Source of the DNA: Cellulomonas sp. PhB143
GTDB taxonomy: Bacteria; Actinomycetota; Actinomycetes; Actinomycetales; Cellulomonadaceae
Reading direction: 5' to 3'
DNA length: 64,000 nt
Assembly (NCBI RefSeq): GCF_003752595.1
Contig: NZ_RKIJ01000012.1
Span: forward strand, 310,001-374,000
This document shows, in pieces, positions 1 through 64,000 of the stretch. The notes below the pieces were generated by a model. The model searched no databases. It was not told the DNA's origin and saw only the letters and a program-made list of their open reading frames with translations. Position 1 is the first letter of the stretch; each line of letters starts with the position of its first letter. Both the position numbers and the translations under genes were made by a program.

Positions 1-2
1 GC

Positions 3-875
3 GCGGCGCCGTGGCCCCAGCAGCCCTACCCGACCGCGGAGATACCGCCGTGGTCGCCGGCCGCTGCCGCTGCGATGCAGGGACAGGGCACGGGCCAGGT
101 CCCGGCGCAGGGTCCGGCTCCGGCGCAGGGCCAGTACGCCGCCCAGGCGCAGGGCCCGGGCGGACGGCCGCCCGGCGGCCCCGTCCCCGCCGCGGCCGGC
201 GCGGAGGCGGGCGGCGGTCGCTTCGACCCCACGTGGATCACGCTCGTCGTCGTCGCCCTCGTCGTCGTCCTCGGCCTGGTCTGGGCCCTGAACTCCGTCT
301 TCGGCGGCTACGAGCCCCCGATCCAGAGCGACGGCGCGGCGGCCCGCACGGAGCAGCCGCGCGACTCGAAGGACTCGGCGAAGCCGGAGGAGTCACCGGC
401 TCCCGAGCCGTCGCCCACGCCGACCCAGACGCCCGAGGTGCGCCCCGTCATCGACTCCGGAGAGGCTCTCGACCCCGAGGGGGAGGCCGCCGGCGACTCC
501 GAGGGCGAGCACCCCGACGACGCGCCGCAGGCGTACGACGGCCAGCCCGAGACGTTCTGGTTCACCCGGACGTACTCCGACCCGACCTACGGGATGAAGT
601 CGGGCGTGGGGTACGCCATCCACCTCAAGGAGAAGGCGAAGGTGTCGACGATCATCCTCGACACCAACGACACGGGCGGGAAGGTCGAGGTCCGGGCCAC
701 GAGCGCGGACAAGCCGACCGACGGCAAGGTGCTCGCCACCGCGGCGTTCTCCAGCGAGACGGAGCTGTCGTTCGACGCGACCGAGGCCGACACGTTCGTG
801 CTCTGGTTCCCCGAGCTGCCCCAGACGTCGGGCGGCAAGAACCGTGTCGAGCTCAACGAGATCCTCGTCTCCTGA
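3..875 (+). CDS. C-terminal part of a membrane-anchored protein with discoidin-like outer domain (5' end outside window)
   Basis: The reading frame is open from the window edge, so the true start lies upstream. What is seen is a Gln/Pro/Ala-rich cytoplasmic linker, one strong hydrophobic segment ([19 protein letters not shown], around base 235-290), an acidic Pro/Glu-rich outer linker, and a C-terminal beta-rich domain with a discoidin-like look (FWFTRTY through GKVEVRATS). In actinobacteria a protein of this shape, often a pseudokinase linked to MurJ, commonly precedes trxB, which fits this position. The kinase part is not visible here, so the link to MurJ and cell-wall synthesis is inference from gene order. 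Confidence 0.6.
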
Positions 876-942
876 CCCTCCGGAACACGCAGGCACCGCC
901 GCGCGTTCCCCCAGCAGCACCGACGTCCACCAAGGAGCACAC

Positions 943-1974
943 GTGAGCGAGCAGTCAACGGGGAAGGTCCACGACCTCGTCATCATCGGGTCCGGCCCGT
1001 CCGGGTACACGGCCGCCGTCTACGCGGCGCGCGCCGGCCTCGCGCCCCTCGTCCTGGCCGGCTCGGTCACCGCCGGCGGCGCCCTGATGAACACCACCGA
1101 GGTGGAGAACTTCCCCGGGTTCCCCGAGGGCATCATGGGCCCGGACCTCATGGAGAACATGCGTGCCCAGGCCGAGCGGTTCGGCGCGCTCGTGGAGTAC
1201 GACGACGCGGAGACGGTCTTCCTCGACGGACCGGTCAAGTCCGTCACGACCGTCAACGGCGAGACCTACCGTGCGCGCGCCGTCATCCTCTCGACCGGGT
1301 CCGCGTACCGCGAGCTCGGCCTGGAGGACGAGAAGCGGCTCTCGGGCCGCGGCGTCTCCTGGTGCGCCACGTGCGACGGGTTCTTCTTCCGCGACCAGCA
1401 CATCGTCGTCGTCGGCGGGGGCGACTCCGCCGTCGAGGAGGCGACCTTCCTCACCCGGTTCGCCTCGAAGGTCACGATGGTGCACCGGCGCGACGAGCTC
1501 CGGGCGTCCAAGATCATGGCCGACCGCGCGTTCGCGGACCCCAAGATCGAGTTCGCCTGGAACTCCGAGGTCGTCGGCATCGCGGGCGACACGAAGGTCA
1601 CGGGCCTCACGCTCCGCGACACCGTCACCGGCGAGACGCGCGCGCTCGACGCGACCGGCCTGTTCGTCGCCATCGGCCACGAGCCGCGCACCGACCTCGT
1701 CAAGGGCCAGGTCGACCTCAACCCCGAGGGCTACATCGAGGTCGAGCACCCCACGACCCGGACCGGCGTCCCCGGCGTGTTCGCCGCCGGCGACGCCGTC
1801 GACCACCTCTACCGCCAGGCCATCACCGCCGCCGGCACGGGCTGCTCCGCGGCGCTCGACGCCCAGGCGTACCTGACCGCGCTCGCCGACTCCGCCGGCG
1901 AGGCCGACGTCGCGGGGACCCCCGCGGTGCCCAACCCCGAGGGCCTGCCCGAGGCACTGGAGGAGATCCGATGA
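943..1974 (+). CDS. trxB: Thioredoxin-disulfide reductase
   Basis: This FAD/NADPH enzyme reduces thioredoxin in the cytoplasm. The 343-residue protein has the N-terminal FAD-binding GSGPSG motif, the redox-active CATC pair and, after it, the NADPH-binding GGGDSA motif. Near the C-terminus is the second FAD motif, [10 protein letters not shown]. The GTG at 943 was chosen because AAGGAG sits just upstream and the protein then starts at the usual distance from the FAD motif; an upstream ATG at 844 would lie inside the previous gene. The stop overlaps the trxA start (ATGA), so the two genes are translationally coupled. Confidence 0.97.
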
Positions 1975-2309
1975 CCACCACCGCAGCCGCGACCGTCGCG
2001 GTCACCGACGACACCTTCCGCGCCGAGGTGCTCGAGTCCGACGTGCCCGTCGTCGTGGACTTCTGGGCGACCTGGTGCGGCCCGTGCCGCCAGGTGGCAC
2101 CGATCCTCGAGGAGCTGGCCCGGGACTACGCCGGTCGCGTGAAGATCGCGAAGCTCGACACCGACGCGAACCAGGCCGTCACCGCCGCCTACGGCATCGT
2201 GTCCATCCCGACGCTGAACTTCTACCAGGGCGGCGAGCTCGTGAAGTCGCTCGTCGGGGGCCGGCCGAAGCGCACCATCGCCGAGGAGATCGACGCTCTG
2301 CTCGTCTGA
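1971..2309 (+). CDS. trxA: Thioredoxin
   Basis: This is a 112-residue thioredoxin with the canonical WCGPC active site inside [11 protein letters not shown] and the cis-proline loop [11 protein letters not shown]. It receives electrons from the overlapping upstream trxB product and reduces protein disulfides in the cytoplasm. Its ATG overlaps the trxB stop by four bases (ATGA). A strong hairpin follows at 2348-2387, so trxB-trxA probably forms a two-gene transcription unit. Length and motifs are normal for the family. Confidence 0.97.
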
Positions 2310-2347
2310 CGCCTCGTCGCGTTGCGACGCCCCGGCCACGCACGTCC

Positions 2348-2387
2348 GACGCCCCGCACGGGAGGTCCTCCTCCTTCGCGGGGCGTC
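2348..2387 (+). terminator. Hairpin terminator after trxA
   Basis: A perfect 10-bp stem (GACGCCCCGC with its complement) encloses a 20-base loop that itself holds a small GGAG/CTCC stem. No clear T tract follows, which is usual in very GC-rich genomes. Confidence 0.6.
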
Positions 2388-2465
2388 GTCGCACGCCGGG
2401 GCGTCTTCACACGCCCCGCGCAGGATGACCGCGGAGCACGCGACGGCCCGTGCGAGACTGGGCCG

Positions 2466-3860
2466 GTGACGAACGCGCCTGGAGAGAACGCCCCGATCGC
2501 GCCGACCCCCACCCCCGTGGCGGCAGCGGCCGGCGCGCGCGCCGGCGGCGCAGCGGGACCGGGCGCGACGGGCGGCACGCGCCTCGACCCCTGGTTCGGG
2601 TCGTACGCCGAGCGCGCGCACGGCATGCGCGCGTCGGAGATCCGCGCACTGTTCGCCGTCGCGAACCGTCCCGAGGTCGTGTCCCTCGCGGGCGGCATGC
2701 CCTACCTCGACGGCCTCCCGCTCGACGCGATCGCCGACACCATGCGACGGCTCGTCGCGACGCGCGGCACCACCGTCCTGCAGTACGGCTCCGGCCAGGG
2801 CGACGAGGGGCTGCGCGAGCACATCGTCGAGGTCGTGCGGGCCCAGGGCATCGAGGCGCACCCCGACGACGTCGTCGTCACCACCGGCTCGCAGCAGGCC
2901 CTCGATCTCGTGACCCGTATCTTCGTCGACCCGGGCGACGTCGTCGTCGCGGAGGCCCCCTCCTACGTCGGCGCCCTCGGGGTCTTCCGGTCCTACCAGG
3001 CGGACGTCGTCCACGTGCCGATGGACGCCGACGGCCTGGTCCCGGCGGAGCTCGACGCCACCCTGACGCGGCTCGCCGCCGAGGGCAGGCGCGTCAAGCT
3101 GCTCTACAGCGTGCCGAACTTCCACAACCCCGCGGGCGTGACCCTCTCCGCGGAGCGCCGCCCCCAGGTCCTCGAGATCGCCCGGCGCCACGGCGTGCTC
3201 GTCGTGGAGGACGACCCGTACGGGCTGCTGGGCTTCGACGGCGACGTCCTCCCCGCGATGCGGTCCCTCGACGACGACGGCGTGCTGTACCTCGGGTCCT
3301 TCTCCAAGACCTTCGCCCCGGGCTACCGGGTGGGTTGGGTCATCGCACCCCACGCCGTCCGCGAGAAGCTCGTGCTCGCCAGCGAGTCGTCGATCCTGTG
3401 CCCCTCCAACGCCTCGCAGCTGGCGATCTCCGCCTATCTCGAGTCGTCCGACTGGCGCGGGCAGATCAAGCAGTTCCGCGAGATGTACCGCACGCGGCGC
3501 GACGCGATGATCGGCGCGCTCAGCGAGCACCTGCCCGACGCGTCGTGGAACGTGCCCGACGGCGGGTTCTACGTGTGGGTGCGCCTACCCGAGGGCATCG
3601 ACGCCCGGGCGATGCTCCCCCGCGCCGTGACGGCGCGTGTCGCCTACGTGCCGGGCACGGCGTTCTACGCGGACGGGACGGGTGCGGACCACGTGCGGCT
3701 GTCGTACTGCTTCCCGACCCCGGAGCGCATCCGCGAGGGCGTCCGCCGGCTCGCGGGCGTCGTCGGCGCCGAGCGCGACCTGGTCGAGCTCTTCGGCACG
3801 GGAGTCGCGCTGGACCCCGACCTTCGCGACGTCGAGAACCCCGCCCCCGACCTCGCCTGA
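2466..3860 (+). CDS. PLP-dependent aminotransferase (class I/II, MocR/LysN-like, without DNA-binding domain)
   Basis: This 464-residue fold-type I aminotransferase has an ordered set of family motifs: SLAGGMP, QYGSGQGDEGLREHI, TTGSQQALDL, SVPNFHNPAGVTL and the PLP-lysine motif GSFSKTFAPGYRVGW. It resembles 2-aminoadipate/kynurenine-type aminotransferases and lacks the GntR DNA-binding domain of MocR regulators. The substrate cannot be read from sequence. The GTG at 2466 is preferred because the preceding bases are intergenic, although the first 40 residues are a low-complexity Ala/Pro stretch and the start is uncertain. Its place between trx and ddl/par genes is commonly conserved in related actinobacteria. 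Confidence 0.85.
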   Translation: MTNAPGENAPIAPTPTPVAAAAGARAGGAAGPGATGGTRLDPWFGSYAERAHGMRASEIRALFAVANRPEVVSLAGGMPYLDGLPLDAIADTMRRLVATRGTTVLQYGSGQGDEGLREHIVEVVRAQGIEAHPDDVVVTTGSQQALDLVTRIFVDPGDVVVAEAPSYVGALGVFRSYQADVVHVPMDADGLVPAELDATLTRLAAEGRRVKLLYSVPNFHNPAGVTLSAERRPQVLEIARRHGVLVVEDDPYGLLGFDGDVLPAMRSLDDDGVLYLGSFSKTFAPGYRVGWVIAPHAVREKLVLASESSILCPSNASQLAISAYLESSDWRGQIKQFREMYRTRRDAMIGALSEHLPDASWNVPDGGFYVWVRLPEGIDARAMLPRAVTARVAYVPGTAFYADGTGADHVRLSYCFPTPERIREGVRRLAGVVGAERDLVELFGTGVALDPDLRDVENPAPDLA

Positions 3861-3960
3861 CCCAGGTCGGCCGCCGCGCGCCAGGGCCGCTGCCCCGTCG
3901 CGCTCCGGGCGTCCCCTCCGAGCGCACGCCCGTCCGAACATCACCGCCCGAGAGGTCATC

Positions 3961-4938
3961 GTGAACACGTCGTCAGCCACCCTCGACGGTCGACACCTGG
4001 TCGTCCTCGCCGGAGGGATGTCGCACGAGCGCGAGGTCTCCGTGCGCTCCGGGCGCCGGGTCGCGGAGGTGCTGCGTGCGTGCGGCATGGAGGTCAGCGT
4101 GCGCGATCTCGACGCCGCTCTGCTGCCGTACCTCGAGACGCACCGGCCCGACGCCGTCTGGCCCCTCCTGCACGGCGCCGGCGGTGAGGACGGCTCGCTG
4201 CGCGACGTGCTGGACGCGCTGGGCCTCCCGTACGTCGGCACCGGCCCCGGCGCCAGCCGCGTGGCATGGAGCAAGACGATCGCCAAGGGGGCCGTCGCGG
4301 CCGTCGGCATCTCCACGCCGGACTTCGTGACCCTCCCGCAGACCCTCTTCCGAGAGCTCGGCGCGCGCGCGGTGCTGGACCGGGTGGTGGCCCGTCTCGG
4401 GCTGCCGCTCGTCGTGAAACCCACCCACGGCGGGTCCGCCCTCGGGGTCACGCTCGTCCGCCGCGCGGAGGAGCTGCCCCGCGCGATGGTCGAGTGCTTC
4501 GCCTACGGGAGCGTCGCCCTCATCGAGCGAGCGGTGGTCGGTACGGAGATCGCCGTGAGCGTCATCGACGACGGCGCGGGGCCCTCGGACGCCGGCCCGC
4601 GGGCGCTGCCCGCCGTCGAGATCGTCACGGACGGCAGCTACGACTACGACGCACGGTACAACCCCGGCCGCACCGAGTACTTCTCGCCCGCCCGGCTCGA
4701 TCCTGCGGTCGCCGAGCGTGCGGCGCGCGTCGCCGTCGAGGCGCACCGCGTGCTCGGCCTGCGTCACCTCTCCCGCACCGACATGATCGTCGACGACGCC
4801 GGCGTGCCGCACTTCCTCGAGGTCAACGTCGCGCCCGGGATGACGGAGACGTCACTCCTGCCGCAGGCCGTCCGTGCGTCGGACCGCACGCTCGCCGACG
4901 TGTATGGCGGCCTCGTGGCCGCGGCGCTGAGCTCCTGA
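3961..4938 (+). CDS. D-alanine--D-alanine ligase family protein (ATP-grasp)
   Basis: The 325-residue protein has the Ddl layout. It opens with LVVLAGGMSHEREVSVRSG, followed by the HGAGGEDGSLRDVLDALGLPYVGTG segment that matches the Ddl N-terminal substrate motif. The ATP-grasp core contains VVKPTHGGSALGV, and the metal-binding end is HFLEVNVAPGMTETSLLPQA. The expected reaction is ATP-dependent D-Ala-D-Ala formation for peptidoglycan. Because many actinobacteria carry the main ddl elsewhere, this origin-linked copy may be a paralogue; that is inference. Start GTG 3961 follows a GAGAGGTC-type ribosome binding site. A strong hairpin separates it from convergent parB. Confidence 0.85.
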   Translation: MNTSSATLDGRHLVVLAGGMSHEREVSVRSGRRVAEVLRACGMEVSVRDLDAALLPYLETHRPDAVWPLLHGAGGEDGSLRDVLDALGLPYVGTGPGASRVAWSKTIAKGAVAAVGISTPDFVTLPQTLFRELGARAVLDRVVARLGLPLVVKPTHGGSALGVTLVRRAEELPRAMVECFAYGSVALIERAVVGTEIAVSVIDDGAGPSDAGPRALPAVEIVTDGSYDYDARYNPGRTEYFSPARLDPAVAERAARVAVEAHRVLGLRHLSRTDMIVDDAGVPHFLEVNVAPGMTETSLLPQAVRASDRTLADVYGGLVAAALSS

Positions 4939-4998
4939 CGCGCTGACCGCCGGACCCGTGCGGTTGTCGCGACGCAGCGGGGTCCCGTCGACGCGGGA

Positions 4999-5027
4999 GG
5001 CCCCGGTCCGCCGTTCGGACCGGGGCC
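4999..5027. terminator. Bidirectional terminator between ddl-like gene and parB
   Basis: A perfect 12-bp stem (GGCCCCGGTCCG and complement) with a 5-base loop lies between two convergent genes, where it can end transcription from both sides. Confidence 0.8.
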
Positions 5028-5076
5028 ACCCGCACTGCAGCATCCCGCTCTGACCTGCAGCGATGCCTGGTAGACA

Positions 5077-6534
5077 CTACTTCCGGAGCAGACCTGGATC
5101 GTCCGGGGCCATCCGGTCAAGGATCCGGTTGAGGTCGTCGACCGAGGCGAACTCGACCGTCAGACGACCCTTGTTCTTCCCGAGGCTGACCCGGACCCGG
5201 GTCTCGAACCGGTCGGAGAGCCGCCCGGACAGCTCCTCGATCGCTTCCGAGCGCTGGCCGGCGCGTGGAGCCCGCGAAGCCCGCTTCTCCTCCCCACCGC
5301 CGAGCGACACGATCTCCTCGGTCGCACGCACGGAGAGCCCCTCGGCAACGATCCGCTGCGCGAGCCGCTCGATGGCTGCCCCGTCGGTCAGCCCGAGCAG
5401 GGCCCGCGCGTGGCCCGCCGAGAGCACGCCGGCGGCGACGCGGCGCTGGACCAGCGGGGGCAGACGCAGCAGGCGGAGCGTGTTCGAGATCTGCGGCCTG
5501 CTGCGCGAGATCCGGCTCGCGAGCTCGTCGTGCGTGCACCCGAAGTCGTCGAGGAGCTGGCGGTACGCCGCCGCCTCTTCGAGCGGGTTCAGCGCGCTGC
5601 GGTGCAGGTTCTCCAGCAGGGCGTCCCGCAGCATGTCCGAGTCGTCCGTGACACGGATGATCGCCGGAATCACGTCGAGCCCGGCCGCCTGCGTCGCGCG
5701 CCAGCGCCGCTCCCCCATGATCAGCTCGTAGGTGCCGTCCTCGGCGGGATCAGGACGCACGACCACGGGCTGGAGCACACCGATCTCACGGATCGACCCG
5801 ACCAGCTCGTCGAGCTCCGACTCGTCGAAGACGGTGCGGGGCTGTCGGGCGTTGGGGTGCACCTGGGAGACCGGGAGCTCCGCAAACGTCGCGCCGGGGA
5901 CCGGGACGAGGCCGCTGTCACCCTCGACGGCCCGCCCTGCGGATTCAGCACCGGGGGTTGATGCCGATCCGCCGGAGCCCGCATGGGACCCCTCCTCCGT
6001 GCTCCCGGCCTCCCGACTGACCGGAGGGGTCGTTTCACGTGAAACATCAATCCCGCCCGAACCAGACTTTTCGCCCGAGCCGTCGCCGTCGGCCGTTTCA
6101 CGTGAAACACCGTCGTCGACAGCGCTCACCGAGCCCACGGCGTCTACGACGCCCGCGCGCTGGCCACCGTCGGTGCTGGAGGAGACCGCTATTGCCCCAG
6201 GCACGTCTGTGACGGTGCCCGCCTCGGCGTCGTCGTCGCTCGACGGGCCCGTCGAATCCGGCCCCGACGTCGCGGAGCCGTCGGAGACCGCCACGGATGG
6301 CGCCTGGTCAGACGGTGCGGAGGTGCGGCCGCCGTCATGCCCGCCACCGGCACCCGCGGTGTCGTCGTTCGCGCTGCGCCCCTCCGGGTCCAGTGTCAGC
6401 ACCGCCGCGGGCTCGGCAGGCTCGGCTACGGGCTTGTTCGACGGGAAGAAGACATCCACGGGACGGTCCCGATCACCGCTCGTCGGGATCAGCGCCCCGA
6501 GGCCCCTACCGAGTCCCCGACGTCGTTCGCTCAT
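5077..6534 (-). CDS. parB: Chromosome partitioning protein ParB (CTP-dependent clamp)
   Basis: ParB binds parS, loads as a CTP clamp and, with ParA, segregates the origin. The 485-residue protein begins with the conserved [13 protein letters not shown], then has an unusually long low-complexity acidic/Ser/Gly linker (about residues 20-215). The ParB core follows, with [15 protein letters not shown], the CTP-binding GERRWRA motif, [19 protein letters not shown] and a helix-turn-helix around [18 protein letters not shown]. The C-terminal dimer domain closes the protein. Two parS sites lie in the linker coding sequence. The ATG overlaps the parA stop (ATGA), so parA and parB are one operon. Confidence 0.97.
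6032..6045. promoter_or_regulatory. parS: parS site 1 (inside parB)
   Basis: The perfect 14-bp palindrome GTTTCACGTGAAAC matches the actinobacterial parS consensus. It lies in the linker-coding part of parB, where the minus strand reads V-S-R-E-T. Confidence 0.95.
6095..6108. promoter_or_regulatory. parS: parS site 2 (inside parB)
   Basis: A second perfect GTTTCACGTGAAAC, 63 bp from site 1, again coding V-S-R-E-T in the ParB linker in the same frame. Confidence 0.95.
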
Positions 6535-7652
6535 CGTGCGTCCTCCTGGATCGCCGTGGGCCGCTGTTCCGCTGCCCTGTCGTGATGCTCGTCATCCTGG
6601 CCCGCGCGCGCTCGTACGAGGTCACCACGCATCGGCTCGCGAACGGGCCCCCGCCGTGTCAGCTCACGAGCCGCCTCCAGGTACGCGAGGGCTCCGCTCG
6701 ATCCCGGGTCGTAGGTCATGACAGTCTGACCGTGGCTCGGTGCTTCGGAGATGCGTACCGAGCGCGGGACCGACGTCTTGAGCGTCTGCTCGGGAAAGTG
6801 CGACCTGACCTCTTCCGCGACCTGCTGTGCCAAGTTGGTGCGCCCGTCGTACATGGTGAGAAGAATCGTCGAGACGTGGAGATCCGGGTTCAGGTGCTGC
6901 CTGATCATCTCGATCGTTCTGAGCAGCTGAGTCAGGCCCTCCAGCGCGTAGTACTCGCACTGGATCGGAATCAGCACCTCGCGCCCCACGACAAACGCGT
7001 TCACCGTCAGCAGCCCCAAGCTGGGCGGGCAGTCCACGAGCACATAGTCGATGGGTTCGAGGCCCTCGTCGACGCGGGCCTGCAGGTAGTCATCTACCGC
7101 GCGCCGGAGGCGTGTTTCACGTGAAACGAGCGAGACAAGCTCGATCTCGGCTCCCGAGAGGTCGATCGTCGCGGGCACACACCACAGCGACGGGAGATCC
7201 GGGCACTTCTGCACGACTTCCGCGAGAGGCTGCCCCTCCACCAGGACTTCATACACCGAGGGGGTGCCGGCGCGATGCTCGATACCGAGCGCGGTTGATG
7301 CGTTCCCCTGTGGGTCGTTGTCGATCACCAGGACATTCATCCCCCCCTGTGCCAGGCCGGCGGCGAGGTTGACCGTCGAGGTCGTCTTGCCGACGCCGCC
7401 CTTCTGGTTCGCGATGGTGATGACTCTCGTGGCGGCGGGCTTCTCGAACGTCCGTCCATGCAGCTCGATCCGTCGGCGCGCATCCACGCTCAGTTGCGCG
7501 GCCAACGGTGTCGAGTCGTCGACCGACGGCAGGCTGGCCATCAAGGCTGCGCGACGCTCGTCGTCTCGATGGTCGGATGTTTCACGTGAAACGGTCCCCG
7601 CATCACGCTCTCCGGACCAGGCGCCGTCAGGCTCGTCGAAGCCGTCAGTCAC
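6531..7652 (-). CDS. parA: Chromosome partitioning ATPase ParA
   Basis: This deviant-Walker ATPase drives ParB-parS segregation on the nucleoid. The 373-residue protein has the P-loop [21 protein letters not shown], Walker A' [18 protein letters not shown] and Walker [19 protein letters not shown], ending with the [16 protein letters not shown] helix. GTG at 7652 was chosen because AAGGAG lies six bases upstream; an in-frame ATG 15 bases earlier (7667) overlaps that ribosome binding site. About 75 residues before the P-loop form a variable acidic extension that carries one parS site; a second parS lies in the body. It is cotranscribed with parB. Confidence 0.96.
7114..7127. promoter_or_regulatory. 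parS: parS site 3 (inside parA)
   Basis: A perfect GTTTCACGTGAAAC palindrome in parA, coding V-S-R-E-T within [13 protein letters not shown]. Confidence 0.95.
7579..7592. promoter_or_regulatory. parS: parS site 4 (5' part of parA)
   Basis: A perfect GTTTCACGTGAAAC palindrome in the N-terminal extension of parA, coding V-S-R-E-T in the same register as the other three intragenic sites. Confidence 0.95.
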
Positions 7653-8897
7653 TACCGTCTCCTTCATTCGGGTGTGCCTATCCTCGCACTCTGGCGGCAC
7701 CGGCCCGGTCACCTACACACGAGAACGCGGACCGAATTCTCGTGGCACGTGCGCGTCGCCAACGGGAAGCTCCGGGCACGATGCACCGGCCCGCGCCGGG
7801 CCAGCCGCGCTCCACGGGAGCTCCGCGGGACGACCTCAAGCGTTGCGCGGCCGACGTTCTCTCTCGACCTGGGTCCACCCCACACGGCAACGTCCCCCGA
7901 CGCGCGCCACGCGTATCCGCTGTAGCAGCGGGCCAGCCGCAGCCGTGTCTTCCCGACGAGCTGTTCCTGATCCGGACTCCGCCCCTGCCGCCGCCCATGC
8001 CTGCGTCCCCCGACGGCTCCGCCTTCCCCATGCTTCGACGACCCGCCGACGCAGGAACACGCACGAGTGCGGGCACCTGGAACGACAGGGATCGCACCGG
8101 CAGTGCGCGAGGATCTCGGCCTGAGAGCTCGCGGGCGACTATTCGGTGTGGTCGTGTCCGCCGCGCCTCATGGATCGTCCGAGCTGCGACGGTGCGCGCG
8201 ACCCGGCACGAATCGCCGCGACATCCCCTCAGACACACCGCGCCGTGCCTGCCACACAGGGCACCTCTCCCCCGCAGCACGTCGACGCTCCCGGACCGGC
8301 TCCCACACTCTGCGAGGCCGACCCACCCCGACTCAACTCGCGACGCGCACGAAGACCGCCACGCGATGGTTCTCGGCCCGTCATCCATGCGGCGGAGACC
8401 AGCTCATCGTCGGGTGACCTTCCTCGACCGCCCTCACGGCGCTCCGCGGAGAGCCGCGCCGTCACCACAGAGGTGACCGGTGATCGCCCTCTGCGCCCGG
8501 GCGCTGTGCTGTCCGGAACCGATCGAGCCCACGGGGCGCTCGACCATCGCCGGCGTGTCCATGGACCTGTAGTCCCGGGGACGGCCTCGATGTTTCACGT
8601 GGAACACGCCCGGGACATGACAGAAGTTTCCCGTCGCACCCGGCACGCGCCCCACGCAGGGGGACCGACTTCCGGACCATCACGACGCTAGCCGACCCTG
8701 CAACCACCGCTCCCGACGAGGCGGCGCGGTGTGGTGCGGAGAGCCATGCCGCCACAGGTGCCGGACGACGCAGCCCGCGGACTGCCCGCGCCAGGACAGT
8801 GTGGGCCGAGCTCTACGACGCCTGGCACCGACAGCCACCCGGTCGCACCGGCCACCGGAAAGGGCGAGGACTACCGCTCGCAGACGGAGCGTCGGAC
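7653..8897. other. 1.2-kb gene-free stretch between rsmG and parA
   Basis: Small open frames occur on both strands, but none shows a recognisable domain, a good ribosome binding site or the codon pattern of neighbouring genes. The stretch holds one parS site (8591-8606) and, near its parA end, presumably the parAB promoter. Otherwise I see nothing identifiable. Confidence 0.6.
8591..8606. promoter_or_regulatory. parS: parS site 5 (intergenic, single-base variant)
   Basis: The plus strand reads TGTTTCACGTGGAACA. Its complement, TGTTCCACGTGAAACA, fits the degenerate TGTTNCACGTGAAACA consensus. This is the only intergenic parS in the window. Confidence 0.85.
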
Positions 8898-9557
8898 TCA
8901 GGGACGGCGGATGCGCACGACCTTCGTGGTCTCGACGCCGGCGACGGTCTGCGCGTCCAGGACCTCCGGAGCCTCCGCCCGGAGCTTCCGCGTCACCTTG
9001 AGCGCGCCAGGAACCTCGCGATCGACGTTCTGTCCCTTGAGCACCACCATCTGACCGCCTCGGGCGACCAGCGGGAGACACATGCGGCAGAGCTTGTCCA
9101 AGGCTGCCACCGCGCGTGCGGTCACGAACTGCACCTCGAACGCGTCGTGGAACTCCTCCGCGCGACCGCGTCTGATCTCGACGTTCGACAGCTGCAGCTC
9201 CGCAGCCATCTCGGAGAGCCATTCGCACCGGCGCTCCATGGGTTCGATCAGCACCACCGACGAGGCGGGCCTCATCATGGCGATCACCAGACCAGGGAGA
9301 CCCGCGCCGGACCCGACGTCCGCGATCGATGCGCCGTCGTCGATGAACGGGACGACCGCGGCCGAGTTGACGATGTGTCGTTCCCACAGCCGGGGCAGCT
9401 CCCGAGGGCCGATGAGCCCTCGCAGCTCCCCCTCGGCGGCGAGCCGAGACGCGAACCGCGCTACCTGGTCGTAGGACGAGCCGAAGAACTCACGGACCTC
9501 TGTCGACTCGGCAAGTGCGGTGTCGACGAACGACTCCTCCGGCGGTAGCTCGGTCAC
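8898..9557 (-). CDS. rsmG: 16S rRNA (guanine-N7)-methyltransferase RsmG
   Basis: The enzyme methylates G527 (E. coli numbering) of 16S rRNA using S-adenosylmethionine. The 219-residue protein has LWERHIVNSAAVVPF, the SAM-binding motif IADVGSGAGLPGLVIAMM and VTARAVAALDKL. GTG at 9557 is chosen because GAGGAG lies six bases upstream and the protein then begins VTELPPEES as expected for the family; a longer GTG start at 9611 has a weak ribosome site. The gene sits between khpB and the parAB region, as in many bacteria. Confidence 0.93.
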   Translation of the reverse strand: MTELPPEESFVDTALAESTEVREFFGSSYDQVARFASRLAAEGELRGLIGPRELPRLWERHIVNSAAVVPFIDDGASIADVGSGAGLPGLVIAMMRPASSVVLIEPMERRCEWLSEMAAELQLSNVEIRRGRAEEFHDAFEVQFVTARAVAALDKLCRMCLPLVARGGQMVVLKGQNVDREVPGALKVTRKLRAEAPEVLDAQTVAGVETTKVVRIRRP

Positions 9558-9656
9558 CAGGCGCTCCTCGTTGTGGTTCGGCCCGAAGGTCGGCCGATGG
9601 TCAGCACTCACGACAATGATCTCGTCCGGACCAGCGACTCGCGCGGAACCAGCCGA

Positions 9657-10175
9657 TCAGGCCTGAACCGGCTCAATCACGACATAACGGTTCGGATCGG
9701 TTCCCGCCGAGTCGCTGTGCAGACCGGCTGCGGTGACGACGTCGTGGACGACCTTGCGCTCAAAGGCGTTCATGGGCGACAACGCGACCGGTTCGGAGGC
9801 CGTGCGCGCCCGCTCGATCGCTTCTTCAGCGATCGCGGTCAGCTCCGAACGGCGTGCCGCACGGTAGCCCGCGACATCGAGCATCAGTCTGCTGCGCTCC
9901 CCCGTCTTCGCCTGGACCGCGAGGCGCGTGAGCTCCTGCAGTGCGTCCAGGACCTCCCCCTCGGCACCCACGAGATCCGACAGCGCGCCCGCCTCGTCGG
10001 AGACGATCTCGACCGCGGCACGGTCGTGCTCGACGTCGATGTCGATGTCACCGTCGAGATCCGCGATGTCGAGCAGCTCCTCGAGGTAGTCCGCCGCGAT
10101 CTCGCCCTCCTCCTCGAGAGCCTTCGTCGGGTCCGCCGGCTCGCTGCTGGGGGTGGCTGCATCCGTGGATGTCAT
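9657..10175 (-). CDS. khpB: RNA-binding protein KhpB/Jag (KH-R3H)
   Basis: This cytoplasmic RNA-binding protein is cotranscribed with yidC in many Gram-positive bacteria. The 172-residue protein has an acidic N-terminus, a KH-like domain (DAGALSDLVGAEGEVLDALQELTRLA region) and a C-terminal R3H domain (LSPMNAFERKVVHDVV). It lacks the long Jag_N domain of firmicute Jag. ATG at 10175 has AAGGA upstream; an alternative ATG nine codons earlier exists. The position between yidC and rsmG matches the standard order. Confidence 0.9.
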   Translation of the reverse strand: MTSTDAATPSSEPADPTKALEEEGEIAADYLEELLDIADLDGDIDIDVEHDRAAVEIVSDEAGALSDLVGAEGEVLDALQELTRLAVQAKTGERSRLMLDVAGYRAARRSELTAIAEEAIERARTASEPVALSPMNAFERKVVHDVVTAAGLHSDSAGTDPNRYVVIEPVQA

Positions 10176-10231
10176 GTCTCGTCCTTCGTGGTTCGGGGTC
10201 ATGGTCCTGGCTCCGGAACGATCGGGAGCCG

Positions 10232-11479
10232 TCACCGCCCACCCGTCTTCTTCGGCTGCCCGGACCCGCTGGGCTTCTTCTGCGTCTTCGATCGGGCCTG
10301 CCCGGAGGCCGGCTGAGGACCGCCCTTGGCCTGGGCCCCGGAGCTCGCCTTTCCAGGCCCCCCGGATCCCGTTGCGGCAGGGCCGACGGGCTTCGTCGGC
10401 GACGTCGTCGATGCACCGTTCCCCACGACCGGCCCCTCGCTCGCCGAGCTCTCGTCCCCGCCCTCCGTGAGCGCGCCAGGACCGCTCGTCCCGCCGGACT
10501 GCGCCGGCGTGGCGCCAGCGCCTCCGGCCGGACGCGGCTTCTGGCGGTCCTTGCGCTTGGGCTGCTGGCGCTGGCCCTTGGGCCGCTCGATCACCGCCGT
10601 CTGCGTCGTGGTCTCGGCGGGGTCGATGCCCTTGGCGGCGGCCTTGCGTGCCTTGCGCTCCTTCATCAGCCGCTCGGCCTCGGAGCCGGGCGCCGGCATG
10701 CGCTTGATCGTGTAGAACTGCTGCCCCATCGACCAGAGGTTCGTCGTCGTCCAGTAGACGAGGACACCCACGGGGAAGTTGACGCCCGAGAAGGCGAAGA
10801 TGAAGGGCATCCCGTAGAGCATGATCTTCTGCGTCTGTGCCGCCGGGCCCTCGAGCGCGGCCTTCGGCATGTTCTTCATCGTCAGCTGGCGCTGGGTGAA
10901 GAACATGGTCGCGCACATCGCGAGGATCAGACAGGCGATGACGAGCTTGGCCTGCAGGTCGTCGGTCTGCAGGAAGACGTCCGAGAGCTTGGCCCCGAAG
11001 ACCGTCGAGCTCTCGATGTCTCCGGCGACGCTCTGGTTGATCGGCCCGATCGGGTCCTGGGCGCCGGTCGAGATCGGTCCCAGGCCGTGCAGCACACGGA
11101 AGAGCGCGAAGAAGATCGGCGACTGCAGAAGGATCGGCATGCACGAGGAGAACGGGTTGGTCTCGTGCTTCTTGTACAGCGCCATCGTCTCGCGGCTCAT
11201 TGCCTCGCGCGACGCGGGATCCTTCTTGTTCTTGTACTTCGCCTGGATGGCCTTGAGCTCCGGCTGCAGGAGCTGCATGCCGCGCGAGGCCTTGATCTGC
11301 TTGAAGAACAGCGGGATCAGGGCGATCCGGATCACGATCACGAGCACGACGATGGACAGCACCCACGCGGGACCCGCGCCGTCGGGGAACCCGATCAGCG
11401 TCAGGCCCTCGTGCGCGAGGTACATGATCCACGCCACGACCCATTCGATCGGGTAGAGGATCGTTCCGATGAAACCCAT
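10232..11479 (-). CDS. yidC: Membrane protein insertase YidC
   Basis: YidC inserts proteins into the cytoplasmic membrane, alone or with Sec. The 415-residue protein has the five-segment Gram-positive/actinobacterial core. An early segment is VLSIVVLVIVIRIALIPLFF, followed by the cytoplasmic hairpin KASRGMQLLQPELKAIQAKY. Further segments surround SCMPILLQSPIFFALFR, VGVLVYWTTTNLWSMGQQ and others. There is no large periplasmic domain. The C-terminal 150 residues form a basic Pro/Gly/Gln-rich tail that may contact ribosomes. It lies between yidD and khpB. Confidence 0.95.
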   Translation of the reverse strand: MGFIGTILYPIEWVVAWIMYLAHEGLTLIGFPDGAGPAWVLSIVVLVIVIRIALIPLFFKQIKASRGMQLLQPELKAIQAKYKNKKDPASREAMSRETMALYKKHETNPFSSCMPILLQSPIFFALFRVLHGLGPISTGAQDPIGPINQSVAGDIESSTVFGAKLSDVFLQTDDLQAKLVIACLILAMCATMFFTQRQLTMKNMPKAALEGPAAQTQKIMLYGMPFIFAFSGVNFPVGVLVYWTTTNLWSMGQQFYTIKRMPAPGSEAERLMKERKARKAAAKGIDPAETTTQTAVIERPKGQRQQPKRKDRQKPRPAGGAGATPAQSGGTSGPGALTEGGDESSASEGPVVGNGASTTSPTKPVGPAATGSGGPGKASSGAQAKGGPQPASGQARSKTQKKPSGSGQPKKTGGR

Positions 11480-11538
11480 CTCTGGTGCTCCCTAACCTTC
11501 TGTCACGTGCTGACCGGCCGCGTCACCGCGGGCAGAAG

Positions 11539-11889
11539 TCATGCGGGCGGGTGGTGATGTTCGTGATCGACCAGGCTGCCGGGGACGTCGTCCACGCCGC
11601 CGTTGCTCCAGGGGTTGCAGCGCAGCAGCCGCCAGGCCGCCAGTCGGCCCCCGGTGAGCACCCCGTGCTGGCGCAGCGCCACGACCGCGTACTGCGAGCA
11701 GGAGGGGTAGTACTTGCACGTCGGCGGCGTCATGGGCGAGATCCAGCGTTGGTACAGATGCACGAGGGCCACAAGTACAACGACGGGGAAGCGCCTGACG
11801 GCAGCGAACGCGCGTGACCCACGCGACGTTCCGGTCCTGCCCCGGTGCGACCGGACCGTCGCGCCGGCGGGATGTGCCGCCGCCGTCAT
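11539..11889 (-). CDS. yidD: Membrane protein insertion efficiency factor YidD
   Basis: The 116-residue protein contains the family hallmark [23 protein letters not shown] and the downstream [17 protein letters not shown] motif. YidD is a small membrane-associated factor that aids YidC-dependent insertion. The start overlaps the rnpA stop by four bases. The N-terminal 30 residues are basic and low-complexity, so a later start is possible. Confidence 0.93.
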
Positions 11890-12281
11890 CGACCCTCTCC
11901 CGCGACGGTCGCCGTGCTCTGCCGGGCATCGACCCGCGAGGATGCCCGCGCGAGGTTGCGCGCCAGGTCACGGTCGAGCTCCGCGTAGTCCGCCGCGGCC
12001 GCACCGGGGAGCGCACGCACCACCACACGCGCCCGCGAGGGGCAGGCGTCGAGGTGCTCGCGCGCGGACGCGCGCAGCCGGCGCTTCACCAGGTTGCGCT
12101 GCACGGCGTTGCCCACGGCGCGCGAGACCACGAACCCGAACCTGGGTACGACGACGCTCCCGGGCTCGTCGGAGCCCGGGAGCATGTGGACGACCATCGT
12201 GCTGCTCCCGGCACGCAGACCCTGCCGCACCGTCGTCCGAAAGTCGGAGGGGCGGCGGAGCCGGTGAGCCGGGGGAAGCAC
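11886..12281 (-). CDS. rnpA: Ribonuclease P protein component
   Basis: RnpA is the protein subunit of RNase P, which matures tRNA 5' ends. The 131-residue sequence has [41 protein letters not shown] (the conserved RNR region) and [19 protein letters not shown] at 12281 gives the family start VLPPAHRL and leaves one base after the rpmH stop, consistent with the rpmH-rnpA operon. Its end overlaps yidD. Confidence 0.94.
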
Positions 12282-12282
12282 C

Positions 12283-12420
12283 TCAGGCAGAGAGCTCGGT
12301 GCGACCCTTGCGGCGGCGCGCCGCAAGGATGCTGCGGCCCGCGCGCGTGCGCATCCGCAGACGGAAGCCGTGGGTCTTCGCACGACGGCGGGTGTTCGGC
12401 TGGAAGGTCCGCTTGCTCAC
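12283..12420 (-). CDS. rpmH: 50S ribosomal protein L34
   Basis: This 45-residue protein, [18 protein letters not shown] through [11 protein letters not shown], is the complete bL34 sequence of the large ribosomal subunit. The GTG start has GGAG five to nine bases upstream. It is the first gene of the rpmH-rnpA-yidD-yidC-khpB-rsmG run and is divergent from dnaA. Confidence 0.97.
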
Positions 12421-12810
12421 GAGTGCTCCAAGGGCGTCGGGGGTCACACCGTCTTGTCCCGACGATGCAGTACGTACGAATGATGGTCCCGTCCCCGGTC
12501 CACGCCGGGCGCCCGCACGCTTGCGCGCTGAGCACCGTGGTCGTGACCTCGTCGACCGGACTGCACCCCGGAACGAGGGCATGCCAGACGACCTGGAACG
12601 GCTGTATGACGTTACGCCGCGGGGCCGCGCGACGTCAAACCGACGAACCGTACCCCTCGTCACAGCGCGGTGCACATCGGCCGCGCACGTCCTGGCGCAG
12701 ACGTCCGCACAGGTTGTGGAAAACTTTGTGGATAACAGCGTACCGTGCGAGACTCCCGCATCGGAAGACCCGCGGTCCGCTCCCGTTCCGCCGCACAGAA
12801 GGAGGCGCCC
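12421..12810. promoter_or_regulatory. rpmH-dnaA divergent promoter region with DnaA boxes
   Basis: This 390-bp spacer must hold the promoters for rpmH (minus) and dnaA (plus). Near the dnaA side are a perfect DnaA box TGTGGATAA (12727-12735) and, 12 bases before it, the weaker TGTGGAAAA (12715-12723). These suggest autoregulation of dnaA or an auxiliary origin element. The dnaA ribosome binding site AAGGAGG lies just before 12811. Confidence 0.75.
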
Positions 12811-14241
12811 GTGCCGTCAGTCGACGACTCCATCGAGGAGGTCTGGTCCCAGACCATCTCGACGCTCGAGTCGAACCCGGACCTGTCCAGCCGGCAGCTC
12901 GCCTACATCCGGCTGGCGAAGCCGATGGGCATCCTCGACGACACCGTCTTCCTCGCCGTCTCCCACGAGCACACGCGCTCGTACCTCGAGACGAACGTGC
13001 GCGACGAGCTCATCGGCGCGATCGCCTCCGTGCTCGGCCGCGACGTCCGGTTCGCCATCACCGTCGACCCGCAGATCAGCGCCGAGTCCCCGTCCGGGCC
13101 CAGCCGCCCGGCGCCGGACCAGGACCCGGGCACGACGACGTCCGACGACACGCTGCCTCCCGAGCCGGAACGTCCCGCCGCCTCCGCATCCCCGCGGCCC
13201 GCGGAGCCGACGCGGCTGAACCCGAAGTACGTCTTCGAGACCTTCGTCATCGGCTCGTCCAACAGGTTCGCCCACGCCGCGGCCGTCGCCGTCGCCGAGG
13301 CACCGGCGAAGGCCTACAACCCGTTGTTCATCTACGGCGACTCCGGACTGGGCAAGACGCACCTGCTGCACGCGATCGGCCACTACGCGCACAACCTGTA
13401 CCCCCACGTCCGGGTGCGCTACGTGAACTCCGAGGAGTTCACCAACGACTTCATCAACTCGATCGGCGAGGGGAAGGCCGGCGCCTTCCAACGGCGCTAC
13501 CGGGACGTCGACGTGCTCCTCATCGACGACATCCAGTTCCTGCAGGGCAAGGAACAGACGATGGAGGAGTTCTTCCACACCTTCAACGCGCTGCACAACG
13601 CCAACAAGCAGGTCGTCATCACCTCGGACCTGCCGCCCAAGCAGCTGGCGGGGTTCGAGGACCGGCTGCGGTCGCGGTTCGAGTGGGGCCTGATCACCGA
13701 CGTCCAGCCGCCCGACCTCGAGACCCGCATCGCGATCCTCCGCAAGAAGGCGAGCAACGAGAACCTGGCCGCGCCGGCCGACGTCCTGTCGTACATCGGC
13801 TCCAAGATCTCGACGAACATCCGCGAGCTCGAGGGCGCGCTGATCCGGGTCACGGCCTTCGCGAACCTCAACCGGCAGCAGGTGGATCTCGCCCTGGCCG
13901 AGATCGTCCTCAAGGACCTGATCACGGACAACGACACCACGGAGATCACACCGGCGGACGTGATCGCGCAGACCGCCGGCTACTTCGGTCTGACCATCGA
14001 CGACCTGTGCGGGAGCTCGCGGTCCCGGGTGCTCGTGACGGCGAGACAGATCGCCATGTACCTCTGTCGCGAGCTGACGGACCTGTCCCTGCCGAAGATC
14101 GGTCAGCAGTTCGGTGGCAGGGACCACACGACCGTCATGCACGCGAACCGCAAGATCGCCGACCAGATGGCCGAGCGGCGCTCGACCTACAACCAGGTCA
14201 CCGAGCTCACGAGCAGGATCAAGCAGCAGCACCGCGGCTGA
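12811..14241 (+). CDS. dnaA: Chromosomal replication initiator protein DnaA
   Basis: DnaA binds DnaA boxes and opens the origin. The 476-residue protein has domain I at the N-terminus ([13 protein letters not shown]), a Pro/Ser/Asp-rich domain II linker and the AAA+ domain III. That domain carries Walker [16 protein letters not shown] (about residue 176) and Walker [14 protein letters not shown]. Domain IV has the signature [15 protein letters not shown] (about residue 434). GTG at 12811 follows AAGGAGG by five bases. A strong hairpin follows the stop. Confidence 0.98.
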
Positions 14242-14253
14242 CGCGCAGGCTCA

Positions 14254-14286
14254 GGAGCCCCGGACCTCGTCGAGGTCCGGGGCTCC
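14254..14286 (+). terminator. Terminator after dnaA
   Basis: An almost uninterrupted inverted repeat (GGAGCCCCGGACCTCG with its complement) forms a stem of at least 14 bp immediately downstream of dnaA, shielding the origin spacer from dnaA transcription. Confidence 0.8.
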
Positions 14287-14718
14287 GTCGTTCCTGGCAG
14301 GTCGTGGGCCCTGGCTGGCCCTGATGAAGGTGTGTGAATATCCCTGGAGGGAACAAGTCGTCGTCGTCATCGCACCTGTGGATCCTGTGGGAGACGGATG
14401 TCCGCGCAGGTCAGCGTCCGATTCCCGCTGTGGATCGCGCGCCGGGGCGGTTGTGGACAACTCGCGCCGTCTGTGGAGAGTCGTCTTCCGTTCACAGTCC
14501 GTCCACCGTGCCGAGGTCCGTCCTCCACATGAATCGGCCGCTCGTCCACAGTTATCCACAGTGCTGTACACAGCTGTGTACATCGGCCCTGGACAGCGGC
14601 CTGCGGTGGGTCCGCAGGCCGCATGGATTTCCGACATACTGAGCGTGCCGTAGTGTGCGAGCGACGGTCGGTGGCGTGCGCCCTCGGCCGTCGACGAGGT
14701 TCGACGAGAGGTTGTGGG
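14287..14718. other. oriC: Chromosomal replication origin (oriC), dnaA-dnaN spacer
   Basis: The spacer is studded with DnaA-box-like sequences on both strands: TGTGGACAA (14452-14460) and TTATCCACA (14552-14560) are perfect. TGTGGATCC (14377), TGTGGATCG (14429), TGTGGAGAG (14472) and TCGTCCACA (14542) are near matches. It contains relatively AT-rich patches for this genome and an 18-bp palindrome near the dnaN side. Location between dnaA and dnaN is the standard actinobacterial origin site. Confidence 0.9.
14565..14582. repeat. 18-bp perfect palindrome in oriC
   Basis: TGTACACAGCTGTGTACA is a perfect inverted repeat adjacent to the TTATCCACA box. It could be a regulator-binding site or part of the unwinding region; no function is assigned. 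Confidence 0.7.
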
Positions 14719-15849
14719 ATGAAGTTCAGGGTCGACCGGGACGTCTTGGCCGAGGCCGTGACCTGGACCGCCCGGACCCTCCCGACACGTCCGCCGGCAC
14801 CGGTGCTGGCGGGGGTCCGGATCGAGGCGGACCTCGACGGGACGCTCAGCCTGTCCAGCTTCGACTACGAGGTGTCCGCGCGCTCGGAGATCGCCGCCGA
14901 CGTGAGCGAGGCCGGCACCGTCCTCGTGTCCGGCCGGCTCCTCGCCGAGATCTCCCGCGCGCTCCCGGCGAAGCCGGTGGACGTCGTCGTCGACGGCACC
15001 AAGGTCGTCGTCACGTGCGGCGCCAGCCGGTTCACGTTGCTGACGATGCCGGTAGAGGACTACCCCGCGCTGCCCGCGATGCCCGACGTCTCGGGCACCG
15101 TCGGCGGTGACGAGCTGACGAACGCCGTCGCGCAGGTCAGCGTCGCCGCGAGCCGCGACGACACCCTCCCCCTGCTGACCGGCGTCCGGATGGAGATCGA
15201 CGGCGAGAACATCACGCTGCTGGCGACGGACCGGTACCGGCTCGCCCTGCGCGAGCTGACCTGGAACCCGAGCTCGCCGTCCTTCTCGTCGGTGGCGCTG
15301 GTCCGGGCCCGCACGCTCACGGACGTCGCGAAGTCACTCGGGAGCTCCAGCACGGTGAACGTTGCGCTCAGCACGGGTGCCGGCGTGGACCTCATCGGCT
15401 TCGAGGCCGGTGGCAGGCACACGACCTCGCAGCTCGTCGACGGCGACTACCCCCCGGTGCGGCGCCTCTTCCCGGACGAGACCCCGATCCACGCCGTCGT
15501 ACCGACGGGCGCCCTGATCGACGCGGCCAAGCGGGTCGCGCTCGTCGCCGAGCGCAACACCCCCATCCGGCTCACGTTCAGCGACGGCCAGGTGGTGCTC
15601 GACGCGGGACAGGGTGATGATGCCCAGGCGAGCGAGGCCCTCGAGGCCGTGCTCGTGGGCGAGGAGATCTCCGTGGCCTTCAACCCGCAGTTCCTGCTCG
15701 ACGGGCTGGGCGCGCTGGGGACCGACTTCGTCCGGATGGGCTTCACCCACCCGAACAAGCCGGTCGAGTTCACCGGGCAGGGGTCGCTCGACGGCGAGGC
15801 CACCTCGTCGTACCGCTACCTGCTCGTCCCGATCCGCTTCGCCGGCTGA
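14719..15849 (+). CDS. dnaN: DNA polymerase III beta subunit (sliding clamp)
   Basis: DnaN forms the dimeric processivity ring of replicative polymerase. The 376-residue protein spans three clamp domains: MKFRVDRDVLAEAV, the middle VAASRDDTLPLLTGVRMEI with LLATDRYRLALREL, and the C-terminal YLLVPIRFAG hydrophobic groove end, close to the usual YLLMPVR. ATG 14719 follows GAGAGG. Length is normal. It directly follows the origin and precedes gnd and recF. Confidence 0.97.
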   Translation: MKFRVDRDVLAEAVTWTARTLPTRPPAPVLAGVRIEADLDGTLSLSSFDYEVSARSEIAADVSEAGTVLVSGRLLAEISRALPAKPVDVVVDGTKVVVTCGASRFTLLTMPVEDYPALPAMPDVSGTVGGDELTNAVAQVSVAASRDDTLPLLTGVRMEIDGENITLLATDRYRLALRELTWNPSSPSFSSVALVRARTLTDVAKSLGSSSTVNVALSTGAGVDLIGFEAGGRHTTSQLVDGDYPPVRRLFPDETPIHAVVPTGALIDAAKRVALVAERNTPIRLTFSDGQVVLDAGQGDDAQASEALEAVLVGEEISVAFNPQFLLDGLGALGTDFVRMGFTHPNKPVEFTGQGSLDGEATSSYRYLLVPIRFAG

Positions 15850-15886
15850 CCACCGCACCAGGACGCACACTCGAGAAGGGCGAACG

Positions 15887-16780
15887 ATGCACATCGGACT
15901 CGTTGGGCTGGGGAAGATGGGCGCGAACATGCGCACCAGGCTGCGCGGCGCCGGGATCGAGGTGACGGGCTACGACCGCAACCCCGACGTGTCGGACGCC
16001 GCGTCGGTCGCCGAGATGGTCGACGCGCTGCCCGCCGGGGAGCGGATCGTGTGGGTCATGGTGCCCGCCGGTGGCCCGACGGACGCCGTCGTGGACGAGC
16101 TGGCCGGGCTGCTGTCCGCGGGCGACATCGTCATCGAGGGCGGCAACTCCCACTTCGCCGACGACGCCCGGCACGCCGAGCAGCTCGCCGGCACCGGCGT
16201 CGGCTACCTCGACTGTGGCGTCTCCGGAGGGGTCTGGGGCCTCGAGAACGGCTACGGGCTCATGGTGGGCGGAGACGAGCAGCACGTGCGCGCAGCGCTG
16301 CCGGTCTTCGACGCGCTGCGGCCGGAGGGACCCCGCGAGGAGGGGTTCGTGCACGCGGGCGACGTCGGTGCCGGGCACTACGCCAAGATGGTGCACAACG
16401 GTATCGAGTACGGCCTCATGCAGGCATACGCCGAGGGCTTCGAGCTGCTCGAGGCCAAGGACATCGTCAAGGACGTCCCCGGCACGCTCAAGGCCTGGAC
16501 CCGGGGCACGGTCGTGCGCTCCTGGCTCCTGGAGCTGCTCGTCCTCGCCCTCGAGCAGGACCCGGGCCTCGGGCAGATCAGCGACTGGGTCGAGGACTCC
16601 GGCGAGGGTCGCTGGACCGTCGACGAGGCGATCGACAGCGCCGTGCCGGTCCCGGTGATCTCCGCAGCGCTCTTCGCCCGCTTCGCGTCGCGCCAGGGGG
16701 CGTCTCCCGCGATGAAGGCGGTCGCCGCCCTGCGCCAGCAGTTCGGTGGTCATGCGACGAAGCCTTCCGCCGACGGCTGA
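15887..16780 (+). CDS. gnd: 6-phosphogluconate dehydrogenase, decarboxylating (short form)
   Basis: The enzyme converts 6-phosphogluconate to ribulose 5-phosphate and CO2 in the pentose phosphate pathway. The 297-residue protein is the short GntZ/YqeC-like type rather than the 470-residue form. It has the dinucleotide motif GLVGLGKMGANM, the substrate motif GGNSHFADD and the catalytic-lysine segment HYAKMVHNGIEYGLMQAYAEG. AGAAGGG precedes the ATG. Location between dnaN and recF is typical of many actinobacteria. NAD versus NADP preference is not read here. Confidence 0.93.
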   Translation: MHIGLVGLGKMGANMRTRLRGAGIEVTGYDRNPDVSDAASVAEMVDALPAGERIVWVMVPAGGPTDAVVDELAGLLSAGDIVIEGGNSHFADDARHAEQLAGTGVGYLDCGVSGGVWGLENGYGLMVGGDEQHVRAALPVFDALRPEGPREEGFVHAGDVGAGHYAKMVHNGIEYGLMQAYAEGFELLEAKDIVKDVPGTLKAWTRGTVVRSWLLELLVLALEQDPGLGQISDWVEDSGEGRWTVDEAIDSAVPVPVISAALFARFASRQGASPAMKAVAALRQQFGGHATKPSADG

Positions 16781-16831
16781 CCGGGCCGGGGCGCCCCTTC
16801 CCGCCCCTGTGCACATCTCGAAGGCTCACTG

Positions 16832-18073
16832 ATGTACATCTCCCACCTGTCCCTCGTGGACTTCCGCTCCTACGAGACGGTGGACCTCGAGCTCGGCCCC
16901 GGGGTGACGACCATGGTCGGCCCCAACGGGCAGGGCAAGACCAACCTGGTCGAGGCCGTGGGCTACCTCGCGACGCTCGGGTCGCACCGCGTCGCGAGCG
17001 ACGCCGCGCTCGTGCGCTCGGGCGCGGAGCGCGCCGTCGTCCGGGCCCGCGTGGTCCGCGGCGACCGGGCGCAGACCGTGGAGCTCGAGGTGAACCCGGG
17101 CCGGAGCAACCGCGCGCGGATCAACCGGGGAGCGCTCGGCAGGGCCCGCGACGTGCTGGGCATCGTGCGCACCGTGCTGTTCGCACCGGAGGATCTCGCG
17201 CTCGTCAAGGGGGAGCCCGACGGCCGCCGCAGGTTCCTCGACCAGCTCTCGGTCCTCCTGGTGCCGCGGTCGGCGGCCCTGCTCGTCGACTACGACCGCG
17301 TCCTGCGCCAGCGCAACGCGCTGCTGCGCTCGGCGTCGGCGGGACGGCGGCGCGGCGGGCGCGGGCCGTCCGGTCCCCCGCCCGAGGGCGACCCGCTCGC
17401 CACGCTCGACGTGTGGGACGCCCGGCTGGCGTCGCTCGGGGCGCAGGTGCTGGCGCTGCGGGCGGAGATCGTCGCGGGCCTCGCGCCCTACGTGGCGGCC
17501 GCGTACGACGAGGTCTCGGCGGGACAGGGCGCCGCGGAGATCCGGTACCGCTCGACCTCGGACGAGGCCCTGGCAGATCCCGGCGTCCGGGACGGCGCGC
17601 GCGAGCCGGAGGAGGCGTCCGCCGTCGGGCTGGAGGCACGGCTCCTCGAGGCGCTGGTCTCCGTGCGCGAGCGCGAGCTCGAGCGCGGGGTCACCCTCGT
17701 GGGGCCGCACCGGGACGACGTGGTCCTCACGCTGGCCGGGCTGCCGGCCAAGGGGTACGCCAGCCACGGGGAGTCGTGGTCCTTCGCGCTCGCGCTGCGC
17801 CTCGCGTCCTACCGGGTGATGACCGACGGCGTCCCGGAGGATCTCGTGCTCCTCTCCGGGGCGGCCGACTGGGGCGCGGACGGCGAGCCGATCCTGGTGC
17901 TCGACGACGTTTTCGCCGAGCTCGACGCGCGCCGGCGCGAACGCCTGGCGCGGATGGTGGCGGACGGGGGGCAGGTGCTCATCACGGCCGCAGTGGCCGA
18001 GGACGTCCCCGCCGGGCTCGACGGCGCGCAGATCCAGGTGTCGACGGGACGGGCCGAGCGTGTCGACGACTGA
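16832..18073 (+). CDS. recF: DNA replication/repair protein RecF
   Basis: RecF is an SMC-like ATPase that loads RecA at gaps through RecR/RecO. The 413-residue protein has [17 protein letters not shown], Walker [10 protein letters not shown] (residues about 30-38), the [15 protein letters not shown] motif, the PHRDD segment and Walker [21 protein letters not shown] Gly/Arg/Pro-rich insertion near residue 170 is lineage-specific. The last codons overlap the start of dciA by 14 bases. Confidence 0.96.
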
Positions 18074-18674
18074 TCCGGGCCCCGAGCCCGCCGACGAGCC
18101 CGCCGAGGGCGCAGGCACAGGCACCGGCACCGGCCCCGAGGACGACGACGGCACGGGCGGTCGCGCGCTCGACGAGCTGGTCGACCTCACTCCCCCGGCG
18201 ACGGTCGCCAAGCAGGCGCTCGACCGCGCCCGGGCGGGCGCGCGGGCGCGCGGGCTGCGCCCGGGCAAGCGCGTGCCGAACCCGCTGGCGGACGGTCCGC
18301 GACCGGGGGGCCCCGGCGCGCGCGACCCTCAGCTCTTCGGCGAGGTCGTGACCAGCTTCTTGAGCCACCGCGGCTGGACGCCCGACGTGACGGTCGGCGG
18401 CGTCGTCGGCCGCTGGCGCGAGGTGGTGGGCGACCAGGTGGCGGACCACTGCACGCCCGAGACCTTCGAGGACCACGTGCTCGTGGTGCGCACCGACTCC
18501 TCGGCCTGGGCCGCCCAGGTCAAGATCCTCGTCCCGAGGCTCCTGCAGCGGCTGGCGGAGGAGGTCGGCGACGGCGTCGTGCACGACGTCCGGGTCCTGG
18601 GCCCGGCGGGTCCGTCGTTCCGTCGCGGCCCCCGGACGGTGCGCGGTCCGGGGCCGCGCGACACCTGGGGATAG
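18060..18674 (+). CDS. dciA: DUF721 protein, DciA-like helicase loader
   Basis: This 204-residue protein has a long acidic/Gly-rich N-terminus (about 90 residues). The DUF721 domain follows, around [51 protein letters not shown]721/DciA proteins load the replicative helicase in bacteria lacking DnaC/DnaI, which fits its position between recF and gyrB. GTG 18060 overlaps the recF stop, implying coupling. Confidence 0.85.
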
Positions 18675-18898
18675 CGGGGCGTCGGAGGCCGGCGCACGCC
18701 TGTGGAGAAACCTTGTGGACAACCCGGATCTCCCTGGGAATCGTGCGATCCCGGGTAGGATGGACAGGTCAGTCCGGTCGCGCAGAACGACCCGTCCACC
18801 ACTTCGGCGGTGGACGGTGTGTCCGTGCGTGTCCGGGACCGTGATCCGCATGCCGAGCCCACCGGGTCGGCCTGCGAGGACGAGGAGCTCCCCACCCC
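18675..18898 (+). promoter_or_regulatory. gyrB leader with DnaA box and UUCG hairpin
   Basis: The spacer holds a perfect DnaA box TGTGGACAA (18714-18722). Further down, a hairpin pairs CCGTCCACC (18792-18800) with GGTGGACGG (18809-18817), with a C-UUCG-G loop inside. The hairpin lies about 80 bases before the gyrB start and could affect expression of the gyrase operon. No T tract follows, so it does not look like a simple terminator. Confidence 0.55.
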
Positions 18899-21001
18899 GT
18901 GGCAGAAGACGACAAGACCACAGATCCTGCGCAGCGAGACGGCGCTCCGGCGACCCCGGACACCCCGGCAGCACCCGTCGTCCCGTCGCCGTCCCCGGGG
19001 AGCAGCAGCTACGAGGCGAGCAACATCACGGTGCTCGAGGGCCTCGAGGCCGTCCGCAAGCGTCCCGGGATGTACATCGGCTCGACCGGGGAGCGCGGCC
19101 TCCACCACCTCGTCTACGAGGTTGTGGACAACTCTGTGGACGAGGCGCTCGCCGGGCACGCGGACACGATCGACGTCGTCCTCCTCGCCGACGGCGGCGT
19201 GCGCGTCTCGGACAACGGGCGCGGGATCCCCGTGGCGATGCACCCGACGGAGCACAAGCCGACCGTCGAGGTCGTCATGACGATCCTGCACGCGGGCGGC
19301 AAGTTCGGCGGCGGAGGGTACGCGGTCTCGGGCGGCCTGCACGGCGTCGGCATCTCCGTCGTGAACGCGCTGTCCGCGCGGGTCGTCACCGAGGTCAGCC
19401 GCGACGGCCACCTCTGGCGCCAGGAGTTCGCGGACGGCGGCCGGCCGGTCACCACGCTCGAGCGTGGCGTCGAGACCGACGCCACGGGCACGACGCAGAC
19501 CTTCTGGGCCGACGGGACGATCTTCGAGACGACGGTCTTCGACTTCGAGACGCTGCGCGCGCGCTTCCAGCAGATGGCGTTCCTCAACAAGGGCCTGCGC
19601 ATCACGCTGACGGACGAGCGTGCCGAGCACCTCGACACGGCGGACGAGGTCGCCGGCCAGGACGGGGACGGCACCCCGGAGGGCGATGTACGCAAGCCCC
19701 GGGTCGTCTCGTACAAGTACGACGGCGGCCTCGTGGACTACGTGAAGCACCTGAACTCGGCCAAGAAGGTCGAGCTGATCCACGACGAGATCATCGACTT
19801 CGAGGCGGAGGACGAGGTCCGCCTCATCTCCGCGGAGATCGCGCTGCAGTGGACGAGCTCCTACTCCGAGTCGGTGCACACGTACGCGAACACGATCGCC
19901 ACGACCGAGGGCGGCACCCACGAGGAGGGGTTCCGCTCGGCGATGACCTCCCTGGTGAACTCCTACGCCCGCGAGAAGGCGATCATCAAGGACAAGGACG
20001 ACAACCTCACGGGCGACGACATCCGCGAGGGGCTGACGGCGGTCATCTCCGTCAAGCTCGGCGAGCCCCAGTTCGAGGGCCAGACGAAGACGAAGCTCGG
20101 CAACACCGAGGCGAAGACCTTCGTCCAGAAGATCGTGCGCGAGCGGCTGACGGACTGGTTCGACTCCCACCCGACCGAGGCCCGCGACATCATCCGCAAG
20201 GCCATCCAGGCGTCCCAGGCGCGCCTCGCCGCCCGCAAGGCGCGGGAGGCCACGCGGCGCAAGGGCCTGCTCGAGTCGGGCGGCATGCCGGGCAAGCTGC
20301 GCGACTGCCAGTCGAACAAGCCGGAGGAGTGCGAGGTCTACATCGTCGAGGGCGACTCGGCGGGCGGCTCCGCGGTGCGCGGGCGCAACCCGGACCGCCA
20401 GGCGATCCTCCCGATCCGCGGCAAGATCCTCAACGTGGAACGTGCCCGGCTCGACCGCGCGCTCGGCAACCAGGAGGTCCAGTCGATCATCACGGCCTTC
20501 GGCACGGGCATCGGCGAGGACTTCGACCTCAGCCGGCTCCGGTACCACAAGATCGTCCTGATGGCCGATGCCGACGTCGACGGCCAGCACATCAGCACCC
20601 TGCTGCTGACGCTGCTGTTCCGCTACATGCGGCCCTTGATCGAGCACGGCCACGTGTACCTGGCGCAGCCGCCGCTGTACCGGCTCAAGTGGTCCAACGC
20701 CCCGCACGACTACGTCTACTCCGACAAGGAGCGCGACGTCTTCCTCGCGGCCGGCCAGGCCGAGGGCAAGAAGATCCCGAAGGACAACGGGATCCAGCGC
20801 TACAAGGGCCTCGGCGAGATGGACTACTCGGAGCTGTGGGACACCACGATGGACCCCGAGCACCGCACGCTGCTGCAGGTCACGATGGACGATGCCGCGG
20901 CGGCCGACGAGATCTTCTCGATCCTCATGGGTGAGGACGTCGAGTCGCGTCGCGGGTTCATCCAGCGCAACGCCAAGGACGTGCGGTTCTTGGACATCTA
21001 G
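18899..21001 (+). CDS. gyrB: DNA gyrase subunit B
   Basis: GyrB is the ATPase subunit of gyrase, which introduces negative supercoils. The 700-residue protein has a 35-residue Pro/Asp-rich extension, then [21 protein letters not shown] and the GHKL ATP-binding motifs [20 protein letters not shown] and [16 protein letters not shown]. The TOPRIM motifs EGDSAGGSA and [11 protein letters not shown] come next, and the family C-terminus is [10 protein letters not shown]. It lacks the extra enterobacterial insert. GTG 18899 has GAGGAG about 11 bases upstream. A DnaA-box-like sequence lies inside its coding region near 19122. Confidence 0.97.
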
Positions 21002-21092
21002 CGCGCCGGCCCGCCACGACCCGGCACGTCGCCCCCGCCCATCCGGGGCGCGACCGAACAGACTCACGCAGCACGACAGGACGAGGTAGACG

Positions 21093-23768
<2,676 letters not shown>

Positions 23769-23771
23769 GCG

Positions 23772-24713
23772 ATGAGCACCAACCAACGAACGTCCACGAC
23801 CTCCGGCGGTAGCGCCTCAGGCCGCGGCCCTGCGGTGCCCCCGCCGCCCGCCGCGCCCACGTCGATCCCGCCGACGAACCCCGCGGCGCGGCCGAGCTCG
23901 ACGCCGGGCCCCCGGACCGATGCCGCACAGCCCGGTACGGCGCGCGGCGCGTCCGAGCGCGGACCGTCGGGGTCGGCCGCCCCGGCCGCGGCCAAGACCG
24001 CGGAGCGAGCACAGCCCGCGCCCGCGGGCACGTCCGAGCAGTCGCCGGACCAGGGCACGACCTCGTCGGTGCGCTCCGGTGCGTCGAAGGCCGCTGCCGC
24101 CGCGCTCTCGGCCGCCCGTGCGGCCGCGGCGCGCGTCGCGACCGTGACGGCGGTGGCCGACAAGACCACCGACGACCCCCAGGGGCTCGGCGCCGGGACC
24201 CCGGCCGGCCCCGACGGCAAGGCCGCCCCGCCCGGGACCGCGCCGCAGCAGGCCGGCGGCACGCCCCGGCCCGGCGCCGGTGGCGCCCCCGGCGCGACCG
24301 CCGCGCAGCCGCAGGCCGCCGCCCGGCAGCAGGCCGCCGCCGACCCGGGCGTGCGTCGCGTACGCCTCGTGGTCTCGCGCGTCGACCCGTGGTCGGTCAT
24401 GAAGCTCTCGTTCATCCTGGCGTTCGCGCTCGGGATCATGATGGTCGTCGCGACCGCCGTCGTCTGGGGCGTGATCAACGAGCTGGGCGTCTTCACGCAG
24501 CTCGACACGCTGATCCGCGACATCATCGGTACCGAGAGCAACAACGTCAACGTGCTCCAGTACGTGGAGTTCAACCGCGTGGTCTCGCTGGCCGCGCTCA
24601 TCGCGATCATCAACCTCGTGATCATGACGGCTCTGGCGACCGTGCTGGCCTTCGTCTACAACATCACGGCGGCCGTCGTCGGTGGGATCCACCTCACACT
24701 GACCGACGAGTGA
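23772..24713 (+). CDS. DUF3566 transmembrane protein
   Basis: The 313-residue protein has a 200-residue Ala/Pro/Thr low-complexity N-terminus. The conserved DUF3566 core follows, from VSRVDPWSVMKLSFILAFA through VEFNRVVSLAALIAIINLV to the end HLTLTDE, with two membrane segments. This gene typically follows gyrA in actinobacteria. A role in envelope organisation is suspected in the family but not shown by the sequence. It is probably cotranscribed with gyrBA. Confidence 0.88.
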   Translation: MSTNQRTSTTSGGSASGRGPAVPPPPAAPTSIPPTNPAARPSSTPGPRTDAAQPGTARGASERGPSGSAAPAAAKTAERAQPAPAGTSEQSPDQGTTSSVRSGASKAAAAALSAARAAAARVATVTAVADKTTDDPQGLGAGTPAGPDGKAAPPGTAPQQAGGTPRPGAGGAPGATAAQPQAAARQQAAADPGVRRVRLVVSRVDPWSVMKLSFILAFALGIMMVVATAVVWGVINELGVFTQLDTLIRDIIGTESNNVNVLQYVEFNRVVSLAALIAIINLVIMTALATVLAFVYNITAAVVGGIHLTLTDE

Positions 24714-24718
24714 TCGGT

Positions 24719-24748
24719 TTGGGAACGGCCCGGGCGATCGGGTAACGT
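24719..24748 (+). promoter_or_regulatory. Candidate promoter of tRNA-Ile
   Basis: TTGGGA and TAACGT are separated by 18 bases and end 23 bases before the tRNA. The match to the vegetative -35/-10 pattern is moderate. Confidence 0.45.
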
Positions 24749-24771
24749 TCATCCTCGCGTGCAAGCGCGAC

Positions 24772-24845
24772 GGGCCTATAGCTCAGACGGTTAGAGCGCT
24801 TCCCTGATAAGGAAGAGGTCAGAGGTTCAAGTCCTCTTAGGCCCA
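24772..24845 (+). tRNA. tRNA-Ile(GAT)
   Basis: A complete cloverleaf: acceptor GGGCCTA pairs with TAGGCCC, the anticodon stem CTTCC/GGAAG encloses loop CTGATAA with anticodon GAT, and the T-arm contains GGTTCAAGTCC. The terminal CCA is not encoded. Confidence 0.96.
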
Positions 24846-24871
24846 CTGTCCGACCGATCGAAGGGGAATCG

Positions 24872-24991
24872 ATGAAGAAGCTCCTGCTGGTCCTCCTCGC
24901 CGCCGGCGCGGGGTACCTCGTGTGGCGCAAGTACAACGAGTCCGCGGACGAGCGCGATCTGTGGGCCGAGGTCACCGACACCTTCGAGTGA
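24872..24991 (+). CDS. DLW-39 family small protein
   Basis: A 39-residue ORF, MKKLLLVLLAAGAGYLVWRK followed by YNESADERDLWAEVTDTFE, matches the actinobacterial DLW-39 family named for its DLW motif and length. It has one short N-terminal hydrophobic helix and an acidic tail. AAGGGGAAT precedes the ATG. The position between tRNA-Ile and tRNA-Ala is the usual one. Function is unknown. Confidence 0.9.
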   Translation: MKKLLLVLLAAGAGYLVWRKYNESADERDLWAEVTDTFE

Positions 24992-25052
24992 GCCCGACGC
25001 CGGGCTCCGGGCGGCAGCACGACGTCACCACCGGCCTCCCTCGGGCGGCCAC

Positions 25053-25128
25053 GGGGCCATGGCGCAATTGGTAGCGCACCTGCTTTGCAAGCAGGGGGTT
25101 GGGGGTTCGAGTCCCCCTGGCTCCACCA
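25053..25128 (+). tRNA. tRNA-Ala(TGC)
   Basis: Acceptor GGGGCCA pairs with TGGCTCC, the anticodon loop TTTGCAA gives TGC, and GGTTCGAGTCC forms the T-arm. The 3' CCA is encoded. Confidence 0.96.
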
Positions 25129-25135
25129 GGCGCAC

Positions 25136-25172
25136 GAGCCGCTGACCGGGGATCTTCCCAGGTCAGCGGCTC
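25136..25172 (+). terminator. Terminator after tRNA-Ala
   Basis: A perfect 12-bp stem (GAGCCGCTGACC and complement) with a 13-base loop, followed by TTT, just downstream of the tRNA. Confidence 0.8.
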
Positions 25173-25233
25173 TTTCCGGCTCCCGGCCCCGCAGGTTCGG
25201 TCGCGCCCGGCGCGCCGCGCGGGACCGCGTACG

Positions 25234-27387
25234 TCAGGCGCCGGCGCTCCCCCGGCTGCGCCACAGCAGCCAGACGAAGTAGGGCGCCCCGACGAGCGCG
25301 GTGACCAGCCCCGCGGCGATCTGCGACGGCGCGATCACGGTGCGACCGAGCGTGTCGGCGACGCTGACCAGCAGCGCACCCAGCCCGATCGCCACCGGCA
25401 CCGAGCGCGCGTGCCGGGCGCCCACCAGCGCGCGGGCCGCGTGCGGTGCCACGAGCCCCACGAACCCGAGCGCCCCGACGGCGCACGCGGCGGCGGCCGT
25501 GAGCAGGGCGGCCAGCGTGAGGTACCCGAGCCGCTGGCGGCCGAGCGGTACGCCGAGGACGCGCGGGACGTCGTCGTCCAGGGAGACCAGGTCCAGCGTG
25601 CGCGCCCCGAGCAGCGCGAACGGGAGACCGACCACGAGGACGAGCGCGACGGGCAGGAGCTGGTCGAGCGAGCGGCCGTACGTCGAGCCCGCGAGCCAGG
25701 TCAGCGCGAGGTTCGTGCTCCACGGCGAGACGACCACGACGAGCAGAGTCGTGAGCGCGCTCGCGGCGGCGCTGACGCCCACGCCGATGAGCACGAGGCG
25801 GTCGGACGCCATCGCCCGCCCGGCCGCGCGCCGACCCGCGGCGAGCCGGTAGACGAGCGCGAACGTCGCGAGGGCGGCGACGGTGGCGGCCCCCATCACG
25901 GGCCAGATCCCCACGCCCGGCACGAGGAGCACCACGGCGACGGCGCCGACCCCGGCGCCCGGCGTCACGCCGAGGAGTCCCGGCTCGGCGAGCGGGTTGC
26001 GGCACACCGCCTGCACGATCGAGCCGGCGAGCGCGAGCGCGGCGCCGCCGAGCAGCGCCGCGAGGACGCGCGGCCAGCGCTGGTCGAGGACGAACGAGAC
26101 CTCGTCGCCGGCCGTCCCGCGCCACCAGCTCGCGACGTCACCGAGCAGGACGAGCCGGTCACCGAGGAGCAGCGCGGCGACGAACGCCGCCACGAGGGCG
26201 ACGACGAGCACGACCGCGACGACCGCGACCCACGCGCGCGAGCGGACCGCACCGTGCGCGCCGGCCGCCGTGGTCGCGGCCCCCGGGCCCCCGTCGCGCA
26301 GCCGCCGGGCGAGCCAGACGAGCACGACCGCGCCGAACAGCGTCGTGACCACGCCCGTGGGCACGGAGATCGCGACCGCCGCGGGGACGGCGAGCCGGAG
26401 CAGCACGTCGGCCGCGACGATGACGACCGCCCCGACGATCCCGGCGAACGGCAGGAGCGCGAGGTGCCGCCCGAGGCCGGGGACCCGCCGGGCGACGAGC
26501 CGCGCGACGACGGGCGCGCAGAGGCCGACGAACCCGATCGGTCCCGTGACCGTCACCGCGGTCGCGGCGAGCAGCACCGCGAGGACCACGGCGAGGACGC
26601 GCGTGCGCCGCACGTCGACGCCGAGCAGGGTCGCCGTGTCGTCCCCGAGCCCGAGCACGTCGAGCCGGTGCGCGATCAGCAGGGTGGCGGCGACCCCGAG
26701 GGCCACGACCGGCGCGGCGAGGCTCACCTGGTGCGTGCCCGACTGGACGGTCGTGCCGCTCCCCCAGGCGAACAGGCCGACGGTGTCCTGCTGGAAGAGC
26801 ATGAGCAGCACGGTGGTGAGCGCGTCGAGGGCGAGCGCGACCGCGGACCCGGCGAGGATCAGGCGCGTGGGCCCGCTCGCCCCGCCCCGCGCGACGAGCA
26901 GCACGAGGCCCGACGCCGCGAGGCCGCCGACGAACGCGACCAGCCCCCCGGCGTAGAACGGCAGGGAGATGCCGAACGCCGCGACGGCGACCACCGCGAC
27001 GTACGCGCCGGCGTTGACCGCGAGCGTGTCCGGCGACGCGAGGGGGTTGCGGGCGACCGACTGCAGAGTCGTGCCCGCCACCCCGAGCGCCAGGCCGACG
27101 AGCAGCGCCGCCGCGAGCCGCGGCAGGCGGCTGGCGAGCAGGACGTCGACGGCCTGGGCGGAGGCGTCGTCGGCACCCGACGAGCCCGGTACGACCGCGC
27201 GCAGGAGCTCGCCCACGCCCAGGTCGGCGGTGCCCTGCAGCAGGTGCGCGACCGACAGGACGGCCAGGACGACGAGGGCGACGACGAACGCCGCGGCCAC
27301 GCGGACCGGCCGGGCGGCCGGGGCCCTCCCGGTGCCGGCACCGTCCGCAAGCCCGGCACGCGCGGTCACGACGTCCGGGGCGCTCAC
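25234..27387 (-). CDS. Fused double FecCD ferric-siderophore ABC permease
   Basis: This 717-residue protein carries two complete FecCD/BtuC-type permease domains in one chain, joined near residue 350. Each half has the family pattern: RLPRLAAALLVGLALGVAGTTLQSVARNPLASPD in the first and RWPRVLAALLGGAALALAGSIVQAVCRNPLAEPG in the second. Each also has a GPIGFVGL/GALGFVGL coupling helix. It would form the whole membrane channel of an iron-siderophore importer with the upstream binding protein and ATPase. The GTG start overlaps the binding-protein stop (GTGA). The same fused form occurs in FhuB-type transporters. Confidence 0.92.
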   Translation of the reverse strand: MSAPDVVTARAGLADGAGTGRAPAARPVRVAAAFVVALVVLAVLSVAHLLQGTADLGVGELLRAVVPGSSGADDASAQAVDVLLASRLPRLAAALLVGLALGVAGTTLQSVARNPLASPDTLAVNAGAYVAVVAVAAFGISLPFYAGGLVAFVGGLAASGLVLLVARGGASGPTRLILAGSAVALALDALTTVLLMLFQQDTVGLFAWGSGTTVQSGTHQVSLAAPVVALGVAATLLIAHRLDVLGLGDDTATLLGVDVRRTRVLAVVLAVLLAATAVTVTGPIGFVGLCAPVVARLVARRVPGLGRHLALLPFAGIVGAVVIVAADVLLRLAVPAAVAISVPTGVVTTLFGAVVLVWLARRLRDGGPGAATTAAGAHGAVRSRAWVAVVAVVLVVALVAAFVAALLLGDRLVLLGDVASWWRGTAGDEVSFVLDQRWPRVLAALLGGAALALAGSIVQAVCRNPLAEPGLLGVTPGAGVGAVAVVLLVPGVGIWPVMGAATVAALATFALVYRLAAGRRAAGRAMASDRLVLIGVGVSAAASALTTLLVVVVSPWSTNLALTWLAGSTYGRSLDQLLPVALVLVVGLPFALLGARTLDLVSLDDDVPRVLGVPLGRQRLGYLTLAALLTAAAACAVGALGFVGLVAPHAARALVGARHARSVPVAIGLGALLVSVADTLGRTVIAPSQIAAGLVTALVGAPYFVWLLWRSRGSAGA

Positions 27388-28415
27388 GTGAGGGCGTCGA
27401 CCAGCGTGTCGACGTACGCCTCGGCGGAGAGCGGGCCGCCGAACGGCCAGATCCCGTCCGGGATGCGGTGCACGTGGCCGGCCTCGACGAACGGCAGCTT
27501 CTTCCAGATGGCGTTGTCGGCCAGGCCCTCCTCGAAGGGGTCCCCGCCGTCGGAGTCGTTGGCGCCGTAGACGAACGTCGAGTCGGGGTCGGTGATCTTC
27601 GTCAGGCCCTCGACGTCGGTGCTGGCGAGGCCGTAGTCCTTGTCGCCGCCGGTGGTCCACTGGTTGTCGAGGCCGAGCTCGGCCGCCACGCCCCCGACGA
27701 ACGAGCCCGGCGTGTACATCCGGACCGAGACGTTCCCGGCGTCGAGCCAGCCGTCCGACATCGTGAACGGCGCGCCGGCCTTGCCGGCGTCGGCGAGCGC
27801 GGCCTTGCCCTCGGCGATCTTGTCGTCGAAGCCCGCGAGCACCTCGGTCGCCTCGGCCTGCCTCCCGGTCGCCTCCGCGAGCGTGGTCACGGTGCGGCGC
27901 ATGTAGCCGATCGGGTCGGAGGAGTCCGACCCGCGCAGCGCGAGGACCGGGACCTCCTTCTCGATCTGGGCCAGGACGTTCTCGGGCAGGTCGGTCGTGG
28001 TGACCACGAGGTCGGGGTGGAGCGCGACGATCGCGTCGAGGCTCGGCTCGCCGCGCGTGCCGACGTCGGGCGTCGAGGCGTCGATCGGTGCCTGCGTGTC
28101 CCAGACGTTGTACCCCTTGACGTCCGCCTCGCCGGCGGGCTCCACGCCGAGCGCGACGAGGTTCTCCGTGAGGCCCCACTCGAGCGAGACGACCTTCGTC
28201 GCGGGCGCGTCGAGGTGCACGGTGCCGCGCTCGTCGGTCACCTCGACGGGACCGGACGGGGCGGCGGCGGTGGTCTCGTCCGCGGTGGCGGGGGCCTCGG
28301 TCGTGCCGCAGGCGGAGAGCAGCAGGGTGCCGAGCAGGGCGGCCGCCGAGGCGGTGGCGGTCGTGGCCGCGCGGGTGCGGCGGCGGGGTGCAGGGGGCAG
28401 GGGTGCAGCGGGCAT
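27384..28415 (-). CDS. Iron-siderophore ABC transporter substrate-binding lipoprotein
   Basis: The 343-residue precursor begins with a basic region and hydrophobic segment ending in the lipobox LLLSAC, so it is predicted to be a membrane-anchored lipoprotein. It has the class III (FepB/FhuD-like) binding-protein fold signature: TKVVSLEWGLTENLVALGVEP, then LVVTTTDLPENVLAQIEKEVPVL. GAAGGA precedes the ATG. It lies between its ATPase and permease genes and shares the iron-box promoter at 29366. The ligand is probably a ferric siderophore; which one cannot be told. Confidence 0.88.
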   Translation of the reverse strand: MPAAPLPPAPRRRTRAATTATASAAALLGTLLLSACGTTEAPATADETTAAAPSGPVEVTDERGTVHLDAPATKVVSLEWGLTENLVALGVEPAGEADVKGYNVWDTQAPIDASTPDVGTRGEPSLDAIVALHPDLVVTTTDLPENVLAQIEKEVPVLALRGSDSSDPIGYMRRTVTTLAEATGRQAEATEVLAGFDDKIAEGKAALADAGKAGAPFTMSDGWLDAGNVSVRMYTPGSFVGGVAAELGLDNQWTTGGDKDYGLASTDVEGLTKITDPDSTFVYGANDSDGGDPFEEGLADNAIWKKLPFVEAGHVHRIPDGIWPFGGPLSAEAYVDTLVDALT

Positions 28416-28479
28416 GGGTGTCCTTCGGGTCGGCGCGCGGGAGCCCGCGCAGGGATGGGCCGGGAGGGGGTCGAGCGGA

Positions 28480-29361
28480 TCAGGTGAGCGCGTGCTCGCG
28501 CCGGCGGGCCGTGTGCCGCCCGACGGGGTGGGTGCGGACCCTGCCGTCGTCGTCCACGCGGACGTCGATGCGCAGGCCGTAGACCTCGCTGAGCAGCTCG
28601 GCGGTCAGGACGTCCCGCGGGGTGCCGGACCCGCGCACGGTGCCGCCGTGCAGGAGGACGACGCGGTCCGCGACCGCCGCCGCCTGGTCGAGGTCGTGCA
28701 GCACGACGCCGACGGCGACCCCGTGGTCGTCGGCCAGGTCGCGCACCAGGTCGAGGATCTCGACCTGGTAGCGCAGGTCCAGGAACGTCGTCGGCTCGTC
28801 GAGCAGGACCACACCGGTGTCCTGCGCCAGGCAGGTCGCGAGCCACACGCGCTGCAGCTCTCCGCCGGAGAGCGCGTCGACGGGGCGGTCGGCCATCGCC
28901 GCGACCCCCGTGAGGCGCATCGCGCGCTCGACGACCCGGGGGCCGTCGGCGTCGCCGGTGCCGAAGCGGCCGCGGTAGGGGTGGCGGCCGTAGGCGACGA
29001 CGTCGCGCACGCTCACCCCGCCCGGCGTCGGGCGGGACTGCGTGAGGAGCGTGACGCGGCGCGCGAAGTCCTTGGACCCCAGCGCGAGCGCGTCGACCGT
29101 GGCCGGCGTGCCGTCCGCGGCTCCCCCGCCGGGCGTCCCGGCGAGCGCCCCGGCGAGCGTGACGGTGCCCGACGACGGCGCGTGCAGCCGCGCGAGCGAG
29201 CGCAGCAGGGTGGACTTGCCGGACCCGTTGGGGCCGACGAGCGCGGTGACGATGCCGGGGACGAGCGCGAGGCCGGCGTCGTGGACGACCCGTCGGCCGT
29301 CGTACGCGAGGTCCAGGCCGGCGCCGACGAGGGACGGCACGGTGGGTAAGGGCAGGCTCAC
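28480..29361 (-). CDS. Ferric-siderophore ABC transporter ATP-binding protein
   Basis: The 293-residue ATPase has Walker A GPNGSGKSTLLRSL, the signature LSGGELQRVWLATCLAQD, Walker B VVLLDEPTTFLD and the H-loop VLHDLDQA. It powers the adjacent importer. The GTG start lies close behind an iron-box-like sequence, making this the first gene of the minus-strand iron-uptake operon (ATPase, binding protein, fused permease). Confidence 0.92.
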   Translation of the reverse strand: MSLPLPTVPSLVGAGLDLAYDGRRVVHDAGLALVPGIVTALVGPNGSGKSTLLRSLARLHAPSSGTVTLAGALAGTPGGGAADGTPATVDALALGSKDFARRVTLLTQSRPTPGGVSVRDVVAYGRHPYRGRFGTGDADGPRVVERAMRLTGVAAMADRPVDALSGGELQRVWLATCLAQDTGVVLLDEPTTFLDLRYQVEILDLVRDLADDHGVAVGVVLHDLDQAAAVADRVVLLHGGTVRGSGTPRDVLTAELLSEVYGLRIDVRVDDDGRVRTHPVGRHTARRREHALT

Positions 29362-29365
29362 GGAG

Positions 29366-29384
29366 GGGAGCCTAACCTACATAC
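29366..29384 (-). promoter_or_regulatory. IdeR/DmdR-like iron box
   Basis: On the minus strand TAGGTTAGGCT matches the left part of the TTAGGTTAGGCTAACCTAA consensus, immediately before the ATPase start. This predicts iron repression of the downstream operon. Confidence 0.65.
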
Positions 29385-29420
29385 CGCCGCCTCCGGCAGC
29401 CCCTCCGTCGCCCGGCCCGC

Positions 29421-30293
29421 TCACGCGAGCCTGGCCTGCAGGACGATCTGCTCGCCGACGTCGACCCGCACGTCCGCGAGCTGCAGCCCGGGCGGCAGCG
29501 ACCCCGCGAGGTCGAAACGCCTGCCGGAGTACGCCTCGACCCGCCCGCGCACGGTGCCCAGCAGCGCCGAGACGACCGGGTTGCCGCTGCTCACGGCGAG
29601 GTCGCCCACGGTGAGCACCATCGCGTCGTCCACGCTCGCCGTCGCCCGCACGGTCACCGGCGCGGAGACGAACCCCTTGCGCACCCGGCCCACCGCCTCT
29701 ACCCCGATCCCGCGCGGCCCGCGCTGCTCGACGGCCACGTCCAGCGACGAGAGGGTCACCCCGATGCGCCCGGCGTTCTCGGCGGCCACGGTCCGGACGG
29801 CGTCGACCAGCGCCTCGCGCCCGGCCGCCACGCGGACGTGCCCGCTCACCGGCGCCGCGTCGTCCGGCTCCTGCACCTCGGCCCACAGCCCGCCCTCGAC
29901 GTCCTCGATCCACAGGAAGCGCACGCCCCGGGCCGCGAGATCCACGTCCACGGGCACTCCCGCCACCTCGAGCGGGTGCCCGACGACGTCGAGCTCGCCC
30001 AGGAGGGCCGGCTGCACCCCGGCGTCGGCCGGGGCCGGGCCGCCGCTCCCCTGCCCACCGGCCGCCCGGCCGGAGTCCGTGACGGGGACGACGACGCCGG
30101 TGCCGTCGACCGACAGGTGCGGCACGTCCGTCCCGTCCGTGGTGGCCTCGACCACGACCCGGTCGGCGCCGCGGACGTCGTCGGGCGTCCGGTCCAGCAG
30201 CAGCCGGCGGACGCGCTCCGCGAGGTCCGGGCCGGTGGCGGGTCGAGGGGCGCGCCCGAGCGGGACGCGGCGGTCGGCGGGTGAGGTGGTCAT
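29421..30293 (-). CDS. DUF2993 (LmeA-family) protein
   Basis: The 290-residue protein shows the DUF2993 pattern, with FLWIEDVEGGLWAEVQEP, alternating beta-strand repeats and the ending LPPGLQLADVRVDVGEQIVLQARLA. Family members are phospholipid-binding proteins; the mycobacterial LmeA is linked to mannan elongation. Here no signal peptide is evident at the chosen ATG, which is unusual. It lies upstream of the iron operon on the same strand but is probably a separate unit, because the iron box lies between them. Confidence 0.7.
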   Translation of the reverse strand: MTTSPADRRVPLGRAPRPATGPDLAERVRRLLLDRTPDDVRGADRVVVEATTDGTDVPHLSVDGTGVVVPVTDSGRAAGGQGSGGPAPADAGVQPALLGELDVVGHPLEVAGVPVDVDLAARGVRFLWIEDVEGGLWAEVQEPDDAAPVSGHVRVAAGREALVDAVRTVAAENAGRIGVTLSSLDVAVEQRGPRGIGVEAVGRVRKGFVSAPVTVRATASVDDAMVLTVGDLAVSSGNPVVSALLGTVRGRVEAYSGRRFDLAGSLPPGLQLADVRVDVGEQIVLQARLA

Positions 30294-30344
30294 GGGCCGA
30301 GCGTAGGCCCGGGGCGCGATCCCGTCCCGGGACCGTGAGAGACT

Positions 30345-30363
30345 CAGGTAAGGGTGACCTTCG
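30345..30363 (+). promoter_or_regulatory. IdeR/DmdR-like iron box before second iron-uptake locus
   Basis: CAGGTAAGGGTGACCTTCG is a diverged match to the actinobacterial iron box (AGGTNAGG core and ACCT half). It lies 53 bases before the first permease gene. Confidence 0.55.
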
Positions 30364-30415
30364 GCTCGTCCGTCCGGCCCTGCGAACTCCGCCCCCGAAC
30401 CACTCTGGACCCGAC

Positions 30416-31486
30416 GTGACCACCACCGCCCCGGCCACCAGGCCGGGCCCCGAGTCGCCCGTGCGCACCCCCGGAGCCGCCGCGCGGCGGCGTCGCCGGC
30501 TTGCCGCGGGCCTGGTCGTGTGCGTGGTGGTGCTGGTCGCCGCCGTCGCCGCCAGCCTCGCGCTGGGCGCACGGCCGGTCCCGCTCGACGACGTGTGGTC
30601 GTCGCTGTGGCACCCCGTGCCGGGGAACGCCGACGACACGGCCGTCCACGACCTGCGCCTGCCCCGCACCGTCGTCGGGGCGCTGGCCGGGCTGCTCCTC
30701 GCGTTCGGCGGCACGGTGATCCAGGGCGTGACCCGCAACCCGCTCGGCGACCCCGGCCTGCTCGGCATCCAGCACGGGTCCTCCCTGGCGGTGGTCCTGG
30801 CGATCGCGCTGCTCGGCGTCACCGACCCGGGAGGGTACGTGTGGTTCGCGTTCGCGGGGGCGGCGTTCGCCGTCGCGGTCGTCTACGGCGTCGCGGGCAC
30901 CGGCCGCGGTGGTGCGACGCCCGTCAAGCTCGCGCTCGCGGGCGCCGCCTTCGCCGCGGCCATGACGTCCCTCATCACCCTCGTCCTGCTCATGGACCCC
31001 TCGACTCTGGACCAGTACCGCTTCTGGTCCGTCGGCTCGCTCGCCGGCCGCAGCATGGACGTCGTGCGGCCCGTGCTGCCCTTCGCGATCGTCGGGGTGG
31101 TCCTGACGGTCGCGGTCGCCCGGACGCTCGACCTGCTCGCCCTCGGCGACGACCTCGCCCGCGGCCTCGGACAGCACCTGGTGCGCGCTCGCGTGCTCAG
31201 CGCGGTCGCCGTGGTGCTGCTGTGCGGCTCCGCGACGGCGCTCGCCGGCCCCCTCGTCTTCGTCGGCCTCGTGGTCCCCCACCTCGCGCGCCGGTTCACC
31301 GGCCCGGACCACCGGTGGCTGCTCGCCTACGCGGCGTTCCTCGGCCCGGCGCTGGTCCTGGTGGCGGACGTCGTGGGCCGCCTCGTGCTGCGCCCGGCGG
31401 AGCTGCAGGTGGGCATCGTGGTCTCGGTGCTCGGGGCGCCTCTGCTCATCGCGATCGTCCGCCGCAAGGGGGTGGCGGGGCTGTGA
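30416..31486 (+). CDS. Ferric-siderophore ABC permease, first subunit
   Basis: The 356-residue FecCD-family permease has multiple membrane helices, the RLPRTVVGALAGLLLAFGGTVIQGVTRNPLGDPG motif and the coupling region AGPLVFVGLVVPHLARRFTG. GTG 30416 is used because it follows the promoter and iron box and gives a normal N-terminus. The stop overlaps the next start (GTGA). With the next gene it would form a heterodimeric channel. Confidence 0.92.
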   Translation: MTTTAPATRPGPESPVRTPGAAARRRRRLAAGLVVCVVVLVAAVAASLALGARPVPLDDVWSSLWHPVPGNADDTAVHDLRLPRTVVGALAGLLLAFGGTVIQGVTRNPLGDPGLLGIQHGSSLAVVLAIALLGVTDPGGYVWFAFAGAAFAVAVVYGVAGTGRGGATPVKLALAGAAFAAAMTSLITLVLLMDPSTLDQYRFWSVGSLAGRSMDVVRPVLPFAIVGVVLTVAVARTLDLLALGDDLARGLGQHLVRARVLSAVAVVLLCGSATALAGPLVFVGLVVPHLARRFTGPDHRWLLAYAAFLGPALVLVADVVGRLVLRPAELQVGIVVSVLGAPLLIAIVRRKGVAGL

Positions 31487-32511
31487 CGAGCAACGCTGTG
31501 CGCCCGCTGCGGGCGCGGGGCTCGCGCCGGCCCCGCGGCGTGCTCCTCGTGCTCACCGCCCTGCTGCTGGTGGTGATCGCCGCGAGCCTCGTCGTCGGCC
31601 CCTACCCGATGTCGCTCGGCGACCTCGCCGCCACCCTCGTCGGGCACGGCGACGCGGGCTCCACGTTCGTCGTGTGGGACCTGCGCGTGCCCCGCCTCGC
31701 CCTGGGGATCGTCGCGGGCGCCGCGCTCGCGCTCTCCGGCGGCCTCTACCAGGCCCTCCTGCGCAACCCGCTCGCGAGCCCCGACATCATCGGCATCACG
31801 GGCGGCGCGAGCGTCGCCGCGGTCTACGCGATCGTGGTGCTCGGCGCGAGCGGCGCCGTGCTGTCCGGCTTCGCGTTCGCGGGCGCCGTCGTGGCGGCGC
31901 TCGCGGTGTACGCGCTCGCGTGGCGCGACGGGATCAGCGGCTACCGCTTCGCGCTGATCGGGATCGCGGTCGCGTTCGTGGCCTCCGGGGTGCTCAGCTA
32001 CCTCATGACGCGCGGCAACCTCGACGCCGTCCAGGACGCCGTCGTCTGGCTCGCCGGGAGCATCGGGAACGTCTCGTGGCAGACGGTCGGCGTCACCGCC
32101 GTGCTCGTCGCCGTGCTCCTGCCCTTCGTCGTGGCCTTCGCCCCGCGCCTGCGGGTGCTGCAGCTGGGCGACGACCTCGCCTCCGGCCTCGGCGTGCGCC
32201 CTGAGCGGGTGCGGGTGACGCTGCTGGTCGTCGGGGCAGGCCTCGCCGCGGTCGCGACGGCGGCGGCCGGGCCGATCGCCTTCATCGCCTTCATGTCGGC
32301 GCCGATCGCCCGCCGCCTCGTGCGCGACGGCAGCCTCGCGCTGACCGCGACGGCCCTGACCGGCGTCCTGATCGTCCTGGCCGGCGACTTCGTCGGGCAG
32401 AACCTCTTCGGGGCCGTCCAGGTGCCGGTCGGCGTCGTCACCGGCGCCGTGGGCGCGCCCTACCTGCTGTGGCAGCTGGCCACCACGAACTCCCGAGGGA
32501 AGGGAGCATGA
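31483..32511 (+). CDS. Ferric-siderophore ABC permease, second subunit
   Basis: The 342-residue FecCD permease has LRVPRLALGIVAGAALALSGGLYQALLRNPLASPD and AGPIAFIAFMSAPIARRLV. It pairs with the preceding permease. Both ends overlap neighbours by four bases (GTGA and ATGA), showing tight translational coupling in a permease-permease-ATPase-binding-protein locus. Confidence 0.92.
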   Translation: MTSNAVRPLRARGSRRPRGVLLVLTALLLVVIAASLVVGPYPMSLGDLAATLVGHGDAGSTFVVWDLRVPRLALGIVAGAALALSGGLYQALLRNPLASPDIIGITGGASVAAVYAIVVLGASGAVLSGFAFAGAVVAALAVYALAWRDGISGYRFALIGIAVAFVASGVLSYLMTRGNLDAVQDAVVWLAGSIGNVSWQTVGVTAVLVAVLLPFVVAFAPRLRVLQLGDDLASGLGVRPERVRVTLLVVGAGLAAVATAAAGPIAFIAFMSAPIARRLVRDGSLALTATALTGVLIVLAGDFVGQNLFGAVQVPVGVVTGAVGAPYLLWQLATTNSRGKGA

Positions 32512-33335
32512 TGCACGACCTGCGGACCGAGGGGCTCCACCTCGGCTACGACGGCCACGCCGTCGTGCACGGCGTCGACCTGGTCGTGCCCGACGGCGAG
32601 GTCACCGTCGTCGTCGGCGCGAACGCCTCGGGCAAGTCCACGCTGCTGCGCGGCCTCGCGCGGCTCCTGAAGCCCCTCGACGGGACGGTCCTGCTCGACG
32701 GCGAGGACCTGCACCGTGCCCCGAGCCGCAAGGTCGCCCAGGTGCTCGGGCTGCTCCCCCAGGAGCCGGTCGCGCCGGACGGGATCGCCGTGGGCGACCT
32801 CGTCGGGCGCGGGCGCTACCCGCACCAGGGCTGGTTCCGGCGCTGGTCGCCGCAGGACGACGTCGTCGTCCACCGCGCCATGGAGCGCACCTCGACGCTC
32901 GACCTCGCCGAGCGGCCGGTGGCCGAGCTCTCGGGCGGTCAGCGCCAGCGGGTGTGGATCGCGATGGCGCTCGCCCAGGACCCGGACGTCCTGCTGCTCG
33001 ACGAGCCGACGACGTTCCTCGACCTCGCCCACCAGGTGGACGTCCTGGACCTGCTGTCCGAGCTCAACCGGGAGCACGGGACGACCGTGGTCATGGTGCT
33101 GCACGAGCTCAACCTCGCGGCGCGCTACGCCGACCACCTCGTCGTCATGGCCGAGGGCCGCGTCGTCACGACCGGCCCGCCCGCGCAGGTGCTCACGGAG
33201 GAGATCGTCGCGTCCGCCTTCGGGCTGAGCGCCCAGGTGGTCCCGGACCCGGTCTACGGCTCCCCCATGGTCGTGCCCGTGGGCCGCCTCCCCGTGCCGG
33301 ACGGCGCGGTCCCGCCGCCCGGGCCTGTCGTATAG
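32508..33335 (+). CDS. Ferric-siderophore ABC ATP-binding protein
   Basis: The 275-residue ATPase has Walker A GANASGKSTLLRGL, signature LSGGQRQRVWIAMALAQDPD, Walker B VLLLDEPTTFLDLAHQ and the H-loop VLHELNLAARYAD. Note Ala-Ser in the P-loop where PNG is common; this variant is frequent in the FecE/FepC family. ATG 32508 has AAGGGAG upstream and overlaps the permease stop; an adjacent in-frame ATG at 32511 is equally possible. Confidence 0.92.
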   Translation: MMHDLRTEGLHLGYDGHAVVHGVDLVVPDGEVTVVVGANASGKSTLLRGLARLLKPLDGTVLLDGEDLHRAPSRKVAQVLGLLPQEPVAPDGIAVGDLVGRGRYPHQGWFRRWSPQDDVVVHRAMERTSTLDLAERPVAELSGGQRQRVWIAMALAQDPDVLLLDEPTTFLDLAHQVDVLDLLSELNREHGTTVVMVLHELNLAARYADHLVVMAEGRVVTTGPPAQVLTEEIVASAFGLSAQVVPDPVYGSPMVVPVGRLPVPDGAVPPPGPVV

Positions 33336-33354
33336 TGAGGGTAGGCACACCTCA
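33336..33354 (+). promoter_or_regulatory. IdeR/DmdR-like iron box before binding-protein gene
   Basis: TGAGGGTAGGCACACCTCA is an imperfect palindrome matching the iron-box pattern. It follows the ATPase stop directly and precedes the binding-protein start by about 60 bases, giving that gene its own likely iron-repressed promoter. Confidence 0.7.
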
Positions 33355-33413
33355 CCTGACGGGTGCGGCGGCCTGAACGCCCGACCGACCCCTCTCGACC
33401 ACTGGAGCCCTTC

Positions 33414-34448
33414 GTGCTGTCCACCCGACGCAAGGCCGCGGCGCTCGCCGCGGGCCTCGCCGCCGTCCTCGCCCTCGCGGGCTGCTCCTCGAGCGGCTCC
33501 TCCGACGCGGGCGCGTCCCCGTCGAGCGGGAGCAGCGCGTCCGACGACGCCTTCCCGGTCACCATCGAGCACGCCCTCGGCACGACCGAGATCCCCGCGA
33601 AGCCCGAGCGCGTGGTCACGTGGGGCTGGGGGAGCAGCGACGCCGCGATCGCCCTCGGCGTGGTCCCGGTCGCCATGTCCTACCAGGCCTACGGCGGCGA
33701 CAAGGACGGCGTCCTGCCCTGGGTCAAGGACGCCCTCGACAAGGCCGGCGAGAAGACGCCCGTCGTCCTGCCGAACCAGCAGGAGGTCCCGGTCCAGGAC
33801 ATCGCCGCCCAGAAGCCCGACCTGATCCTGGCGAACTACTCCGGGATCACGCAGGACGAGTACGACCTGCTGTCGAAGATCGCCCCGACCGTGGCGTACC
33901 CGGACAAGCCGTGGTCGACGCCGTGGCGCGACGTCGTCACCGGCGTCGGCACGGCGCTCGGGATGGACGACCAGGCCGCGACGCTCATCGACGACACCGA
34001 GGCCACCATCTCCGAGGCCGCGGACGCCCACCCCGAGCTCGCCGGCAAGACCGTCGCGTCCGTCTGGGACACCGGCGACACGTTCTACGTGTACACGGCC
34101 GACGACCCGCGCCAGCAGTTCCTCGAGGACCTGGGGCTGAAGACGGCGCCGAGCGTCGGCGAGCTGGCGACGGGGGAGTCGAGCTTCTACTACACGCTCA
34201 GCTACGAGCAGCTCGACCAGCTCAAGAGCGACATGCTCGTCTCGTTCGCGGACGACCAGAAGACCGAGGACGCCGTGCTCGCCAAGGACGCCCTGCAGGT
34301 GATGCCGCAGGTGAAGTCCGGTGCCGTCGCGCAGATCGTCGGCACGGACCTCGTCGCGGCGGTCTCTCCGCCGACCGTCCTGTCGCTGCCCTGGGGCCTG
34401 GACGACTACCTCGACGCGCTCTCCGCCGCGGCGGCGAAGGTCGGCTGA
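33414..34448 (+). CDS. Iron-siderophore substrate-binding lipoprotein
   Basis: The 344-residue precursor has a Lys/Arg N-terminus, a hydrophobic stretch and the lipobox LALAGC followed by a Ser/Gly linker. The class III binding fold then starts with FPVTIEHALGTTEIPAKPERVVTWGWGSSDAAIALGV. Such proteins capture ferric siderophores outside the cell for the upstream permease/ATPase. GTG 33414 has GGAG nearby. A long hairpin follows, ending the locus. Confidence 0.9.
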   Translation: MLSTRRKAAALAAGLAAVLALAGCSSSGSSDAGASPSSGSSASDDAFPVTIEHALGTTEIPAKPERVVTWGWGSSDAAIALGVVPVAMSYQAYGGDKDGVLPWVKDALDKAGEKTPVVLPNQQEVPVQDIAAQKPDLILANYSGITQDEYDLLSKIAPTVAYPDKPWSTPWRDVVTGVGTALGMDDQAATLIDDTEATISEAADAHPELAGKTVASVWDTGDTFYVYTADDPRQQFLEDLGLKTAPSVGELATGESSFYYTLSYEQLDQLKSDMLVSFADDQKTEDAVLAKDALQVMPQVKSGAVAQIVGTDLVAAVSPPTVLSLPWGLDDYLDALSAAAAKVG

Positions 34449-34464
34449 CCGGCCCGTCCACGCA

Positions 34465-34508
34465 CGCGCGAGGCCCCGGACCGCCGATGCGGTCCGGGGC
34501 CTCGCGCG
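34465..34508. terminator. Strong bidirectional terminator
   Basis: An 18-bp perfect stem (arms 34465-34482 and 34491-34508) with an 8-base loop lies between two convergent genes. Confidence 0.85.
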
Positions 34509-34545
34509 TCGCGCGCTGCGTGCGTGCGCGCCGTGCCGGTGCGGG

Positions 34546-35481
34546 TCAGGCGGAGGTGTCGTCCTTCGCCGTACCGTCGTCGGCGGCGTGCTTGGCGGCG
34601 TCCTTGGCGTCGGCCGCGGTCGCCTTCGCGGTGGACGTGGCGTCCTCCGCCTTCGCCGTCGCGCGGGTACGCGCCTTGCTCGCGGTCTCCTTGGTGGCCT
34701 TGACCGCGTCGGCGGCCTTGTCGCCGGCGGCCTCCGCCGCCGCGCCGGCCTGGGCGGCGACCTTGCCGGCCGCCTCCTTGCCCTTGGCGGCCGCGGTGCT
34801 CGCCGCCGCGCCGACCGACTCCGCGGCGCGGGCGGCCGACGACGTCGACGGGGTCCCGAGGGCCGGCTCGCCCTCGACGGGCTCCGCCCACGGGTCGGTC
34901 GTCGGCTGGGCGCGGCTCCAGAGCACGTAGGCCGCACCGGCGGCGCCGAGTGCGAGAGCCGTCCACAGCACCTTGTGCGACTTCTTCTTCGACTTCTTGC
35001 CCGCCTTGCGCGCCGCGGACGAGGTCGCGTCCGCCGCGTCGTGCGCGGAGGACGCGGCCGACTGCGCGGCGTTCCCCGCGGCGGCCGCCGCGCTCGCGGC
35101 CGCGGCGTTGACCGCGCTCACGAGCTTCGGCAGATAGTCCTCGACCAGCCTGTCGTGCGCGGTGTCGATCAGCGGGCCGGCCTTGCCGGCAGCGGACTCG
35201 ACCCGCGGGGCGGCGGCCTGGACGCTGTCCTGCCACGCCTTCTCGAGGCGGGGCTGCGCCCAGCCGGCGAAGGCCTCGGCCTTGGGCCCGCTCCACTCCT
35301 TGGCCGCCGCTGCGGCGTCCTTCGCCTGCACCGCCAGGTGCTTGGCGGCCGGTCCGGCCTGGGCACGGGCTTCCTGGAGAGACGCCGCGACGTGCGCCGC
35401 CTGCTCCTTGATGCGCTCGGTGTCCACAGCGTCGAGGGTCTCGCCCGCCGCGCTGGCAGACCGTCGGATCCGGTCGAACAT
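34546..35481 (-). CDS. Ala/Lys-rich helical protein with one membrane segment, unknown function
   Basis: The 311-residue protein starts MFDRIRRSASAAGETLDAVD and is rich in Ala, Lys, Glu and Thr with heptad-like runs, so it is probably largely helical. A basic cluster (KAGKKSKKKSHK) precedes a single hydrophobic segment VLWTALALGAAGAAYVLWS near residue 175. The C-terminal 130 residues repeat A/K/T/D-rich motifs resembling late-embryogenesis-abundant or histone-H1-like tails. I do not recognise a family. ATG 35481 has GGGAG upstream. It is divergent from the cyclophilin gene. Confidence 0.75.
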   Translation of the reverse strand: MFDRIRRSASAAGETLDAVDTERIKEQAAHVAASLQEARAQAGPAAKHLAVQAKDAAAAAKEWSGPKAEAFAGWAQPRLEKAWQDSVQAAAPRVESAAGKAGPLIDTAHDRLVEDYLPKLVSAVNAAAASAAAAAGNAAQSAASSAHDAADATSSAARKAGKKSKKKSHKVLWTALALGAAGAAYVLWSRAQPTTDPWAEPVEGEPALGTPSTSSAARAAESVGAAASTAAAKGKEAAGKVAAQAGAAAEAAGDKAADAVKATKETASKARTRATAKAEDATSTAKATAADAKDAAKHAADDGTAKDDTSA

Positions 35482-35611
35482 AGGGCTCCCCGATCGTCGG
35501 TTCGTCATTGGTACGCCCACTCTGCCACCACGGCCGGTCCGTCGCGAGCGCCGTCGTGCGCGGGGTGTCGGGGCCCGGAGCCGGGAGGGGGAGTCGTGCG
35601 AGAATGGCGCC

Positions 35612-36151
35612 ATGTTCGCAACCCTGCACACCTCCGCTGGTGACATCCGCATCGAGCTCTTCCCGAACCACGCGCCCAAGACGGTCGCGAACTTCACGGG
35701 GCTCGCGACGGGCGAGAAGGCCTGGACGGACCCGCGCACGGGCGCCGAGAGCCACGCCCCGTTCTACGACGGCCTGATCTTCCACCGGGTCATCGACAAC
35801 TTCATGATCCAGGGCGGCTGCCCCCTCGGCACCGGCACCGGTGGCCCCGGCTACACGTTCGACGACGAGATCCACCCGGAGCTCGGCTTCGACCGCAAGT
35901 ACCTGCTCGCGATGGCCAACGCCGGCAGCCGCCGCAACCCGGTCACGGGCGCCACCGAGGGCACCAACGGCTCGCAGTTCTTCATCTCCACGACCGAGAC
36001 GCCGTGGCTCACGGGCAAGCACACGATCTTCGGCGAGGTGGCCGACGACGCGTCGCGCCAGGTCGTCGACGCGATCGGCACGACGGCGACGCGCCCGGGC
36101 GACCGCCCCGTCGAGGACATCACGATCGACTCGGTCACGATCGAGGCCTGA
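35612..36151 (+). CDS. Peptidyl-prolyl cis-trans isomerase, cyclophilin type
   Basis: The 179-residue protein lacks a signal peptide and is therefore cytoplasmic. It contains the cyclophilin core: TVANFTGLATG, FYDGLIFHRVIDNFMIQGGCP, NGSQFFISTTETPWLTGKHTIFGEV. It catalyses proline isomerisation during folding. The ATG 35612 is a few bases beyond a GAG-rich stretch. The rhomboid gene follows almost immediately. Cyclophilin plus rhomboid near the kinase operon is the usual actinobacterial order. Confidence 0.95.
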   Translation: MFATLHTSAGDIRIELFPNHAPKTVANFTGLATGEKAWTDPRTGAESHAPFYDGLIFHRVIDNFMIQGGCPLGTGTGGPGYTFDDEIHPELGFDRKYLLAMANAGSRRNPVTGATEGTNGSQFFISTTETPWLTGKHTIFGEVADDASRQVVDAIGTTATRPGDRPVEDITIDSVTIEA

Positions 36152-36153
36152 CC

Positions 36154-37053
36154 ATCAGCCAGCCGCCCTGGGGCTCGGCCGCGGGAGCGACCGGCCCCGC
36201 CGCGCAGGTCCCGGTCTGCCCGCGGCACCCCGACCGTCCCGCGTACGTCCGCTGCCAGCGCTGCGGTCGTCCGGCGTGCCCGGAGTGCCAGCGGCCGGCG
36301 GCCGTGGGCGTGCAGTGCATCGACTGCGTGCGCGAGACGGCGCGGGCGGCGCCGCAGGCCAGGACCATCTTCGGCGGCACCGTCCGCGGCGGGCGGCCGG
36401 TCGTCACGCTGACGATCATCGGCATCTGCGCGGTCAGCTGGCTCCTGCAGCTGGTCACGGGCGGCGACGGCGGCAGCTGGACCGAGCGCTGGGTGTTCGC
36501 GCCCGGCCTCGGGGACACCGAGCCGTGGCGGTTCCTGACGGCGGCGTTCCTGCACTCGTCGAACCCGTTCCACATCCTGTTCAACATGTACGCGCTGTGG
36601 CTCGTGGGGCCCACGCTCGAGCAGGCGCTGGGCCGGGTGCGCTACGCCAGCCTCTACCTGCTGTGCGCCGTGGGCGGGCAGGTCGGCGTGCTCCTGCTGG
36701 CCGACCCGGTGCCCGGCGGCGGCTGGTTCCAGGGCGTGCTCGGGGCGTCCGGGGCGATCTTCGGCCTCTTCGCCGCGATCTTCCTGGTGCTGCGCCGGGC
36801 GGGGCGCAACGCCACGCAGGTGCTCGTGCTCATCGCGATCAACCTCGCGCTGCCGTTCATCGTCGGCGGCGGGGCGATCGCCTGGCAGGCGCACCTGGGC
36901 GGCCTCGTCACGGGCGCCGCGATGGGCGCCGCCTACGCCTACGCCCCGCGCGCCCGGCAGGCGCTGACGCTGTGGCTGGTGCCGGCCGTGACCGTCGTGG
37001 TGCTCGTGGCGCTGTCGGTGTGGAAGTACACCTCGACCGGGTGGATCGGCTGA
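36154..37053 (+). CDS. Rhomboid family intramembrane serine protease with N-terminal zinc finger
   Basis: The protein (about 299 residues) begins with a B-box-like zinc-binding region, CPRHPDRPAYVRCQRCGRPACPECQ plus CIDC. Six or seven membrane segments follow, with the catalytic GASGAIFGLFAA (Ser) and AWQAHLGGLVTG (His). The start is uncertain. No ATG or GTG lies between the cyclophilin stop and the finger; ATC 36154, with GAGG seven bases upstream, would place translation in the SQPPWGS position seen in relatives. The first GTG upstream (36004) overlaps the cyclophilin gene by 148 bases. Confidence 0.88.
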   Translation: MSQPPWGSAAGATGPAAQVPVCPRHPDRPAYVRCQRCGRPACPECQRPAAVGVQCIDCVRETARAAPQARTIFGGTVRGGRPVVTLTIIGICAVSWLLQLVTGGDGGSWTERWVFAPGLGDTEPWRFLTAAFLHSSNPFHILFNMYALWLVGPTLEQALGRVRYASLYLLCAVGGQVGVLLLADPVPGGGWFQGVLGASGAIFGLFAAIFLVLRRAGRNATQVLVLIAINLALPFIVGGGAIAWQAHLGGLVTGAAMGAAYAYAPRARQALTLWLVPAVTVVVLVALSVWKYTSTGWIG

Positions 37054-37055
37054 CG

Positions 37056-37080
37056 AACTACACCGGTGTAGTTATCCACA
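37056..37080. repeat. Palindrome plus DnaA-box-like sequence between rhomboid gene and crgA
   Basis: AACTACACCGGTGTAGTT (37056-37073) is a perfect 18-bp palindrome running straight into TTATCCACA (37072-37080). A further GTTATCC/GGATAAC inverted pair follows. It sits between convergent genes, so it may be a terminator. The TTATCCACA match to a DnaA box may be chance. Confidence 0.55.
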
Positions 37081-37149
37081 CCTGTGTGCACGGGTGGGGA
37101 TAACTTCTCCACAGCCCTGTGGAACGGTCGCCCGTGGCGCGCGCGCTGG

Positions 37150-37404
37150 CTACTTCCAGCGCGTGGTCAGCGTGAAGCCCGCGATGATCAGCGCGAACCC
37201 GACGGCGAGGTTCCACTGGCCGAGGAACGGCACCGGCAGGTCGGCGCGCCCGCTCGTCAGGTAGAACAGCACGATCCAGGCGAGTCCGGCGACCATGAGC
37301 GTGATCATGGTGGGCACGAGCCACCGCGGGTTCGTCGAGTCGGGCTTGTAGGTCTGCGGCTCGGTGGTCGCGGACTTCGGCTTGCGGCGCTTCGAGACGG
37401 GCAC
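37150..37404 (-). CDS. crgA: Cell division protein CrgA
   Basis: The 84-residue protein has a basic N-terminus (SKRRKPKS) and two membrane helices (RWLVPTMITLMVAGLAWIVLF and LAVGFALIIAGFTLTTRWK), the standard CrgA form. CrgA links FtsZ ring assembly with peptidoglycan synthases in actinobacteria. GTG 37404 has AGGAG upstream. It is placed before the pkn/pbp cluster, as usual. Confidence 0.95.
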   Translation of the reverse strand: MPVSKRRKPKSATTEPQTYKPDSTNPRWLVPTMITLMVAGLAWIVLFYLTSGRADLPVPFLGQWNLAVGFALIIAGFTLTTRWK

Positions 37405-37584
37405 GTGGACTCCTGTGGACGGGGTTCTCGGGCGGACGGTGAACGGGCAGCGCCGATCGTCAACTAGCGTAGTGGGCGCAAGGTATCGCCTCGGACAGGC
37501 TCCGCGCTCCGCGCGGCCCGCGGCGGGCTCCCGGGGCCGGGCCTCGCGAGGACGACGGCACGAGGTCGAGGACGGAGACCGACT

Positions 37585-38355
37585 GTGGACGAGCAGGTCG
37601 CGCACGGACCGGCGCGCCGGTCGCGGACGCGCCGTGTGCTCGGCGCGCTCGGCGTCGGGCTCGTGCTGGCGGCGTGCGGCCTGATGTTCGCGACCAGCGC
37701 CAAGCTGGCGCACGGCAGCGGTGAGCGGCACCCCGAGAACCTCGCCGAGCTCGTGGAGAGCGAGTCCGGGCGCGTCGAGGACCTCACGACGCGGGTCCGG
37801 ACGCTGGACGCGCAGATCGCCCACCTCCGCCCGGCCGGGTCGACGGCACCCTCGAAGGCCGAGGCCCAGGCGGAGAGCAACACGCAGGTGGCCGCGGCGA
37901 CGGTCGCGGTCCGGGGGCCGGGCCTGACGGTCGCGCTCGACGACGCGCCCCCGGGCAACTACGGCGAGGACTTCCGCCCGGACGACCTCGTCGTGCACCA
38001 GCAGGACCTGCAGTCGGTGATCAACGCGCTGTGGGCGGGCGGGGCCGAGGCGATGACCCTGCAGGGTCAGCGGGTCGACTCGACGACGGCCTTCCGGTGC
38101 GTCGGCAACGTGCTGATCCTCCAGGGCCGGGTGTACTCCCCGCCGTTCGAGGTCGCCGCCATCGGCGACCAGGACGCGCTGCGCGCCGCGCTCGACCGCT
38201 CGCCGGAGATCGCCGTGTACAAGACGTACGTCGACGTCGTACATCTGGGGTACGACGTGAACGAGGAGAGCAGGATCGCCATGCCCCGGGCCGAGAGCTC
38301 CGACCTCGAGCACGCCGTCCCCGCCACGGCGACGCGGACGGGCGGCGGGCGGTGA
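37585..38355 (+). CDS. DUF881 protein
   Basis: The 256-residue protein has one N-terminal membrane anchor (VLGALGVGLVLAACGLMFATSAK), a coiled-coil region (LAELVESESGRVEDLTTRVRTLDAQIAHL) and the DUF881 domain. That domain includes VRGPGLTVALDDAP, LVVHQQDLQSVINALWAGGAEAMTLQGQRV and FRCVGNVLILQGRVYSPPF. It resembles the extracytoplasmic parts of division proteins; function unknown. Its stop overlaps the sortase start. Confidence 0.9.
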   Translation: MDEQVAHGPARRSRTRRVLGALGVGLVLAACGLMFATSAKLAHGSGERHPENLAELVESESGRVEDLTTRVRTLDAQIAHLRPAGSTAPSKAEAQAESNTQVAAATVAVRGPGLTVALDDAPPGNYGEDFRPDDLVVHQQDLQSVINALWAGGAEAMTLQGQRVDSTTAFRCVGNVLILQGRVYSPPFEVAAIGDQDALRAALDRSPEIAVYKTYVDVVHLGYDVNEESRIAMPRAESSDLEHAVPATATRTGGGR

Positions 38356-39197
38356 CGGCGCAGGGCACCCGCAGCAGCCCGCCGGGCAGCGTGCCGCACC
38401 GCGGCGCACCGCGGATGGTGCCGCACGCCAACCCGACCCACGGCCGGCCGGGCCGCCGGGGCGGTGTCGGCAGCCACGTCGTCGGCGTCGTCGGCGAGCT
38501 GCTCATCACGCTCGGCGTCCTGCTCGCGCTGTTCATCGTCTGGCAGCTGTGGTGGACGGACGTCCAGGGCGACCGCTACCAGGCCGACGTCATCGACTCG
38601 CTCGCGTGGACGCCGCCCCCCGCCCAGGCCGACGCGGACCCCACGCCACGCCGGGACGAGCCGCCGGTGATGGACGAGCCGGCGAACCTCACCGTGTTCG
38701 CCCAGATGTACGTCCCGCGCTTCGGGGCGGACTACGTCAAGCCGGTCGCCCAGGGCATCGACAAGGCGGAGGTCCTCGACACCATCGGGATCGGGCACTA
38801 CCCCGGCACGGCGATGCCCGGCGGCCTCGGCAACTTCGCCGTCGCGGCGCACCGCACCACCTTCGGCAAGCCGTTCAACAAGATCGCCGACCTGCGGGAG
38901 GGCGACCCCGTCGTCGTGCGGACCGAGGACACGTGGTACGTCTACCGGGTCACGACCCACCTGATCGTCTACCCGGACGAGGTGGGCGTCGTCGCGCCGG
39001 TGCCGTCCGACCCGGACGACCCGGACGTCGTCCCCACGCAGCGGCTGATCACCATGACGAGCTGCCACCCGCTGTTCTCCGCGGCGCAGCGCTACATCGT
39101 GCACGGCGAGCTGGACTACTGGCTGCCCGTGGAGGACGGCACGCCCGCCGAGCTGACGGACGCGGGCATCGACCCCTCGAGCGCGGGAGGACCCTGA
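38352..39197 (+). CDS. srtE: Class E sortase
   Basis: The 281-residue transpeptidase has one membrane anchor (LLITLGVLLALFIVWQLWW) and a sortase domain. The catalytic His lies in NFAVAAHRTTFG, the Cys in ITMTSCHPLFS and the Arg in AAQRYIVHGEL. Class E sortases attach surface proteins with LAXTG-type signals in actinobacteria. The GTG overlaps the DUF881 stop (GTGA), and the stop overlaps the next start (TGATG), so the run is one operon. Confidence 0.93.
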   Translation: MTAQGTRSSPPGSVPHRGAPRMVPHANPTHGRPGRRGGVGSHVVGVVGELLITLGVLLALFIVWQLWWTDVQGDRYQADVIDSLAWTPPPAQADADPTPRRDEPPVMDEPANLTVFAQMYVPRFGADYVKPVAQGIDKAEVLDTIGIGHYPGTAMPGGLGNFAVAAHRTTFGKPFNKIADLREGDPVVVRTEDTWYVYRVTTHLIVYPDEVGVVAPVPSDPDDPDVVPTQRLITMTSCHPLFSAAQRYIVHGELDYWLPVEDGTPAELTDAGIDPSSAGGP

Positions 39198-39364
39198 TGT
39201 ACGGACCCCTCTGGAGGGCGCTGCCCGGACCGGTCTGGGTGCGGGTGCTGATCCTGCTCGTCCTGGCCGCCGCCGTCGTCCTCGTCTGCTTCCAGTGGTT
39301 CTTCCCCTGGGTGTCGGACTACGTGCCCATGAACCAGCAGACCGTCGGAGAAGGAGCACCATGA
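39197..39364 (+). CDS. 55-residue single-pass membrane protein
   Basis: MYGPLWRALPGPVWVRVLIL is followed by LVLAAAVVLVCFQWFFPWVS and a short polar tail. One hydrophobic helix covers most of the sequence. It starts within the sortase stop (TGATG) and overlaps the amidotransferase start (ATGA), which strongly supports translation. Similar short membrane proteins occur at this place in related genomes; function unknown. Confidence 0.8.
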   Translation: MYGPLWRALPGPVWVRVLILLVLAAAVVLVCFQWFFPWVSDYVPMNQQTVGEGAP

Positions 39365-40011
39365 CGAGCATCCTCGTCGTCGACAACTACGACTCGTTCG
39401 TCTACACCATCGTCGGCTACCTCGACCAGCTCGGTGCGCGCACGGTCGTCGTCCGCAACGACGCCGTGCCCGAGCCGGACGACCAGGGGCGGTTCCACGA
39501 CACCGACGGCGCGGTGTTCGACGGCGTCCTCGTCTCGCCCGGACCCGGCACGCCGCACGGCGCGGGCAGCAGCGAGGACGTCATCCGGGCGTGCGCCCGC
39601 TCGCGCACGCCCATGCTCGGCGTCTGCCTCGGGCACCAGGCCCTCGCCGAGGTGTACGGCGCGACCGTCACGCACGCGCCGGAGCTCATGCACGGCAAGA
39701 CGAGCAGCGTCGAGCACGACGGCGGGGGAGTGCACGCGGGTCTCGCGTCGCCGTTCACCGCCACCCGCTACCACTCGCTCGCCGTGGTCCGCGAGACGGT
39801 GCCCGAGGAGCTGCGCGTGACCTCGTGGACGGAGTCCGGCATCGTCATGGGGCTGCAGCACCGCGAGCTGCCGCTGCACGGCGTGCAGTTCCACCCCGAG
39901 TCGGTGCTCACCGAGGGCGGGCACCGGCTCCTGGCCAACTGGCTCGAGACGTGCGGGGCCGACGGCGCCGTGGAGCGCTCGGCCGGCATGGCGCCGCTCG
40001 TCCGCGGCTGA
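39361..40011 (+). CDS. Glutamine amidotransferase of anthranilate/aminodeoxychorismate synthase type (TrpG/PabA-like)
   Basis: The 216-residue class I amidotransferase has the nucleophile motif GVCLGHQALAE and the His/Glu pair in VQFHPESVLTEGG. It releases ammonia from glutamine for chorismate amination in tryptophan or folate synthesis. No chorismate-binding partner is next to it, so TrpG versus PabA cannot be decided. GGAGCACC precedes the ATG. It converges on pknB. Confidence 0.9.
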   Translation: MTSILVVDNYDSFVYTIVGYLDQLGARTVVVRNDAVPEPDDQGRFHDTDGAVFDGVLVSPGPGTPHGAGSSEDVIRACARSRTPMLGVCLGHQALAEVYGATVTHAPELMHGKTSSVEHDGGGVHAGLASPFTATRYHSLAVVRETVPEELRVTSWTESGIVMGLQHRELPLHGVQFHPESVLTEGGHRLLANWLETCGADGAVERSAGMAPLVRG

Positions 40012-40049
40012 CCGGCCTGGCTGACCGGTCCGGCCGACCCGGCGGCAGG

Positions 40050-42146
<2,097 letters not shown>

Positions 42147-43865
42147 TTACACGTCCTTCGATGTCATCGGAGTCCAGGGCCCGCGGGCGGATCCCTGGGT
42201 TGGCAGCATCATCCCATCGACGGCGGTGCTCGCGTCGACGGGGCGCAACGATGCGGTCACGATCGTCGGGCCGTGCGCGGCCGAGGCGTCCGAGGGGGTC
42301 GTCGGCGCGCACCCGACCAGCGCCACGACGACGACGAGGAGCACGAGCGCGGCCAGCGCGACCAGGGGCCACGACACCCCGCGGGGCGAGCCGCCGAGCC
42401 GGCGGCCCGTCGTCGTCGACGTGCGCCGGGGGGAGTCCCCGGCACCGGAGGTGCGGTGGCCCGAGGCGCGGCGGTCCGCCTCCCGGCGGGCGGCGCGGGT
42501 GGGGGTGCGCGGCTCGTCCTTCGGGGGAGCGGGCGGCGCGGGCGGCGCCCCGGAGGGCTGCGCTGCCGGGCGGGGCGGCCGGGTGGTGGGCCGGATCATG
42601 CCGTGCGGCGAGCGCACGGCGGGCGCCGACGCCGGGATCGCGCCGCGCCGGGAGTCGGCCCGCGAGTCCGCCCGGGAGCGGGACGCGGCGTCGGCGCGCA
42701 CGGCGCTACGGGGCGGGTAGGAGCGAGGGCCGCCGGCCGGGCCCGCGGCGTCGGGCGGACGAGGTGCCTGGCGCGCGGCGGACGGCCGGGCCGCGGGCGC
42801 CGGCTCCTCGTCCGACGGCGCGGCGGCGCGCACGGTGGGCAGGGACCCGGCGGCCCCGGAGGCGGGCGCGGGCGCGTCGGCCCGGGAGGCCCCCGGCACG
42901 GCGCCGGCGGTCCCGGCGGTCTGCGCGCGGTGCTGGCCGGCGCGCCCCGCGGCCTCGGCGCGCGGCGAGGCCTGGTGCCCTCCGCCGGACCGGGGCCGCG
43001 TCGCGCCCGGCCCGATGCGCGCGATGACGCCCCACGGGTCGTCGGAGATCTCGAGCATGATCTCGTCGAACGCCCGCGCGAGGAACGCCCCGCTCGGGGG
43101 TCGCCGCGCGGGGTCCTTCTCGAGCATCTGCATGATCAGGCGCGCGAGCTCGCGGTCCACCGACGGCGGCAGCGGCGGGACGGCCTCGTTGACGTGGGCG
43201 ACGGCGATGTCCACGGGCGTGGCGCCGGTGAAGGGCCGGTGCCCGACGACCGACTCGTAGGCCACGATCCCCAGCGCGTACAGGTCGGACGCGCCCGTGG
43301 CGGGCTTGCCGATCGCCTGCTCGGGGGACAGGTACTGGGCGGTGCCCATGACCATCCCGGTCGCCGTCATCGGCACCTGGTTCGCGGCGAGGGACACCCC
43401 GAAGTCGGTGATCTTCACCTCGCCTGTGCGGTCGAGCAGGATGTTGCCGGGCTTCACGTCGCGGTGCACGACGCCGGCCACGTGCGCGGCGTGCAGGCCG
43501 CGTGCGGTCTGGGCGAGGATCGGCAGCAGGTGGTGCAGCTGCAGGACGGGCTCGCGCTCGAGGAGGTCGGCCATCGGCTCGCCGGTGACGAGCTCCATGA
43601 CGAGGTACCCGGAGCGTTCCTGCTCCCCGTAGTCGTAGACCTGGGCGATGTGGGGGTGGGAGAGCGCGGCGCTGTTGCGCGCCTCGGTGCGCAGGCGCGC
43701 GAGGAAGTCCTCGTTGCCCGTGTACTCGGCGCGCAGCACCTTCACCGCCACCTCGCGGTGCAGGGCGCTGTCGGCCGCGACCCACACCTCGCCCATGCCG
43801 CCGACGGCGATCCGCCGCACGAGCGTGTAGCGGTCGCCGAGCACCATGCCCTTGACGGGCTTCAC
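42147..43865 (-). CDS. pknA: Ser/Thr protein kinase PknA
   Basis: The 572-residue kinase has a catalytic domain (about 8-275) with Lys VAVKVL, VHRDVKPGNILL and ITDFGVSLAA and TATGMVMGTAQYLSPEQ. A 220-residue Pro/Ala/Arg-rich linker and one membrane helix (PLVALAALVLLVVVVALVG) follow, then a short outer tail. PASTA repeats are absent, as is normal for PknA. It acts with PknB on division and cell-shape proteins. GTG 43865 overlaps the pbpA stop (GTGA). Confidence 0.93.
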   Translation of the reverse strand: MKPVKGMVLGDRYTLVRRIAVGGMGEVWVAADSALHREVAVKVLRAEYTGNEDFLARLRTEARNSAALSHPHIAQVYDYGEQERSGYLVMELVTGEPMADLLEREPVLQLHHLLPILAQTARGLHAAHVAGVVHRDVKPGNILLDRTGEVKITDFGVSLAANQVPMTATGMVMGTAQYLSPEQAIGKPATGASDLYALGIVAYESVVGHRPFTGATPVDIAVAHVNEAVPPLPPSVDRELARLIMQMLEKDPARRPPSGAFLARAFDEIMLEISDDPWGVIARIGPGATRPRSGGGHQASPRAEAAGRAGQHRAQTAGTAGAVPGASRADAPAPASGAAGSLPTVRAAAPSDEEPAPAARPSAARQAPRPPDAAGPAGGPRSYPPRSAVRADAASRSRADSRADSRRGAIPASAPAVRSPHGMIRPTTRPPRPAAQPSGAPPAPPAPPKDEPRTPTRAARREADRRASGHRTSGAGDSPRRTSTTTGRRLGGSPRGVSWPLVALAALVLLVVVVALVGCAPTTPSDASAAHGPTIVTASLRPVDASTAVDGMMLPTQGSARGPWTPMTSKDV

Positions 43866-45340
43866 CCGTCGATCACCGCCTGCATGACCGCTTTCGCGAC
43901 CGGTGCGGCGACGCGGCCGCCGGTGGCCTCGCTGCCGGCGGAGCCGCCGTGCTCGACGACGACGGCGACGGCGACCTGCGGGTCGTCGGCCGGCGCGAAC
44001 GAGGTGAACCAGGCGTGCGGGGACTCCCCGTCCACGCCCGTCTCGGCCGTACCGGTCTTGCCGGCGACCTTGATGCCCGGCATCTGCGCCGTCGTCCCGG
44101 TCCCGTTCTCGACGACGTTCTCCATCATCGAGGTGAGGTCGCCCGCGGTGGCCGTGGAGATGGGGCGGCCCAGCTTCTTCGGGGACATCTGGGAGACGAC
44201 GTCGAGGTCCGGGTTGCGGACCGTCTGGACCAGCTCGGGGCTCATCAGGGTGCCGTCGTTCGCGATGGCGGCGGAGACCATCGCCATCTGCAGCGGGGTC
44301 GCGCGCACGTCGCCCTGCCCGATGGCGGACAGCGCGGTGCGCGCCGGGCTCGAGGCGCCCTTGTCGTCGTCGGGCGGGAAGCGGCTGGGGGTGACGGTCA
44401 GCGGGATGCTGAGCTTCTGGTCGAACCCGAACGCCTCGGCCTGGTCGCGCAGCGCGTCGTCGCCGAGCTTGACGCCGAGGCCCTCGAACGCGGTGTTGCA
44501 GGACATGCGCAGGGCGTCGGCCAGCGTCTGCTCGCCCGTGGGGGAGCAGACCTCGCCGCCGTAGTTCTCCGTGACCGTGCTCGTGCCGGGCAGCGTGTAC
44601 GTCGTCGGCGCGGGGATGACCGTCTCGGGCGTGTAGTCGCCGGACTGGAGCGCCGCCGCGGAGGTGATGAGCTTGAACGTCGACCCCGGCGGGTACTGGT
44701 CGCCGCCGATGGCCCGGTTGATCAGCGGCCGCTGGTCGTTGTCCGGGGAGACGAGGGCCTGGTAGGCCTCGTTCGCCGCGGCGTAGTCGTGCGTCGCGAG
44801 GTCGTTCGGGTCGTACGACGGCTTGGACACGAGGGCGAGGATCTTGCCGGTCGAGGGCTCGATGGCCACGACGGCGCCGCGCTGGTCGCCGAGGGCGTCC
44901 CACGCGGCCTTCTGCGCCTTCGGGTCGATCGTCAGCTCGACGGACGAGCCCTGCGGCTGGGCGCCCGTGAACAGGGAGGTGAGCCGGTCGAACCACAGGT
45001 CGTCGGCCGTGCCGTTGAGGTAGTCGTTCTCCGTGCGCTCGAGCCCCGAGGTGCCGTTGACGATGGAGAAGAAGCCGGTGACGGCGGCGTTCATCTTCCC
45101 GTCGGCGTACTTGCGCTGGTAGCCGTACGGGTCGTCCACCGGCGTGGAGGACGCGACGGGGTCGCCGGCGATGATGATCGGTCCGCGGAACCGCCCGTAC
45201 TCGTCGTACGTGGCGCGCTTGTTGCGCCCGTCCGCGTCGAGGGTGCCGGCGTGGAAGTACTGGATCACGGTCGTGGAGACCATGAGCGCGACGATCATGA
45301 GCAGCACGAGGGACGCGACGCGGCGGATCGGGACGTTCAT
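43862..45340 (-). CDS. pbpA: Penicillin-binding protein PbpA (class B transpeptidase)
   Basis: The 492-residue protein has an N-terminal membrane anchor (VASLVLLMIVALMVSTTVIQYF) and the transpeptidase motifs YPPGSTFK (SxxK), MSCNTAF (SxN) and AGKTGTAE (KTG). It cross-links peptidoglycan beside RodA/FtsW and is regulated by the PknAB/PstP system. ATG 45340 overlaps the upstream rodA stop (ATGA). Length is normal. Confidence 0.96.
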   Translation of the reverse strand: MNVPIRRVASLVLLMIVALMVSTTVIQYFHAGTLDADGRNKRATYDEYGRFRGPIIIAGDPVASSTPVDDPYGYQRKYADGKMNAAVTGFFSIVNGTSGLERTENDYLNGTADDLWFDRLTSLFTGAQPQGSSVELTIDPKAQKAAWDALGDQRGAVVAIEPSTGKILALVSKPSYDPNDLATHDYAAANEAYQALVSPDNDQRPLINRAIGGDQYPPGSTFKLITSAAALQSGDYTPETVIPAPTTYTLPGTSTVTENYGGEVCSPTGEQTLADALRMSCNTAFEGLGVKLGDDALRDQAEAFGFDQKLSIPLTVTPSRFPPDDDKGASSPARTALSAIGQGDVRATPLQMAMVSAAIANDGTLMSPELVQTVRNPDLDVVSQMSPKKLGRPISTATAGDLTSMMENVVENGTGTTAQMPGIKVAGKTGTAETGVDGESPHAWFTSFAPADDPQVAVAVVVEHGGSAGSEATGGRVAAPVAKAVMQAVIDG

Positions 45341-47049
45341 GCTCGGCCCTCCTCGTCGTCGTCCGCCCGTTCGGGCTGGTCGGGCTGGTCCCGCTGCTGC
45401 GGCTCTCCCGGCTCGTCGACCGGATGGCGGTCGGGGCGCTCGGGCGGCGCCGGGGGCGGCGGCACCGGCGGCCCCCCGGACGGGAGCGGGCCCCCTCCCG
45501 GCCGGACGACCTCGGTGAGCTGGGTGCCGGCGTCGTCCGCCCCGGCCGAGCCGACGGCCCTGGCGGGGCGGGGCTCGCCCGCGCCGACCCGGATGGGCGC
45601 GGCGGCGGGCGCGACGTCGGGCTCGCCCGCGGAGTCCACGGCCTCGAGGACCTGCGGGGCGCCGACGCTCGCCACGATGCCGCCCTTGCCGACCGTGCCG
45701 CGCACGGGCAGCGCGGACGGGCGCCGCGCGTTGTCCGAGACGCGCAGCAGGAGCGCGACGATCAGCCAGTTCGCGAGCACGGACGAGCCGCCCTGGGCGA
45801 CGAACGGCAGCGTCAGGCCGGTCAGGGGGATGATGCGCGTGATGCCGCCGACGACCACGAACAGCTGCAGCGCCACGGTGAACGCGAGGCCGCACGCGAG
45901 GAGCTTGCCGAACCCGTCGCGCACGCCGAGGGCGGTGCGCAGGCCGCGCTCGACGAAGAGGATGTACAGCGCGAGGATCCCCAGGAGGCCCGTGAGCCCG
46001 AGCTGCTCGCCGAGCATCGTGTAGATGAAGTCGGAGTACGAGTACGGCGTGAGCAGGGGGTAGTCGTTGCCCCAGCCGGTGCCGAAGAGCCCGCCGTTCG
46101 CCATCGCGAACAGGCCCTGGACCAGCTGGCCCGAGCCGCCGGGCGTCTGGTTGTAGACCGCGTCGTCGAACGGGTGCAGCCACGCCTCGACGCGCTGCTG
46201 GACGTGCGGGACCGTCGTCGCCGCGAACACCGCGGCGGCCGCGAGCAGCCCGACACCGAGGACCACCCAGCTGAACCGCTCCGTCGCGACGTAGAGCATG
46301 GCGACGAACAGGCCGAAGAAGAGGATCGACGTGCCGAGGTCGTTCTCGAACACCAGCACGCCCAGGGACGCGGCCCACACGAGCAGGATCGGCCCGAGGT
46401 CGCGCAGCCGGGGGAGCTGCAGGCCCAGCACCTTGCGCCCGGCGAGCGCGAGGGTGTCGCGGTTGGTCACGAGGTAGCCCGCGAAGAACACGGCCAGCAC
46501 GATCTTCGCGACCTCGGCCGGCTGGAACGAGAAGCCCGCGACGCGGATCCAGATCTGCGCGCCGTTGATCGACGTGCCGATGTGCGGCACGAGGGGCAGC
46601 AGGATGAGCAGGAGGCCCAGGATCATCGCCGTGTACGTCGTGCGCCGCAGGGCCCGGTGGTCGCGCAGCACGAAGACCAGGACGCAGGCGAGCACGATCG
46701 CGAGGGCCGACATCGTCAGCTGCCCGCGCGCGAGGTCCGAGGACCGGTCCTGCAGGTGCCGGGCGACGTCGTACCGGTAGATCGCGGCGAGGCCGATGCC
46801 GTTGAGCGCGACCGCGACGGGCAGCAGGACCTGGTCGGCGAACGGCGCACGGATGCGCAGCACCACGTGCGCGACGAGCGCGAGCCCGGCCCAGACGGCG
46901 GAGTAGACGTAGAAGTCCTCGGGCAGCTCGCCCAGCGTGCGCAGCGCGACGTTGGCGAAGGCGCCGATGCCCAGCGCGAGCGCCAGGACGAGGAGCACCA
47001 GCTCCTTGCCCCGCATCGGGCGGCGGACGACGGGTTCGACCGTGGACAT
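45337..47049 (-). CDS. rodA: SEDS glycosyltransferase FtsW/RodA
   Basis: The 570-residue membrane protein has about ten helices and the SEDS signatures FQPAEVAKI, GLFGTGWGNDYPLLTPYSYSDFIYTMLGEQLG and GLTLPFVAQGGSS. SEDS proteins polymerise lipid II glycan strands with a class B PBP, here the overlapping pbpA. A 140-residue Pro/Gly/Asp-rich cytoplasmic tail follows the last helix, longer than usual. It overlaps pstP (ATGA) upstream. Confidence 0.95.
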   Translation of the reverse strand: MSTVEPVVRRPMRGKELVLLVLALALGIGAFANVALRTLGELPEDFYVYSAVWAGLALVAHVVLRIRAPFADQVLLPVAVALNGIGLAAIYRYDVARHLQDRSSDLARGQLTMSALAIVLACVLVFVLRDHRALRRTTYTAMILGLLLILLPLVPHIGTSINGAQIWIRVAGFSFQPAEVAKIVLAVFFAGYLVTNRDTLALAGRKVLGLQLPRLRDLGPILLVWAASLGVLVFENDLGTSILFFGLFVAMLYVATERFSWVVLGVGLLAAAAVFAATTVPHVQQRVEAWLHPFDDAVYNQTPGGSGQLVQGLFAMANGGLFGTGWGNDYPLLTPYSYSDFIYTMLGEQLGLTGLLGILALYILFVERGLRTALGVRDGFGKLLACGLAFTVALQLFVVVGGITRIIPLTGLTLPFVAQGGSSVLANWLIVALLLRVSDNARRPSALPVRGTVGKGGIVASVGAPQVLEAVDSAGEPDVAPAAAPIRVGAGEPRPARAVGSAGADDAGTQLTEVVRPGGGPLPSGGPPVPPPPAPPERPDRHPVDEPGEPQQRDQPDQPERADDDEEGRA

Positions 47050-48428
47050 CAGCCCGTCACCCTGGCGGCGGTGGGCGTCGGCGTCGGTGTCGGTGCGGTC
47101 GGGCCCGGCGTCGGGGTGGGCTCGGGGACCGGCGGGACGGCGTCCTGCGCGATGGCGTCGGCCCGCTCCTGGGCCGCGGCCTGGCTGGTCTCCGGGATGG
47201 TCTGCTCGAGCCGCTGCTGCAGGTACAGGGGCAGCTCGGAGACGGGGGTGCCGGTGACGTCGACCGGGGTCGAGAGCTCGATCGGGCCGATCGTCGAGGG
47301 GACGCCCTGGTACACCGCGACGTTCCCGTCGGCCACACCCACGAAGTAGCGCGTCTGCGTCCACAGGTACGCGGCCCACGCCCCGCCGACGAGGACGGCG
47401 AGGATGACGACCACCCCGAGCACCGGGATCCACGGACGACGCCGCGGCAGCTCGCGGGCGTCCTCGTCCAGGTCCTCGGCGTCCAGCGCGGCCGGGTCGG
47501 GGTCGTCCGGGTCGCCGGCCGCGGGCTCGGGCGCCGCCGCCTGCGCGGCGGACGTGCCGTCGTCGGGCACCGGGGCCGTGTCTGCGCCAAGGCTGCCCGA
47601 CGTGCCCGTGGTGCCGTTCAGGGCCTCGGTGCGCCACCGGTCCGTCGCGGCGGAGCCGACGACCTGCGGGACGGTGTCCGGCGCGGCGTCGGACGGGGCG
47701 TCGAGGTCGACGACCTCGGCGACGATCGCGGTGATGTTGTCCGTGCTGCCGGCGCGCAGCGCGAGCTGGAGGAGCTTGTCGGCGCACGCGTCGACGTCGG
47801 GCACCGAGCGCAGGGTCTCGGCGAGGGTGTCGGCGCCGACGAAGCCGGACAGGCCGTCGGAGCACAGGAGCCAGCGGTCCCCGACGAGGGCCTCGCGGAC
47901 CGACAGGTCCGGGGTGAGGTCGACGTCGAAGTCGCCGAGCACGCGCATGACGACGTTGCGCTGCGGGTGGACCTCGGCCTCCTCGGCCGTGATGCGGCCG
48001 GTGTCGACGAGGTGCTGGACGAACGTGTGGTCGGTGGTGACCTGCGTGAGCTCGCCGTCGCGCAGCAGGTAGGCGCGCGAGTCGCCCAGGTGCGCCATGA
48101 CCAGCGTGCTGCCGGTGCGCACCATCGCGGTGACCGTGGTGCCCATGCCCGTCAGGTCGTGGTCGACCTGGGTGCGGCGCACGAGGTCCTCGCGGGCGTG
48201 GTCGACGGCCCGCTCGAGCGCGGCGAGGGCCTGGTCGGGGCCGGTCGACTCGCCGTCGAGGCCGGCGAGGGCGGCGATCGTCAGGGACGACGCGACGTCG
48301 CCCCCGGCGTGGCCACCCATGCCGTCGGCGACGGCGAGCAGGTGGGTCCCGGCGTAGGCGGAGTCCTGGTTGTTCGACCGGACGAGGCCGACGTCGGACC
48401 GTGCGGCGTAACGGAGAGCGATGTCCAC
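47049..48428 (-). CDS. pstP: PP2C-type Ser/Thr phosphatase PstP
   Basis: The 459-residue protein has a PP2C domain (about 1-235) with metal-binding motifs RSNNQDSAY, VADGMGGHAGGD and LLCSDGLSGFV plus STDNITAIVAEV. A disordered acidic linker, a membrane helix (WIPVLGVVVILAVLVGGAWAAYL) and an outer tail rich in Pro/Thr complete it. It dephosphorylates PknA/PknB and their targets. ATG 48428 lies three bases after the fhaB stop. Confidence 0.95.
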   Translation of the reverse strand: MDIALRYAARSDVGLVRSNNQDSAYAGTHLLAVADGMGGHAGGDVASSLTIAALAGLDGESTGPDQALAALERAVDHAREDLVRRTQVDHDLTGMGTTVTAMVRTGSTLVMAHLGDSRAYLLRDGELTQVTTDHTFVQHLVDTGRITAEEAEVHPQRNVVMRVLGDFDVDLTPDLSVREALVGDRWLLCSDGLSGFVGADTLAETLRSVPDVDACADKLLQLALRAGSTDNITAIVAEVVDLDAPSDAAPDTVPQVVGSAATDRWRTEALNGTTGTSGSLGADTAPVPDDGTSAAQAAAPEPAAGDPDDPDPAALDAEDLDEDARELPRRRPWIPVLGVVVILAVLVGGAWAAYLWTQTRYFVGVADGNVAVYQGVPSTIGPIELSTPVDVTGTPVSELPLYLQQRLEQTIPETSQAAAQERADAIAQDAVPPVPEPTPTPGPTAPTPTPTPTAARVTG

Positions 48429-48431
48429 CGG

Positions 48432-48977
48432 CTATCCCTGCAGCTCCACGACGGTCCGGCCGATGCGGACCGGGGTGCCCTGGCTGATCTCGACGGTCCC
48501 GCTGATGCGCTCGTCGTTGATGTAGGTGCCGTTCGTCGAGCCCAGGTCCTCCAGGTACCAGCGGCCCTCGTGCGGGAAGATCCGCGCGTGCCGCGAGGAC
48601 GAGAACGCGTCGTCGAGCACGAGGGTGCAGCCGGGGGAGCGGCCGAGCATGATCGTCTGCGAGGACAGGGGCAGGGACGTGCCGCGCAGCTGGCCGGCGG
48701 TCACGACCAGGCGGCTCGGGCCGCGGGGGACGGACGGCGCGGGCGTCGCAGCGGCGGGCGCAGCGGCCCCGGCAGCTGCCGCGCCGACCGGCTGGGCCAC
48801 CTGTGCGGGGGCGGGGGTCGCCGCGGCGCGTGCCTTCGCGGACTTCTTCGCCTTGCGGCGGTCCGCGGAGCGCGTGCCGTACAGGTCGCGGCGCAGCACG
48901 CCGATGGCGGACAGCACGAACACCCACAGCAGCACGAGGTACCCCAGCCGCAGCAGGGTGAACGTGAGCTCGCTCAT
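48432..48977 (-). CDS. fhaB: FHA domain protein FhaB/FipA
   Basis: The 181-residue protein has one N-terminal membrane helix (LLRLGYLVLLWVFVLSAIGVL), an Ala/Pro linker and a C-terminal FHA domain with GRSPGCTLVLDDAFSSSRHARIF and DLGSTNGTYINDERI. FHA domains bind phosphothreonine on kinase substrates such as the PknA/B network. Its place between fhaA and pstP is typical. Confidence 0.94.
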   Translation of the reverse strand: MSELTFTLLRLGYLVLLWVFVLSAIGVLRRDLYGTRSADRRKAKKSAKARAAATPAPAQVAQPVGAAAAGAAAPAAATPAPSVPRGPSRLVVTAGQLRGTSLPLSSQTIMLGRSPGCTLVLDDAFSSSRHARIFPHEGRWYLEDLGSTNGTYINDERISGTVEISQGTPVRIGRTVVELQG

Positions 48978-48987
48978 ACGGGCGTGA

Positions 48988-49701
48988 TCACCACTCCTCG
49001 TCCTCCTGGCGCGACGCCGCGCCGGTCCAGAACATGATCCGGGTCCTGCCGATGGTCAGGGTGTTTCCGTCCAGGAGCGTAGCGGCTGGAACCTGGTGCC
49101 CCTCGACGTACAGGCCGTTGGTGGAGCCGAGGTCCGTGGCGACGACGCCGTCGTCGGTCACCCGGATCTCGAGGTGCTTGCGGGAGACGCCCGCGTCGTC
49201 GACCACGATGTCCGCCTCGGAGCCGCGGCCGATGACCGTCACCGCGCCCGTGAGGAGGTAGCGCTGGCCGTCGATGTCGAGCAGGGGGTGGCGGGCGTTC
49301 GGCGTCGACGTGGCGGGGGCGACGTTGCCGCGGACGGACGCGGAGCGGGTGTGGAAGCGGCCCGGCTCGTGCGCGCCGTCCTCCTCGAAGCTCACGCTGA
49401 CGGGCCCGACGAACGCGTAGTGCTGCGAGGCGGCGTACTCGGTGATGTTGGTGGCGAGCTCGTCGGCGAGCGTCTCCGCGCCCCAGCCCTCCACCTGCGT
49501 GAAGTCCTCGGGGGAGAGCTCGATGGTGAACTCGTTCGGCACGACCGTCCGGTCGCGTCCCAGCACCGCGGCACGGTCGTCGATCTCGCGGCGCAGCGCG
49601 CTCGCCATGTCGACCGGCTTGACCTCGTTGCGGCCGACGTGCGAGAACGCGTTGTTCACGACGCGCTCGACGCCCTTCTCGAACCGGTCCAGGACTCCCA
49701 T
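48988..49701 (-). CDS. fhaA: FHA domain protein FhaA (DUF3662-FHA)
   Basis: The 237-residue protein begins MGVLDRFEKGVERVVNNAF, the DUF3662 domain, which here spans about 1-120. A C-terminal FHA domain follows, with GRGSEADIVVDDAGVSRKHLEI and DLGSTNGLYVEG. It is shorter than the mycobacterial FhaA because the long middle linker is missing. It is the first gene of the seven-gene kinase/wall operon; its promoter should lie within 49702-49976. ATG 49701 was chosen over an in-frame upstream start because of the conserved N-terminus. Confidence 0.93.
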   Translation of the reverse strand: MGVLDRFEKGVERVVNNAFSHVGRNEVKPVDMASALRREIDDRAAVLGRDRTVVPNEFTIELSPEDFTQVEGWGAETLADELATNITEYAASQHYAFVGPVSVSFEEDGAHEPGRFHTRSASVRGNVAPATSTPNARHPLLDIDGQRYLLTGAVTVIGRGSEADIVVDDAGVSRKHLEIRVTDDGVVATDLGSTNGLYVEGHQVPAATLLDGNTLTIGRTRIMFWTGAASRQEDEEW

Positions 49702-49976
49702 GCCACCCCTTCCCCTCGTGCTCGTCGCCCGGCGCCTGGGCCCGGACGGGCCGCGACAGACCTCGGTCGGACTACCCGATCGTAACGACACCGCTCCCGC
49801 GCGGGCGTCCGGGCACGCGGCAGAGCCTGTGGAGGTGCCGTGGACGACGGCGGTCGGGTGCGGGGTGGGGGGTTGGCCGTGGGTTGGCCGGGGTGGTGCG
49901 GTGGCGCACGTCACCGCTGTGGCGGCTCCCGCGGGTGCCGAGACGACGCGGTCACCGTGGTATGTTTTCTCGGCGC

Positions 49977-50059
49977 GCGCGAGTGGCGGAATGGCAGACG
50001 CGCTGGCTTCAGGTGCCAGTGTCCGAAAGGGCGTGGGGGTTCAAGTCCCCCCTCGCGCA
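49977..50059 (+). tRNA. tRNA-Leu(CAG)
   Basis: Class II tRNA: acceptor GCGCGAG pairs with CTCGCGC, the anticodon stem CTGGC/GCCAG holds TTCAGGT with anticodon CAG, and a long variable arm plus GGTTCAAGTCC T-arm follow. CCA is not encoded. The accessory island begins right after it, the classic integration location, though I found no duplicated tRNA 3' end. Confidence 0.96.
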
Positions 50060-50064
50060 CAGTG

Positions 50065-50410
50065 GGCTGTTCTCGGTTTCGAGAGCAGCGAACTTCGAAA
50101 AGTCCCGGCCGGGATACTCCGGCTGGGACTTTCGTCGTTTCTGGGCGGTTCGTGCGGTCCTGCGCGGTCTCGCGACGAGGTGATGCGCGACGGCGCGGAC
50201 TGCGTGGTGCTGATCGGGCTGGCTCGGCGGGCGGTCGGGACGATTTCGGCCGTTCTGGGGCGTACTGACCTGTCCGGCGGTGCTGCCGGTGTTTCAGGTG
50301 GTCGGGTTGTGGCGGGTGTTGCCGGCCGTGCGTGGTGGTCCTCGCCGGGGCTTGGTACGCGAGCGGGTGGTGTAGCCGATGGGCCGGTCGTCTATGGGCT
50401 CGCCGAGGTA
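50065..50410. repeat. Left copy of a 345-bp imperfect direct repeat
   Basis: This stretch, from five bases past tRNA-Leu through the terminator and the last about 38 codons of the transposase gene, recurs at 60747-61091 with roughly nine bases in ten identical. The two copies bracket the mobile unit and the methylase-HerA-NurA-DUF3644 cassette. Confidence 0.9.
50101..50130. terminator. Bidirectional hairpin between tRNA-Leu and transposase gene
   Basis: AGTCCCGGCCGG pairs with CCGGCTGGGACT with one mismatch over 12 bp, loop of six bases. The right-hand repeat copy has the perfect version. Confidence 0.75.
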
Positions 50411-51997
50411 CGACTGCCAGGGTTCGTTGATGCCGGCGGCGACGTGCCATCGGTAGAGCTCGCGGGCGTTGTAGGCGGCGAGGGTGAACGCGAGGAGCAG
50501 TGCGGTGGGGTTGAGTCCGCGGACGCGGATGAAGCCGTGGTTGACGTTGGCGTCGTGGACGCGGATCTTCGAGTTGAGGCTCTCGATGCGGTTGCGGCGG
50601 TGGTAGGAGCTGGCCCAGGCGGTGGACTGCCAGGGCAGGCGTTGGCGGTCTCGTTCGTGCAGGGTGTCGGGCACGGTGAGGGTGATGCCGCAGCCGCAGG
50701 CTGAGCCCGGGGTGCAGGTGGTGGTGGGTATGTCCTGGCTACGCCGCATCGAGGCTGGCGTGTTGGGGCAGCGGACGTGGCCCGCCAGGGCCGGTCCTTT
50801 GTAGCGCTGGGTGCCCAGGGCGTCGTTGCGGCGGCTGTGCCGGGTGAATCGGAAGGGTTCGCGGGCGTCGAAGAGCTCGCGGACACGGGCATTGTCGCCA
50901 CTCGTCTGGCCGATCCGTGGTGGCTCGAGCTGGCGCAGGTTCGTCGGGATAGCGGCGCTGTACAGGCTGCCGTCGATCCACAGGGTGCCGGGGACGGGGC
51001 CCGGGCGGGTGCCTCGCTGTGACGAGTGCAGGTCGAAGACGACCTCGACGCCGCGGTTTCGCAGCGGTCGGGCGAAGTGCTCGCCCGTGGCCATCGTGTA
51101 GCCGCGGTCGAAGAGCGCCTCGGTGACGTCGCCGTGGCTCATGACGGCGTCGACCAGGGCGAGAGCTGCTCCGATGCGGTCGGTCACGCCGGGGCGCAGT
51201 GCCATGCCGGCGCACAGCAGAGGGACCTCATTACCGGTGCCCTCGTCTGCGATGTAGGTCGCCAGGTGGAGTTCGAAGCCGACGTAGAACTCGGTGGGGC
51301 GCCTGTTGGTGGCGGTGCGCTTGGCCCAGCGCGCTTCCCTGTCGGCGCAGATCCGTCCGTCCGGGTGTAGGGCGTCATGCGGGTAGGCCGCGTAGTACGA
51401 CTCCACGTCGGTTCCGTCGATCGCGACCGCGGGTGTGCGCGGGAACGTGGTGGGCAGACCTGCTTGGACGATCGTGGAGTGGATCTGCTCGGGAGTCAGT
51501 GCTAGGGCCGGGCACGACGTCGGGCACGGGTCGATCTCCCCGGTGTCGGCGTTGACCCACACGGTGTGGTCGTGGTCGACGCTCACGCCAGCCCTGGTGG
51601 CGGCGCTCAGAGCGTGGAGGCGGTCGAGGATCCTCTTGTCCAGGCCCGTACGGGCGTCGCTGGTAGCGACCCATTCCTCGGGGATCCCGAGCTGGGCGCG
51701 GGCCCGTGGTGACATCTCCGCCACGGTGCGAGCGACCGACGCGATGGTCAGCGTCGCCGGGTTCGTCAAGGTGTGGAAGAACAGGATGCGGGCCAGGAGG
51801 GCGTAGCTCAGCAGGGCAGGACGGCCAACTCGCTTGGTGCACGCATCGAGAAGGATTGTCAGGGTGGGCGTGTTCGACATGGCGATGGCCCGGTTGATCC
51901 GTTGCTGCTCGGTCATGCGGTCGGGATGGTAGTCACGACGGCTGGCACCGGTCGGCGTGTGCTGCGGTCGGCGTCTGCGAGTCGTCTCCCTGGTCAC
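50294..51997 (-). CDS. DDE-type transposase-like protein
   Basis: The 567-residue protein has candidate catalytic acids in AIDGTDVESYY (about residues 194-197), ALFDRGYTM (297) and NRIESLNSKIR (472), a plausible DDE triad of an IS4/IS1182-like enzyme. A Cys cluster (HVRCPN through CGCGI) sits between the second and third acids. The C-terminal segment IGYTTRSRTKPRRGPPRT recurs in the right-hand repeat as a remnant of a second copy. The GTG start overlaps the stop of the tyrosine-recombinase-like gene (GTGA), so the two are translationally coupled, which is unusual for a simple insertion sequence. IS family not resolved. Confidence 0.7.
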   Translation of the reverse strand: MTRETTRRRRPQHTPTGASRRDYHPDRMTEQQRINRAIAMSNTPTLTILLDACTKRVGRPALLSYALLARILFFHTLTNPATLTIASVARTVAEMSPRARAQLGIPEEWVATSDARTGLDKRILDRLHALSAATRAGVSVDHDHTVWVNADTGEIDPCPTSCPALALTPEQIHSTIVQAGLPTTFPRTPAVAIDGTDVESYYAAYPHDALHPDGRICADREARWAKRTATNRRPTEFYVGFELHLATYIADEGTGNEVPLLCAGMALRPGVTDRIGAALALVDAVMSHGDVTEALFDRGYTMATGEHFARPLRNRGVEVVFDLHSSQRGTRPGPVPGTLWIDGSLYSAAIPTNLRQLEPPRIGQTSGDNARVRELFDAREPFRFTRHSRRNDALGTQRYKGPALAGHVRCPNTPASMRRSQDIPTTTCTPGSACGCGITLTVPDTLHERDRQRLPWQSTAWASSYHRRNRIESLNSKIRVHDANVNHGFIRVRGLNPTALLLAFTLAAYNARELYRWHVAAGINEPWQSYLGEPIDDRPIGYTTRSRTKPRRGPPRTAGNTRHNPTT

Positions 51998-52962
51998 GGG
52001 CGGGTGACCTCCGCGACGAGCTCTGCTTCGTCGGGTTGGGGCATGAACTTCATGACGTGACTGAATGACTTCCAGGACGTCACACCAGCCATCTGCGAGA
52101 GCGCGTTGAGGTGGACACGGTTGTCGAGGTGCGCCAGCATCCAGGTCGCCCGAAGCCGGTAGGTCTTGAGATCGGGACAGTCGGGCGGGCGTTCGATGTG
52201 CTCCAGCATGTGGCCCAAGGGACCGCGGTCCCAGTCCTTGGCGACGAACCCGAGGATCGTCGCGCCAGGATCGTCTTCCTTGATCTGTGCCAGGGTCACG
52301 TCGTAGGGCGGCGAGATAGGGATCGTGCGCGGGTGGTCGCCGTGAACGACCAGGCAGAGGTGACCGTGACGTTCGACGAGGTCGTCGGTCATGGCGTCGC
52401 GGGCCTCGCGAGGGTAGAGGCCCGCGCCAAGACCCAGGGCGAGCAGCGCGGTCAGTCGTCGTCTTCTGGATGCTGTGCGCTGTTGTGCAGCAACCTCGAG
52501 GAGGCGGCTGACCTCGGCCGGCGTATAGGGGACGATCGTGTACTCGGCGCGCAGCTGGTGCGGCAGTGGTGCCCAGGGTGCTCGGCGGGTCAATGCGGTG
52601 GAGTAGCGCCGCAGGTCAGCACGCCGTGTTGCCCTCGAGGATTCGGCCAGGTGGGTACATCCGACGGCGATGTACCGTTCCACCACGTCGGGGCTGAACA
52701 TCGCCTCGCGATCCAGCGGGTGGCCCTGACGGTGGGCCCACACGACGAACTGACTCAGGGTCCGCATCGATTCTGTCGCCCGTCGGGGCTCGCTCGGATG
52801 CAGGTCCAAGGCGACCGCGCGGGTGAACTCGGCGACGGGCGCCCAGAAGTCCGCGCGGATCGCGTAAGGGGTGTACGCGCGGACACGGGCCTTGGCAAGA
52901 CGGGCGTCGTTCTCGGCGTTGCGGTTGACGGCGTCAGTTCCAGAAGAGCAGTCTGAAGGCAT
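51994..52962 (-). CDS. Tyrosine-recombinase/integrase-like protein with degenerate active site
   Basis: The 322-residue protein resembles phage integrases. An N-terminal SAM-like core-binding region (WAPVAEFTRAVALDLHPSEPRRATESMRTL) is followed by a catalytic-domain-like half. The first arginine region is LALGLGAGLYPREARDAM, and TYRLRATWMLAHL stands where HxLRH is expected. The end, SWKSFSHVMKFMPQ, lacks the usual nucleophilic Tyr. It may therefore be a DNA-binding partner rather than an active recombinase. ATG 52962 was chosen over a longer frame starting at 53061 because GGGGGTCC precedes it. It is followed by the overlapping transposase. Confidence 0.65.
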   Translation of the reverse strand: MPSDCSSGTDAVNRNAENDARLAKARVRAYTPYAIRADFWAPVAEFTRAVALDLHPSEPRRATESMRTLSQFVVWAHRQGHPLDREAMFSPDVVERYIAVGCTHLAESSRATRRADLRRYSTALTRRAPWAPLPHQLRAEYTIVPYTPAEVSRLLEVAAQQRTASRRRRLTALLALGLGAGLYPREARDAMTDDLVERHGHLCLVVHGDHPRTIPISPPYDVTLAQIKEDDPGATILGFVAKDWDRGPLGHMLEHIERPPDCPDLKTYRLRATWMLAHLDNRVHLNALSQMAGVTSWKSFSHVMKFMPQPDEAELVAEVTRP

Positions 52963-53093
52963 AGAAGGACCCCCATCGAAACGCGGGACTTTCTTGCAGC
53001 GGAAGTAGTGGTCCGCTGATGCGAGGCGATCGGGCTCGGGAGTTGCCGCTCCTGGGCCCATTTTCGCGCCTTCGGCGCCCTGCGCCGACTGGC

Positions 53094-53330
53094 TCAGCCC
53101 ATGTCGGCTCCGCCCTCGTCGTCGAGAGCCTTCGCCAAGAGGTCTGCGTGTACCGCCGTCACTGGCCGGCCTGAAGCACGAGCAGTCTCGTACAGGCGGA
53201 GCGCGAGGTGGGCCGGAATGCGAGCGTCGAACCGCACCGTCTCGTCGGGCGCGTAGACACGGTCGCGCGATGACGGGCGCCCCGTCCGCGCAGCTGGGAT
53301 GACCACCGCGCTGTTCTGGTTCTTCATCAT
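53094..53330 (-). CDS. Small ribbon-helix-helix-like protein
   Basis: The 78-residue protein contains TVRFDARIPAHLALRLYETARASGRPVTAVHADLLAKAL, which fits a strand-helix-helix (RHH/MetJ-Arc-like) DNA-binding fold. GGAGG sits five bases before ATG 53330; the adjacent ATG 53327 is an alternative. It is the first gene of the three-gene mobile unit and could be its transcriptional regulator. The family is inferred from pattern only. Confidence 0.6.
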   Translation of the reverse strand: MMKNQNSAVVIPAARTGRPSSRDRVYAPDETVRFDARIPAHLALRLYETARASGRPVTAVHADLLAKALDDEGGADMG

Positions 53331-53585
53331 CACCACCTCCGTCGAAACGACCAAACTGTAAGAACCGGATCCGTAGATCCGTCAGTCGGTTGGTCGGACC
53401 GAGCGAAGGAGGTGGTGAGACTCCTTCAGCGCCGCGAGCCGATGGCTCAGATCAGCGGCGTGCCCCCGCACCAGGTACGGGCAGCCATCACCAAGGTATG
53501 CCCACTGGCGTCCAGAGTCACGAGCGGCACGCGCAGTTGGAAGCGGAACAGCGGACCATGGAGTCGGACGTCTCTGGAGGTGTCG

Positions 53586-54075
53586 ATGAGTCCACGACCC
53601 ATGCTGATCCTCGACCTCGACGGAGTGATCAGCCCGTACGGGAGCGAAGCGAAAGACGGGATGGCGGTTGCGCGCGTGGGCGGATACCGCCTGCTCTACC
53701 GCCCAGACGTCATCGCAGGGCTCAACGCCCTCAACAAGGAGGGAGACGTCGAGCTTCGATGGCTGACGAGCTGGGGTAGTGACGTACGCACTCACGTCGC
53801 CCCAGCACTCGGCCTCGACGACTTCCCGATGCTCGCCGAGGTGGAGAGGAACGCGACGGATCGAACGTGGTGGAAGTTGCGATCCGTTCTCTTGCACCTG
53901 CGAGGGGGCACGAGGTTCGCTCGCTTGGATCGATGATGACCTGAAGCCGACACGTCGGGCCCGAGTCCGCCGGGCCTACGGGACCGGACAGTGCCTACTC
54001 CTGCAACCAGATTCGAAACTAGGCATCAGGGCAACAGAACTCGATCAGGTGCGGACGTTCCTCGCACGCGCGTAG
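53586..54075 (+). pseudogene. HAD-domain hydrolase broken by a 4-bp duplication
   Basis: Translation starts well (GGAGG five bases before ATG 53586) with MSPRPMLILDLDGVISPYG, the HAD catalytic DxDG motif, and continues as WLTSWGSDVRTHVAPALGL. At 53918-53925 the tetranucleotide CGCT is tandemly duplicated. The frame then ends at 53936, while the next frame carries the missing end, LAWIDDDLKP and LLLQPDSKLGIRATELDQV. Removing one CGCT restores FAWIDDDL. A recent inactivation, a phase-variable state, or a sequencing error are all possible. Confidence 0.8.
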
Positions 54076-54369
54076 TTCGCTTCGACGTGGACCTTGCGCC
54101 GGGGGGGGGGGGAGTCGTCAGGCGTTCGCCGAACGAACTCGCGCGATGCTCGGCTCGTGATCGCCACGCCCGGGAACCGGTCCGGAAATGCCGCGCCGCC
54201 TCGATAAGTCCTCCGCGATCCGGCACACCTCCTGCGCGGTTGAGCGTGACCGCGGCCGTTCCTCAGAATGCTTGGCCCCGGCGCGGTCGACTGGACAGCG
54301 CCCCCAACTACGCCCGATCAAGTGATGCCAACGAAGCCAGCCACGTCGCCGGTCGGCTCGACCGGCGGC
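54076..54369. other. Debris region with poly-G run
   Basis: No gene is recognisable. A run of 12 G (54101-54112) stands out. The flanks look like scrambled insertion-sequence remains and precede the IS3 fragment. Confidence 0.5.
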
Positions 54370-54585
54370 AGTACGACAACGCCCTCGCCGGGGCGTTCAA
54401 CACGCTGTTCAAGGCCGAGCTCGTGCGCTACGAGGGCCCGTGGAAGTCGATCGACGACCTCGAGCTCGACACCGCGGAGTACATCGACTGGTTCAACCAC
54501 CGACGGCTGCACGGCGAGATCGGCCTCATCCCACCCCGCCGAGCTCGAGGACAACTACTACCGTAACGACCACGCTCCGGCTACT
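54370..54585 (+). pseudogene. IS3-family transposase (OrfB) C-terminal fragment
   Basis: YDNALAGAFNTLFKAELVR and KSIDDLELDTAEYIDWFNHR then RLHGEIGLIPP are the end of an IS3-type DDE transposase, including the final catalytic glutamate region. A one-base excess in the CCACCCC run near 54535 shifts the frame before AELEDNYYRNDHAPAT. The N-terminal catalytic part and OrfA are absent, so it is a dead remnant. Confidence 0.85.
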
Positions 54586-54704
54586 TCTGCCTCGAGCCGG
54601 GTGAAACCGTCGTACTCTTCGAGCCGACCGGATGCCGTGATCACCCGCGTGCTACGCCCCGACACACACCACGTCGAAACCGGATATCGACACGTTCGAC
54701 CCTG

Positions 54705-54726
54705 GTGTCCACTAGTGTCAGGACAC
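54705..54726. promoter_or_regulatory. Inverted repeat upstream of the methylase gene
   Basis: GTGTCC and GGACAC flank a 10-base centre, and CACTAGTG (54710-54717) is itself a perfect palindrome. It lies 57 bases before the methyltransferase start, so it could be an operator controlling the cassette, or an insertion-sequence end. Confidence 0.45.
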
Positions 54727-54782
54727 AGTCCACCCAGCAGGAAGACCCGTTGAGATCCCACGTGACACACCCGAGGAGAGCC

Positions 54783-55820
54783 GTGAGCGCCGGTCCGATG
54801 ACGGCGTCGCCGATCCGGGCCGCAAGTTTGAATGAGCCGACGTCGCCGCAGCTGGGCGCGTCGCCCGTAGGCATGGAGGGTCTGATCCCGCTGGCGGGCG
54901 TGCGCCGGCCGCTACCGCTCAACACGCTCTCGCCCCTCCGGTACCCGGGCTCGAAGCGCCGCATGATTCCGGCTATTGCAGAGCTCATCGAGGCCAATGT
55001 TCCAGCACCCGAGTTGCTCGTCGAGCCGTTCTGCGGGGGAGCCAGCGTCTCGCTCGGGCTGCTTGAGATCGGCGCCGTCAAGCGAGTCCTGCTGGCGGAT
55101 CTCGATCCGCTAATTGCAGCTTTCTGGAAGGTTGCGACGACTGACACCGAGTGGCTCATCGCGGCGATGCGCAGAGAGCCGATCACCGTCGAGCGATGGG
55201 ACTACTGGCGAGCACTCAAGCCGACGGGCGCGCGCAACCGCGCCCTCAAGTGCCTCTTCCTGAATCGGACGACTTTCTCAGGGATAATCGGCGGCAACGC
55301 TGGTCCGATCGGCGGTCGGGCGCAACTCAACTACAAGATTGACTGCCGCTTTGACATGAACGGCATTGAGGCCCGACTGCGGCATGTCCGGAAGCTTGCC
55401 GACGAAGGGCGCATCGTGGGTGTTCACGAGGGCCGCTGGGAGGACTCCATCCGTGTCGCATTGGACGTCCACGCTGCCCGGGGCTGGCGAACGAAGTCCC
55501 TCGTCTTCTACATGGATCCCCCGTACATCGAGAAGGCGGGCGGGATCTACCGCCGCTCGTTCTCCGAACGCCATCACCGAGCGTTGGCGGAGTACCTGAA
55601 CGGGAGCGGCGAGCGTTGGATCCTGTCGTATGACAAGGAGCCCTTGGTCCTCGACCTCTATGGCGCGGACAAGATGCCGGAGGTCCGTCGGTTCGCGGTG
55701 CCGCACACGTACACGATGACGGGCACGAGATCGAGGCCCGTGCCGGGCCGCGAAGTGCTGTTCACGAACCTTCCCCAAGTTCCCGCCGCTCGCGGCAGGC
55801 CTGACGACACGGAGTCTTGA
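54783..55820 (+). CDS. D12-class (Dam-like) DNA adenine N6-methyltransferase
   Basis: The 345-residue enzyme has the D12-class order of motifs: PLRYPGSKRRMIPAI (motif X), EPFCGGASVSLGLL (SAM motif I, about residue 82) and MDPPYIEKAGG (catalytic DPPY, residues 245-248). It methylates adenine N6; the target sequence cannot be read. GTG 54783 with GAGGAG just upstream was preferred over the first ATG-like starts farther up. Its stop overlaps the herA start (TGATG). Methylation beside an HerA-NurA pair suggests protection of self DNA. Confidence 0.88.
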   Translation: MSAGPMTASPIRAASLNEPTSPQLGASPVGMEGLIPLAGVRRPLPLNTLSPLRYPGSKRRMIPAIAELIEANVPAPELLVEPFCGGASVSLGLLEIGAVKRVLLADLDPLIAAFWKVATTDTEWLIAAMRREPITVERWDYWRALKPTGARNRALKCLFLNRTTFSGIIGGNAGPIGGRAQLNYKIDCRFDMNGIEARLRHVRKLADEGRIVGVHEGRWEDSIRVALDVHAARGWRTKSLVFYMDPPYIEKAGGIYRRSFSERHHRALAEYLNGSGERWILSYDKEPLVLDLYGADKMPEVRRFAVPHTYTMTGTRSRPVPGREVLFTNLPQVPAARGRPDDTES

Positions 55821-57826
55821 TGAGCATAACGTCCGCCCTCCTCGCGGCCCAGCAGACTGCAACGCCCCTCGCGGCGCTTGTGAACGACGGATGCCACGCG
55901 ATCGGTGGCGTCTTCCGACTCGACTACAACTCTGCCGTCGTACTCACCGACGACTTCAGGAAGAAGCAGGCCGGTGGCGTACCCCACGGCGGGTTCCTAC
56001 TTGCCGCGGCGGGCACGCAGACCGCGGAAGGGTTCACCCTCGACGACGAGGAGCTGATCCTCCTTCGCGTGCGGGGCACGGCTCCCCTTCCGAACGAGCC
56101 AGACCTCGTACAGACGCGACTGGCCGTCGTCCGTGACGCAGGAGATTCGGGCAAGGGCTTCGACGAGGTCACCGATGAGTTGACGCGCAACGAGCTCCAG
56201 CAGTCCGCCTTCGACTGCGAGGTGATCGGGACCTTCTACACGTCGGGCAACTCAGACCTCGTCGAGTTCGGGGCTGACATCGATAACGTCGTCTCGTCAG
56301 CCAAGTACCAGGTCTTCCTCCCCTCGAAGAAGGTGCTGTCGTGGCTCGCGTCGTACCCCGAGACTGGTGAGGACGACCTACTGCCGCTCGGCGTGGTGCG
56401 CTTCTCGTCTACTCGCCGTCGGGCCCGGGCATCGGGGATCGACCAGGCGGAGGTCCGGGTACACATCGACGACTTCGTGGCGCGCAAGACCGCGGTGTTC
56501 GGCATGACCCGAACCGGCAAGTCCAACACTGTGAAGACAATCGTTACGGCTGTCCACCGCCAGAGCTCCTTGACCGACGCGCGCGTCGGCCAGCTGATCT
56601 TTGATCCTCAGGGTGAGTACGCGAACATCAACGATCAGGACAAGACGGGCCTCCGGCTCCTCGGCGACACGGCTGACCACGTGCGCGTCTACAAGGAGAG
56701 CCCCGACCCGAGCGAGGCCGTGGAGAGACCCCTTCGGATCAACTTCCTGGATGCGGCGAGCCTCCAGACGGTATGGGCCATGGTGCAGCAGGAGGTTGCC
56801 GAGTCGGCCTCAGCGGGAGCTCAGTACATGGCTGGCTTTCGCGCGGTCGATTTCGCCGTGCCTGATCCGAAAGACGTGAGCGCGCAGTCTCACTTCGAGC
56901 GCAACCGGCTCGCGTTCTACGCTCTGCTCCACCGCGCTGGAATTTCGGGCCCCCTCCCGAGTACCCGCATCATGCTGACGAACGACCTCGTGACCGAGGC
57001 CACTACCGGCCCGAAGGCGATCGCGGATGTCACGGGGTCTGGGAAGTACGCATACGTGAAGACCACCGCCGCTGCCGAGAAACTCCTTGACTGGTTGAAG
57101 TCTCAGAACGCCGATGGGAAGCTCACGGAGTCCTGGAAGCGTGACTTCGACAAGGGCGAGCTCGCCGACATCCTGAAGGCCATGGAGGGCCGGGCCGGAG
57201 ATGCTGCGATCAAGCGCCTCAAGCCGTTCCACGATCGCAACGCCATCGGCGACATCGGTGATCTCGTGTGGCAGGACATGCTTGCGGGCCGGCTCGTCAT
57301 CGTCGATCTGTCCAAGGGCAACGGCACCGTTGTTAAGACGCTGTCCGAGCGGATCGTTACGACGCTGCTCGATCGTGCTCGCGACGACTTCGCTGCGGGA
57401 AAGAAGCCACACCCCTTCCAGGTGATCGTCGAGGAGGCGCACAACCTGTTCGAGCGGGGCGCCAAGGAGGTGGCCGGGAACCCTTGGGTCCGCATGTCTA
57501 AGGAGGCGGCGAAGTACAAGATCGGACTGATCTACGCGACACAGGAGGTCTCTAGCGTGGACCAGCGCATCCTCTCTAACACTTCTAACTGGTTGGTCGC
57601 CCACCTCAACTCGGACAATGAAACCAAGGAGTTGTCGCACTACTACGACTTCAAGACGTGGGCCGAGAGCATCCGCCGAGCCGAGGACCAAGGGTTCGTG
57701 CGCATGAAGACGTACTCCGGCAAGTACATCGTTCCCGTACAGGTCGCGAAGTTCGACCACGACATGATCAACGAAGCAAGGCGGGCCTCTGGCTTGCAGC
57801 CGGTTGATCCCGCAAAGATCGCCTGA
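55820..57826 (+). CDS. herA: HerA-like hexameric DNA-pumping ATPase (DUF87)
   Basis: The 668-residue protein has an N-terminal HAS-barrel-like region. The FtsK-HerA P-loop follows, AVFGMTRTGKSNTVKT (residues 228-235 for GMTRTGKS), then LIFDPQGEYAN. Walker B is QVIVEEAHNLFERG (near 535), and the conserved ATQEVSSVDQRILSNTSNW closes the core. HerA translocates DNA and works with the NurA nuclease in end processing in archaea; bacterial pairs are linked to phage defence. ATG 55820 follows GGAG and overlaps the methylase stop, so the genes are coupled. Third positions hold more A/T than in the flanking core genes, suggesting transfer. Confidence 0.9.
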   Translation: MSITSALLAAQQTATPLAALVNDGCHAIGGVFRLDYNSAVVLTDDFRKKQAGGVPHGGFLLAAAGTQTAEGFTLDDEELILLRVRGTAPLPNEPDLVQTRLAVVRDAGDSGKGFDEVTDELTRNELQQSAFDCEVIGTFYTSGNSDLVEFGADIDNVVSSAKYQVFLPSKKVLSWLASYPETGEDDLLPLGVVRFSSTRRRARASGIDQAEVRVHIDDFVARKTAVFGMTRTGKSNTVKTIVTAVHRQSSLTDARVGQLIFDPQGEYANINDQDKTGLRLLGDTADHVRVYKESPDPSEAVERPLRINFLDAASLQTVWAMVQQEVAESASAGAQYMAGFRAVDFAVPDPKDVSAQSHFERNRLAFYALLHRAGISGPLPSTRIMLTNDLVTEATTGPKAIADVTGSGKYAYVKTTAAAEKLLDWLKSQNADGKLTESWKRDFDKGELADILKAMEGRAGDAAIKRLKPFHDRNAIGDIGDLVWQDMLAGRLVIVDLSKGNGTVVKTLSERIVTTLLDRARDDFAAGKKPHPFQVIVEEAHNLFERGAKEVAGNPWVRMSKEAAKYKIGLIYATQEVSSVDQRILSNTSNWLVAHLNSDNETKELSHYYDFKTWAESIRRAEDQGFVRMKTYSGKYIVPVQVAKFDHDMINEARRASGLQPVDPAKIA

Positions 57827-57827
57827 C

Positions 57828-59255
57828 ATGCCGTACCCGATGGAGCGGGCATCCCGGCTCGGGCACGTTCCAGTCGTCAATAGCCAGGCGGTTCGTGACG
57901 CCTTCTCTCGATGGCAGGTGGCCCAGGCGGCTCCCTCCGACCTCGGACTAGTCGAGTCCCTGTGTCACCCGCTCGAGACCCTCCCGAACGCGCAAGCATC
58001 CGACGACGTTCGTTTTGCCATCACGGTGGATGGTTCGGACACCGAGGTCGAGGCCACGCGCGAACACCCGACGGTCAAGGTGGGCTACGTCCGCGTCGCC
58101 GCGTCCTTCGTCGACCTGTCGAAGCTCCACGCCTCGGGCGTAGGCGAGTTCGTGGACCCCGCCTTGCTCCGAGAGGCGCATAAGCACGCGGCCTTCGACG
58201 GCGCGCTGCCTGGATCAGGGTTGGTCATGCCCGGCTTCACTGGCGTCGACACCTGGCGTCAGGAACTCGATCGACTGCTCGCGGGCACAAAGTTCGACGA
58301 CGAGTCCCCGCTCACGCTCGCCGACATGCTCCTGGCGTTGCACGGTACCCCGGACGCGTCCGCGACAACGATCTCCCTGCGCCGCTGCCCAACCTGCGGC
58401 GTGAAGGACGCGGAACTTCCGGGTGGCGCGATCACCGTGCCGAAGGCTGGTACCACGTGCCCTGCCTGCCAAGCCCCGGTCTTCCTTGGAGATGCGCTTC
58501 GGACGCACGAGGAGTACTTGCCCGAGGGCTCGAACCAGTCGGCGCTCACGAGGGTCATGCTCGTGGCCGAGCGGCTGACCTCCCTTGGCTACATGCAGGT
58601 TCTCCACCGCGACCCTCATGGCGCCGATGCCATGCGGCGAACCCTCTTCATCACGGACGGTCCGCTCGCGCTGCACGGTGTGGTCGCGCCGTTGAAGCGC
58701 CGCTTCCAGGACTACCTCGGTGACCTGACCGCGGCGGCCGCCGCGAGCGGAAGCCCGGCTGCGCCGCTTGTCGTCGGGGTCGAGAAGTCCGGTCGGTTCG
58801 TGGAGCACTCGGAGCTCATCAAGACCATGATCCCCGAGGGGAGCGTGATGGCCCTGTCGAGCGAGTACATCAATCGAATCACGGGCCGGCCCGCCGACCA
58901 CCAGTACGGAGTCGACGAGTTCTACGGGCGGCGATTCATCTATCGCACACGGGCAGGGAGCACGCTCGTCATCACTGTTCCGCCGCGACCGGGGATCACG
59001 CCATACGGGACCGCAGCGGGCGAGGATATCGCAAGCTATCCGACGTTGCGTCCCATCTGTGAGGTTCTCGACCGCGTCCAGACACGGCTGTACCCGAACG
59101 CGGTTATCCCTGTCGCTCTCGCGCACTCGGCCGCGTCGCTCCCGCTAGGCGTCGGTCAGTCGGTGCTTCGCGCGATGGGTCAGGATCTCCTGGGCCTACG
59201 CCGAACGACTCAGATCGTGCAGCGCGGCCCATTCCCCGGAGCCCTCAGTAGATAG
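57828..59255 (+). CDS. nurA: NurA-domain nuclease
   Basis: The 475-residue protein starts one base after the HerA stop. It has a first acidic motif FAITVDGSDTEVE (Asp 68) and a second, LFITDGPLALHGVV (Asp 277), matching the NurA catalytic pattern. The later VPPRPGITPYG and ALAHSAASL lie near the end. An inserted zinc ribbon (CPTC at 187-190, CPAC at 211-214) splits the domain, unlike compact archaeal NurA. NurA resects DNA with HerA. Operon position and the coupled methylase support a restriction-like system; the pairing itself is established for HerA-NurA, the defence role here is inference. Confidence 0.82.
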   Translation: MPYPMERASRLGHVPVVNSQAVRDAFSRWQVAQAAPSDLGLVESLCHPLETLPNAQASDDVRFAITVDGSDTEVEATREHPTVKVGYVRVAASFVDLSKLHASGVGEFVDPALLREAHKHAAFDGALPGSGLVMPGFTGVDTWRQELDRLLAGTKFDDESPLTLADMLLALHGTPDASATTISLRRCPTCGVKDAELPGGAITVPKAGTTCPACQAPVFLGDALRTHEEYLPEGSNQSALTRVMLVAERLTSLGYMQVLHRDPHGADAMRRTLFITDGPLALHGVVAPLKRRFQDYLGDLTAAAAASGSPAAPLVVGVEKSGRFVEHSELIKTMIPEGSVMALSSEYINRITGRPADHQYGVDEFYGRRFIYRTRAGSTLVITVPPRPGITPYGTAAGEDIASYPTLRPICEVLDRVQTRLYPNAVIPVALAHSAASLPLGVGQSVLRAMGQDLLGLRRTTQIVQRGPFPGALSR

Positions 59256-59350
59256 ACGGCGAACCGGCTCGGGAGGAAGGACATCTCTCGCTCGGAGCAC
59301 CGAGACAGCCGTTCCACTGCGCGGGCCTCGGCTGGCGTGGCACGGATGGA

Positions 59351-60460
59351 CTAACCGATGACCGCCTCGTCAACGTCATCCTCGCCGTCAGCATCATGGG
59401 CGCGGGTAATAGTCGGACTCGGCGCGCCCGAAGAAGGCTGCCAAGCCATGATCTTCGCGAAGACCTGCGGCTCACTCACCTTACGGACGAGGTAGTTAAC
59501 CCACGCCGGCGTGTAGACGTACTCGCCGAAGGCGTCGTTGTAGCGGCAGAAGTCCGACTTCGTCTTCTCAGGAGTCGGACTGTCGGCGGGGGGCCGGACA
59601 CCGAAGTACCGCCAGGCCTGAGTGTGCGCATGCATCGTGAACTCGATATTGACCTGTTCGCCGACCTGTTTCACGACGTCCTTCGGCCGGAGGTTCCCAA
59701 GGTCTTCCACCGGCACGTACTTGTCCTGGATGATCGTCTGGAACTGGTCCAGTGCCTCCGTCTGTTCGGGCGTGAGGTCTTCCATACGGATGAAGCTGAT
59801 GCTCGCGTCGGCCGTCGTCCGAGGGCCCTTGTGCGGCACGAGGAAGACCCGGAACTCGAACCTCTGATCCGCCAACGTGTCCGGCTGCAGGCCGGTCTCG
59901 AAGTCCTGCACCCACTCGAGCACGGCCTTTGGCACCCGGCTTCGCACCCGTTTCGCCGCCTCTACAGCTGAGTCGGTCAGCACAGACATGAACAACGGGA
60001 ATCGGAGTTCCTGTGCCACACCCTCCTCGGCCCCGAACAGTTCGACGACTGCCCTCTCGTAGTTGAGGAGCAGCGCCTGGGTCTTGCCCGCAACGAGCGA
60101 CGCGATGTCTCGCTCGTATCGGTGCTCGATGCGGTTACGGATCAGCATGAAGAACTCGACGTTCCGCCGGACCGGGTCGTGCTCAGTGAAGCGTTCCTTG
60201 AGCAACGTGCTCAGCGGCTTGTGCTTCCACTCGCCATCCTCGTGGTGGCGCACTCTCCAACCGCGCGCGTCACGGATGAACAGATCACCGTCGTCCTTTT
60301 CGGTCGCGGCCTGCAGCAGTCGGAGCCACGCCAGGTTCATGTGCACGACGAAGGCTTCAAGCTGACGCTCATTGCCAGAACGGTTGTACAGATCGACGGC
60401 GAGGCGTGCTTCGTTCTTCGAGGCCTGGAGCATGTGCCACCAGCGAGGACGGGGTGCCAT
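59351..60460 (-). CDS. DUF3644 protein with HEPN-like motif
   Basis: The 369-residue protein has the DUF3644 N-terminal pattern EARLAVDLYNRSGNERQLEAFVVHMNLAWLRLLQA. The segment VEFFMLIRNRIEHRYE carries R108-x4-H113, as in HEPN RNases. The C-terminal half (about 200-369) is unrecognised. It faces nurA tail-to-tail, so it is transcribed separately. DUF3644 genes are often found in defence islands; that it is an RNA-cutting effector is inference. ATG 60460 is used; an ATG nine codons later is an alternative. Confidence 0.75.
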   Translation of the reverse strand: MAPRPRWWHMLQASKNEARLAVDLYNRSGNERQLEAFVVHMNLAWLRLLQAATEKDDGDLFIRDARGWRVRHHEDGEWKHKPLSTLLKERFTEHDPVRRNVEFFMLIRNRIEHRYERDIASLVAGKTQALLLNYERAVVELFGAEEGVAQELRFPLFMSVLTDSAVEAAKRVRSRVPKAVLEWVQDFETGLQPDTLADQRFEFRVFLVPHKGPRTTADASISFIRMEDLTPEQTEALDQFQTIIQDKYVPVEDLGNLRPKDVVKQVGEQVNIEFTMHAHTQAWRYFGVRPPADSPTPEKTKSDFCRYNDAFGEYVYTPAWVNYLVRKVSEPQVFAKIMAWQPSSGAPSPTITRAHDADGEDDVDEAVIG

Positions 60461-60746
60461 GGCCTCAGCCTATGGAGTTGTCCGGCGGGGCAACAGCGCG
60501 ACCGGCTGCGGTAGTCGCGTCGCCACTCGACCGTGGAGTCGTCGCCGACTCGCTGACTCGAAGCGCTGCAACACAACTCGCCACGCTGACCGTCGCGGGG
60601 CGGGGGCTCTCCGCATCGTCACGGCACGCTCTCCTGGTGTGCCGCAGGAGCGCAGGTGTGCCTGGCGGGACCCTGCTGGTGTGCCTGGCCCCTCGCATCG
60701 CGCAGGCCTCGTGCTGGTCAGCGAGTTTCCGGAACCACCCACGTGA
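60461..60746. other. Spacer with insertion-sequence-end motif
   Basis: No gene is convincing. It contains the DUF3644 promoter side and the first copy of the GGTGTGCCTGG repeat unit (60654-60734). Confidence 0.5.
60654..60734. repeat. Insertion-sequence-end-like repeat, left copy
   Basis: AGGTGTGCCTGG, 12 bases, GGTGTGCCTGGC, 24 bases, then CTGGTCAGCGAGTTTCCGGA. The same parts with exactly the same spacing recur at 63919-63999. Repeated short units near an end are typical of transposase-binding termini such as those of IS21-like elements. Confidence 0.7.
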
Positions 60747-61091
60747 GGCTGTTCTCGGTTTCGAGAGCAGCGAACTTCGAAAAGTCCCGGCCGGGATACT
60801 CCGGCCGGGACTTTCGTCGTTTCTGGGTGTTCGTGCGGTCCTGCGTGGTCTCGCGGCGAGGTGATGCGCGACGGCGCGGCCTGCGTGGTGCTGATCGGGC
60901 TGGTTCAGCGGACGGTTGGGACGATTTCGAGCGGTTCTGGGGCGTGCTGATCTGTCCGGCGGTGCTGCCGGTGTTCAGGTGGTCGGGTTGTGGGGGGTGT
61001 TGCCGGCCGTGCGAGGTGGTCCTCGTCGGGGTTTGGTGCGCGAGCGGGTGGTGTAGCCGATGGACCGGTCGTCTTTGGGCTCGTCGAGGTA
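60747..61091. repeat. Right copy of the 345-bp direct repeat
   Basis: It corresponds to 50065-50410: perfect terminator hairpin, then the reverse-coded end of a DDE transposase (IGYTTRSRTKPRRGPPRT). The transposase body is missing, replaced after 61091 by IS256 debris. It marks a former second copy of the mobile unit. Confidence 0.9.
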
Positions 61092-61470
61092 TCGGCGTGA
61101 CCACCCGCGGGGAACGCGACGTCCTCAGGATCTGGACCGGCGACGGCGGCGAGGGCGCGAAGTTCTGGCTCAGCGTCCTGACGGAGTTCAAGAACCGGAG
61201 GCGTGGCGGACGTGTGCATCGCGGTCTGCGACGGTTTCGAGGGCCTGTAGGAAACGACACGACCCTGTGGGAGCACGCGCAGGCCCAGACCTGCGTGTTC
61301 CACCTGATCCGCAACACGTTCCGCTACGCCGCCCGGCAGGACTGGGGACAAGATGTCCCGGGACCTGAAGCTGATCTACAGGGCGGTGAACGCCGAGCAG
61401 GCCGAGGTTCGGATGACGACTTCGCCGAGGAATGGGACGCCAAGTACCCGGCAGTGGGGACGTGTGACTG
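61092..61470 (+). pseudogene. IS256-family transposase fragment with several frameshifts
   Basis: GERDVLRIWTGDGGEGAKFW, VADVCIAVCDGFEGL, TCVFHLIRNTFRYAARQDW, KMSRDLKLIYRAVNAEQAEV and DDFAEEWDAKYPAV are consecutive pieces of an IS256/Mutator transposase, but they lie in different frames. Both ends of the gene are missing. It cannot make a working protein. Confidence 0.85.
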
Positions 61471-61572
61471 AGCCGGCGCCCGGCGGGCGATCGCCGATTT
61501 CACCCGACGCCAGCCCTACCACGTGACGCGCCGCTGACATGATTGCCCTCGAGGCCGACGTGAAGGAGCCCC

Positions 61573-63768
61573 GTGGACGCCAAGACGTACCCATTGCAGG
61601 AGATTCTGAAGCCGGAGCGCCGGTACATAATCCCGACGTTCCAACGCGACTACGAGTGGACGCTTGACGGTCAGTGGAGACTCCTGTTCGAGGACCTGGA
61701 GAGCACGGCAGACAAGCTCCTTGATGCACGTTCAAGCCAGGTCGAGAACACCGTCGTCCTGAAGAACAGGGAGCAGAGCGTCACCCCGCACTTCATGGGG
61801 GCGATCGTCTGTGCGAGCCTGCCGTTCGCGACGGGAAGTGTCGCGCTCCGCTCGGTGATCGACGGTCAGCAACGCCTCACCACAATCCAGCTCCTAGTGC
61901 GAGGGCTGCTGGACGTGCTCCAGGAAGCCGAGTCGGACAGGCGCAGATCAGTTCGCCGCATGCTCTTCAACCCCGACGACGTCGTGGACTCGCCTGAAGA
62001 GGTCCACAAGCTCTGGCCGCGACGACGGGATCGCGAGGTCTGGCCCACCGCGATGGCAGATGCGGTCCCTGCCTACTCCGGGAGCAAGGACCACCTGTAC
62101 CTTCAGGCGCGCCGCTATTTTTCGGAGGCCGTCCGGCAGAGTGCGCTCAATGACGCAGGCGAATTGGATCCCACGCGTCTCCAGGCGTTGGCGGACGCAT
62201 TGTCGAGCCTGTTCAAGCTCGTCGTAATCGATCTTGAGGAAAACGACGACGCGCAGGTCATCTTCGAGGTGCTCAACGGCCGTCAGACGCCGCTTGCAGC
62301 GATCGACCTCGTGAAGAACCTTCTCTTCCTCCGAGGCGAACTTGCCGACGAGGACGTCGACCGACTTTACGACACGTACTGGGCGGACTTCGACGACGAC
62401 TGGTGGAAGTCCGTCGTCGGACGAGGCCACGCGGCGCGGGGCCGGCGCGATGTTCTGCTCTCGGTCTGGCTCACTGGTGTCTCCGGCTTCGAGGCGAACG
62501 TCAGTCACCTCTACCGGGAGGCGAGGGAGTACTTGAACGGTCCTAGCGCCCCGGACACCGAGCAAGTTCTTCGTGAGCTCAGCGAGTACGCGAAGGCCTA
62601 TCGCGCCATCTACGGCGTTGGAACCGTCGATCCGCGTTTGCGCACGTCGTACGACAGGCTCAACGAGTTCGAGATCACGACTGCGGTGCCGCTCCTTGCC
62701 TGGTTGCGCATCGCTTCGCTCGAGGTGGTCAGCCTCGACGACGAGGTGCGTGCTGTCCGTGCAGTCGAGTCGTGGGCGATGCGGCGTTCCTATGTGGGCT
62801 GGCAGACCCGCGGGTACGGCACCCACCTGGCTCGCGTCTTGCGTGTCGCGATGCGCGCGGCCGAAGCAGGTCGGAACGTCGCGGATGCGGTCGTCGACTC
62901 GCTCAAGGACGGGACGCTCGCATGGCCAACGGACGAGGACGTGCGCGGAGCGTTCCTGTCGCGGCCGTTCTACAACGCCGTCGCGCAGTACCGAATCCGC
63001 GCGTTGTTCCGAGCGATCGACAGCCAGCTCCGCCATGAGGACCCGCACGAGCCGACCGCGACGATTGGGTTTGACGACCTGCAGATCGAACACGTCTTGC
63101 CGCGCAGTTGGATGGCGCATTGGCCACTGACGGACCCCACGGGCAACCCCGTCGACCCCGACTCCGCAGACGCTGCAGCGGCACAGATGCTGCTCCAGCG
63201 CCGACAGGTACTCGACCGACTGGGCAACCTCACTCTCGTCACGCAGGCGTTCAACCTCGACGTGTCCAACCTTGGGTGGTCCGCGAAGCGTCCGGAGTTC
63301 GCGAAGCAAGGCGCACTGGTGATCAACAAGGGCGTCGCGGCCGTCCCAGAGTGGAACGAGGTCGAGATCAACGCACGAGGTGTCTTCCTCGCGGACGTGG
63401 CTACCCGCGTGTGGCCCGACCCGTTCGCTCTTGGGGCGTCAGGTCGCCTGAACTCTGCGCCGACACCGACCAGACCCGCCGCGATCACTGCCGAGCCAGC
63501 CGCGGTAAGGACGGCTACCCCGGTCCCCGGCCAACCAGTTGGTTCCATCGCTCCCTTGGTCATTGCGCTCGAGACCGTGGAGATGCAAGTGGCCGACGCC
63601 GATGCACCGTGGCCCGGCTGGGGTGTAGTCGTGAAGTGCGTCGGCGGCAGCGCCTACCTCAATCGCACCAATGTCGACGTGCGGAGCGAACAGGCAGGAA
63701 AGGTCGCCACGTGGGCTGCGGCCGGCGTGGGCGAGGAACGGGGCAACTATCTGCGCATCTCGCTGTGA
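61573..63768 (+). CDS. DUF262-DUF1524 protein, GmrSD-type (type IV) restriction enzyme
   Basis: The 731-residue protein fuses a ParB-like DUF262 domain to an HNH-type DUF1524 domain. DUF262 carries PTFQRDYEW at 22-29 and VIDGQQRLTT around residue 97. DUF1524 carries QIEHVLPRSW near 505 and RLGNLTLVTQAFN. This is the single-chain GmrSD arrangement, whose characterised members cut DNA with modified cytosines. A further C-terminal domain of about 75 residues (GWGVVVKCVGGSAYLNR to the end) follows a Pro/Thr linker and is not part of the usual pair. GTG 61573 has GAAGGAG four bases upstream. It is separated from the HerA-NurA cassette by IS debris. Confidence 0.88.
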   Translation: MDAKTYPLQEILKPERRYIIPTFQRDYEWTLDGQWRLLFEDLESTADKLLDARSSQVENTVVLKNREQSVTPHFMGAIVCASLPFATGSVALRSVIDGQQRLTTIQLLVRGLLDVLQEAESDRRRSVRRMLFNPDDVVDSPEEVHKLWPRRRDREVWPTAMADAVPAYSGSKDHLYLQARRYFSEAVRQSALNDAGELDPTRLQALADALSSLFKLVVIDLEENDDAQVIFEVLNGRQTPLAAIDLVKNLLFLRGELADEDVDRLYDTYWADFDDDWWKSVVGRGHAARGRRDVLLSVWLTGVSGFEANVSHLYREAREYLNGPSAPDTEQVLRELSEYAKAYRAIYGVGTVDPRLRTSYDRLNEFEITTAVPLLAWLRIASLEVVSLDDEVRAVRAVESWAMRRSYVGWQTRGYGTHLARVLRVAMRAAEAGRNVADAVVDSLKDGTLAWPTDEDVRGAFLSRPFYNAVAQYRIRALFRAIDSQLRHEDPHEPTATIGFDDLQIEHVLPRSWMAHWPLTDPTGNPVDPDSADAAAAQMLLQRRQVLDRLGNLTLVTQAFNLDVSNLGWSAKRPEFAKQGALVINKGVAAVPEWNEVEINARGVFLADVATRVWPDPFALGASGRLNSAPTPTRPAAITAEPAAVRTATPVPGQPVGSIAPLVIALETVEMQVADADAPWPGWGVVVKCVGGSAYLNRTNVDVRSEQAGKVATWAAAGVGEERGNYLRISL

Positions 63769-63918
63769 TGAGCTGCCGTCCCTCACGTGAGCGCCGTGCT
63801 GGCCGGTGGGGCAGGACGCACTGGGCCGATGGAGGAGGTTCTGGTGTTCATCCCGCCTCTCAGAGATTGATCATGGGAGATGCCCCGAGCAGCCTTGAGA
63901 ACCGCCCCGATCGATGGC

Positions 63919-63999
63919 AGGTGTGCCTGGAAGGTACGGCGGGGTGTGCCTGGCTTCAGCGGTGACCGTGCATCGGGACTGGTCAGCGCATTTCCGGAA
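63919..63999. repeat. Insertion-sequence-end-like repeat, right copy
   Basis: Second occurrence of the GGTGTGCCTGG unit pattern with identical spacing, ending at the window edge in CTGGTCAGCGCATTTCCGGA. An insertion sequence may continue outside the window. The rest of 63769-64000 holds no gene that I can support. Confidence 0.7.
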
Positions 64000-64000
64000 T

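Follow-up and report, generated by a model that had tools for sequence, protein, structure and literature searches.

The window, the whole 64,000-nucleotide stretch of Cellulomonas sp. PhB143 DNA that was analyzed, harbors a three-gene cassette on the forward strand. The genes encode a D12-class N6-adenine DNA methyltransferase (54783..55820), a HerA/FtsK-type DNA pump (55820..57826), and a nuclease with a predicted NurA fold (57828..59255). All three open reading frames are intact at the coordinates claimed in the initial annotation, and the translational linkage proposed there is confirmed: the TGA stop codon of the methylase (55818-55820) shares one base with the ATG of HerA at 55820 (TGATG), and HerA ends at 57826, with the ATG of NurA at 57828. 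Relative to the Cellulosimicrobium copy, the dN/dS values of the three genes are 0.12, 0.06, and 0.07. Because all three are constrained in this comparison, the cassette is more than a chance arrangement.

The methylase has 345 residues, a GTG start, and a match to Pfam PF02086 (MethyltransfD12, 6.3e-18), with a PFCGG motif at residue 82 and DPPY at residue 245 (55515-55526). Its best PADLOC model is PD-Lambda-5_B (1.6e-59), which is likewise the best model for the methylase of a Vibrio phage relative (5.5e-120), and methylases of the same type adjoin HerA-NurA in other relatives too. The pump (668 residues; Pfam DUF87, 4.6e-15) carries the Walker A sequence GMTRTGKS at residue 228 (56501-56524) and the Walker B sequence VIVEEAHN at residue 535 (57422-57445). 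With both domains and their motifs located, the earlier assignment of a D12 methylase and an FtsK-HerA pump stands. The top PDB match of the pump is TdpA, whether by sequence (8.3e-20), profile (5.5e-28), or Foldseek (4.9e-25); its structural Z score of 30.3 against TdpA is tied with that against HerA 8xau (29.3). Against the NCBIfam antiphage HerA models, it scores far under the cut-offs (50.5 of 800 bits). Residues 312-468 (56753..57223) form an insertion, mostly helical in the predicted model; across relatives with flanks about 63-78% identical, it falls into at least three dissimilar types.

The third product (475 residues; AlphaFold2 pLDDT 88.4) has no match in Pfam, PADLOC, or NCBIfam, nor in the PDB by single-sequence search, and the nuclease is missing from the defense catalogue searched (PADLOC). 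The NurA domain of Pfam (PF09376) is not seen in it; among relatives, the Tolypothrix protein passes the cut-off for this domain (4e-5) and the Deferribacter protein fails it (0.04). Profile matches in the PDB are weak and mixed, with an unrelated release factor leading (0.028) and TdpB next (0.04, or 0.46 for its best single stretch). With the predicted model as the query, TdpB is the best Foldseek match (9.0e-9), followed by the NurA proteins of D. radiodurans and S. solfataricus. The structural Z score is 20.4 over 322 residues for TdpB and 14.8 for SsNurA, the matches after TdpB being NurA of Sulfolobus, Thermococcus, Pyrococcus, and Deinococcus (14.8 and below). Identified through this predicted fold, the third gene product is a NurA-fold nuclease. 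It harbors the motifs DGS (residue 68), DGPL (277), CPTC (187), and CPAC (211), the latter two delimiting a zinc-ribbon insert at residues 187-214 (58386..58469). All four ribbon cysteines are invariant in a 19-row alignment, and three are invariant in an 18-row alignment. The zinc-ribbon NurA of the initial annotation is backed by both the predicted fold and the cysteine motifs.

A tRNA-Leu gene (49977-50060) is found 4.7 kb upstream of the cassette, and the interval contains genes for an IS1182-like transposase, a weakly XerD-like protein, and a HAD-type protein, together with an IS3-type remnant. The setting described earlier, next to tRNA-Leu with insertion-sequence debris, is borne out with one minor correction: the IS1182-like gene and the IS3-type remnant are nearby, but at 4.7 kb the tRNA gene does not immediately adjoin the cassette. 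A direct repeat (families D1-D4) has a left copy of about 345 nt (50065..50410, forward strand) that starts 5 nt past tRNA-Leu and a right copy (60747..61091, forward strand) at a distance of 10,681-10,682 nt; the copies are 93-99% identical by segment. The first 81 nt of the left copy also follow the same tRNA in a sister genome. Outside the cassette lie genes for a DUF3644 protein (59351..60460, reverse strand; PADLOC candidate PDC-S19) and a GmrSD-type (DUF262/DUF1524) restriction protein (61573..63768, forward strand; Pfam 6.4e-28 and 2.3e-20). Neither is supported as a part of the cassette, as neither occurs in any relative (tblastn, loci L001-L023), with DUF3644 found in the genome's own copy only. 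A UvrD-PDDEXK gene was likewise rejected as a fourth component, since it adjoins L008 and L014 only.

Relatives were gathered via HerA or NurA similarity alone, with the methylase ignored. The initial annotation had named HerA-NurA homologues that lack a methylase as evidence against its proposal, and in this set a DNA methylase adjoins 30 of the 33 pairs with readable flanks. The linked pairs span actinobacteria, a haloarchaeal plasmid, a Deferribacter plasmid, a Vibrio phage, and viral contigs. The exceptions are three cyanobacterial plasmids, in which no annotated DNA methylase occurs within 6-8 kb of the pair (eight unnamed neighbors scanned), indicating that HerA-NurA can occur without a methylase. 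Another two pairs, with one flank lost at a contig end, are outside the 33, and no methylase is present in the readable flank of L052 (5.9 kb, profiles) or L037 (1.9 kb); counting both, the worst-case linkage is 30/35. The readable flank of L037 carries a beta-lactamase-like gene. Among the methylases beside the pairs, 27 are D12 and three belong to the unrelated N6_N4 class; 14 lie upstream, 13 downstream, and three are convergent.

A count in whole genomes, limited to the window's own phylum, points the same way. D12 genes are rare (45 matches in 149 genomes), and one lies within 10 kb of 5/6 HerA genes of the cassette family versus 1/144 others (150 HerA-type places listed); the sixth HerA of the family has an N6_N4 methylase instead. 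The coupling of methylase, HerA, and NurA is real.

Several records were handled separately in these counts. L035 (on the contig of L011), L048, and L049 (records of L046 and L045) were dropped as duplicates, and a second Vibrio phage was left out (NurA 99.8% identical to the first). Short versions of other loci (L001-L003 and L025-L034), weak matches outside the family (L004 and L043), a NurA-like gene without HerA (L040), a Halorubrum HerA fragment next to an IS (L096), and L053, a larger stretch of the plasmid of L022, were set aside. L053 contains a gene annotated just as "methyltransferase domain-containing protein" 7 kb past nurA. L020 has the methylase and HerA and is outside the 33, as its stored DNA stops before nurA, while L044 is counted as a pair though a contig end truncates its nurA.

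Methylases have been swapped between HerA-NurA chassis. For three HerA clades, a matching clade of methylases is rejected (p = 1.3e-13, 2.7e-11, and 4.2e-7); the groups behind these values were picked from the HerA tree with both trees already in view, so the values are not those of blind tests. Owing to long branches, the HerA tree is unsure in its deep parts. At the DNA level, homology to Cellulosimicrobium (54711-59241) is limited to the cassette, and homology to Leucobacter (55857-59197) is limited to HerA-NurA. Many relatives sit on plasmids or viral contigs; the Vibrio phage copy lies between genes noted as integrase and excisionase, and the copies L045, L051, and L047 are near integrase or terminase genes. 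The neighbors of 17 relatives show scattered defense matches only, tallied without a control set. Within the phylum, the NurA profile matches 10/396 genomes (one of the ten weakly), and the sister genome G116 has no NurA match. Queried with the window NurA, viral sequences gave no match; alignments and the Vibrio HerA as queries recovered relatives.

The most probable function, at a probability of roughly 0.7, is that of a mobile restriction-modification-like defense cassette in which the methylase marks self and HerA-NurA destroys unmarked DNA. As expected from its enzyme family, the methylase would methylate the host chromosome at its motif, producing N6-methyladenine. Judging from the folds and from the solved TdpAB and HerA-NurA complexes, the HerA ring would pump double-stranded DNA into a NurA dimer, which would cut it. 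The gene linkage suggests that HerA-NurA attacks DNA without the mark, such as that of incoming phages or plasmids, and leaves marked self DNA intact. The restriction-like reading proposed in the initial annotation is partly supported, and gains from the TdpAB match, the swapping of methylases, the carriage on phages and plasmids, and the neighboring GmrSD and DUF3644 genes.

Self-recognition may be achieved in two ways: methyl groups may generally stall the pump or the nuclease, or the methylase itself may direct the loading of HerA-NurA. The HerA insertion was considered as a methylation reader that changes with the methylase, and this role is not supported. Insertion and methylase identities are correlated (0.65 for 105 pairs of a close set and 0.51 for 153 pairs, both exploratory and from non-independent pairs), and the partial correlation is -0.06 after removal of HerA N-terminal identity. 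Because unrelated methylase classes accompany related pairs and overall similarity accounts for the link seen between insertion and methylase, a site-specific reader within HerA-NurA seems unlikely.

A broader version, put forward only tentatively, is that HerA-NurA may be a broadly distributed, mark-agnostic, processive pump-nuclease chassis for which unrelated base methylases mark self and methyl groups serve as stop signs. Such a chassis would form with TdpAB one "pumping restriction" lineage accepting base or backbone marks, and the variable HerA insertion would serve another role, e.g., trigger recognition or evasion of phage inhibitors. If correct, the restriction-like reading itself would add a mode of restriction in which a swappable methylase steers a pump and nuclease of the DNA-repair type, and one family of machines would use base methylation and phosphorothioation as alternative marks. 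Genes recorded as repair nuclease NurA, DUF87 protein, or hypothetical protein would be reassigned as well, and a testable question would arise, namely whether methylation alone allows a DNA translocase to recognize self when no sequence-specific nuclease is involved.

Carriage on plasmids and viral contigs would also suit a DNA-transfer machine, as proposed for Thermus TdtA, in which HerA exports DNA from a donor, NurA trims it, and the methylase protects the transferred DNA. In Thermus, a similar gene set lies within an ICE and TdtA is needed for donation (PMC5365140). However, the ten ORFs scanned in the vicinity of the cassette include no relaxase or T4SS gene, the top fold match is TdpAB, and copies in phage records occur beside an integrase gene or, for L045, L051, and L047, close to an integrase or terminase gene, where a donation machine makes little sense; DNA transfer is the foremost competing explanation, but an unlikely one. 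A split into two separate units is slightly less probable again. HerA-NurA would then be an abortive-infection nuclease and the methylase an antidote or a counter-defense gene of the mobile element, which would fit the swapping of methylases, the three pairs without one, and the degradation of both host and phage DNA by DUF4297-HerA, as reported in PMC11291478. Against it, adjacency, overlapping stop and start codons, and co-occurrence in 30/33 pairs point to a single functional unit.

The least probable alternative is a repair pair, whereby HerA-NurA would carry out break resection, as it does in archaea and Deinococcus, and the methylase would be either unrelated to repair or a modulator of it. 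The folds are the same as those of repair HerA-NurA, but the distribution is patchy (10/396 genomes, and not the sister genome), a D12 gene is near just 1/144 of the other HerA-type genes among the places listed, and the ten scanned ORFs include no Mre11 or Rad50. In archaea, the HerA-NurA repair operon is linked to mre11-rad50. The repair complexes of Sulfolobus, Deinococcus, and Thermococcus have both folds in common with the cassette; nonetheless, they are the weaker NurA match (Z of 14.8 and below versus 20.4 for TdpB), and the cassette family, unlike them, is patchy, mobile, and methylase-linked.

Among the literature matches listed, with most subscription papers outside their scope, no title or abstract describes a methylase-HerA-NurA cassette. 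NurA-HerA appears in the reference lists only of PMC10855626 and PMC5737866, and NurA is unmentioned in the main text of PMC10853773. Related HerA pumps act in defense in Nezha (SIR2-HerA), DUF4297-HerA, DndFGH, and other HerA/FtsK capture systems (PMC10853773 and PMC11291478); those systems use DUF4297, SIR2, or REase effectors, whereas the partner here has the NurA fold. With regard to PD-lambda-5 of an E. coli prophage (PMC9519451), the cassette methylase matches the PD-Lambda-5_B methylase model. In PADLOC, where models rather than the partner sequence itself were compared, the HerA and NurA proteins scanned match no other PD-Lambda-5 model.

The methylase-HerA-NurA arrangement is not unprecedented. 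The Thermus TdtA operon, within an ICE, encodes a type IIG restriction enzyme, a NurA-like protein, TdtA of the FtsK-HerA family, and an N4/N6 methylase; TdtA is required for DNA donation and the NurA-like gene for donation efficiency (PMC5365140). The likeness, drawn by architecture alone, is that NurA-like, HerA-family, and methylase genes share one operon. The Thermus operon differs in its extra type IIG restriction enzyme, its gene order, and its assignment to DNA donation.

TdpABC is the closest solved system, as it also pairs a HerA-type pump with a NurA-fold nuclease and is the top solved match of both partners (TdpAB structures 8wet and 8wfd). In this phosphorothioate-based system, TdpAB provides restriction and TdpC makes the mark. 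Judged by families, a TdpC-type enzyme is lacking at this locus, as the ten ORFs scanned from 50.3 to 63.8 kb include no sulfur-transfer family. The cassette differs from TdpABC in that its third gene, as the presumed mark-maker, is a D12 base methylase, and its NurA is a 475-residue protein with a zinc ribbon, in contrast to the 375 residues of TdpB.

The interval 54783–59255 of the window harbors three intact genes on one strand, encoding a D12-class adenine methylase (345 aa), a HerA-type ATPase (668 aa), and a NurA-like protein (475 aa). The methylase and HerA were matched in a Pfam scan, but NurA was not; NurA also has no model in PADLOC 2023, in which HerA has only distant models. One base is common to the methylase stop and the HerA start (TGATG), and NurA starts one base past the HerA stop, bearing out the coupling proposed in the initial annotation, whose listed sequence motifs are likewise found in the window proteins. 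The cassette genes are under purifying selection.

A structure model of NurA (mean pLDDT 88.4), built from 19 aligned proteins (the window protein and 18 relatives), is closest, among solved structures, to the TdpB subunit of TdpAB (Foldseek 9.0e-9; Z 20.4 over 322 residues, 4.9 Å); Sulfolobus NurA (Z 14.8) comes next, ahead of the NurA proteins of Thermococcus, Pyrococcus, and Deinococcus. All 19 proteins share D68 and G69 in motif I, GPL within DGPL, K320, and the zinc ribbon's four cysteines, and D277 is conserved in at least 90% of them. The HerA model is best matched by TdpA (Foldseek 4.9e-25), whose Z of 30.3 is level with the 29.3 of HerA 8xau; TdpA is the top match by sequence and by profile as well. 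The HerA–NurA pair is therefore TdpAB-like, its closest matches being TdpA and TdpB, respectively. In the phosphorothioate system to which it belongs, TdpAB forms the restriction module.

Relatives were gathered by HerA or NurA similarity alone from 16 genome-contig loci, plasmids, phages, 396 genomes of the phylum, and viral contigs. Three family profiles served to assign their genes, and a portion of the methylases was checked with Pfam. Removal of duplicates left 35 HerA–NurA pairs, including that of the window. Two of these (L037 and L052) are not assessable because a contig end removes one flank. A DNA methylase adjoins HerA–NurA in 30 of the 33 assessable pairs, or in 30/35 if the two cut-off pairs are taken as lacking it. 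The 30 comprise the window, L005–L019, L036, L038, L039, L041, and L042, a haloarchaeal and a Deferribacter plasmid (L021 and L023), Vibrio phage L024, and viral contigs L044–L047, L050, and L051. A further locus, L020, has the methylase and HerA, and its DNA stops before nurA. On the Deferribacter plasmid (L023, 8303–10082), herA is split by an IS200/IS605-TnpB element, while the methylase and nurA are full-length.

The association also holds against a wider background. Pfam D12 has 45 matches in 149 genomes of the phylum. Among 150 HerA-type (DUF87) places, the matches listed of a longer list, D12 lies within 10 kb of 5/6 cassette-family places and of 1/144 others, the latter match being below the family cut-off (Fisher p 6e-8). 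The sixth cassette-family place has an N6_N4 methylase instead. The refuting condition set in the initial annotation, homologous HerA–NurA pairs lacking any methylase association across genomes, is therefore not borne out in this sample. Members are uncommon: 10 of the 396 genomes searched in the phylum have a match to the NurA profile, one match being weak and one having no adjoining HerA gene. The three assessable pairs that lack a methylase are on cyanobacterial plasmids (L022, L094, and L095), whose annotation shows no DNA methylase in the 6 to 8 kb around HerA–NurA, nor did a Pfam scan of eight unnamed neighbors reveal one. In these plasmids, HerA–NurA is immediately preceded by a gene for a small HTH regulator and followed by AbiTii, NERD, or STAND-like genes, and they possibly represent a methylase-free, regulated branch.

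The methylase precedes HerA–NurA in 14 pairs, follows it in 13, and faces it convergently in three; 27 are of the D12 class and three N6_N4. The D12 enzymes are split into two or more distant groups: one resembles PD-Lambda-5_B, and another matches different type II methylase models. In the HerA tree, three starred clades are rejected as methylase clades (p 1.3e-13, 2.7e-11, and 4.2e-7). These groups were picked with both trees already in view, and the Gordonia HerA (L008) is itself mosaic. The Leucobacter proteins (L006) share 76% (HerA) and 74% (NurA) identity with those of the window but only 38–39% in the methylase, which lies on the opposite side of HerA–NurA. DNA homology agrees with this exchange: within 49901–64000, the Cellulosimicrobium locus (L005) matches 54711–59241, the cassette and nothing else, and Leucobacter matches only 55857–59197, HerA–NurA. 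As judged from these sequence comparisons, the methylase is an exchangeable module.

A second region seems to be swapped as a unit without tracking the methylase. HerA residues 312–468 (56753–57223; the same region in L005–L020) occur in at least three types with about 19–32% identity between them, while the flanking parts of the proteins are about 63–78% identical. The Gordonia locus is a mosaic in which NurA and the HerA N-terminus are nearest the window's group and the insertion is nearest a Streptomyces copy (L011). In an exploratory comparison of 105 pairs, insertion and methylase identities correlate at 0.65, with a partial value of −0.06 after correction for overall HerA similarity. An insertion subdomain of DUF4297-HerA reportedly closes what is supposed to be the DNA entrance of the ring (PMC11291478); we assume that it corresponds to residues 312–468.

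Elsewhere, the cassette has varied surroundings. In Vibrio phage PQ189371.1 (L024, 1–6052), HerA, NurA, and the methylase, each labeled a hypothetical protein in the record, are flanked by genes noted as integrase and excisionase. Among five viral contigs scanned (two neighboring ORFs each), an integrase adjoins the cassette in L045 and L051 and a terminase in L047, with neither in L046 and L050. An integrase lies upstream of the Leucobacter cassette. In a Propionibacteriaceae genome, the cassette is followed by a probable type III pair made up of an N6_N4 methylase and a TnsA-like nuclease protein. PADLOC matches to defense genes are scattered among 102 neighboring ORFs from 17 loci, a count without a control set. 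L008 (9569–12319) and L014 (10517–13297) each have, immediately past the cassette, a UvrD helicase fused to a PD-(D/E)XK nuclease domain, with 30% identity between the two.

In the window, GC content drops from ~73% to 65% past tRNA-Leu and is again 76% ~2 kb past the window end. A sister genome has other genes after the same tRNA-Leu and no NurA match; its locus is not a clean empty site because the far side of the island does not align with its next 15.7 kb. A direct repeat of ~345 nt (50065–50410 and 60747–61091, 10.7 kb apart) brackets the cassette, its left copy beginning 5 nt past tRNA-Leu and overlapping an IS1182-like transposase gene at its end, and hints at how the island was built. 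Downstream of the cassette are a GmrSD-type gene and a DUF3644 gene (59351–60460, convergent with nurA; PADLOC candidate PDC-S19), the latter with similar DNA on Arthrobacter and Rhodococcus plasmids. A HAD-type (HAD_SAK_2) gene at 53412–54075 appears split over two overlapping frames and is possibly frameshifted.

We propose that the methylase would mark the chromosome, that HerA would pump DNA into NurA, and that unmarked DNA would thereby be destroyed. A motif-specific reader within HerA–NurA seems unlikely since unrelated methylases pair with similar HerA–NurA. Methyl groups may act as a general hindrance to the pump or nuclease; the other option is that the methylase itself may serve as the recognition subunit.

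In its mode of working, the cassette would most resemble TdpABC, but it is not classed as a member because it is without TdpC. The nearest published gene set found is the Thermus TdtA operon, which combines NurA-like, FtsK-HerA family, and N4/N6 methylase genes with an additional type IIG enzyme and has a role in DNA donation (PMC5365140). In a literature search covering only a minority of subscription journals, no title or abstract presents the methylase–HerA–NurA cassette as a defense system.
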